Shown here: positions 1-34,893 of the stretch, one piece after another
How positions within the stretch are numbered: the stretch's first letter is position 1
How the letters are laid out: the number at the start of each line of letters is the position of its first letter
Source: Lentisphaerota bacterium
GTDB lineage: Bacteria; Verrucomicrobiota; Kiritimatiellia; UBA8416; JAUUYL01
Direction of reading: 5' to 3'
Assembly (NCBI GenBank): GCA_030590485.1
Contig: JAUUYL010000024.1
Span: forward strand, 1 to 34,893
DNA: 34,893 nucleotides
Translations under genes and position numbers: made by a program
The notes under the pieces: model-generated
Databases searched by the model: none
What the model was told of the DNA's origin: nothing
Seen by the model: the letters and a program-made list of their open reading frames with translations, nothing else

Positions 1-50
1 ACTCTAATCGCTTACGCTCCTTCATGCTCATTCTTAGTTCTCCCATAACT

Positions 51-118
51 CCTCCTTTTGGAGGCGTATTATAAGGGGACATTTCTAAATTGGATACAAG
101 GGGACATTTTCATATTGG
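51..118. repeat. mobile-element-like direct repeats after a small hairpin
   Basis: A GGAGG-type hairpin (CCTCC-TTTT-GGAGG, 51-64) is followed by two similar 21-bp direct repeats at 73-93 and 98-118. Both begin AAGGGGACATTT and end TTGG, and they are spaced 25 bp apart. I see no gene in 1-171. Repeats of this kind usually flank small transposable elements; this function is inferred, as no transposase lies beside them inside the window. Confidence 0.5.
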
Positions 119-129
119 TATGACAGTAA

Positions 130-156
130 TGCCTCTTGCCTATTGCCTATAGCCTT
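130..156. repeat. heptamer tandem array (TGCCTAT)
   Basis: About 3.8 copies of a 7-bp unit, TGCCTCT-TGCCTAT-TGCCTAT-AGCCTTT, end 15 bp before the GTG start of the GspL-like gene. The reverse complement of the same word recurs inside top6B at 6128-6160. Confidence 0.8.
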
Positions 157-171
157 TGATATCTTCAGATT

Positions 172-1497
172 GTGAAAGTTTGTTTTGGAATAGATATAAG
201 TGGCGGGAATCCGGTTGTGGTTCGTGCGGAGCGTGTAAGGGGTAAGCCTGTCACCTCTGTTGTGTCGGCGGATATGGTTGACGGCGGAGCTTTTGTGTCA
301 GGAAGTTTGTCTGTGCGCGAGAGTTTTGTGCGTTGGCTTGAGACGCCATTCGCGGCTGAGGGCAAGGCGCGCAAGGTTTTGCCCACATTGCTGGATATCC
401 AACTCCCGTTTCCACTTGAGGAATGTTCTTATGAATTTATCGCAGTGCGGCGTGAAGAGGAGACTATAAAGGCGTTAGCGGTAGGTGCGCGTGCGGATGA
501 TGTTAAGAGCAGGATTATTGACTACGAGAAATTGGGTGTTGATGTTCAGGTGTTGGATCAGGAGGGCGTCGCTCTCTGGGCGCGCGGCCTTGAGGAGTTT
601 CCGGTTTCGGGTCAGCAGCCGCAACAGTCGCGCATCATGGTGAACCTGAACAGGGATCGTTCCACTATTGTTCTGGGTTGTGGCGATGAATTCATCAGCG
701 CGCATAGTGTTATTACGAATGATGGCGGACGTGTGAGTCGTTTGCTGGAGGCCGGGTTGAAGGGCATGCAGAATGGCCGGACATTGTGGCTTTTCTCGGG
801 CGAGAATGCGGAGGATGAGGATCTTGTTGAGTCGTTTTTATCCTTGGCTGGAGACCATTGGCGGGGGCAGAAGGAAATTGTGCCGGCACCTGTCTCGTTT
901 CTTGCCAGGGCAATTGCTGCGCGCGCTTGTATGGGAACGGGGTGCAATCTTCGTTGCGGCGATCTTATGCATCTGGATATTCGTCTGTTGCTGAAGAAAG
1001 AGCTGTTGGCGCCGGTTTTTGCTTTGGCGGCGGCAGGCTTGCTTCTGATAGCGTCTAATGTAGCTGCTGTTACTGTCCTTGGCATGAAGGAGGACAGGAT
1101 AAACACGGAGTTCAAGGATCTTGCCAATAAGGTTGCGGGTTATCGTGTTGCCGCCAAGGGGCAGGATGCGTTGACGAAAGTGAAGAGAAAAGTGGATGAG
1201 CGTGGTGTTGCTGCGCGGCCATTTCTCGTGGCTTTTGACAAATCGCTTACCGGGCTCATGCGGGAAGTCATGGAAGTCGGTAAAAAGAGCGAATTAAAGT
1301 ATGAAGTGATATCTATTTCTCATGTTTCGGAAGAGAACGGGGGTCTACTTATCAAGGGGACGGCACCGGGCTGGAATGGCTGTGATGAATTGGCTGGAAT
1401 GCTTCGCAGGAAGGGCTATATGGTGAAGATAGGCAGGAGTGATGCATTAGCCGACGAGAGTATACCTTTTGTCTTACGTTCGGGGGTGACGAAATGA
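172..1497 (+). CDS. type II secretion / type IV pilus assembly protein, GspL-like (PilM-PilN type)
   Basis: The 441-residue protein opens with an actin-like nucleotide-fold strand (GIDISGG near residues 6-12), as in PilM and the cytoplasmic domain of GspL. It has one clear membrane segment at about 278-303 and a periplasmic domain of about 135 residues. That is the GspL layout: a cytoplasmic domain recruiting the assembly ATPase GspE, one transmembrane helix, and a ferredoxin-like periplasmic domain. The start is GTG at 172, with no strong ribosome-binding site. The 3' end overlaps the next gene by four bases (ATGA), which is typical of translational coupling and of gspL-gspM. No other secretion gene is visible upstream, where only repeats lie, so the rest of the system must be outside the window. 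A PilM/PilN fusion of a pilus system is the alternative. Confidence 0.7.
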   Translation: MKVCFGIDISGGNPVVVRAERVRGKPVTSVVSADMVDGGAFVSGSLSVRESFVRWLETPFAAEGKARKVLPTLLDIQLPFPLEECSYEFIAVRREEETIKALAVGARADDVKSRIIDYEKLGVDVQVLDQEGVALWARGLEEFPVSGQQPQQSRIMVNLNRDRSTIVLGCGDEFISAHSVITNDGGRVSRLLEAGLKGMQNGRTLWLFSGENAEDEDLVESFLSLAGDHWRGQKEIVPAPVSFLARAIAARACMGTGCNLRCGDLMHLDIRLLLKKELLAPVFALAAAGLLLIASNVAAVTVLGMKEDRINTEFKDLANKVAGYRVAAKGQDALTKVKRKVDERGVAARPFLVAFDKSLTGLMREVMEVGKKSELKYEVISISHVSEENGGLLIKGTAPGWNGCDELAGMLRRKGYMVKIGRSDALADESIPFVLRSGVTK

Positions 1498-1985
1498 GTG
1501 AAAAGAGGCTTGTATTATTATTGTGGACTGCGGCGTTTCTGTTTGTGGTGGCGGGGTTGGGTCTCTCCCTCAGGACATATACCAAGTTTGAAGATAGCAG
1601 GGTGAGATTTCAGCGCAAGATTAAGGAGTATGAGCAACTGCAGGCTTTGGAAGCGCAAGTGGCTGGATATGACATGGCCGTTGCGACGTTCAACAATCTT
1701 GATAATACGGAGCTTGCGTCATTAAAGGATCTTTTAAAAACCAGATTTCCGGGATGTAATCCGGATGATGTGCGTGAATCCAGGCGTGATGCCATACAAG
1801 ATTGGTTAGTGCATGATGTTGAAGCATCGCTGAATGATGTGCTATTATCCGAGGTAATGGCGATGGCTGTTGATGTTGAGAAGATGCGGCCGCCGTGGGT
1901 TCTGCAGAAATGTGTCCTGACGGCTTCGTCTTGTGTTGAAAACAAGGGAAACGCAGTGCTGTCATTTACCGGAGTTTCAAAATGA
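1494..1985 (+). CDS. GspM/PilO-like inner-membrane protein
   Basis: A 163-residue protein with a short cytoplasmic N-terminus, one membrane helix at about residues 5-27, a coiled-coil stretch at about 30-65 and a small C-terminal periplasmic domain. This size and layout match GspM or PilO, which dimerise with GspL or PilN in the inner-membrane platform. Sequence similarity is weak by eye, so the call rests mainly on topology and on the four-base overlap with the GspL-like gene. A hairpin with a T-rich tail follows at 2000-2028. Confidence 0.6.
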   Translation: MSEKRLVLLLWTAAFLFVVAGLGLSLRTYTKFEDSRVRFQRKIKEYEQLQALEAQVAGYDMAVATFNNLDNTELASLKDLLKTRFPGCNPDDVRESRRDAIQDWLVHDVEASLNDVLLSEVMAMAVDVEKMRPPWVLQKCVLTASSCVENKGNAVLSFTGVSK

Positions 1986-1999
1986 TGGTATATGAGCCT

Positions 2000-2028
2000 G
2001 CCTGAAAGGTCAGGCTTAATTATTATTG
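2000..2028 (+). terminator. terminator candidate after the GspL/M pair
   Basis: GCCTGA-AAGG-TCAGGC (2000-2015) forms a perfect 6-bp stem with a 4-base loop and is followed by the T-rich run TTAATTATTATT. It begins 15 bp after the GspM-like stop. Confidence 0.6.
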
Positions 2029-2046
2029 AGATATTTCAATGGACTC

Positions 2047-2097
2047 TTAACTTTTAACAAATAACTATTAACGGCATCCAAAACTTTTTTGGATGCC
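2047..2097. repeat. TTAACTA heptamer array joined to an 11-bp palindrome
   Basis: About 3.7 copies of a 7-bp unit (TTAACTT-TTAACAA-ATAACTA-TTAAC, 2047-2072) run directly into a perfect inverted repeat at 2073-2097 (arms GGCATCCAAAA and TTTTGGATGCC, 3-base loop). The same combination, with the same word in the same register and a near-identical palindrome, occurs at 19798-19849. The palindrome overlaps the first possible ATG (2093) of the downstream kinase. Confidence 0.8.
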
Positions 2098-2104
2098 ATC
2101 TATT

Positions 2105-4312
2105 ATGAGTATAATTACAGCGATATTGATTTTGATTGCTACCGCGATGCTTTTCGCGGTCAGTATAACTGTATACGTTTCGATACGAAAACAGGATAAT
2201 TCCGAGCGGATCCGTTTGACGGCACAGAATAAGATGCTGCGACAGGAGAACTCCGAGCTATTAGAGAAGGAGAAGAAACTGCTTTCTCAGGTGGAATGGC
2301 ACAAGGCGGTGTTCAGTAATACCGAGGATATGGTTTTTGTCCATAGTCTTGATTCGGACATGACACCGGGGTCTTTTATAGATGTAAACAATGTGGCATG
2401 CGAGCGGCTTCAATATAGTCATAGTGAACTGCTCAAGATGCGACCCATGAATATAGGCTATGATGAGTCCACGGCGTCGGTCCTGGGTTTCAGTACGTCT
2501 GACATGGTCATGATGACTGATTCTGCAGTGCAGGAACGTGAGACGAAAATATCACTTCGTCCGATTCAGAACATGATGAAGAGGATTCTTGACGATGAAG
2601 AGGTTGTGTATGAGCGCAAGTATGTCGCAAGGGACAAGACTGAGTTTCCGGTAGAAGTTCGGGCTCGTAGTATAAAGATGCAGGGGAAGAGTTATGTCCT
2701 TTGTACCGCTCATGACATTACCAACAGAAAAGAGACTCAGGACGCTCTGCATGAGAGTGAGGTTCGTTTTCGCAGCTTCTTTGAGCATTCTCCGATTGGT
2801 GTTGCGATATATGATGCGAATAAGAAACTCGGAAACGTTAATGTTTCGTTTACCAGGGTGCTGGGGATACCTGACAGGGAGCAGTTCAAGCGTTTTGATA
2901 TCTTTAATTTCCCGTTTATCCCGGAGCATGTAAGGGAAAAGGTGAGGACCGGTGAGAGTGTGCGCCTGAACATAGATGTGGACTTCGATGAGGTACGCGA
3001 GAAGGCGATGTTCATATCAACACGCACGGGAATAGGGCACTTGGACCTGATGATCAGTAATATGGGTCGGGGCAGAAACAGGCAAGCCAGGGGATATCTT
3101 GTCCAGATTCAGGACAATACCCAGACGAACGAAGCTGAATCAGCACTGAGACAGAGTGAGAAGCAGTTGCGTCAGGCTGAGAAGATGGAGGCGATAGGTT
3201 CGATGGCTGGTGGTATTGCGCATGACTTTAATAATATTCTCACGCCCATACTTGGATATACTGAGCTTGCATTGCGGATGTGTGGTGAAGATGAGAATAT
3301 GAGCAAGTTCATGCAGGAGATCATGAAGGCGAGTCATCGCGCGAAGGATCTGGTGAATCAGATACTCACCTTCAGCCGTCAGAAGGACAAGGATGGTCAG
3401 CCTATAAGACTGTTGCCGATAGTGAAGGAAGTGATGACCCTCATGCGTGCATCTTTGCCTGAGAGTATTGAGATTAAGCGGATTATAAAAGTTGAGCATG
3501 ATATTGTGCTGGCTGACCCGACCCAGATGCATCAGGTACTCATGAATTTATGTACCAATGCCTGGCATGCAATGAAAGAGAAGGATGAAGGGGTGCTTGA
3601 GGTCAGGGTAAGTGATTTTGTTCATGAGAAGGGTGCGCGAGGTCGGATTACAGATCTGGAATCAGGACGTTATCTGCAGGTGTCGGTATGTGATACGGGC
3701 ATGGGCATGACAGAGGCTATTCAGGAACGAATCTTTGATCCGTTCTTCACCACGAAAAAGACAGGTGAAGGAACAGGCATGGGCTTGTCTGTTGTGAGAA
3801 ATATCATAACGGCCGTCAAGGGCAGGATTATTGTTGATTCCACGGTTGGGGAGGGCTCTGAGTTTCATGTTATCCTTCCGGTAATAGAAGATAATGCCAT
3901 GGATAAGATGCAGATAAACATGCAGCCGCTCCGCACGGGTAATGAGACTGTGTTGCTTGTTGATGATGACCCCAGTATTCTTGAGATGGTGGCCCGCATG
4001 CTTGAGACTCTGGGCTATAAAGCAGTTACAGCTGCTACGGGAAACGATGCATTCGAAGTTTTTAAAGAGACGCCTGAAAAGTTTGATGTTGTTCTTACGG
4101 ATCAGGTGATGCCCGGTATGCTGGGTAACGAGCTGGCATCCGAGATATTTGCGATAAGACCTGAACTGCCTATCATCTTGTGTACGGGGTTCAGTGAATC
4201 GGTTGCAAAGGATAACGTTCAGGCGGTAGGTATAACTGATTTCCTTAGAAAGCCTATCATCATGCGCGACCTTTCCGATGTCATCCGGAATGCGCTGGAA
4301 GCCAAGGCATAA
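2105..4312 (+). CDS. membrane-anchored hybrid sensor histidine kinase (PAS-PAS-HisKA-HATPase-REC)
   Basis: A 735-residue protein with an N-terminal membrane helix at about 2-25, a short coiled coil and two PAS-like sensor regions (about 60-210 and 218-350). The phosphoacceptor His373 lies in GGIAHDFNN. It is followed by the N box (LMNLCTNAWHAM), the G1 box (CDTGMGM), the F box (FDPFFTT) and the G2 box (GEGTGMGLS). A C-terminal receiver domain carries the acidic DDD cluster, phosphoacceptor Asp666 in LTDQVMPG and the KP motif. Such kinases autophosphorylate on His and pass the phosphate to their own receiver. No separate response regulator or DNA-binding output lies next to it, so the partner is unknown. 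I chose ATG 2105 because the ATG at 2093 falls inside a palindrome; neither has a good ribosome-binding site. Confidence 0.92.
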   Translation: MSIITAILILIATAMLFAVSITVYVSIRKQDNSERIRLTAQNKMLRQENSELLEKEKKLLSQVEWHKAVFSNTEDMVFVHSLDSDMTPGSFIDVNNVACERLQYSHSELLKMRPMNIGYDESTASVLGFSTSDMVMMTDSAVQERETKISLRPIQNMMKRILDDEEVVYERKYVARDKTEFPVEVRARSIKMQGKSYVLCTAHDITNRKETQDALHESEVRFRSFFEHSPIGVAIYDANKKLGNVNVSFTRVLGIPDREQFKRFDIFNFPFIPEHVREKVRTGESVRLNIDVDFDEVREKAMFISTRTGIGHLDLMISNMGRGRNRQARGYLVQIQDNTQTNEAESALRQSEKQLRQAEKMEAIGSMAGGIAHDFNNILTPILGYTELALRMCGEDENMSKFMQEIMKASHRAKDLVNQILTFSRQKDKDGQPIRLLPIVKEVMTLMRASLPESIEIKRIIKVEHDIVLADPTQMHQVLMNLCTNAWHAMKEKDEGVLEVRVSDFVHEKGARGRITDLESGRYLQVSVCDTGMGMTEAIQERIFDPFFTTKKTGEGTGMGLSVVRNIITAVKGRIIVDSTVGEGSEFHVILPVIEDNAMDKMQINMQPLRTGNETVLLVDDDPSILEMVARMLETLGYKAVTAATGNDAFEVFKETPEKFDVVLTDQVMPGMLGNELASEIFAIRPELPIILCTGFSESVAKDNVQAVGITDFLRKPIIMRDLSDVIRNALEAKA

Positions 4313-4330
4313 AGCATAAATGCTTTATGC
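4307..4330. terminator. perfect palindrome over the kinase stop codon
   Basis: Arms GCATAAAGCAT and ATGCTTTATGC (11 bp each) enclose a 2-base loop; the TAA of the kinase is in the left arm. There is no U-run, so termination or mRNA 3'-end protection are both possible. Confidence 0.5.
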
Positions 4331-4367
4331 AGATGATTGGTTAATATGATGATTGGAATAAATATCT

Positions 4368-4392
4368 AATTAAACTGCAGGGCAGTTTAATT
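4368..4392. terminator. bidirectional terminator candidate between convergent genes
   Basis: Perfect inverted repeat with arms AATTAAACTGC and GCAGTTTAATT and a 3-base loop. It includes the stop codon of the nuclease gene on the minus strand, and its A/T-rich outer ends could serve both strands. Confidence 0.6.
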
Positions 4393-4974
4393 GTCCGTGT
4401 GCGATTTATCCAGTCTTTGGATTTCGTCGCGCAGTTTGGCGGCGTCTTCGTAGCGTTCTTCTTCCACGGCTTTATCCAGGTTGTCCTTGAGTTTTTCCAA
4501 GGGTGTGGCGCTATCGACGGCGCCCTGAATATTCAACTCGTCCAGAGCCACGTTGGGGTCTAATTGAGCTGCATCCTTATCGGACATAACTATACTGGCT
4601 TCGTTCATGACTTCATTGTGAACGAAGATCTGGGCGTTGCAACGCAGGGCAAGAGCTATTGAATCGCTCGGCCTTGCGTCCATCTGTAGTTCTTTGCCTC
4701 CTTGATCAAGAATGAGATTGGCGTAAAAAGTCCCGTTTTCAAGCCTGTGTATCTCTATTCGCGTCAGTCTACATTCGAGAAAATCGAGCATATTTTTAAG
4801 TAAATCATGGGTAAGCGGTCTTGGCATCTCTACTTTATTGATGAAAATGGCAATAGATTGCGCTTCCGCGGCACCAATAACGATTGGTAGCGCCCTGTCG
4901 TCATCTAGACTCTTGAGGATAATCGCAAATCCCACATTTGAGAGAAGAAGTTGTTCGACTTTAACGTGTATCAT
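4387..4974 (-). CDS. bifunctional nuclease (BFN/DUF151) with C-terminal UVR motif
   Basis: The 195-residue protein begins MIHVKVEQL, as members of this family usually do, and carries the BFN core (LPIVIGAAEAQSIAI, RPLTHDLL, ARPSDSIALALR). Members have been described with DNase/RNase activity. The C-terminal ~35 residues (LEKLKDNLDKAVEEERYEDAA-KLRDEI region) form a UVR helical hairpin, the UvrB-UvrC contact motif, which suggests a link to nucleic acid repair or to Clp-type partners. An upstream in-frame ATG at 5031 would add 19 residues not typical of the family. A second ATG at 4989 is possible. The gene stands alone and converges on the sensor kinase. Confidence 0.9.
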   Translation of the reverse strand: MIHVKVEQLLLSNVGFAIILKSLDDDRALPIVIGAAEAQSIAIFINKVEMPRPLTHDLLKNMLDFLECRLTRIEIHRLENGTFYANLILDQGGKELQMDARPSDSIALALRCNAQIFVHNEVMNEASIVMSDKDAAQLDPNVALDELNIQGAVDSATPLEKLKDNLDKAVEEERYEDAAKLRDEIQRLDKSHTDN

Positions 4975-5407
4975 AGCGGTTTCTTTCATAAAAAAGCCCA
5001 TCATCCAGTCTGGGTATTCCAAAGGGCCCAAATTTTACTCGCGCAACGCGATAACGATGTCCATAGACATTAGCGTGGCCCCGTCTTACCAAACCGAAAG
5101 ATGGGTACCAGTTAAAAAGCATAATTCATACCATTCAACTTTTACATAGTATATTGCCGGGTAAAAAAATCAACGGCAATTATTTTTGCTAGGAAAAATA
5201 AACTTTTTAAATAAAAGGATCATTTTTTTCTGCAAAATCAGGCTGAAAAATACTCGAAATGTTCGCATCAGTGCGAATGCTGGAAAATTGTTTTGCAGAA
5301 GTGATAAGAGTGGACTGTGGATGGTTATCCCGCACAGTCTTACGGTCCCACAGTCCGCAGTCCGTATTTGATGTTGTAATACGCGTGGTGAATTGTTAGA
5401 AATATTC
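4975..5407. other. 433-bp divergent intergenic region with hairpins and a heptamer array
   Basis: It separates the divergent nuclease and top6B genes. It holds an A/T-rich stretch (5160-5250), a TTCGCA-TCAG-TGCGAA hairpin (5262-5277) and an inverted repeat GGACTGTGG / CCACAGTCC (5312-5320 and 5348-5356). The right arm of the repeat belongs to an array of CAGTCC units spaced 8, 8 and 7 bp (5336-5365). No convincing gene is present. Confidence 0.6.
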
Positions 5408-7138
5408 ATGGCTAAGAAAAAGGGTAAGGCGGAAACGGCAGAAAGCATGGCGCAGAAACAGCGCGAGATTTCTGTCTCAGAATTCTTCTTGAAGAACCGC
5501 CATCTCCTGGGGTTTGACAATCCTCGCAAGGCGTTGTTGACTACTGTTAAGGAAGCGGTCGATAATGCACTTGATGCTTGTGAGGAAGCAGGGATCGTTC
5601 CGGAGGTCAGTGTTGATATACAGCAGGTGGGTAATAACAGATTTGTCGTTTCTATTGCTGATAATGGACCCGGGGTAGTGAGGGCGCAGATACCCCGGAT
5701 TTTCGCTAAACTTTTATACGGCTCCAAGTTTCATCGTCTTCGCATGTCGCGTGGTCAGCAGGGAATAGGTATCAGTGCGGCGGGAATGTATGGTCAGCTG
5801 ACAACGGGTTGTGCAACGCGTATTTTATCCAAGACAAAGGGCAAGAAGAACGCGCACCTTATCGATGTTCAAATTGACACGAAGAAGAATAAGCCCACGA
5901 TACTGAAGGACGAGGAACTTGAATGGTGCCCTGAATTTTATCCTACAAAATCGGACGGGAAACAGAGTAAAACCGTAAAAAGTGTCTCTGGAACCTGCGT
6001 TTCCATAGAAATGGAGGCTTCTTACGTTCGTGGCAGGCTGTCAGTGGATGAGTATCTGAAGCAATGCGCCGTGGTGAATCCGCATCTGCAGCTTCACTAT
6101 AGGGTAGCTTTAGCTAAGGCTAAAGCAGGCAATGGGCAACAGGCAATAGGCAATGGGGCAGAAAAGAAAGGGGAAAAGGGCGCAGAGGAGGGGGCTGCGA
6201 ATGAAATCCCGTGGATTACTTTCTTCAGGGTTAATAAGGAATTGCCGGAAGCACCTGGAGAGATCAAGCCGCATCCGCATGGGGTTGAACTTGGATTGCT
6301 GATGCAGATGCTGAAAGATTCGACGGCGCGCACTATTAGGTCTGCCTTGGCTCAGGATTTTTCAAGAGTAAGCAGTGCCACTGCATTGAAGATATGTGAA
6401 ACTGCGGGTGTAAGTCCAAAGGCACGGCCGGCAAGCATCGCACATCGCGAAAGTGAGTCTCTCTTCAAGGCAATCAGCGAAACTAAGTTAATGCGTCCTC
6501 CTACTGATTGTCTTTCGCCGATTGGCGAGGACCAGATTATTGCGGGTTTAAAAAAAGAGATCACGGCTGATTTCTTCACAGCGGTAACGCGTCCGCCGAC
6601 TGTGTACCGGGGCAATCCTTTTCAGATAGAGGTGGGGATAGCGTATGCCAAGCCGGGTGAGAACGAAGATCTTGGCGCGGAAGATCCTGTTCGGGTAATG
6701 CGCTGTGCGAACAGAGTGCCTCTACTTCATATGGGTGGCGCCTGTGCGATATCGAAAGCTATCTCCGGTGTCAACTGGAAGACTTATGGACTTTCTCAGC
6801 CGAGAGGGTCTCAACCGGTTGGGCCAATGGTTGTCATGGTCCACATGGCAAGCGTATGGGTGCCGTTTACAAGTGAGAGCAAAGAGGCCATAGCGCATTA
6901 TCCTGAAATCATAAAAGAAATCTCTTTCTGTTTGCAGGAATGTGGACGCAGACTTTCGGTCTATTTGAAAAAGAAGAAGCGCTTGATGGAAGTAGAACGT
7001 AAGCGCGATTACATGGCAATGTATATTCCGCACATGGCGTTGGGCTTAAAGGAGATACTTGACTTGAGTGACAAACAGGAAAAGACGGTAATAAAGAGTT
7101 TGAATAAGATGTTGGAGAAGACACATTTAGAGGCGTAA
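5408..7138 (+). CDS. top6B: type II DNA topoisomerase VI subunit B
   Basis: The 576-residue protein is the ATPase and transducer subunit of topoisomerase VI, which passes one duplex through a double-strand break made by subunit A. It has the GHKL ATP-binding motifs: N box EAVDNALDAC (Glu49, Asn53), DNGPG at 85-89 and GQQGIGIS from 116. A conserved transducer region near the C-terminus contains VPFTSESKEAIA, including a conserved lysine. The ATG at 5408 (MAKKKG) is preferred over the TTG at 5393, because the A subunit begins in the same way. A low-complexity insert at residues ~234-265 (Ala/Gly/Asn/Gln/Glu/Lys-rich) is encoded by a palindrome plus a heptamer array and interrupts the normal domain order. 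Topoisomerase VI is typical of archaea and plants and patchy in bacteria. top6A follows. Confidence 0.96.
   Translation: MAKKKGKAETAESMAQKQREISVSEFFLKNRHLLGFDNPRKALLTTVKEAVDNALDACEEAGIVPEVSVDIQQVGNNRFVVSIADNGPGVVRAQIPRIFAKLLYGSKFHRLRMSRGQQGIGISAAGMYGQLTTGCATRILSKTKGKKNAHLIDVQIDTKKNKPTILKDEELEWCPEFYPTKSDGKQSKTVKSVSGTCVSIEMEASYVRGRLSVDEYLKQCAVVNPHLQLHYRVALAKAKAGNGQQAIGNGAEKKGEKGAEEGAANEIPWITFFRVNKELPEAPGEIKPHPHGVELGLLMQMLKDSTARTIRSALAQDFSRVSSATALKICETAGVSPKARPASIAHRESESLFKAISETKLMRPPTDCLSPIGEDQIIAGLKKEITADFFTAVTRPPTVYRGNPFQIEVGIAYAKPGENEDLGAEDPVRVMRCANRVPLLHMGGACAISKAISGVNWKTYGLSQPRGSQPVGPMVVMVHMASVWVPFTSESKEAIAHYPEIIKEISFCLQECGRRLSVYLKKKKRLMEVERKRDYMAMYIPHMALGLKEILDLSDKQEKTVIKSLNKMLEKTHLEA
6107..6160. 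repeat. palindrome plus heptamer array inside top6B
   Basis: GCTTTAGC-TAAG-GCTAAAGC (6107-6126) is followed at once by GGCAATG-GGCAACA-GGCAATA-GGCAATG (6128-6155) and a degenerate fifth unit. The word is the reverse complement of the TGCCTAT array at 130-156. The segment is translated in frame as part of a low-complexity stretch of topoisomerase VI subunit B. Confidence 0.85.
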
Positions 7139-7157
7139 AACGAGCCCTCTAAATGTG
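7122..7157. terminator. 12-bp perfect inverted repeat spanning the top6B stop
   Basis: Arms CACATTTAGAGG (7122-7133) and CCTCTAAATGTG (7146-7157) enclose a 12-base loop that holds the TAA of top6B. There is no T-run, and the co-directional top6A follows. It may attenuate transcription or be half of a repeat element, since a heptamer array starts two bases later. Confidence 0.65.
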
Positions 7158-7159
7158 CC

Positions 7160-7195
7160 GGACTGCGGATTGTAGGACAGTGGACGGTGGAAAGA
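7160..7195. repeat. GGACNGT heptamer array that supplies the top6A ribosome-binding site
   Basis: Five GGA-headed units (GGACTGC, GGATTGTA, GGACAGT, GGACGGT, GGAAAGA) have spacings of 7, 8, 7 and 7 bp. The last unit, GGAAAG, is a Shine-Dalgarno-like sequence three bases before the ATG at 7198. The word is the complement of the array upstream of top6B. Confidence 0.8.
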
Positions 7196-7197
7196 AA

Positions 7198-8376
7198 ATG
7201 GCGAAGAAAAAGAAAACAGTTAAGAAACCCCCTGCTACGCCTAAAGGCAAAGGGGCTAAGGGTAAAAAGCCGATTATTGTTACGCGTAAGGATGCTTCTA
7301 AGCGGATTGTTGAAGAGGGTGATTCGATATATAACGATATTGTGAAGCGCCGTAAGAAGCCGTGCATGAAGTTCCCTGTACGTTCGCTGTCGAATGTAAA
7401 GTATGACCTTAAGCGCGGTCACTTTGAGATACTTGGCAAGATGTCTGAGCGGACGCTTACTTATAATACGGCGAAGACGTTTGCGCAGACTCTGCGCTTG
7501 CTGGCCACTACGAAGAATGATCTCCTTGATAAGAATGATATCGCCGGCAAGCGCGAGGTGTATTACAACAGCAAGAGCTGGGGTGAATGCCGTTTTGAGC
7601 ATCAGCCGGAGAGTGACAATCTGCTGGATGATATGGAGGCGATGCTTGGGGTCAACAGGGAGCAGTTGGGCTATATTCCTGAAGAGCGCGGGGGGGATGT
7701 TACGGGTCCGCTGGTTGTTCTGGATCAGAACCCGGTTACAGGCCAAAAGGTCAAGATAGACTGTGCAAAGCTGGGGACTGGAGCATGGAGTATTCCTTCA
7801 CGAGTGGAGCATCTGGAGTTTGAGAGTAAGGCGAAGTTTATATTGGTTATTGAAACGGCGTCATTGTTTCAGCGTCTTGTGCATCATCTGTTTTATGAGA
7901 AAGCCAATTGTATTCTGATTTCAATGAGCGGTGTGCCGACCCGTGCATGTCGAAGGTTCATTCGCCGGCTGGCGGATGACAGGAACTTGCCAGTTTTGGT
8001 TTTTACTGATGGTGACCCTTATGGGTATTGTAACATCTATAGGACTTTAAAGGTTGGGTCGGGGCAGGCGGCCCATATTAACCGCTATTTTTGTGTGCCG
8101 CAGGCACGGTATCTAGGTGTTACGCCACAGGATATAATCGACTACAAGCTGGAAGATGCGACGCATCCGCTGGAGGTGCCTGATATTAAGCGGGCGAATG
8201 ATGCGCTGAAGAACGATCCGTTTATCAAGCATCACAAGGAATGGCAGGATGTGCTGCATCAGATGCTGAAGATGGGAGTTCGTATTGAGCAGCAGGCCTT
8301 TGCGAAGCATGGTCTCAATTTCGTTTTAGAGAAGTACCTCCCTGAAAAGCTCAAAAAAGCCGAATTCCTGCCCTAG
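7198..8376 (+). CDS. top6A: type II DNA topoisomerase VI subunit A (Spo11-like)
   Basis: The 392-residue protein is the DNA-cleaving subunit. It has a basic N-terminal tail, a winged-helix 5Y-CAP domain with the catalytic tyrosine pair Tyr122/123 in REVYYNSK, and a Toprim domain with Glu219 (VIETASLF) and the metal-binding Asp271/Asp273 in DGDPYGY. These are the Spo11/TopoVI-A hallmarks. The ATG at 7198 has a GGAAAG ribosome-binding site. An earlier in-frame ATG at 7153 would translate the heptamer array and is unlikely. It lies 59 bp after top6B and forms one unit with it. A GC-rich hairpin follows the stop. Confidence 0.97.
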   Translation: MAKKKKTVKKPPATPKGKGAKGKKPIIVTRKDASKRIVEEGDSIYNDIVKRRKKPCMKFPVRSLSNVKYDLKRGHFEILGKMSERTLTYNTAKTFAQTLRLLATTKNDLLDKNDIAGKREVYYNSKSWGECRFEHQPESDNLLDDMEAMLGVNREQLGYIPEERGGDVTGPLVVLDQNPVTGQKVKIDCAKLGTGAWSIPSRVEHLEFESKAKFILVIETASLFQRLVHHLFYEKANCILISMSGVPTRACRRFIRRLADDRNLPVLVFTDGDPYGYCNIYRTLKVGSGQAAHINRYFCVPQARYLGVTPQDIIDYKLEDATHPLEVPDIKRANDALKNDPFIKHHKEWQDVLHQMLKMGVRIEQQAFAKHGLNFVLEKYLPEKLKKAEFLP

Positions 8377-8393
8377 GGCGGGTAAAACCCGCC
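8377..8393 (+). terminator. hairpin after top6A
   Basis: GGCGGGT-AAA-ACCCGCC starts right after the TAG of top6A. It is a strong 7-bp GC stem without a U-run. Confidence 0.5.
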
Positions 8394-8488
8394 GACTATC
8401 CTGCCCGGAGAGAATAGGACCCCATAGGACGTTTTTCGCATATGTGACCTTTGGTGGATTCTTCCCTGTTGCGAGGGCGTAGCCCGTG

Positions 8489-9139
8489 CTAGCCTCTAAA
8501 AGCGGCTAGCAGTTCTTCCGCAGCGGTTGTGGGGTTGGCTGCGCCGGTGATGGCTGTGATGAGGGCGATCGCCTGTGCACCGGCATCGCGTAGTTCGGGG
8601 ATATGTTCTTTTTTGATTCCGCCCATCACGGTGAATGGGATGTTGACGGCTGATGCGATTTTCTTAATTCCTTCTAGGCCGATAAAATCTTCGTCCCATT
8701 TCTTTGTCCCTGTTTCAAAGATGGGGCCGATGTTGATGTATGATGCACCTTCCGCTTCCGCTTCTTCGGCTTCTTTAACGGTATGGGTTGATGCACCTAT
8801 GATTAGATCCGGAGCCAGTCTTCTGGCTTTGGCAAGGGGGAAATCGTTCTGGCCAAGATGAACGCCGTCGGCGCCGGAAGCCATGGCGACATCCGGGCGG
8901 TCGTTAACGATGAGTAGGGCGTCGTAAGCGGCTGTAAGCTTTCTTGCTTCGAGTGCGAGATTGATGAATGAATTGACGGGGATGTCTTTTTCGCGAAGCT
9001 GGATGAGATTGATTCCGCCTTCGAGGGCGGCCTTGATGATGTCCAGGGTGGCACGTCCTTCGGAGACTAATTCTGATGTTACGAAGTATATGCCTGCTTT
9101 CCGGAACTTCTTCATGCGCATGTCGTGGAATGAGTTCAT
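8489..9139 (-). CDS. thiE: thiamine-phosphate synthase
   Basis: The 216-residue TIM-barrel enzyme joins the pyrimidine and thiazole halves of thiamine to give thiamine phosphate. Family motifs are all present: QLREKD (pyrophosphate binding), NDRPDVA, GVHLGQNDFP, IGASTH, GPIFETGTK and the C-terminal GGI phosphate loop. The extra nine residues before MKKFRKAG could mean a start at 9121 or 9115. No other thiamine genes are adjacent, and no TPP riboswitch motif is visible upstream in 9140-9325. Confidence 0.96.
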   Translation of the reverse strand: MNSFHDMRMKKFRKAGIYFVTSELVSEGRATLDIIKAALEGGINLIQLREKDIPVNSFINLALEARKLTAAYDALLIVNDRPDVAMASGADGVHLGQNDFPLAKARRLAPDLIIGASTHTVKEAEEAEAEGASYINIGPIFETGTKKWDEDFIGLEGIKKIASAVNIPFTVMGGIKKEHIPELRDAGAQAIALITAITGAANPTTAAEELLAAFRG

Positions 9140-9172
9140 GTTTCTATAGGGCTTCCTGATAATTCATTCTGG

Positions 9173-9215
9173 AAAGGATAAAGGGTGAGGTGGAGGGTGT
9201 CAAGCCGAGCTTGAC
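9173..9215. repeat. degenerate heptamer run joined to a palindrome
   Basis: AAGGATA-AAGGGTG-AGGTGGA-GGGTGTC-like units lead into GTCAAGC-CGA-GCTTGAC (9199-9215). The palindrome is exact; the array is weak and would not be called alone. Confidence 0.4.
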
Positions 9216-9325
9216 TCGAGAAGTTTTGATAGATGCTGATGCTAAGAAGGAGCAGTCAATCAGAGTTGTGCAAGGTGAATCATTCTTTGATACCGTGGCT
9301 TCGATTTATTTGCACCGCCCGTCAG

Positions 9326-10528
9326 TTATCGCGTTAAAAGCGTGACGGATTCGAAGTGCGGGGTGCGAGGGAACATGTCGAAGATCTGGGTACGCTTGAC
9401 CTTGTAGCCGAATTCGGCAAGGCGTGAGATGTCGCGGGCGAGGGTATCGGCTGCGCAGGATACGTAGATGATCCGTGATGGCGGTTTGCCGGCAATAGCA
9501 TCGATAACGGTTTTTTCCAGGCCACGGCGCGGTGGGTCGACAATCAGAGTACAGTTGCTGACATCAATCGGTTTGAGTGCCATTTCCAGGCCGAGTCCGG
9601 CGGGCTCGCCCATGAATTCTACCTGCTGTAATTCCCGTTGCTTTGCATTTTGAGAGGCGCATCGTATGGCGGAGCGGTCGTAATCAATTCCAAGCACATT
9701 TGGAACTCCAGCTTCTGCTGCCGCGATAGACAGTACGCCGACGCCGCAATAAAGGTCGATAAGTGTGTCGGGTTTATTCAGTATGACAATCTCGATAACG
9801 CATTTGATTAGTTTGTCGGCAATTGCGGAGTTGACTTGAAAGAAACTTCGGTTGTGGACTTTGAGCTCTCCGATGCTGGTTGTTTCTGTGAGCCGATTTT
9901 TCCCTGGTTCACTTTTGCCGGCCCAGCAAAGCGCCTTATCGTTTTCGGTGTATCTGAACGTAACGTTATCGCCATCCTTTAGTGAACGCATGAAGACTGT
10001 GTCGCTCAGTTTTTCTTTAATAAGTTTGTTAATGGCAGGGAGTGCGAGAGGGCATTGGGGAACATCGAATACGGTTCTGTTGTTCTTTCCGATGTAGCCG
10101 AGTACGATCTTGCCAGTCTTCTTATTCTTTTGGGCATGAAAGATGATTTTGTTACGGTATCCGGTTTCCGTTGGTGAAGCTGTAGGGTCCAGGCAGGTTG
10201 ATGGATCAGTGCCACCTTGTCGTTTGAGCATATCCTGGAACTGTGCCTGTTTCAGGCGTAGCTCTTCGGTGTATTCCATGTGCTGGTATGAGCAGCCTGG
10301 ACATTCTTCGGTCAAAGGACAGACTGGGTCGATTCGGGCGGGCGATTTCTTTTCGATACTGACAAGGTCTGCGTCAGCGTAGCTTTTGTGTTGTTTTCTG
10401 ATGCGTGCGGTAACGGTTTCCCCTGGTAGAACGCCAAGCACAAACACAACGCACCCTTCATGCCGGGCGAGTCCTTTACCGCGATAAACCACATCTAGGA
10501 TGTCTAAAGATAATACCTGTTCTGTCAT
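9326..10528 (-). CDS. 23S rRNA (uracil-5-)-methyltransferase, RlmD/RlmCD type
   Basis: The 400-residue protein is a TrmA-family enzyme that makes 5-methyluridine in RNA. It has an N-terminal TRAM domain (1-60) and four cysteines for a 4Fe-4S cluster (Cys70, Cys76, Cys79, Cys159). A Rossmann SAM-binding motif DLYCGVGVLS lies at 259-268, with DPPRRG at 331-336, the nucleophile Cys358 in YVSCAADTLARD and Glu392 in the terminal HFES motif. The exact target uridine cannot be told from the sequence. The reading frame is open to an ATG at 10612, but that extension would translate a heptamer array, so ATG 10528 (MTEQVLSLDI) is chosen. Confidence 0.93.
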   Translation of the reverse strand: MTEQVLSLDILDVVYRGKGLARHEGCVVFVLGVLPGETVTARIRKQHKSYADADLVSIEKKSPARIDPVCPLTEECPGCSYQHMEYTEELRLKQAQFQDMLKRQGGTDPSTCLDPTASPTETGYRNKIIFHAQKNKKTGKIVLGYIGKNNRTVFDVPQCPLALPAINKLIKEKLSDTVFMRSLKDGDNVTFRYTENDKALCWAGKSEPGKNRLTETTSIGELKVHNRSFFQVNSAIADKLIKCVIEIVILNKPDTLIDLYCGVGVLSIAAAEAGVPNVLGIDYDRSAIRCASQNAKQRELQQVEFMGEPAGLGLEMALKPIDVSNCTLIVDPPRRGLEKTVIDAIAGKPPSRIIYVSCAADTLARDISRLAEFGYKVKRTQIFDMFPRTPHFESVTLLTR

Positions 10529-10572
10529 AGGGGCGGTATTTGAGCAGAAAGCTTGATGAGATGCAATAAGCA

Positions 10573-10607
10573 AGTGAAGCGTGTAACGTGAAACGTAAAG
10601 CGAAAAG
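10573..10607. repeat. CGTGAAA heptamer array
   Basis: Five consecutive 7-bp units: AGTGAAG, CGTGTAA, CGTGAAA, CGTAAAG, CGAAAAG. It lies between sixA and the rRNA methyltransferase gene and covers most of that gap. Confidence 0.85.
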
Positions 10608-10632
10608 ACCACATAAGGCCTATAAATCTTTG

Positions 10633-11094
10633 CTATTCTGGGGAATAGAGCAATAGGAGATTGGCATCCGCTGGGGGGATGGCATCGACTTCTACACGGT
10701 AGAGAGTTGCATTAGGGAAGGGGTGGGTGGAGGATATTCCTATTAGTGCAGCGGCTAGGCGGGGCATGGATGGAAGGTGTCCAACGCAGAGAACAGCCTG
10801 TTTATGGGCGTGATTGGAGAGAAAACGCATTATTTCGGTGGGCGTGGCGTTGGGCTTAAGGGTGTCGGTCTTGATGATTCTTGCTCTGGGGTAATCGATT
10901 GTTTTTGCGACGATTTCGGCTGTCTGAGTGGCGCGTAGCTTTGGACTGGATATAATGACGTCGAATTGAATTCCTTCGCTTTTGATGTATTCAGCGGTTT
11001 CTTCAGCACCGGCACGGCCGGATGCGGTGAGTGAGGACTCGGATTCTGTATATGATGTATCCGCTGTGCCATGCCTCATGAGGTAAATATACAT
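10633..11094 (-). CDS. sixA: phosphohistidine phosphatase SixA
   Basis: The 153-residue histidine phosphatase opens with the catalytic RHG motif (YLMRHGTADT, His8). It has a conserved SSPKLRATQTAE phosphate-pocket segment and a second catalytic histidine in CVGHLPSM, and it is close to the usual SixA length of about 160. SixA removes phosphate from histidine residues of phosphotransfer proteins. The ATG at 11094 (MYIYLMRHG) is family-typical. An in-frame ATG at 11262 would add 56 residues read through two heptamer arrays and is rejected. Confidence 0.92.
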   Translation of the reverse strand: MYIYLMRHGTADTSYTESESSLTASGRAGAEETAEYIKSEGIQFDVIISSPKLRATQTAEIVAKTIDYPRARIIKTDTLKPNATPTEIMRFLSNHAHKQAVLCVGHLPSMPRLAAALIGISSTHPFPNATLYRVEVDAIPPADANLLLLYSPE

Positions 11095-11099
11095 AAGAA

Positions 11100-11128
11100 G
11101 AGTGTCGGGTGTCAGGGGACTAAGTGTC
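11100..11128. repeat. GGGTGTC heptamer array
   Basis: GAGTGTC-GGGTGTC-AGGGGAC, then TAAGTGTC after a 1-bp slip. It lies six bases upstream of the sixA start. Confidence 0.65.
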
Positions 11129-11221
11129 AAGAGGGAAGTAGGGGTTTGACAGGGAGGAAAGCAGGGGAACCACGCCGAGGCAAGCTGGGGATTAAGATTA
11201 AGACTTATGCGGTATGAACTT

Positions 11222-11350
11222 CGTAGTCCGTGGTCTGTGATCCATAGTCCAATTATGACCATTGAGCCAGTGCGGTTTCATTGGACGTTTAGTTCGCAAA
11301 ACTTGCGAATCTTAAGCTCATAATGAGGTCCTCTCTTACCGCACCAGCTC
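11222..11350. repeat. CGTAGTC heptamer array followed by an 87-nt structured inverted repeat
   Basis: Four exact-period units (CGTAGTC, CGTGGTC, TGTGATC, CATAGTC; 11222-11249) precede a large inverted repeat. Its outer stem pairs 11264-11276 with 11338-11350 (11 of 13 pairs, GAGC..GTGCGGT with ACCGCAC..GCTC). Inside are two small perfect hairpins, TTCGCA-AAACT-TGCGAA (11292-11308) and CTCAT-A-ATGAG (11317-11327). It could be a structured RNA or a small non-autonomous element. I do not recognise an RNA family. Confidence 0.6.
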
Positions 11351-11631
11351 AGGGTCGATTTAATAAAAAGCATATTGTATACCATTGTGAGCATATTGCG
11401 GGTGGTATGGGCGCATTGGTGCAAAAATTACAAAACGTTGACATAGCCAAAACAACTTTATGATGAACGTCTTGAAAGTGGACTTTGTGGTGTCATTTCG
11501 GAGTGTAAAACTCGCATTGCTAAGAATCATTTTCTAGAATTTGAACAGGTTTTTCGCAGTAATAATAGTGAGTGCGCGGGTGATGATTAGCATACCCACC
11601 CCGCCGTCATGCCACGGTGCAGTTTGAAGCT
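11351..11631. other. 281-bp remainder of the sixA-spoU gap
   Basis: No gene is recognised. A direct repeat GCATATTG occurs twice (11369-11376 and 11392-11399). On the plus strand a TTGACA at about 11439 lies 15 bp before a TATGAT, which is a possible promoter, but it faces no reading frame. Including the array and structured element upstream, the gene-free stretch runs from 11095 to 11631. Confidence 0.4.
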
Positions 11632-12450
11632 CTACGATCGAAGGGAGCGTTGGCGAAGTGTTTCGTAGAGGAGGATGGTTGTTGCGGAAGCGACGTTGAG
11701 TGAATCTGACTGGCCTAGCATTGGTATTGCGACTTGGTGGTCTGTATTTTGAAGCCATTTTTCGGATAGGCCTGGTTGTTCGGCGCCGACTATTATTGCA
11801 GTGGGGTGGGTCATGTCCAATTCTGTGTAAATAAGGTTTGAGTTTGGTGTGGTGGCTACGCTCTGAATCTTATGTTCTTTCAGCCAGGTGAATGTTTCCG
11901 CGGATGATGCTTCTATTACTGGCAGGGTGAATATGGTGCCGATACTGGCTCGTATGACGTTGGGGTTGTTTATATCGGTGCAGCGGTCGCATACGATGAC
12001 GGCGTGGGCTCCGGCGGCATCGGCGCTGCGCAGTATGGCGCCGAGATTGCCAGGTTTTTCTATGGATTCGGCTATGACGATAAGGGCGTCATCAGGCGGG
12101 AGGAAAGAGTCCAGCGTGTGTGATATTGAGGGTGCTACGGCGAGGAGTCCGTGTGAATTGTCGCGGTAGGCTATTTTTTCGAAGACCGGCTTTGAGCATT
12201 CAAAGAGAGTGGTTCCTGTTGATTTGCATTGGTCAATTATTTCCTGATCTTGCGCGTCATCTATCAATTCTCGGCATATAAAAAGTTCCGAAGGGTTGTG
12301 GTTGTTTTTTAATGCGAGACTGAGTTCCTTTTGTCCTTCGATGATCATCAGGGCGCTTGATTCTCGGTGGGAGCGTTGGCGCAGTTTTACGACGTTTTTT
12401 ACTTTGTCGTTTTGCAGGCTGGATATTGTCAGGTGGGCTGTGTCCGGCAT
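11632..12450 (-). CDS. TrmH/SpoU-family RNA 2'-O-methyltransferase
   Basis: The 272-residue protein has an N-terminal SpoU substrate-binding domain (ISSLQNDKVKNVVKLRQRSHR region, about 8-95). A C-terminal SPOUT knot domain follows, with the three family motifs: NPNVIRASIGTIF (motif 1, including the catalytic Arg), IIVGAEQPGLS (motif 2) and IPMLGQSDSLNVASA (motif 3). These enzymes methylate ribose 2'-OH groups in rRNA or tRNA. The N-terminal domain suggests an rRNA target like RlmB or TsnR relatives; the exact nucleotide is unknown. It starts 12 bp after the lipoprotein gene on the same strand. Confidence 0.93.
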   Translation of the reverse strand: MPDTAHLTISSLQNDKVKNVVKLRQRSHRESSALMIIEGQKELSLALKNNHNPSELFICRELIDDAQDQEIIDQCKSTGTTLFECSKPVFEKIAYRDNSHGLLAVAPSISHTLDSFLPPDDALIVIAESIEKPGNLGAILRSADAAGAHAVIVCDRCTDINNPNVIRASIGTIFTLPVIEASSAETFTWLKEHKIQSVATTPNSNLIYTELDMTHPTAIIVGAEQPGLSEKWLQNTDHQVAIPMLGQSDSLNVASATTILLYETLRQRSLRS

Positions 12451-12462
12451 GTTGGAAGCTGT

Positions 12463-13113
12463 TTATGGATTGTGGGTTATGATGGCGACTTCGTTTTGGG
12501 TGCCTGAGGTCAATGTCAGTACTGTTTGCGCGGCAACGCTATTGCCGTTAGCGATATACACGGTTTTGTCGCCACTGGCACTCGATATATTGCCGTTAGT
12601 GGTAGAGGCAAGTGTCCATGTGTAAGTGCCGCTGCCGCCTGAGGCTCTGAACGTGACTATGTCGTTGGCGCTGACTGAGGCGCTGGATGGGGTGATGTGA
12701 AGTTCGGATGTCGGTTCTGCGATATGTGAGATATATGCTTCGGCGCTATGTGTTTCGGCGTAAGATGCGTCGGTACTGTTGCTGTCGGAGCCTGAGCCGT
12801 ATATTACAGAGGATACTATGAGGGTTTTTACGGTTGCGGCGCTATTTGACGTGGAGTTCTTCAGGCTTGTATAGACTGTGGTTGGACCTTTTAATGTTGA
12901 AAGGGTTCCCCAGTCATTGTCTTCCAGGGCCCATTCGTAATCGAAGCCGCCTGCCGCAGTGAATGACATGGATTCGCCCTCGGCAAGAGTAACGTTTTGG
13001 GGTGATATGGTGACATTATTCTCGTCTGCGGACTCGGTATCGCAGCCTGTGAACATTAAAAGAAGTGCTGAAACAGAAAAAAAAGCCACCAAGGTGTTTA
13101 CTATCGTTTTCAT
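12463..13113 (-). CDS. putative lipoprotein with two Ig-like repeats
   Basis: The 216-residue protein has a type II signal peptide ending in the lipobox LLMFTGC, with lipidated Cys24. Two related beta-sandwich-like units follow. Each has the pattern 'SP..V.....V.F.A.GG...Y.W.L' (about 37-80 and 140-190), reminiscent of bacterial Ig-like or PKD folds. It is rich in Ser, Thr and Asn. It is probably anchored in the outer membrane. I recognise no specific family; its role is unknown. It precedes the SpoU methyltransferase gene by 12 bp. Confidence 0.75.
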   Translation of the reverse strand: MKTIVNTLVAFFSVSALLLMFTGCDTESADENNVTISPQNVTLAEGESMSFTAAGGFDYEWALEDNDWGTLSTLKGPTTVYTSLKNSTSNSAATVKTLIVSSVIYGSGSDSNSTDASYAETHSAEAYISHIAEPTSELHITPSSASVSANDIVTFRASGGSGTYTWTLASTTNGNISSASGDKTVYIANGNSVAAQTVLTLTSGTQNEVAIITHNP

Positions 13114-13162
13114 TTCGTATAATTTACAGTATTTGCGATGATGAAGTCAAGGCAGTAAGCAG

Positions 13163-13190
13163 TGGGTGATGGTTAATGGTTAGTTCAATG
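13163..13190. repeat. GGTTAAT heptamer array over the chaperone start
   Basis: GGGTGAT-GGTTAAT-GGTTAGT-TCAATGA, 7-bp period. The array overlaps the start region of the PpiC-like gene and creates an extra in-frame ATG at 13176. Confidence 0.65.
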
Positions 13191-14165
13191 AAGAGAGTAA
13201 TTGTTATAGCGGTTGTGTTGAGTGTCGTGGTATCTGTGCGGGCGGAGAAGATGCTTGTTGATGGTATTGCGGCGCGGGTTAATGGGGATGTAGTCACCAT
13301 AGGAGAGGTTGTCAAGGTGATGAGGCCTCTTCAGCAGGAGCTCATAAGGAAGTATCGTGGTGAGGTGTTGAGGGAGAAGCTTCAAAGTACGTATGAGGAA
13401 TCGCTGGATTCTCTGATTGGGAGAAGTTTGATTCTGTCTGCTTATAAGGAGCAGGATATGAAGATTCCGGAATGGCTTGTGGATGAACGCGTGGAAGAGG
13501 TTGTCAGGGATAGTTTCAAGGGGGACAGGTCGGAGTTGATGGCGGTGCTTGCCAGGGAGCATGTTTCCTTCGACGAATGGAGGGAAAGCTGGAAAGAGCG
13601 GATTATTATAGCGTCCATGCGAAGTTCATTTGTCGGGCAGAAAATAAAGATATCACCGAAGAGCATCCGCGAACGGTATGATAAGGCTAAGGATAAATAT
13701 CGTCAGTCCGGCAAGATGAAGTTGAGGATGATCTTTCTCAGGAGCGCGGGTTCGGTTGCTTCTGGCGCGGCAGCGGCAAGAGCTGACGAGGTTTTCAAGA
13801 AGCTTGAGGCGGGAGAGTCGTTTGCTGATTTGGCAAAGGAATATTCAGGGGGGAGTCATGCTGAAAGCGGGGGTGATTGGGGATGGGTTGAGCCCGGCAC
13901 GCTTCGCCAAGAGATCACTGATGGCATATCGAAACTGAAGCCTGGTGCTGTAAGTGGGGTGATAGAGACGAAGAAGGGTTTATATATTGTAAAGGTCGAG
14001 GCCCGAAAGGAAGCATTAAGCCGTTCTTTTGAGCAGGTGCGCCTCGAGATTGAAGACGAGTTGCGTAGGGAGAGTGGGAAGGAAATTTACGAGGCTTGGG
14101 TTGCTCGATTGGCGGAGGACGCATTTATCGAGGTCTCCGACGTAGATTTGTTTAGTGAGAAATGA
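13188..14165 (+). CDS. periplasmic peptidyl-prolyl isomerase / chaperone, SurA-like (PpiC parvulin domain)
   Basis: The 325-residue protein has a signal peptide (about 1-20), the SurA N-terminal helical domain (about 25-165; begins DGIAARVNGDVVT) and one parvulin domain (about 175-280; GGDWGWVEPGTL motif). SurA-like proteins escort outer-membrane proteins. E. coli SurA has two parvulin domains and this one has one, which is common outside Proteobacteria. The ATG at 13188 (MKRVIVIAVV) is preferred to 13176, since the latter adds four residues from a repeat. The gene overlaps ksgA by four bases; surA and ksgA are also neighbours in E. coli. Confidence 0.9.
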   Translation: MKRVIVIAVVLSVVVSVRAEKMLVDGIAARVNGDVVTIGEVVKVMRPLQQELIRKYRGEVLREKLQSTYEESLDSLIGRSLILSAYKEQDMKIPEWLVDERVEEVVRDSFKGDRSELMAVLAREHVSFDEWRESWKERIIIASMRSSFVGQKIKISPKSIRERYDKAKDKYRQSGKMKLRMIFLRSAGSVASGAAAARADEVFKKLEAGESFADLAKEYSGGSHAESGGDWGWVEPGTLRQEITDGISKLKPGAVSGVIETKKGLYIVKVEARKEALSRSFEQVRLEIEDELRRESGKEIYEAWVARLAEDAFIEVSDVDLFSEK

Positions 14166-15037
14166 ATTTAGCCAGTCCATTGGATGTCAGAAAGCATTTG
14201 GAAGAAATAGGCGTGAGGCCTAACAAGAGCCTTGGTCAGAACTTTCTGATTGACCGCAACATCCTTAATATTCTCATTACTGCTGCTGATGTTACTGTTG
14301 ACGATTGTGTTCTTGAGGTTGGCGGCGGTCTGGGGGTTGTAACTGAAGCGCTTTCGAAGAATGCAGGGAAAGTGGTTGTGGTCGAGAAGGACAGGCGTTT
14401 GGCAGAGCATCTTACAAGTAGTTTCGCCGGTCGGGATAATGTTCAAGTTGTTTGTGCGGATGCGGTCAAGTTGTTGTCGAAAGGGCGGAAGGGTTCGGGG
14501 GACAGGCTGGCGGTTGGCGATATTGATAAGGTTGTTGCGAACTTACCATATTCAGTCGGCACGAAGGTATTGGTTGACATGATGAAGTCTTCGGATAGGC
14601 CTGAGATGATTGTCGTTACCGTGCAATTGGAAGTTGCGGAGCGTTTTGTGGCTGAATGCGGGACGAAGGATTATGGATTGTTGAGCGTGTGGTCGCATTT
14701 GCATTATGATGTGGAGTTGGTCAAGGAGATCAGAGGTACATGTTTTTGGCCCAGGCCGGATGTGAAGTCTGGAATACTTAAGTTGAAGTTGCATGAGAGT
14801 ATGGGGATGTCGGATAAGAACGAGAAGTCTTTGTACGCTTTGACCAAGTACGCGTTTGGGCACAGGAGAAAGCAGATGATCAACATATTAAGGCATTGTA
14901 GTGGCGACATGCAGATGGAGCCTGACGAGGCGGAGCGGTTGTTTAATCGTGTGGGTCTTGAGTTGACTGTCCGGCCTCAGAACCTGTCGGTATCTGATTG
15001 GGTTTCATTGGTGTCTGTTGCAGGGGAGGATTGTTGA
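14162..15037 (+). CDS. ksgA: 16S rRNA dimethyladenosine transferase
   Basis: The 291-residue enzyme makes the two dimethyladenosines in the 3' terminal hairpin of 16S rRNA. Motifs: KSLGQNFLID at the N-terminus, the SAM-binding EVGGGLGVVTEAL, and the catalytic NLPYSVGT. The C-terminal helical domain is complete. It overlaps the chaperone gene by ATGA, and its TGA is one base before the mutS ATG, so the three genes form a translationally coupled unit. Confidence 0.97.
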   Translation: MNLASPLDVRKHLEEIGVRPNKSLGQNFLIDRNILNILITAADVTVDDCVLEVGGGLGVVTEALSKNAGKVVVVEKDRRLAEHLTSSFAGRDNVQVVCADAVKLLSKGRKGSGDRLAVGDIDKVVANLPYSVGTKVLVDMMKSSDRPEMIVVTVQLEVAERFVAECGTKDYGLLSVWSHLHYDVELVKEIRGTCFWPRPDVKSGILKLKLHESMGMSDKNEKSLYALTKYAFGHRRKQMINILRHCSGDMQMEPDEAERLFNRVGLELTVRPQNLSVSDWVSLVSVAGEDC

Positions 15038-15038
15038 T

Positions 15039-17534
15039 ATGGCTGAGACTGTGACGCCTATGATGAAACAATACCGGGCGCTCAAGGAAGAGTTGTCACC
15101 TGATATCATTCTTTTCTTCCGGCTGGGTGATTTTTACGAGATGTTTTTTGAGGACGCAAAGACTGCGGCGCCTATACTTGGTATTGCGCTGACCAAGCGG
15201 AATAAGGTGCCAATGTGCGGGATTCCGTTTCATGCTGCTGAGAATTATCTCGCTAAGCTTATTCGCGCTGGTAAGAGGGTGGCGATTTGCGAGCAGGTCG
15301 AGGATGCGTCTGAGGGTAAGGGTATAGTGAAGCGTGAGATAGCCAGGGTGGTTACTCCTGGAACGGTCATTGAGGATAATATTCTCGAATCCAGTGAGCA
15401 TAATTATCTGGCTGGGGTATGCAGGTGTGGTGACCTGTTCGGGTTTGCGTTGCTCGATTTGTCGACGGGGTTGTTTATGGCGGAGGAGGTGACGGATGTT
15501 GATTCTCTGTGCGACAATTTGCGTCGTTTTCTTCCGGGTGAGTGTCTGGTTCCTGCTGAGCAGGCGGATGATGCGGTGTTGCGTGGGGTTTTAAGATCAT
15601 CCTTGTCGCTGGAGCCGAATGCCTGTGAGGACTGGACTTTTGAATATGATGCGGCGCATGAGTATCTGGTCAGGCATTTTGGAGTACATTCGCTTAATGG
15701 GTTTGGTTGTGACGGGAGCAGGGCGATTGTGGGTGCCGCTGGAGGTGTTCTTTATTATGTGAAGGACGAGCTGCATCGTGAGACGGGGCATATCCGTTCA
15801 TTGCGAGTGCGCAGTTGTGATGATTTTCTTTTGCTGGATGAGTCGACATGCGCGAATCTGGATTTGGTACCATTGCGTGGTAAGCGTGGTGGTGAGACGC
15901 TTTTGAATGTTCTTGATTCCACAAAGACGGCTATGGGTGCTCGAAAATTGAGGGATTGGCTTTTGCGGCCGTTGGCGGGGAAGGATGAGGTCATTGGGCG
16001 TCATGATGTTGTGGACGAGTTTTATGGCGACAGGATGTTGCTGAATGATTTTCGGGAGATGCTGGGTGGGGTTCGGGATATGGAGCGGTTGGTTACCAGG
16101 ACGGGGTCAGGCAGTGGTAACGCAAGGGATGTTCGCGCCATTGGTCAGTCGCTGTTGATGTTGCCCGAGGTGAAAGCGATGATTGAGGGCTGTAAGTCCG
16201 GGCTTCTCAGGGATCTGAATGATTTTGTTGTGCTTTTGCCTGATCTGGTTGATTTGATCGAGAAGGCGATAGTGGATGAACCGCCTTTGACGATCAAAGA
16301 GGGTGGGGTTATTCGAGAGGGTTACAATAAAGACCTCGATGAATTCAGGACGGCTGCTACGGAAGGCCGCAACTGGCTTGCTCAATATCAGAAGAGCGAG
16401 CAGGAGCGGACGGGGATTAAGAATCTCAAGGTCAGACATAATAGGGTTTTTGGTTATTATATTGAGATTTCGAAAGGTCAGCTGGCGAATGTGCCGGAAG
16501 ATTATATTCGAAAGCAGACTATGGTTAATGCGGAGCGGTTTATTACTCCTGAACTCAAGGAGTATGAGAGTAAGATTTTCGGGGCACAGGACAAGGCGGT
16601 GGCCTTGGAGTATGAGTTGTTTCTTGAGGTCAGGAACAAGGTTGTCGGGGATACGGAGAGTATACAGAAGAGTGCTGATGCTGTGGCGCAGTTGGATGTG
16701 TTGTCGACATTGGCTGAAAGGGCGCTTGCGTTGCGGTATGTTCGTCCGGTCATGACGGATGGTGATGCTCTTGTAATCAAAGACGGGCGGCATCCTGTGA
16801 TTGAGCAGATTCCGGATGCCGAGAAGTTTGTACCTAATGATTCTCTGCTTGATTGCTGTAAGAACCAGTTGATGATTATTACTGGACCGAATATGGCAGG
16901 AAAGTCGACATACATTCGCCAGGTTGCTCTGTTGGTGATTATGGCGCAGATGGGATCGTTTGTTCCTGCGTTAGAGGCGGAAATCGGGATGGTTGACCGT
17001 GTGTTTACGAGGGTTGGTGCGAGTGATGACCTAGCAAGGGGTCGAAGTACTTTCATGGTAGAGATGCAGGAGACGGCGAACATCCTCAATAATGCGACGG
17101 CGAGCAGTTTGATTGTGCTGGATGAGATAGGCCGAGGCACAAGCACTTTTGATGGGATTAGTATAGCATGGGCTGTTGCCGAGCATCTCCATAATAATGA
17201 GAATGTTAAGGCTAAAACTCTTTTTGCGACGCATTATCATGAATTGACAGATTTGGAGAGGACTATGAGTGGCGTCAAAAACTACAATATTCTTGTCAGG
17301 GAGCGTAATGACAAGATAGTTTTCTTACGTAAGATTGCGTTGGGTGGTGCTGATAAGAGTTATGGTATTCAGGTTGCGCGTCTTGCGGGGATGCCGCAGG
17401 AGGTGATTGATCGATCCAAGGAGATTCTGACAAATCTTGAAGATGGAGAGTTTGGCGAGACTGGTCAGCCGAAGATAGCGCGGAGGCGCAAGGGCAAGAG
17501 CGGATTAGACAAGTCGCAGATGGAATTATTATAA
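15039..17534 (+). CDS. mutS: DNA mismatch repair protein MutS
   Basis: The 831-residue protein has the mismatch-reading GDFYEMF motif (Phe32-x-Glu34) and the connector, lever and clamp domains. Its ABC-type ATPase has Walker A GPNMAGKS at 616-623, signature region SDDLARGRSTF, Walker B LIVLDEIGRGTST and H-loop ATHYHEL. Full-length MutS1, so it should recognise mispairs and recruit MutL. The ATG at 15039 has a good GGGGAGG ribosome-binding site. The TTG at 15018 is not used. Confidence 0.98.
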   Translation: MAETVTPMMKQYRALKEELSPDIILFFRLGDFYEMFFEDAKTAAPILGIALTKRNKVPMCGIPFHAAENYLAKLIRAGKRVAICEQVEDASEGKGIVKREIARVVTPGTVIEDNILESSEHNYLAGVCRCGDLFGFALLDLSTGLFMAEEVTDVDSLCDNLRRFLPGECLVPAEQADDAVLRGVLRSSLSLEPNACEDWTFEYDAAHEYLVRHFGVHSLNGFGCDGSRAIVGAAGGVLYYVKDELHRETGHIRSLRVRSCDDFLLLDESTCANLDLVPLRGKRGGETLLNVLDSTKTAMGARKLRDWLLRPLAGKDEVIGRHDVVDEFYGDRMLLNDFREMLGGVRDMERLVTRTGSGSGNARDVRAIGQSLLMLPEVKAMIEGCKSGLLRDLNDFVVLLPDLVDLIEKAIVDEPPLTIKEGGVIREGYNKDLDEFRTAATEGRNWLAQYQKSEQERTGIKNLKVRHNRVFGYYIEISKGQLANVPEDYIRKQTMVNAERFITPELKEYESKIFGAQDKAVALEYELFLEVRNKVVGDTESIQKSADAVAQLDVLSTLAERALALRYVRPVMTDGDALVIKDGRHPVIEQIPDAEKFVPNDSLLDCCKNQLMIITGPNMAGKSTYIRQVALLVIMAQMGSFVPALEAEIGMVDRVFTRVGASDDLARGRSTFMVEMQETANILNNATASSLIVLDEIGRGTSTFDGISIAWAVAEHLHNNENVKAKTLFATHYHELTDLERTMSGVKNYNILVRERNDKIVFLRKIALGGADKSYGIQVARLAGMPQEVIDRSKEILTNLEDGEFGETGQPKIARRRKGKSGLDKSQMELL

Positions 17535-17535
17535 A

Positions 17536-17602
17536 CGGCCTTTGGCCTCGTGACACGTGACCACGCCTACGGCGTGGCAAGCACGACACACGTAACACGG
17601 GG
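17536..17602. repeat. hairpins and CGTGACA heptamers after mutS
   Basis: GGCC-TTT-GGCC (17538-17548) is followed by CGTGACA-CGTGACC (17549-17562), an exact hairpin CCACGCC-TAC-GGCGTGG (17561-17577), then CGACACA-CGTAACA-CGGGG (17584-17602). The second pair of heptamers is in register with the first, exactly 35 bp away. The element may also end the mutS transcript. Confidence 0.75.
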
Positions 17603-17634
17603 GAGGGTTGCAAATGCGGAGCGGGGAGAGTGAG

Positions 17635-18978
17635 ATGAAGAAACTATTATGCATGATGGTGTTTGTTGGGTTGGTTGGGAATTTGTTTGCGGGGGATAAG
17701 TTAATTGTTACCAAGGAGGGTATGTGTTTCTGGGTCACAAGTGTGACGCAGGAGGGTGATGTTCTCAAGTATAACAGCAAGCAGACGGGGGAGGAGAAGA
17801 CGATAGCAATTTCGAAGCTTCACGGGGTTGTGCCTGTTGTTGTGAGGGGGAAGCGATACACGCCGGGTGAGATTCAGAAGTACATAACCAGGATTAAGAA
17901 GCTTCAGGAGAAGCATAAGAGACTTTATCGTCAACTGCAGACCATACTTCAGGGATGGGAAGCACTCCAGAAGCCTAATCTGGAGTTGGAGGGCGACATT
18001 GAGAAGTTAAAGGTTTTTTTTGCCTCCAGTGACAAGCGCACCAGTATATACAAGAAGACAGTGCTGGATCTGGGTATGGTTCGTTATAAGGACATGCAAG
18101 GGAAGTATGGGCCCAAACTGGATAATGTTCTGGCTGACATGAAGGCGGATTATGTGAAGGTCAATAAGGAACGTCTTGAGAAACAGGCCGCTACGGCTGC
18201 CACAATGTCATTTGAAGCTTTTGCAGTACATGAGCAACTGACAAAGGATGTTTTAAAGGAAGCGCAGGAGTCTGACAAGACCGCAGTTAGCTCAATGTTG
18301 CTTACGACAAGACAGACTGTTTTTGATGCTCAGGGTCGTGTAGCGCTTAAGGTTTTCCTTGGCAAAAAGTCGATTGATGCTTTTCTCCAGTCGGCGAGGA
18401 TCATGTATGGTCTGAAGGAAAATGTTGCGGCTACTGAGAAGCAAAAGGCCGACATAGACAAGCGGATAGGTCAGCTTTTCGTGCAGACTCAGAAATATAA
18501 TGCTTCCTACCATATTAATGAGGGTGGTTTTCCGATTGGTGCTGACACGCGTAAGTTGCAGGACGCGGCGATGTATCGCTGTTCTACGTCAGAATCTACA
18601 TATGCCGATCTTCGTGAAGAGGTCTTTATCATACCTGAGAAGTCGACTACGGGTTTGAGGTATGGCCGGACCTTCTCGTTTCCGTTGCGTATGGTGATTC
18701 AGCGTGCACAGCCGAAGGATAGGAAATTTGCATTTATTGTGACGTACCCTGGGGCCGATACGGTGACTCGCGTTATCGGGTCGCCTCAGTTTAAGAACGG
18801 ATTTGCTTCCGTTAAGTTTGATGAAAACTTTGCTGGTCTTGCAGGAACACAGATATTGCCTAATGAAGAAGGGCGTTATTATTTCTATTTCCACATGGCC
18901 TACGAAGTTCCGCAGAAAAAAGGCGATTCAACATGGCAGGCTGTCAGCAAGTTATGCTTCTGGTCAATCGCGCCGTAG
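17635..18978 (+). CDS. secreted protein of unknown function
   Basis: A 447-residue protein with a clear signal peptide (MKKLLCMMVFVGLVGNLFA, cut before GDKL). A small beta-rich N-terminal unit (about 20-75) contains KEG..FWV..V. A long helical, charged region with coiled-coil character spans about 85-300. A beta-rich C-terminal domain follows (about 330-447). The ATG at 17635 has a GGGGAGAG ribosome-binding site; a TTG at 17608 is less likely. I recognise no family. It follows mutS after a repeat-filled gap of 100 bp and seems a separate unit. Confidence 0.75.
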   Translation: MKKLLCMMVFVGLVGNLFAGDKLIVTKEGMCFWVTSVTQEGDVLKYNSKQTGEEKTIAISKLHGVVPVVVRGKRYTPGEIQKYITRIKKLQEKHKRLYRQLQTILQGWEALQKPNLELEGDIEKLKVFFASSDKRTSIYKKTVLDLGMVRYKDMQGKYGPKLDNVLADMKADYVKVNKERLEKQAATAATMSFEAFAVHEQLTKDVLKEAQESDKTAVSSMLLTTRQTVFDAQGRVALKVFLGKKSIDAFLQSARIMYGLKENVAATEKQKADIDKRIGQLFVQTQKYNASYHINEGGFPIGADTRKLQDAAMYRCSTSESTYADLREEVFIIPEKSTTGLRYGRTFSFPLRMVIQRAQPKDRKFAFIVTYPGADTVTRVIGSPQFKNGFASVKFDENFAGLAGTQILPNEEGRYYFYFHMAYEVPQKKGDSTWQAVSKLCFWSIAP

Positions 18979-19005
18979 GCGTTGTCCTGAAAGATTCCGA
19001 ACAAC

Positions 19006-19041
19006 GAATGGTTGACGGTTAGATGGTTGATGGTTTTGGAT
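19006..19041. repeat. TGATGGT heptamer array
   Basis: GAATGGT-TGACGGT-TAGATGGT-TGATGGT-TTTGGATGG, 7-bp period with 1-bp slips. It lies between the convergent secreted-protein and phosphatidyltransferase genes. Confidence 0.65.
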
Positions 19042-19047
19042 GGGGCG

Positions 19048-19668
19048 CTACAAGTCGACGTTGGCTGACTTCTTGAGGTATGGATAATATTTCTTTGTGT
19101 AGATGGCCAGTGATATGAAATTAATGGCGAATGCGACAGCTTCGAACAGGTATACGAAATATCTATGAAGGAACTGGTATTCATCTGGAGCCGCCTCGTA
19201 GAAATATATAACGCAAATCAGCGGGAAGGTTATTGCTGTTCTCAGTTTTCCTGCCCAATGTGCTGCTCCGCTCACGTTGTACATTGAGCCTATGGAGCGT
19301 AGAAACGTTACCCATTGATCGCGTGAGAGAAACAGGACTGTAAGGATCAGCAGCACGACACCATGATGGAGATGGTCTTTATGTATGGCGACGAATACCA
19401 GTAGGGGCATGGTCGCCAGATAGAAGAACTTATCCATCAGAGGGTCCGCATGCGCGCCGAATTTTGTTACGACATCGAACTTGCGTGCGTAATAGCCGTC
19501 AAAAAGGTCAGTTAGAGCTGACAGTATCAGGCTGGCGAAGGCAAAAAAGAAGACCGCATTGTCGGGCGTCCATGCATGTACGATTGCGCTGATAAAGAAG
19601 CAAACGACAAGCGGGAAGCGCGAGAAGGTTAGCAATGTGACGAAATAGAATTTGATTCTTTTGCTCAT
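19048..19668 (-). CDS. CDP-alcohol phosphatidyltransferase (phosphatidylglycerophosphate synthase type)
   Basis: A 206-residue integral membrane enzyme with about five or six helices. The complete CDP-alcohol signature DG-x2-AR-x8-G-x3-D-x3-D is present (DGYYARKF...GAHADPLMD), giving the metal-binding aspartates. It swaps CMP of a CDP-lipid for an alcohol. Size and sequence are nearest to PgsA, but the acceptor alcohol cannot be fixed by eye. It is 188 bp downstream of tsf on the same strand and may be transcribed separately. Confidence 0.88.
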   Translation of the reverse strand: MSKRIKFYFVTLLTFSRFPLVVCFFISAIVHAWTPDNAVFFFAFASLILSALTDLFDGYYARKFDVVTKFGAHADPLMDKFFYLATMPLLVFVAIHKDHLHHGVVLLILTVLFLSRDQWVTFLRSIGSMYNVSGAAHWAGKLRTAITFPLICVIYFYEAAPDEYQFLHRYFVYLFEAVAFAINFISLAIYTKKYYPYLKKSANVDL

Positions 19669-19797
19669 ATTGACCTTTGGTCAAATTATTGGTTAAAAGT
19701 TAAGAGTGATTAGTCTTTGACATCCATAAACAGAGATGCAGACAAGTGCTTATCGCTGGGGTTAAGACTAGTTGCAGATTGCTCAAGAATCCTACTA

Positions 19798-19849
19798 TTA
19801 ACTATTCATAAATAACTATTAACTGCACCCGAAAATCTTTTCGGATGCA
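19798..19849. repeat. TTAACTA heptamer array joined to a palindrome
   Basis: TTAACTA-TTCATAA-ATAACTA-TTAAC (19798-19823) is followed directly by an inverted repeat (19824-19849; arms TGCACCCGAAAA and TTTTCGGATGCA, one C-A mismatch). It is the sister copy of 2047-2097, 17.7 kb away. It sits eight bases after the tsf stop (minus strand) and may act as its terminator. Confidence 0.8.
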
Positions 19850-19856
19850 TCTCTGC

Positions 19857-20699
19857 CTATGCTCCGAGTTGGTAACGTGCGAATCTTTTGACTGTTATGG
19901 TATCGCCCAGCTCTTTAGATTTCTCTTCAAGAAGTGCGGTGATGGTCATCTTGTCTTCTCTTACGAATGCCTGGTTTAAGAGGCATGTCTCACCGAAGAA
20001 CTTCTGCAGTTTTCCATCAACGATCTTGCCGATAATATTTTCCGGCTTACCTTCGACTTGTTTCACATAGATTTCGCGCTCAGCAGCAACGATGTCTTCC
20101 GGTATTTCGTCGGAAGTAAGGTATTTTGGGTTGATTGCGGCTACATGCAGAGCAAGATTCTTTGTAAGCTCCTGATACGCATCGCTGTTGACTGTCTCTT
20201 CTTTTTCGCATCCTACTTCAACGAGTACGCCTACTTTACCGCCGAGATGGATATAAGGGGTTACGCTGCCGTTGCCTTCGAGTGTGTACTTGGTGTCGTG
20301 TTTGATGACGATCTTTTCGCCGATAGCGGCAATGATGTCCATCAGTGCGCCCTTGGTGTTCTCGTCGTCGGCGATGCTTCCGTCAGCCGCGAGAGCCTTA
20401 GCGGAGAGATCAGTTACGAATGCCTGAAAATCAGCGTTCCTGGCAGTGAAGTCTGTCTCGCAGTTTACTTCGACGAGTGACGAGCATGTGCCGTCATCCG
20501 TGCTGGATGATGCGATCATACCGCAGTTTGTCTCTTTTGATGCGCGTTTTGCTGCGACGGCGACACCTTTTTCACGAAGGAGCTTAGTTGCTTTCTCTAT
20601 ATCGCCTTCGCTCTCGACGAGGGCGCGTTTGCAGTCCATCATGCTGACGCTTGTTGCGTCACGAAGCTCTTTTACTAGTGATGCTGTGATTTCAGCCAT
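19857..20699 (-). CDS. tsf: elongation factor Ts
   Basis: The 280-residue nucleotide exchange factor regenerates EF-Tu-GTP. It has the N-terminal UBA-like domain (LVKELRDATSVSMMDCKRAL), then the TDFTARNADF core motif and the usual C-terminal subdomains. Length is normal. Its ATG overlaps the rpsB stop (TAATG), so the pair is translationally coupled. Confidence 0.98.
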   Translation of the reverse strand: MAEITASLVKELRDATSVSMMDCKRALVESEGDIEKATKLLREKGVAVAAKRASKETNCGMIASSSTDDGTCSSLVEVNCETDFTARNADFQAFVTDLSAKALAADGSIADDENTKGALMDIIAAIGEKIVIKHDTKYTLEGNGSVTPYIHLGGKVGVLVEVGCEKEETVNSDAYQELTKNLALHVAAINPKYLTSDEIPEDIVAAEREIYVKQVEGKPENIIGKIVDGKLQKFFGETCLLNQAFVREDKMTITALLEEKSKELGDTITVKRFARYQLGA

Positions 20700-21886
20700 T
20701 ATTTCTTCTCCTTCTTATCTTCCTTGGCTTTTTTATCTGCTTTAGGGGCAGGCTTCTCAGCTTTGGGAGAGTCTTTTTTGATTTTAGTTGTTTTAGATTT
20801 TTCTTTTGTCACCTTCTCAGCTTTGGCGGCGGTTTTCTTTGCAGGCTTTGCTTCGGCAGGCTTTTCTGTTTCTTTGGCTTCAGCCTTGTCGTCCTCGACC
20901 TTTTTGGCGGGTTTTTCTGCCTTATCCGCGGCCTTTGCTTCGGGCTTATCTTTCTTGTCTACCTTTTTCTTATTGCTTTCAGCTTTGGCTTTCTTGTTGG
21001 CCTCTCTGGCGGCATCTTTCTTTGCTTTCTCAGCTTCTTTCTTGGCTTTTGCTGCAGCGTCGGCTTTTGCCTGGGCTTTCTTTTCAGCTTCGGCTTTAAC
21101 TTCGGCTTGCTTCTTGGCAATTGCTGCCACTTTCTTTCTGTACTCGGCGTTAGCGCCCTTCGCGATTTCCGCGATAGCTTCGAGTATAAGTTTGATTGAG
21201 CGAATAGAGTCATCGTTGCCTGGAATGACGAAGTCTATTGCGTCTGGATCACAGCAGGTATCCACGATGGCAATAACCGGAATACCCAGCTTGTTGGCCT
21301 CGTTGACGGCTATAGACTCCTTGTTGATATCGACAACAAATACGACGCCTGGGTTTTCAGCCATGTCGGCTATGCCGAAAAGGTTGCGTGCGAGTTTCTC
21401 GTGTTCGCGGCGGAGGCGTGAGGCTTCCTTCTTATGCGCGTTAAAACCTTCCTTTGTTTGCATGTCTTCCAGTTCACGCATACGTTTGACGCTTTTTCTG
21501 ATTGTCGAGCTGTTTGTGAGGGTTCCGCCGAGCCAGCGTGAGTTGACATAGAACTGTTCGCAATCAACGGCGATGTCTTTGACGACAACTTGAGCCTGTT
21601 TCTTTGTTCCTACAAACAGGACCTTTTTTCCGCTTAGAACAGTCTTGTAGATGTAGTCAAGAGCTTCGTTAAGCAGGGCAAGGCTTTTTGTGAGGTCAAT
21701 AATATGTATGCCGTTGCGCTTGTCAAATATGTAGCGCTTCATCTTAGGGTTCCAGCGTTTTGTCTGGTGGCCAAAATGCAATCCTGCATCAAGCAGGTCT
21801 TTGATTTGGACGTTCTTTGAGGCTTTTTTCTCGGTTTCCGGCTTTGCTTCTGTCTGCTCTGGGGCAGTTGTATCTGTATCGGCCAC
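20699..21886 (-). CDS. rpsB: 30S ribosomal protein S2 with a ~150-residue Lys/Ala/Glu-rich tail
   Basis: Residues ~25-245 are a normal S2 (QIKDLLDAGLHFGHQ, KRWNPKMKRYIF, FVGTKKQAQ, DTCCDPDAIDFVIPGNDD). After that comes a ~150-residue extension made almost only of Lys, Ala, Glu, Asp and Pro (PAKK, EKPAEAKPAKK), giving 395 residues against about 240 in E. coli. Histone-H1-like or PAKKA-type tails of this kind bind nucleic acid. The start is GTG at 21886 with a strong AAAGGAG site. It heads the rpsB-tsf operon. Confidence 0.97.
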   Translation of the reverse strand: MADTDTTAPEQTEAKPETEKKASKNVQIKDLLDAGLHFGHQTKRWNPKMKRYIFDKRNGIHIIDLTKSLALLNEALDYIYKTVLSGKKVLFVGTKKQAQVVVKDIAVDCEQFYVNSRWLGGTLTNSSTIRKSVKRMRELEDMQTKEGFNAHKKEASRLRREHEKLARNLFGIADMAENPGVVFVVDINKESIAVNEANKLGIPVIAIVDTCCDPDAIDFVIPGNDDSIRSIKLILEAIAEIAKGANAEYRKKVAAIAKKQAEVKAEAEKKAQAKADAAAKAKKEAEKAKKDAAREANKKAKAESNKKKVDKKDKPEAKAADKAEKPAKKVEDDKAEAKETEKPAEAKPAKKTAAKAEKVTKEKSKTTKIKKDSPKAEKPAPKADKKAKEDKKEKK

Positions 21887-22131
21887 AATAATCTCCTTTA
21901 GCTACCGATGCTTTCGACGCGGCAATATACCTGGCCGAGCATCTGGAATCTGCTTTGTCGTTTCCTCTTGTGGCGAGGAACGAACTCGCTTCCGTTTTTC
22001 TTTGAAAAACTGATGAAAGCTACCACATACGCAAGGGTTTGCAAGGTTTATTTCAATAAAAATAGGCGTTCGGTGTTAAGAGGCGTTTTCAGTTCGTGGG
22101 TTACTGCTGAGGCAAATGCGTGGTCCACTGC

Positions 22132-23433
<1,302 letters not shown>

Positions 23434-23625
23434 TTGTTTTTCCTAGCCGGCGATATGTATGTAGTCCTTTGCTCGCCGCCGGTGGAGTGAAGGGATGGTT
23501 GGATTTGACTGAAAACAGCCGCTCCATTCATCAATGAACTGCTACTTCTACAGGTAAGGGGCTCGCCTGTCAAGCCACATTGGCAGTTTTTTGTTTGTCC
23601 GCAAATGGGTCATCTTGTGGGCGAG

Positions 23626-23650
23626 GACAGGCGCTGTCGGCCGCAGGCCG
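23626..23650. terminator. two adjoining palindromes after the SPFH operon
   Basis: GACAG-GCG-CTGTC (23626-23638) and CGGCC-GCA-GGCCG (23638-23650) share one base and end five bases before the stop of the second SPFH gene (minus strand). There is no U-run; they may be a terminator or REP-like pair. Confidence 0.5.
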
Positions 23651-23654
23651 CTAC

Positions 23655-24728
23655 CTATTTCGAATCGTCTAAGCCCAGCCTATTTGCCATACCATTTACA
23701 TCAAGGAGATCAACTTCTATTGTTGATATGGTTGCCTCTGAGAGATTCAAGTTTCTCGCGGCTTCAAGCGCTACAATCACATTACCGCCACTGCCCTGCA
23801 TCGCCTCATTCCTTAGCCGCTCACCTTCTGCCTGAGCTGTCTTCACCAGCAAATCACCTTTCGCCTGGTTTGCAGCCTTAATAAGATCGGCATCAGCAGT
23901 CTTCTCAGTGCTGTACTTTTTGTATTGAGCCTGAATCTTTGCAACCTCCAAATCAGTAGACGCTTGCATCGTAACAAGCTCCGCTTCTTTTTCCTTAACA
24001 ATAATTGCCAGAAGTTTTAATGTTTCTGCCTCTATAACTTGCGTCTTGCCACTCATCTCTGCAGCTTTTGCAAGGGAGATATTGAGTCTCACTTCTTGGT
24101 CAGCCAGTTTTTTCTGCCTAATCTTGGCTTCGTATTCAGGGTCAAATTCGACATCTCTAATAAGGACATCCAGTACCTCAATATAGTTATCCTTCAGCGA
24201 TGCTCTCAACACTTCCTGAACCTTGACCGCGGTATCTCTCTTTGCGGCTGGATCATAAAACTCTTCAGTGGACAGCTTGCCGAATAAACTCATGCATGTT
24301 TCCTCTGATTCAACTCTGACAATGGTTCTGTATTTTGTCCCTTTGCCCGTGTCTCCGTAAAGTTTGTGCGCATCGCCTTTGGCAACACGGTATTTCACAG
24401 TTACGTCCAGCGAGATATTGTTACCCTCGACAGACTGTACTTTAACATCATCACGAGTTCTTGCAGCTCCATGCCTTGGATCCTTAGTCATTTCAAGCGT
24501 CTGGACAGTACTGTCGTAGAGTTCCCATTGGTCAATCGGGCCAAAGTCGCGGTGCCAGCCCTGATTGAAATCTTTTTGAACAACTCCCTTCTTCCCAATC
24601 ACACTGTACTGCTGTATACGCACACCTACTTGACCCACTGGTATAAAGATCAACAATGAACGAGCGACTATGTATGCGCCCATCACCATTGCTACAATCA
24701 CAACTGATATTACTTTGATAGTTTTCAT
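23655..24728 (-). CDS. SPFH/band 7 membrane protein (second of a pair)
   Basis: The 357-residue protein has an N-terminal membrane helix (about 7-32), an SPFH/prohibitin-homology domain (about 30-215; includes DVTVKYRV and a TEEFYDPA segment) and a long helical C-terminal region (about 215-330) rich in Ala, Glu and Lys. SPFH proteins assemble into large membrane rings or scaffolds. It is a paralogue of the preceding operon gene: both have TEEFY and KKLADQ at matching places. This suggests a hetero-oligomer in the manner of HflK/HflC or prohibitin 1/2. No NfeD partner is present. It is the last gene of the operon, 27 bp after the first SPFH gene. Confidence 0.88.
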   Translation of the reverse strand: MKTIKVISVVIVAMVMGAYIVARSLLIFIPVGQVGVRIQQYSVIGKKGVVQKDFNQGWHRDFGPIDQWELYDSTVQTLEMTKDPRHGAARTRDDVKVQSVEGNNISLDVTVKYRVAKGDAHKLYGDTGKGTKYRTIVRVESEETCMSLFGKLSTEEFYDPAAKRDTAVKVQEVLRASLKDNYIEVLDVLIRDVEFDPEYEAKIRQKKLADQEVRLNISLAKAAEMSGKTQVIEAETLKLLAIIVKEKEAELVTMQASTDLEVAKIQAQYKKYSTEKTADADLIKAANQAKGDLLVKTAQAEGERLRNEAMQGSGGNVIVALEAARNLNLSEATISTIEVDLLDVNGMANRLGLDDSK

Positions 24729-24755
24729 TATATTTCTCCTGTTAACAAATGTTAC

Positions 24756-25877
24756 TTATTTCCGAAAAACGCCACCTGAAGCCTGACCAGCCTTCAGATG
24801 TTCAAAACGCGTTGTCAGCCCATCTACGATAAATGGCTGACCCGTGAACTTGATATCATGAAGCCTCTTGGCATATTCAAGCCGAACCATATTCTCTCCG
24901 CCTTTCCCCTCCAACGCTTTGTTCAGTTTCTTGATGCCTTCTGCGTCGGCTTTCTTGATCGCCAATGTTCCTTTTGCAAGTTTCTCCATCTGGTAGAGCT
25001 TTGCGAGGGCGGCAACTGTTTCTTTTTCATAGTAAGCATCAGCCAGCTTTCTCACCCGCTCAGATGTGGCTTCTTCAGCGATTGTCAGCTGCTTCATTGC
25101 ACCTTCAAATTGCTCTATGGCAACTTTTTTCTTGTTGCCCTCTATCACTATTGCGGTCAACTGCTTCTGCTTAGCTGCGTTGGCTTTTGACTGCTCTTCA
25201 AGAACGGCCTGATCGGCGAGCTTCTTCCTTTTGATCATAGCCTCATATTCAGCATAGAAAAGCGGACGCCTCGGTATGACAATACTGTCTATTCTTATCC
25301 CAAAAGGCTGAAGTCGCCGGTTTGCCTCGATCTTTGCCTGACCGACCTTGCCAGCTCTCAAGGAAGCATTATAAAACTCCTCAGTCTGAAGCTCTCCGAG
25401 ACTGTTACGACAGATTGATCTGATGTAGTCACGCGCCCATTTCATTTTGTACAGGTCGCCGGGGCCGGATGTCTTCAGTATCACCTCTGCCATATCAGGA
25501 TCTATTCTGTACTGAATTTTGAGGTCAACAAACACGTCACTGCCGTCAATCGTCTTTATTTTCAGGTCATCCTTACCTCTTCTGTCGCCAGTTCCTACGG
25601 TAGCCGTCATCTCCATCGTTTGAAGCGTCTTGTCGATAACATAGAATTCCTTTGTCAGGCCGTTAAAGATTTGCGCACCTGAATTTGGTATGACTGTGAT
25701 TTCACCCGAGATTTTGTTCAACAAGAACCCGATCTCCTCACCGCTTACCTGCTCAACACGCACAAGGTTGAAAACGAATATCATTACGCACAGGAATGCC
25801 ATGCCAACCCATATTAGCTTCCCCCCTAAGACTTTTTGTATTGCCTCTATGTCCACGTTGTTTTGCTGATCATACAT
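24756..25877 (-). CDS. SPFH/band 7 membrane protein (first of a pair)
   Basis: The 373-residue protein has a ~20-residue cytoplasmic leader and one membrane helix (about 20-43). The SPFH domain follows (about 43-230; VDLKIQYRI, LQTEEFYNAS), then a helical C-terminal region (about 230-345) with the RKKLADQAV motif shared with its neighbour. It probably builds a membrane scaffold with its paralogue, encoded 27 bp downstream. It follows the zinc-ribbon membrane protein gene by 25 bp. The lack of any protease gene nearby argues against a simple HflKC-FtsH set. Confidence 0.87.
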   Translation of the reverse strand: MYDQQNNVDIEAIQKVLGGKLIWVGMAFLCVMIFVFNLVRVEQVSGEEIGFLLNKISGEITVIPNSGAQIFNGLTKEFYVIDKTLQTMEMTATVGTGDRRGKDDLKIKTIDGSDVFVDLKIQYRIDPDMAEVILKTSGPGDLYKMKWARDYIRSICRNSLGELQTEEFYNASLRAGKVGQAKIEANRRLQPFGIRIDSIVIPRRPLFYAEYEAMIKRKKLADQAVLEEQSKANAAKQKQLTAIVIEGNKKKVAIEQFEGAMKQLTIAEEATSERVRKLADAYYEKETVAALAKLYQMEKLAKGTLAIKKADAEGIKKLNKALEGKGGENMVRLEYAKRLHDIKFTGQPFIVDGLTTRFEHLKAGQASGGVFRK

Positions 25878-25902
25878 TTTGCTTCTCCTAATGGTTTATC
25901 TG

Positions 25903-26733
25903 TTATTCTTCAACTTTCTTACGTCGGCGCCATATCACCACTGACATAGCCGGCCCGATAATGGCAAGCAACAACAGTAGAAAAGGGAATGGTATACCAT
26001 AAAAAGCCAAACATACCATTGCTAAAAAAAGAAACCCCAAGCTGATCATGATTTTTGTTATCTTGATCTCAATTTCTTCCATAACCGAAGCGGGGTAGCT
26101 CATGATTACATCCATATTGGAATCATAATAATCACGCGGGTATTCCACCTCCGGGAAATGATATCTGACTACGCCCTGCTCTCGGTCAAGCTCCTGCTTG
26201 ACGGAATGATTGATAGCCATTTTCTCCAGCTTCTTCCTGGTGCTTCTCAATGTATATGGCGAGGTTCCTGCAAGAGCATCAGCCTGAACACAGCTGCCCT
26301 TTGCGGTTGCATGATACAGAAAATCATGTTCGTATGCCGCGTATGCAGGCCAACCGGTCGTTTCCGCAAGATTGTTCATCTCGCTATGAAGCAGATCTGA
26401 ACATTGATTGCAAATTACAGCCTTGCTCTCTCGATGCATCGCCGTGTCGCAGCCAATACAATGCTCCGCATTCAACATGTCAGACTCTTTCTTTCGATCT
26501 TTGAACGCCGTGAACTCATACTCGGCATAATCACTGCCCGGCATCTTCGTCACAGTTGTGCCGTCCACCATCTGGTTTAAAGCATCTTGTACGATGCCGA
26601 TAGATAACGGAAGGTAAGGCAATACATGACTGGGTGTTATCCGGCCTGAATTCTTCTCCGCAACACGGCGAGATATATTTTCAATAATATTGAGTGCACC
26701 GTCGCTTAGCTTGCTTGCTGCTGCTTGAGCCAT
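25903..26733 (-). CDS. membrane-anchored zinc-ribbon protein of unknown family
   Basis: A 276-residue protein with a helical N-terminal part (about 1-70) whose pattern fits a winged helix. A four-cysteine zinc-binding unit with two CxxC pairs follows (CIGC and CNQC, about 20 residues apart). A second helical and basic segment (about 110-200) may be another winged helix. Two adjacent membrane helices lie near residues 225-270, with a cytoplasmic RRRKK tail. The ATG at 26733 has a clear GGAGG site; the ATG at 26757 precedes that site and is rejected. I do not recognise the family. Its place between a PspA-like gene and two SPFH genes suggests it links a cytosolic signal or nucleic acid to the membrane; this is inference. 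Confidence 0.7.
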   Translation of the reverse strand: MAQAAASKLSDGALNIIENISRRVAEKNSGRITPSHVLPYLPLSIGIVQDALNQMVDGTTVTKMPGSDYAEYEFTAFKDRKKESDMLNAEHCIGCDTAMHRESKAVICNQCSDLLHSEMNNLAETTGWPAYAAYEHDFLYHATAKGSCVQADALAGTSPYTLRSTRKKLEKMAINHSVKQELDREQGVVRYHFPEVEYPRDYYDSNMDVIMSYPASVMEEIEIKITKIMISLGFLFLAMVCLAFYGIPFPFLLLLLAIIGPAMSVVIWRRRKKVEE

Positions 26734-26782
26734 CTCCCTACCTCCATCGTATTGCATATGTAGTTGTGATTAAATTCGCGAA

Positions 26783-27178
26783 CTAGAGTGAGTTTAGATA
26801 TTCTTCGAGCTTTCCGTATTTCTTAGAGACACCTGTATGGGCATCCGCGGCATCATTCAGGCTTGAGCCCGCCGCTATCTGCTCACCTCGCACTTGCGCC
26901 TCCTTCAGTAGTCCTTCAAGTTTATTCAGAAGCTCTTTCTGCGCTATTGTCGATTCAGTCGCCTTTTCCAACTCAGCCGCTAATTGATCAGCGCCTTCCT
27001 CAACACGAGTCCTTAATCTGTTTTCGGCGGATATTGATTTTGCCGCTTCTGTTCGAATCGTGATAGCGTGTTGTTCAAGCGCTCCGATCAATTCAGCGAT
27101 AAGATCACTAGGCTCCATGGCTCGCAGGAGCATATCATTGATATTGATTGCCAGTGTCTGTCTCATTTTCTCCAGCAT
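26783..27178 (-). CDS. short PspA/Vipp1-like coiled-coil protein
   Basis: A 131-residue, almost wholly helical protein. Its first ~65 residues follow the PspA/IM30 pattern closely: an ININDMLLRAMEP segment like the NIN..L.KAEDP of PspA, then L...I..LEQ......TEAAKSISAENRLRTRVEE. PspA is ~220 residues, so the C-terminal helices are missing or reduced and replaced by a short tail. PspA-family proteins are ESCRT-III-like and form rods and rings on stressed membranes. ATG 27178 is set five bases after GGAGG; ATGs at 27181 and 27190 are possible. It is the first gene of the four-gene operon. Confidence 0.7.
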   Translation of the reverse strand: MLEKMRQTLAININDMLLRAMEPSDLIAELIGALEQHAITIRTEAAKSISAENRLRTRVEEGADQLAAELEKATESTIAQKELLNKLEGLLKEAQVRGEQIAAGSSLNDAADAHTGVSKKYGKLEEYLNSL

Positions 27179-27235
27179 CATGTCCTCCATCCTGATGATT
27201 TGATCCAGACTACATCAATCGGGTGCAAGCCCGCC

Positions 27236-27262
27236 ATTATAATATTCAGCTATTTCTGTAAA
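27236..27262 (-). promoter_or_regulatory. sigma-70-type promoter candidate for the PspA/SPFH operon
   Basis: On the minus strand TTTACA (27262-27257) and a perfect TATAAT (27241-27236) are separated by 15 bp, about 57 bp upstream of the ATG at 27178. The spacer is short, so the -35 is uncertain. A sigma-54 site, as used by E. coli pspA, is not seen. Confidence 0.45.
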
Positions 27263-27477
27263 GAATCCCGAGGGGCAATGTCATTCGAATCCTGCTTAGA
27301 GCCTTGTTTAAGGGTGTGTTTTGGCTTGTCCTGTCTGCCCTGAAACAGAAATATTTGGCGTAACATATTGCGGGGGAGTATGTTGGAGGTTTCCTCCTTT
27401 GCTTTTCGGTATTGTTTTTGTAATGATTAAACGAATGAAGAAAGAGCGTCGTGCTGCAACCGCTTGAGGAGGCGTTT

Positions 27478-28311
27478 TCAGGTAAGTTTATAGAGTTTGA
27501 GACATTGGCGAAAGTCTTGGGGGAGTGGGGCGCGTGCTTTGATTGTTTTGCCTGACTGTGGGTGGTCGAATTTAAGGCTTGATGCGTGGAGCATTTGGCG
27601 TTCGACTTTCATGGCTTTGTCAGTGGTTTTTCGGCCGGTCCCGTAATGTCTGTCGCCTATGACGTAATGTTGTTTTGCGGCCAGATGTTTTCTGATCTGG
27701 TGTGTTCGGCCGGTTTTGATTCGAACTGAGATATGGCTTGCTTCCCTATTCGCGTCCAGTCTTTTTATGCTGGTGACGGCTTGTTGGCCGTCAATAGTCT
27801 GTCTAATAGTCTGTTGTAGCTCTTCTACTCTTCCGGAGACGATGACGTGGTATGTCTTCTCGATTTGATGTTCTTTGAATAGAGGGATGGTTCTTTCGAG
27901 TATGGATCGGTCTTTTGCGAAGAGCAGGCAGCCTGATGTGTCCTTATCCAGCCGGTGGACGCTGAGGATAGTGGGCATATTGAGTGTCTCGCGCAGGGCT
28001 GATTCGACGCTATTGTCGCCGTTGGCAAGGAGCCCAGGTCTTTTGTTTGCGATGATATAGGATGTATCCTCGTAGAGGATCTCTACTTTCTCGTCATTGG
28101 ATTGTGTCTTGATGTTTGTGAGGATTTCGATGTAGTCGTCATTTTTCAGTTTATGTTTTGCCATCCAGGTACGTTTGCGATTGATGAATACGCCGCGTGA
28201 ATCGAGCAGGGCTTTGGCTTTTTTCTTTGAAATAGCGAGTTTTTCGGAGATGAACTGGAGTATGGTGGTTCCTTCTTCCGTGCTTACGACTGTGAATTTT
28301 GTTGTATTCAT
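27478..28311 (-). CDS. RluA-family 23S/tRNA pseudouridine synthase
   Basis: The 277-residue enzyme has an N-terminal S4 RNA-binding domain (about 15-70) and a catalytic domain with the RluA signature HRLDKDTSG, including the catalytic aspartate. It also has KTGRTHQIRKHL and the GDRHYG segment. It isomerises uridine to pseudouridine in structured RNA; the site cannot be named from sequence. The ATG at 28311 (MNTTKFTVV) is preferred over 28329. It is divergent from the GreA gene. Confidence 0.94.
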   Translation of the reverse strand: MNTTKFTVVSTEEGTTILQFISEKLAISKKKAKALLDSRGVFINRKRTWMAKHKLKNDDYIEILTNIKTQSNDEKVEILYEDTSYIIANKRPGLLANGDNSVESALRETLNMPTILSVHRLDKDTSGCLLFAKDRSILERTIPLFKEHQIEKTYHVIVSGRVEELQQTIRQTIDGQQAVTSIKRLDANREASHISVRIKTGRTHQIRKHLAAKQHYVIGDRHYGTGRKTTDKAMKVERQMLHASSLKFDHPQSGKTIKARAPLPQDFRQCLKLYKLT

Positions 28312-28336
28312 GGCGGAGGCAAGATACAAGAATAAA

Positions 28337-28357
28337 GTTCGAGTGTCGAGTGTGGAG
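28337..28357. repeat. TGTCGAG heptamer array
   Basis: GTTCGAG-TGTCGAG-TGTGGAG, three exact-period 7-bp units between the divergent rluA-type and greA genes. Confidence 0.6.
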
Positions 28358-28486
28358 TGATTTATGGGCTGTGGAGAAGTTTGCCCGCCCGGCTCCCCCC
28401 GTCGCTAGATACCCGGGATTTGCGCAGATTGGGACTTGTGGGCTTTGAATAGAGATTACGAATAAGAATAGGAGTGGAATAAAGAG

Positions 28487-30661
28487 ATGGTTGATGTTTT
28501 GAATTTGAAGACGATGGAGGAGAGGGAGGAGTGGTTTTTGGCTTCTCTTTCGCAGGATGAGATGCCGATTGTTCAGATGCTTGAAGTTGTGAAGACGCAG
28601 GCTGATGGTGATGATGGGATGGAATGTTCTGACGGCTGGATTGGTTTATTGATAGATGAGTTGGCGGGTAAGGGTGCGAAGACGTCTGCATTGCAGGTAT
28701 TGACCGTTCGGGCGTTGATGAGCAAGGGGGATGACAGTTATCGCGGGGCGTGTAAAGCTTCTGCGCTCAAGGTGTTTAATGACAGGGTTGGTAAGATTCT
28801 TGTAGATAGTTGCGGATTTGATGAGAGGATCCCGGTTCTTGAATGTTTGCGCAGGCTGGATGTGTTGCGCAGACTCAAGGAGGGAAAGCTTTGCTCTGAG
28901 AAGACCTGGGGGTTTGGTGCTGTTCAGCGGGTTGATGAGTTTTACAAGAAGGTAACGATAGATTTTAGCAAGAAGTCGGGGCATCAGATGTCGTTTGCAT
29001 ATGCAGCGGAGTCTTTGATGGTGTTGGAGGATGATCATTTGTTCGCCATCAAGTACAAGGACCCGGAAAGAATTGTGGCGATGGTCAAGGAGAGTCCTAC
29101 AGAGGTTGCCAAGCTTGTTTTAAGCAGTGTGGGGGAAATGAGTGCTGTGGCGTTGCAGGAGTGTTTGCTGGAGCATGATATTCTGGCGGCTGATGAATGG
29201 AAAGGGTTTTGGGATAAAGCGCGCAAGGGCTTGAAGGCTGATCCTTTGGTTGATGTTCCATCGAAGCGTAGTGAGCCTATTCGGCTTCTTGATGCTGCAA
29301 AGGCGTATGATGATGCTTGGTTTGCTGATTTTGCCAAGGAGAGTGATGTTGATAATGTGCTTCTTATGTTGGAAGAGTTGATTTCCGAGTATGATTTGGG
29401 CGATTTGAATGATGCTGGTCGGGATGCGATTCTGGACAGGCTGCATTTTGCGTTCAAGGCGGATGACACGTCGAATCCTGGGCGTCTTGCAAAAACGATG
29501 CTTTTGTCGGAGTCTTTTGGGTTAGATGAAGAGGCTTTGGGTCGGGAAGATATTCTTGAGTCATTTTTCAAGGGGGGTGCTTTTATCGATGCATCTGCTG
29601 GTATTCCGACACGATTTCTGCAGAGGTTTATCAAGGCGTTATCGGCGCATGACGAAGAGAGGTTCCGTGGTCTTGTGTTGGGTGGATTTACAAGGATGCC
29701 GCTGGCTGTCTTGAATGCGGTTATGGAGTATCTTTTGGAGACTGGTCGGAAGCAGGACATTCTTGACACATTGACGGCGGCGTTTAACAAGCGAAGTGTG
29801 GCGCCTGCGCCATTGTTATGGCTGGCGCGGCGGGATGATATTTTGACTTCTGATGGGACATTGTCATTTTACAATCTCCTGCAGCAGATGTTGTTTGCGT
29901 ATGAGGGGTCATATAACGGGATGCAGTTGAAGCTGCGGAACCAGCTGGGCGTTTTGTTCCTGCAGACTGGTTGGTTGACTGGGATATTGGCGAAGCTTAC
30001 GGATCTTCAGCGTGCGGATATTTTGAGGCGTGTCAAGATGCAGTCCGGATGGGAGGCATCTGATCGGCGTTCGCTTATGGGTAAGATGATCAAGCTGTAT
30101 CCAGAGCTGGCGACTGTTGTGGCGACGCGTAGTGCTAAGGTGGAGGAGCCGGTCAGGCTGGGGCGTTATACGTCGTATCGTTCTTTCAGGGAGAAGCAGG
30201 ATCAGCTGAAGAAAGTTGTTGATGTGGATATCCCGGCTAACAGCAAGGAAATCGGTATTGCGCGGAGTTATGGGGATTTGCGTGAGAATGCTGAGTATGA
30301 GACTGCGAAGCAGAATCAGGGTATTTTGATGAAACGCAAGACTGAGTTGGAGTATGATTTGGTGCAGGTTCAGGCGTCTGATTTCAGTCAGTATGAAGCT
30401 GACGGTGTGGGGATGGGTACATGTGTTACGCTTAAGGGTGAGTCGGGTGGCGAGAAGGTATTTAATGTTCTGGGTGAGTGGGACAGTGATGAGGGGTTGA
30501 GTATTATTTCCAGTCGGAGTGGACTTGCTGAGGTTTTGATTGGGAAGGTGGCTGGTGATACAGTTGAGTTGCCTGGTGTGGATGAGGCTTATGAGATTGT
30601 TGAGGTAGCTAAGGTCTCGGACGAGATCAAGGCCTGGATGGCAGTCATGCCTGAGGGTTGA
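28487..30661 (+). CDS. greA: giant GreA-type transcription elongation factor with ~560-residue N-terminal extension
   Basis: The 724-residue protein ends in a complete GreA module (about 565-724). It has the coiled-coil tip DLRENAEY, which carries the acidic residues that insert into the RNA polymerase secondary channel to stimulate cleavage of backtracked RNA, and the C-terminal FKBP-like domain (GTCVTLKG, IGKVAGDTVELPG). The first ~560 residues are helical and repeat-like (TPR/HEAT character by eye), with no motif I can name. Chlamydial GreA proteins share this long architecture (about 715 residues), whereas E. coli GreA has 158. It stands alone. The ATG at 28487 lies after a weak AAAGAG site. 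Confidence 0.9.
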   Translation: MVDVLNLKTMEEREEWFLASLSQDEMPIVQMLEVVKTQADGDDGMECSDGWIGLLIDELAGKGAKTSALQVLTVRALMSKGDDSYRGACKASALKVFNDRVGKILVDSCGFDERIPVLECLRRLDVLRRLKEGKLCSEKTWGFGAVQRVDEFYKKVTIDFSKKSGHQMSFAYAAESLMVLEDDHLFAIKYKDPERIVAMVKESPTEVAKLVLSSVGEMSAVALQECLLEHDILAADEWKGFWDKARKGLKADPLVDVPSKRSEPIRLLDAAKAYDDAWFADFAKESDVDNVLLMLEELISEYDLGDLNDAGRDAILDRLHFAFKADDTSNPGRLAKTMLLSESFGLDEEALGREDILESFFKGGAFIDASAGIPTRFLQRFIKALSAHDEERFRGLVLGGFTRMPLAVLNAVMEYLLETGRKQDILDTLTAAFNKRSVAPAPLLWLARRDDILTSDGTLSFYNLLQQMLFAYEGSYNGMQLKLRNQLGVLFLQTGWLTGILAKLTDLQRADILRRVKMQSGWEASDRRSLMGKMIKLYPELATVVATRSAKVEEPVRLGRYTSYRSFREKQDQLKKVVDVDIPANSKEIGIARSYGDLRENAEYETAKQNQGILMKRKTELEYDLVQVQASDFSQYEADGVGMGTCVTLKGESGGEKVFNVLGEWDSDEGLSIISSRSGLAEVLIGKVAGDTVELPGVDEAYEIVEVAKVSDEIKAWMAVMPEG

Positions 30662-30836
30662 TTGGTTCTGATAGAGCCAAGGCAAAGCGAATAACCGTTT
30701 CGGAAGTTAATCGCAACTTATCTCTTTCATAGTCTGAAGCAAGAGCCTGAATAAGACCTATCTTATTGGCTAGGTCAACTTGTGTGTATCCTCGCTTTTT
30801 CCGAATACATGCAAGTCTTTCTCCTATCGTTTCTTT
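30645..30836 (-). pseudogene. XRE-family helix-turn-helix regulator remnant
   Basis: A 63-codon open frame on the minus strand reads ETIGERLACIRKKRGYTQ, then VDLANKIGLIQALASDYER. This is a clear HTH_3 domain with the TQ-x-LA-x-KIG helix-turn-helix. There is no start codon: the frame is preceded in phase by TGA (30839-30837), and an ATG directly before that stop suggests damage at the 5' end. The frame overlaps the end of greA. Small XRE genes of this type often accompany REP-associated transposases in these genomes. Confidence 0.7.
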
Positions 30837-30840
30837 TCAC

Positions 30841-31149
30841 ATTTTCAATGGAGGAAGCTTTAATTTTGATCTTTTGGGCATGACGAGAATCAGTATACCA
30901 GGACCCTTTCTAGCAATCTAGTTGTTGAAATATCGTTTGATAGTTTGCGTGCAGTTGTGGCGTCGGATGGATTGGGCGAGGAAGAACCGCCTCACCCTGA
31001 TGATGCGGAAGATCCTCCTCATCCTGCAAACGTTACAGAATATGCCGATAGTAATATTGACACTTCAGGTATTTTTTCACTCCATTTAGTGAATTTTTGA
31101 GGGCAAACGATAAATATGCTATAAAATAAGTTGCATTGCTCCTGAATAT
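30841..31149. other. gene-free stretch between XRE remnant and ATPase
   Basis: A plus-strand frame reads an acidic, Pro-rich segment (EEPPHPDD, AEDPPHP) around 30978-31030 and ends at TGA near 31100, but it has no start. It may be the tail of another broken gene. The last 60 bp are A/T-rich. Nothing else is recognised. Confidence 0.35.
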
Positions 31150-31188
31150 TGCCTATAAAATGGGTATTTATTAGCAGAAATATAGGCA
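31150..31188. promoter_or_regulatory. inverted repeat before the ATPase gene
   Basis: TGCCTATA (31150-31157) and TATAGGCA (31181-31188) are exact inverted repeats in A/T-rich DNA, ending four bases before the ATG. TATAAAAT occurs just inside the left arm and a related TATAAAAT at 31129 (CTATAAAATAAG). A possible operator or promoter region. Confidence 0.45.
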
Positions 31189-31192
31189 TAAA

Positions 31193-32530
31193 ATGTACTT
31201 TAGAACAATTCTTGATGAGCTGGATGTATGGAGTAACTCAGCCAACCGGAAACCACTGATACTACGCGGGGCTAGGCAAGTAGGTAAAACCTCTGCAGTG
31301 AGAATGTTCTCCGAACGCTACGACGAATACCTCGAGTTCAATCTGGAACAAAAACCCGATCGAGATCTTTTTGCAAATGATCTCGATGCCAAAGAGTTGC
31401 TACAACTACTCCTCATTTCTCGACAACGTACAGGAGAAGGCAAAATTCTGATATTTATTGATGAGATCCAACAATCACCGCAAGCAGTTCAAGTTCTCAG
31501 ATATTTCTATGAGGAGTGTCCGCACATCCATGTTGTCGCAGCGGGATCACTTCTCGAAATCATGATGCATAAAGAGGACATCAGCTTTCCAGTGGGCAGA
31601 GTGGAATATCGCAATATGTATCCTCTCACCTTCAAGGAATTTATGTCAGCTACGGGACAGCAGCAGCTTCTAGAACAAATTGGCTCCGAGCCGCTGTCAA
31701 CCCCGCTCCATTCTCTGGCTCTAAAAAGCTTCCACCGATATGTTCTCGTAGGAGGAATGCCGGAAATTGTACAGCATTACAGTGAGCATGAGGATATTCC
31801 GGCACTCAACCCTATCTACAACAACCTGCTTACGACCTACACCGATGATATCAGCAAATATGCCCGAACTAAATTGAGCGTTCCCATACTACGGCACTGT
31901 TTGGAGATGGCTCCATTTGAGGCTGGTAAACGAATAAAATATGCCGGATTCGGTCAGTCCAACTACTCGTCAAGAGAGATCGGGGAAGCTCTCAAAACTT
32001 TGGAACGCGCCATGATTCTACAGTTACTAGCGCCCTCGACATCGCTGAGAATTCCTATCATACCAGACTTCAAGAAGTCACCCAAACTCCAATTTCTTGA
32101 TACAGGACTAATCAATTACTTCGTGGGCTTGCAACAATATTTCTTTTCCGAGGAAGATCTTCAATCCATCTACCGAGGTATACTGGCAGAGCACATTGTA
32201 ATGCAGGAGATTCTGGCACTGGAAGGAAACAGGCTCAAGAAAAACTGCTTCTGGGTGAGAGAAAAAGGGACATCCAATGCAGAGGTCGACCTGCTTCTAC
32301 AGCACAATGAAATGCTAATCCCAATCGAGGTAAAAGCAGGCGCTGCCGGTCGACTTCGCTCCCTGCACTCGTTCATTGACCTAAGTAAGAATAAGTTTGC
32401 CGTGCGTATATCGTCAGCCCCCTTCAGTATTGATCACATTGCAACCACAGTGGGGCAAGAATACACACTAATGTCAGTGCCATTCTATCAATGCTCAAAT
32501 CTCAGAGCTTTGTTTGAAAAACATATATAG
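31193..32530 (+). CDS. AAA_14/DUF4143 ATPase
   Basis: The 445-residue protein has an N-terminal AAA-type P-loop (Walker A GARQVGKT at about 26-33), Walker B ILIFIDEIQQ and a sensor arginine region (AAGSLLE). A C-terminal DUF4143 domain has a nuclease-like pattern NAEVDLLL...IPIEVKAG, typical of the PD-(D/E)xK fold. Family members are common accessory genes in bacteria and archaea, and their role is not well defined. Codon choice differs from the flanking genes (more C- and A-ending codons), and the gene is surrounded by broken mobile genes, which suggests transfer. Confidence 0.9.
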   Translation: MYFRTILDELDVWSNSANRKPLILRGARQVGKTSAVRMFSERYDEYLEFNLEQKPDRDLFANDLDAKELLQLLLISRQRTGEGKILIFIDEIQQSPQAVQVLRYFYEECPHIHVVAAGSLLEIMMHKEDISFPVGRVEYRNMYPLTFKEFMSATGQQQLLEQIGSEPLSTPLHSLALKSFHRYVLVGGMPEIVQHYSEHEDIPALNPIYNNLLTTYTDDISKYARTKLSVPILRHCLEMAPFEAGKRIKYAGFGQSNYSSREIGEALKTLERAMILQLLAPSTSLRIPIIPDFKKSPKLQFLDTGLINYFVGLQQYFFSEEDLQSIYRGILAEHIVMQEILALEGNRLKKNCFWVREKGTSNAEVDLLLQHNEMLIPIEVKAGAAGRLRSLHSFIDLSKNKFAVRISSAPFSIDHIATTVGQEYTLMSVPFYQCSNLRALFEKHI

Positions 32531-32572
32531 GGGAAGCTCCAGCCAAGTATGGCATATAACACGAAGTAAAAA

Positions 32573-32656
32573 TGCCGGGGGGGGGACTCGAACCCCCACA
32601 CTGTTACCAGCGCCAGATTTTGAGTCTGGTGCGTCTGCCAATTCCGCCACCCCGGC
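32573..32656 (-). tRNA. tRNA-Leu(CAA)
   Basis: On the minus strand the 84-nt sequence has acceptor arms GCCGGGG / CCCCGGC, a D-arm with GGCAGAC, and anticodon stem-loop CCAGA-CTCAAAA-TCTGG, giving anticodon CAA. It has a variable arm of leucine type (GCGCTGGTAACAGTG) and T-loop GTTCGAGTC. The discriminator is A; CCA is not encoded. A T-run follows. Confidence 0.96.
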
Positions 32657-32671
32657 GATAGAGAGGTACAG

Positions 32672-32699
32672 TAAATACCATATTGATTGGTAATTTCAA
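32672..32699 (-). promoter_or_regulatory. promoter candidate for tRNA-Leu
   Basis: Minus-strand TTGAAA (32699-32694) and TATTTA (32677-32672) are separated by 16 bp. The -10 ends 15 bp before the mature tRNA 5' end. Confidence 0.55.
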
Positions 32700-32732
32700 T
32701 ATAAAAGCTACGAAGCGCTTTGAATCAAAATA

Positions 32733-32835
32733 AATTCCATAGGAATTCCATAGGGACAACCATTTATTGTAGTGGAAACCCCTACAAGCTAATCAGGGTT
32801 TTCCCTACAAGAGAAATCAGGGTGTGCCCCTACAG
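32733..32835. repeat. REP-like repeats upstream of a transposase remnant
   Basis: AATTCCATAGG occurs twice in tandem (32733-32754). Then CCCTACAAG-x(2-3)-AATCAGGGT occurs twice (32780-32799 and 32803-32823), with a third partial CCCTACA at 32828. Repeats with CCCTAC cores beside a REP-associated transposase fit the REP/RAYT association. Confidence 0.55.
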
Positions 32836-32885
32836 ACAAGACTGTTTAGTTGAGCTATTATTCTCCTAAATAAAGGGAGAGTAAT

Positions 32886-33047
32886 ATGCGTACAGCAAGA
32901 CTGAAGGAAGAGGGAAAGGACTATTTTCATTGCATGACACGTATAGTTGACCGAAAATATGGTATGTGCAAAATTTGCACATACCACTCAATACGGTGTT
33001 ATTATAGTGTCCGCGGAAATATTGCAAGCACGAGTGTTGAATTATGA
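32886..33047 (+). pseudogene. IS200-like / REP-associated tyrosine transposase remnant
   Basis: The ATG at 32886 opens MRTARLKEEG-KDYFHCMTR-IVDRKYGM, the recognisable N-terminus of a Y1/RAYT-type transposase (YFHCMTRIVDR is the first strand and HxH-like region). Similarity stops near 32965, inside a perfect palindrome, and the frame ends at 33047. Only ~27 of about 200-300 residues remain. Confidence 0.65.
32961..32985. promoter_or_regulatory. 25-bp perfect palindrome upstream of the AlbA_2 gene
   Basis: Arms GGTATGTGCAAA and TTTGCACATACC enclose a single A. It lies 58 bp upstream of the ATG at 33044 and marks the break point of the transposase remnant. It could be an operator, an IS end junction or a cruciform site. 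Confidence 0.6.
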
Positions 33048-34456
33048 ATGAAGCTAAGATTAAATCTTTAATTGAACAGGGGGAAGGGATTTTCATTGAG
33101 TTTAAGGAGTGTCGCGCTAATCTCAGCGCCAGCGTGTTTGAAACGATTTGCGCTTTCTTAAATAGAGAGGGTGGAGAGATTCTGCTTGGCGTAAACGACA
33201 ATGGGGAGGTGACGGGAATTGAACCTGATTGTGTTGGCAGGATGAAGCAGGATTTTGCCAATGCGATTAACAATCCGCAGAAGCTTAATCCGCCGTGCCG
33301 TCTCAGTATCATGGATGTTGAGTGTGAAGGCGTGACAGTCTTTTGTCTGGCAGTACCGCGAGGTTCACAGGTGCATCGCTGTAATGGGCGTATCTTTGAC
33401 CGGAATGAGGAGGGTGATTACGACATTACGGCCAATCAGGCTCAGGTGACACAATTATACATGAGGAAAGAAAATGTTCATTCGGAGAATAAGATTTATC
33501 CGTATGCGGGACTGGATGAATTGGACAGAGACCTAATCGACAAATGCCGAAAGAGAGCTGTTCTTCACGGGAAGAATCATCCGTGGAAAGATCTGGATGA
33601 TTTGAGTTTGCTCAAAAGCGCTCAACTTTATCAGACTGATTCGACGTCTGGAGAGAGTGGCGTGACTCTTGCGGGTTTGCTTTTGCTGGGTCAACGAGCT
33701 TCTTTGCTTTCTGCGGTCCCTCATCATCGCACTGATTTGATTCTGAGGAAAGTGAACCTGGACCGTTATGACGACAGAGATTTTGCGGATGTGAACCTTG
33801 TTGAAACCTATGATCGAATTTTGGCCTTTATTGCCAAACACTTGCCTGATCCGTTCTACTTGGAAGGTACAATCAGCATCAGTATTCGTGATGCTATATT
33901 CCGGGAAGTTGCCTCTAATATCTTGATTCACAGGGAGTATACAAATGCTTTCCCTGCTAAACTTATTATTGAACGCGGACAGGTGCGTACGGAAAACAGT
34001 AGCATACCACACGGTTTTGGCCTTTTGGATCCTGAAACATTTACGCCGTTTCCTAAGAATCCGGTTATTGCCCGTTTCTTCCGACAGATTGGACAGGCCG
34101 ATGAACTCGGTTCTGGAATGAGAAACATGATGAAATACGGCACTGCTTATGGCGGCGCTGATCCTGAGTTGATAGAGGGGGATGTTTTCAGAATGATTGT
34201 CAAAACCCCTGATTTCGTGGCTCAGTCAGAGTTGGTAGAAACGCTAGGAAAGACGCTAGGAAAGACGCTAGGAAAGACGCCTGCTAAGATTTTGGAGTTA
34301 TTACAACAAGACCCACATTTGACAGTTCCTGAGATGGCCGTGCAAATATTGAAGTCCGAAAGCGCTGTACAACGTGGAATTCTCCAGCTACAGGAAGCTG
34401 GACTTTTAAAAAGGGTTGGTGGACGCAAAGCGGGTCATTGGGAGGTAACGAAATAA
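33044..34456 (+). CDS. AlbA_2 (Schlafen-like) / HATPase_c_4 putative regulator with C-terminal winged helix
   Basis: The 470-residue protein has an N-terminal AlbA_2/SLFN domain (about 10-135; EFKECRANL, FLNREGGEILLGVND). A central GHKL-like HATPase_c_4 region follows (about 270-390; FREVASNILIHREYT, IPHGFG, GSGMRNMMK). A tetrapeptide linker LGKT x3 (about 400-411) and a C-terminal winged helix (about 415-470; TVPEMAVQI...GILQLQEAGLLKR) complete it. Such proteins are often labelled ATP-dependent DNA helicase RecG-related, but have no helicase motifs; they are probably transcription regulators or defence-related. The start overlaps the transposase remnant stop. Confidence 0.88.
   Translation: MNEAKIKSLIEQGEGIFIEFKECRANLSASVFETICAFLNREGGEILLGVNDNGEVTGIEPDCVGRMKQDFANAINNPQKLNPPCRLSIMDVECEGVTVFCLAVPRGSQVHRCNGRIFDRNEEGDYDITANQAQVTQLYMRKENVHSENKIYPYAGLDELDRDLIDKCRKRAVLHGKNHPWKDLDDLSLLKSAQLYQTDSTSGESGVTLAGLLLLGQRASLLSAVPHHRTDLILRKVNLDRYDDRDFADVNLVETYDRILAFIAKHLPDPFYLEGTISISIRDAIFREVASNILIHREYTNAFPAKLIIERGQVRTENSSIPHGFGLLDPETFTPFPKNPVIARFFRQIGQADELGSGMRNMMKYGTAYGGADPELIEGDVFRMIVKTPDFVAQSELVETLGKTLGKTLGKTPAKILELLQQDPHLTVPEMAVQILKSESAVQRGILQLQEAGLLKRVGGRKAGHWEVTK
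34241..34276 (+). repeat. three perfect 12-bp tandem repeats in the AlbA_2 gene
   Basis: ACGCTAGGAAAG is repeated three times exactly, then ACGC of a fourth. Each unit encodes TLGK, so copy-number change keeps frame and only alters linker length. Confidence 0.9.
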
Positions 34457-34773
34457 ACGAAATTTGAAACACGTGCTGAACTTATAGGTCCCGCTTTGAA
34501 GGATGCCGTGCCATCCAGACCTTGATTATTAGCATTTAGCCACCATCTTGCTCTTTAACTTGGTCATACATGTGTTTAGTTTGTCATCTTCATGCAATCG
34601 CTATCCGCGTCTTACCCATTCTTTTCGAGGGTAGATGTTGAACAGCAGTCGATCCTTCTCTAGTCTGGCAAGTATGCGGATTTTGCCTCGTTTGAGTTTG
34701 CCCCACAGGGTCAGACCTTGATTATTAGCATTTAGATATTGACAGGCTTTAGGATAGTTGAGATGTTGTGTTT
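34457..34773. other. transposon-flank region with a duplicated 24-bp element
   Basis: CAGACCTTGATTATTAGCATTTAG occurs at 34516-34539 and again, identically, at 34712-34735. Its complement AATGCTAATAATCAAGG is a type of sequence seen beside REP-associated transposase genes. Between and beyond the copies a start-less minus-strand frame (34601-34771, 56 residues; KIRILARLEKDRLLFNIY) may be the tail of a broken gene that I cannot name. Confidence 0.6.
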
Positions 34774-34893
34774 ATGCCGAGGCCATGGAGAATAGTTTAT
34801 TCTGGAGCGAGGTATCATGTGACGTCCAGAGGCAATGGACGTCAGATGATATTTCATGCGCCGGAAGATTATGATCGATTTATTGAGCAGTTG
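34774..34893 (+). CDS. IS200-like / REP-associated tyrosine transposase, cut by window end
   Basis: The first 40 codons read MPRPWRIVYSGARYHVTSRG, then NGRQMIFHAPEDYDRFIEQL. This is the standard N-terminus of RAYT/Y1 transposases (YHVTSRGN, then DYDRFIEQL). The catalytic HxH and Tyr lie beyond the window. No damage is visible in this part, so the element may be intact. The upstream 24-bp duplicated element is probably its flank. Confidence 0.85.
   Translation, partial: MPRPWRIVYSGARYHVTSRGNGRQMIFHAPEDYDRFIEQL

Follow-up and report, generated by a model that had tools for sequence, protein, structure and literature searches.

The way in which PspA is recruited to damaged membrane is largely open outside the Proteobacteria and Firmicutes. 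Four adjacent genes in a 34,893-nucleotide stretch of DNA from a Lentisphaerota bacterium (the whole stretch is called “the window” below) bear on this problem, since their products include a PspA-like protein. The question raised by this locus is whether the four genes form a membrane-maintenance module of the “phage-shock” type, and which of them belong to its conserved part.

The operon and its upstream region

All four open reading frames lie on the minus strand, at 27190-26783, 26757-25903, 25877-24756 and 24728-23655. The starts of genes 1 and 2 were chosen by the best-placed Shine-Dalgarno sequence, which gives an ATG at 27178 with a GGAGG ribosome site just before it for gene 1, and an ATG at 26733 after a GGAGG for gene 2. 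With these starts gene 1 (PspL, 26783..27178, minus strand) encodes a PspA-like protein of 131 amino acids (135 from an alternative start at 27190), gene 2 (ZnR, 25903..26733, minus strand) a membrane protein of 276 amino acids, gene 3 (SPFH1, 24756..25877, minus strand) a Band_7 protein of 373 amino acids, and gene 4 (SPFH2, 23655..24728, minus strand) a paralogue of gene 3 with 357 amino acids. The intergenic gaps are then about 50, 25 and 27 bp, as the first-pass annotation had given them when it described a single unit, and this layout supports the assignment of the four genes to one operon.

The promoter of the operon is expected in the intergenic region upstream of gene 1 (27179..27477, minus strand). 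A promoter candidate reported there earlier was not recovered, as a simple scan of the sequence upstream of gene 1 found neither a sigma-70-like nor a sigma-54-like site, a result with which a promoter is still compatible. No gene for an activator of the size of PspF is present in the window, and the combination that marks a phage-shock regulon, PspF together with a sigma-54 promoter beside the operon, is thus not seen in the window itself. No Rfam family was found within the operon. The rpoN gene is present in the draft genome of the organism, where it is broken by contig ends; a split rpoN was considered and rejected as an artefact of those ends.

Conservation of the gene order and the link to the phage-shock response

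Relatives of the locus were collected with SPFH1 as the query, and the collection comprises 80 loci. SPFH1 and SPFH2 are adjacent and in the same order in 34 of them, mostly without genes 1 and 2, and the retention of the pair alone in most relatives indicates that it has a function of its own. The complete trio of genes 2, 3 and 4, in the same order, occurs in 12 further loci, namely 11 of the 12 gene-2-positive loci of the collection together with L047; the remaining gene-2-positive locus, L096, ends at a contig end inside gene 3. The trio loci belong to Lentisphaerales, Opitutales and Kiritimatiellales, and to one bin labelled Desulfobacterales (L059), which is the only other locus in which PspA stands beside the trio. 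The four-gene order therefore does not hold as a general arrangement, and the conserved core, as judged from these sequences, is genes 2, 3 and 4.

The L059 locus carries two full-length PspA genes upstream of the trio (TIGR02977, 8e-35 and 4e-33) and a divergently oriented gene that, among the families, matches PspF best (5e-100, 335 bits, under the equivalog cut-off of 443.55), and the trio is preceded by a sigma-54-like site that agrees at 11 of 12 positions (p ~0.001 in Markov resamples). The SPFH1 of the window clusters in the tree with that of L059 and with the f14/f15 clade, with support of 95/89. The pair of PspA genes, the PspF-like gene and the sigma-54-like site connect the module with the phage-shock response. 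The earlier proposal was that the module senses and repairs membrane damage or forms microdomains; it is the link with membrane stress that this context strengthens. A search of 389 further genomes from the class to which L059 belongs did not find gene 2, apart from one weak match riddled with stop codons, which indicates that the module is rare in that class. L059 is a metagenome bin, for which misassignment or horizontal transfer is possible.

The short PspA-like protein

Against a local PspA profile, gene 1 scores 29.7 bits, compared with 11.8 for the best of 4000 shuffles, heptad-preserving shuffles included, and the alignment spans profile positions 3 to 131 and is shifted once, by a single residue. 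The PspA family models recognize gene 1 specifically but weakly, at 2.4e-5 (NCBIfam) and 0.0049 (Pfam), in both cases under the curated cut-offs (16.9 bits against 33.9 for Pfam; 24.1 against 336 and 23 against 242.95 for NCBIfam). These comparisons bear out the earlier assignment of the 131 residues to the N-terminal half of PspA/Vipp1, and show that gene 1 is homologous, over its whole length, to PspA residues 1-131 (helices 0-3). A structural match to ESCRT-III, which had been suggested as a further check, was not obtained: the structure search gave no significant ESCRT-III match and its best entry was PspA/Vipp1 at E = 2.9; the search was not informative, which is what a long helix would lead one to expect. 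The AlphaFold2 model consists of a helix at residues 2-18 and a single long helix at residues 23-130, with no hairpin (pLDDT 89, pTM 0.41).

The frame of gene 1 stops at the equivalent of PspA residue ~131, with gene 2 starting about 50 bp further on, and helices 4 and 5 are absent. ESCRT-III-type polymers depend on these two helices. In the case of Vipp1, filaments require helix 5 (PMC8281802), while in IM30 the helix 1-3 hairpin is basic, with a pI of 9.43, and binds membranes by itself (PMC12636044). For the corresponding region of gene 1 the net charge is -6 and the pI 4.9, and the amphipathic moment of helix 0 is weak, at 0.30 against 0.48-0.57 in full PspA; together these properties argue against direct electrostatic binding of the membrane by gene 1.

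It must then be considered whether gene 1 is a functionless, decaying remnant of a full-length PspA like those of L059, so that the working unit would be genes 2, 3 and 4. Besides the reduced amphipathicity of helix 0, the hairpin-turn motif (KGRDDLA in PspA) has been lost together with its turn glycine, PspA adjoins the trio elsewhere only in L059, and PspA was above cut-off in none of the 20 genomes searched of the organism's order. Decay is opposed, however, by the intact frame, by the well-placed ribosome site, by codon-position G+C values (0.60/0.37/0.46) that resemble those of the neighbouring genes, and by the extension of the similarity to PspA over the whole length, so that a remnant is a credible explanation but a somewhat unlikely one. 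A gene-1-like match in another genome (G011) is not PspA, for it falls within a radical-SAM-type protein, and viral contigs yielded no relatives of gene 1.

The SPFH pair

Both remaining downstream genes match Pfam Band_7 above its cut-off of 23.6 bits (gene 3 at 5.7e-12, 46.5 bits; gene 4 at 3.8e-21, 76.4 bits), in accordance with their earlier description as paralogous SPFH scaffolds. Gene 3 has one N-terminal membrane helix and a C-terminal coiled-coil, and its relatives within the order and class are 58-60% identical. As in the HflK/HflC and prohibitin pairs, two Band_7 paralogues lie side by side, and both have a membrane helix at the N-terminus and a coiled-coil. The operon might be read as a system of that kind, modulating FtsH-type proteolysis or membrane domains, with the PspA-like gene and gene 2 as accessories and with no primary role in phage shock. 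Genes 3 and 4 are the sole Band_7 matches in the draft genome, gene 4 weakly matches solved prohibitin, HflC and erlin chains, and the frequent occurrence of the pair without genes 1 and 2 is in keeping with such a reading. All the matches to HflK and HflC are nevertheless far under the curated cut-offs (gene 4 matches HflC at 3.7e-4, 19.4 bits against 134.4, and its homologues at up to 1.8e-6; the HflK model does not match gene 3), gene 2 stays beside the pair in orders that are distant from one another, and L059 connects the trio with PspA and a PspF-like gene. We consider this alternative unlikely.

The tandem-winged-helix membrane protein

No Pfam or NCBIfam family matches gene 2 above cut-off, as the first-pass annotation had anticipated, and its description of two CxxC pairs flanked by winged helices and followed by a membrane hairpin agrees with sequence, hydropathy and AlphaFold2 model (pLDDT 87, pTM 0.79). 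The predicted order is winged helix 1 (residues 9-76, 26506..26709, minus strand, from the model), a CxxC-12-CxxC zinc-ribbon-like element identified in the sequence (Cys 92, 95, 108 and 111; 26401..26460, minus strand), winged helix 2 (residues 126-196, 26146..26358, minus strand, from the model) and a C-terminal two-helix membrane hairpin (residues 214-269, 25927..26094, minus strand, from hydropathy and model). The basic RRRKK tail after the hairpin predicts a cytoplasmic C-terminus, and hence that both winged helices are cytoplasmic. By comparison of their profiles the two winged helices prove to be homologous repeats (hhalign E 7.6e-6, probability 84). Twelve further homologues were aligned, every one adjoining SPFH1; all four cysteines are present in 5 of the 13 proteins, and the ribbon is degenerate in Opitutales and absent in Lentisphaerales. 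The zinc ribbon is an optional element of the family and not an essential part.

Foldseek puts human ESCRT-II chains at the top of the matches to the model (E 0.016 and 0.027, ~200 aligned columns), but they superpose poorly (TM 0.21-0.27, rmsd 14), and generic winged-helix proteins score almost equally. The search also returned many MarR-type DNA-binding winged helices, and there is no ESCRT-II Pfam match in gene 2. Eukaryotic ESCRT-II recruits ESCRT-III, the superfamily that includes PspA. That gene 2 is instead a membrane-bound transcription regulator, whose winged helices would bind DNA while the hairpin sensed the state of the envelope, is improbable, for although the MarR-type matches, the basic recognition-helix region of winged helix 2 in close homologues (LRSTRKKLEK in the window, LRRMRVKLDR in L059) and the zinc ribbon of B. 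subtilis YdjG, which belongs to a kind for which DNA binding has been described (PMC9239133), speak for it, no structural match reaches E 0.001, winged helix 1 has a recognition helix that is not basic, the pI of the protein is 5.8, and the strict linkage to the SPFH pair suits an adaptor at least equally well.

Relation to known systems

The combination of PspA with an SPFH protein and a membrane protein that bears a zinc ribbon is already known, because it is present in the closest known system, the B. subtilis pspA-ydjGHI operon (PMC9239133, PMC8581546, PMC11237479; the last prints it as ydjFGHL), and the earlier view that the zinc-ribbon bridge looks new must be given up. In both operons PspA comes first, the zinc-ribbon membrane protein next and SPFH/band-7 after it. 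Recruitment of PspA to the membrane of B. subtilis requires YdjI, which is the SPFH protein, as well as the membrane proteins YdjG and YdjH (PMC8581546). The domain make-up differs, however: YdjG is described as having two zinc ribbons, an NTF2-like domain and a transmembrane segment, alongside a band-7 protein with a C-terminal zinc ribbon (PMC11237479), whereas gene 2 has winged helices on either side of its ribbon and a membrane hairpin. Neither gene 2 nor its homologues match the Pfam domain named for YdjG, TF_Zn_Ribbon, at E up to 1. The window also differs in its two membrane-anchored SPFH proteins and its shortened PspA, and no YdjH-type gene was seen. What is new is the tandem-winged-helix adaptor, the SPFH pair and the short PspA.

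A classical PspF-PspABC system was found in L050 (genome G138, of the same class). L059 resembles it in that a PspF-like gene, a sigma-54-like site and PspA immediately precede the trio, but the trio of gene 2 and the SPFH genes occupies the place that PspB and PspC have in L050; the window departs from it further in having neither the activator gene nor the upstream site. From the HflK/HflC and prohibitin pairs the SPFH genes differ in falling under the family cut-offs and in their linkage to gene 2 and sometimes PspA. With ESCRT-II, gene 2 shares the predicted tandem winged helices, but it bears a membrane hairpin, and the structural match is not significant.

A proposed mechanism

The reading preferred here, to which we give about an even chance, is that the operon encodes a phage-shock-type membrane-maintenance module composed of an SPFH scaffold, the gene 2 adaptor and a PspA-family protein. 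SPFH1 and SPFH2 would form a hetero-oligomeric ring like those of prohibitin or HflKC, which would organize a patch of membrane. Gene 2, with its hairpin in the membrane and both winged helices in the cytoplasm, would act as the adaptor that brings the ESCRT-III-like PspA-family protein to this patch. In the full form, represented by L059, two complete PspA proteins would remodel the membrane under PspF/sigma-54 control. The PspA of the window, being reduced to helices 0-3, probably forms no ESCRT-III-type polymer, and would most likely be a small protein that caps or regulates the SPFH/gene-2 complex while bound to the membrane or to the adaptor. A bolder version, which has only a small chance of being correct, is that gene 2 works like ESCRT-II, as a membrane-anchored adaptor that recruits or nucleates PspA on the SPFH-organized patch, and that the window PspA is a natural non-polymerizing ESCRT-III protein.

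Significance

The trio is unnamed in Pfam and NCBIfam, in one genome it is linked with a pair of PspA genes and with a PspF-like gene, and it provides concrete candidates for the recruitment of PspA in bacteria outside the two phyla named at the outset; the unnamed gene 2 adaptor looks worth testing. The truncated PspA is a natural counterpart of the helix 1-3 fragments made by hand in the laboratory. Makarova and colleagues have proposed that an ESCRT-III protein was combined with a winged-helix protein in early ESCRT systems, and have noted links to SPFH proteins (PMC10936438). A bacterial operon with ESCRT-III-type, winged-helix and SPFH proteins would be a direct test case for this proposal, and if the ESCRT-II-like reading of gene 2 were true, bacteria would possess an ESCRT-like toolkit composed of a winged-helix adaptor, an ESCRT-III-type protein and an SPFH scaffold.

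Organization of the operon

The window is a contig (C12) from a 2.63-Mb draft genome that is the sole member of its family in the search set, and the four genes under study lie consecutively on its minus strand, separated by gaps of approximately 50, 25 and 27 bp. Gene 1, which encodes the short PspA-like protein (27178-26783), and gene 2, which encodes the winged-helix membrane protein (26733-25903), each begin at an ATG preceded by a GGAGG ribosome site (at 27178 and 26733, respectively), and these starts yield products of 131 and 276 residues; alternative starts are present at 27190 for gene 1 and 26757 for gene 2. The two SPFH genes follow, SPFH1 (gene 3) at 25877-24756 and SPFH2 (gene 4) at 24728-23655. 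The first-pass annotation had placed a promoter candidate upstream of the operon, which could not be reproduced: a scan of the gap upstream of gene 1 found neither a sigma-70-like nor a sigma-54-like site. Elsewhere in the window are an rpsB-like gene (20699-21886, 395 aa) with a long Lys/Ala-rich C-terminal extension, and a tRNA gene on the minus strand at 32573-32656 (Rfam RF00005, 59.3 bits).

The SPFH pair and the distribution of its upstream gene

The products of genes 3 and 4 each match Band_7 above its cut-off, and no other Band_7 match occurs in the draft genome. Weak profile matches were obtained to prohibitin for both genes, and to HflC and erlin for gene 4. When SPFH1 was used as the query against a collection of genomes from 84,980 species, 80 loci were recovered; SPFH2 directly follows SPFH1 in 34 of these, and gene 2 lies upstream of SPFH1 in 12, including one (L096) whose contig ends inside SPFH1. 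One additional gene-2-positive locus (L047) was found in another genome, G356, while two others examined, L048 and L049, occupy the same genomic places as the collection loci L080 and L071. Beyond the window, the complete trio of genes 2, 3 and 4 in order is thus found at 12 loci. At one locus SPFH2 is split across two frames (L065:6027-7073), a possible disruption or sequencing error. Loci L088-L132, from Desulfobacterota, Omnitrophota and other groups, mostly have the two SPFH genes side by side with the SPFH1-like gene in second place, an arrangement that differs from the PVC-type pair. Loci L040 and L041 contain more remote SPFH homologues, which adjoin genes resembling those of ABC transporter permeases.

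Gene 2 is missing from those relatives in the window's order that have the SPFH pair. In the SPFH1 tree the window clusters with L059, a locus from a metagenome bin, and the f14/f15 clade (95/89), and the gene-2-positive loci are scattered; at least seven changes are required to account for the presence and absence of gene 2, which suggests a history of repeated loss or transfer.

The winged-helix membrane protein

No family in Pfam or NCBIfam matches the product of gene 2 at or above its cut-off. An AlphaFold2 model computed from an alignment of 13 members (pLDDT 87, pTM 0.79) predicts, in order, a winged helix, a zinc-ribbon-like linker, a second winged helix, a two-helix hydrophobic hairpin and a basic tail, and the second winged helix is homologous to the first (hhalign E 7.6e-6, probability 84). 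The four cysteines are retained in the window and at L059, L055, L056 and L096; they are degenerate in Opitutales and missing from two Lentisphaerales sequences, and zinc is therefore not essential for the family. A search with the predicted structure yielded no significant match and poor superpositions, the best hits being human ESCRT-II chains (E 0.016 and 0.027), with MarR-type regulators close behind.

The short PspA-like protein

The product of gene 1 matches the PspA models weakly, with values under the cut-offs of both Pfam (0.0049) and NCBIfam (2.4e-5). It nevertheless consists of PspA helices 0-3 without helices 4-5, because residues 5-134 of its 135-aa version score 29.7 bits against a profile built from local full-length PspA proteins, compared to a maximum of 11.8 bits in 4000 composition- or heptad-preserving shuffles, a control that tests sequence similarity rather than function. 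Canonical polymerization of this protein is unlikely, since Vipp1 filaments require helix 5 (PMC8281802), which is missing here. The helix 1-3 hairpin of IM30 binds membranes by itself and is basic, with a pI of 9.43 (PMC12636044), whereas the corresponding region of gene 1 has a pI of 4.9 and a net charge of -6; helix 0 is also less amphipathic than in full PspA, and the PspA turn motif is absent. In the AlphaFold2 model (pLDDT 89, pTM only 0.41) a short helix is followed by a single long one, and a fold search was uninformative, its top match being a Vipp1/PspA entry with an E of 2.9.

The link to the phage-shock response

The locus L059, which comes from a single metagenome bin (SI037S2_bin45, named Desulfobacterales), contains a divergent sigma-54 activator, an intergenic sigma-54-like site, two full-length PspA genes, gene 2, SPFH1 and SPFH2, in that order. 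The best family for the activator is PspF (5e-100, under the equivalog cut-off), and the intergenic site, TGGCACAGGACTTGCT, matches 11 of 12 sigma-54 positions (p ~0.001 from Markov resamples). The window genome contains rpoN and 13 matches to the PspF model, all in open frames of at least 386 aa and none above the cut-off. A search of 20 genomes from the order of the window gave no PspA above its Pfam cut-off. The same class includes a phage-shock locus of the classical PspF-PspA-PspB-PspC type (L050, genome G138, 3050-5538), with PspF and PspC above their cut-offs.

Relation to known systems

Winged-helix and SPFH proteins have been argued to be old partners of the ESCRT-III/PspA superfamily (PMC10936438), an argument that makes an ESCRT-II-like reading of gene 2 worth testing without demonstrating it. 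In B. subtilis, the pspA-ydjGHI operon encodes PspA together with YdjH, an SPFH protein and a membrane protein that has a zinc ribbon, and the localization of PspA depends on these three (PMC8581546, PMC9239133). The domain make-up of gene 2 differs from that of YdjG, as judged from the published description of YdjG (PMC11237479). Contacts, rings, a membrane topology and a stress function are what we infer for the module encoded in the window, which, relative to pspA-ydjGHI, is a variant operon in which the adaptor is a different one, PspA is shortened and there are two SPFH proteins, both anchored in the membrane.
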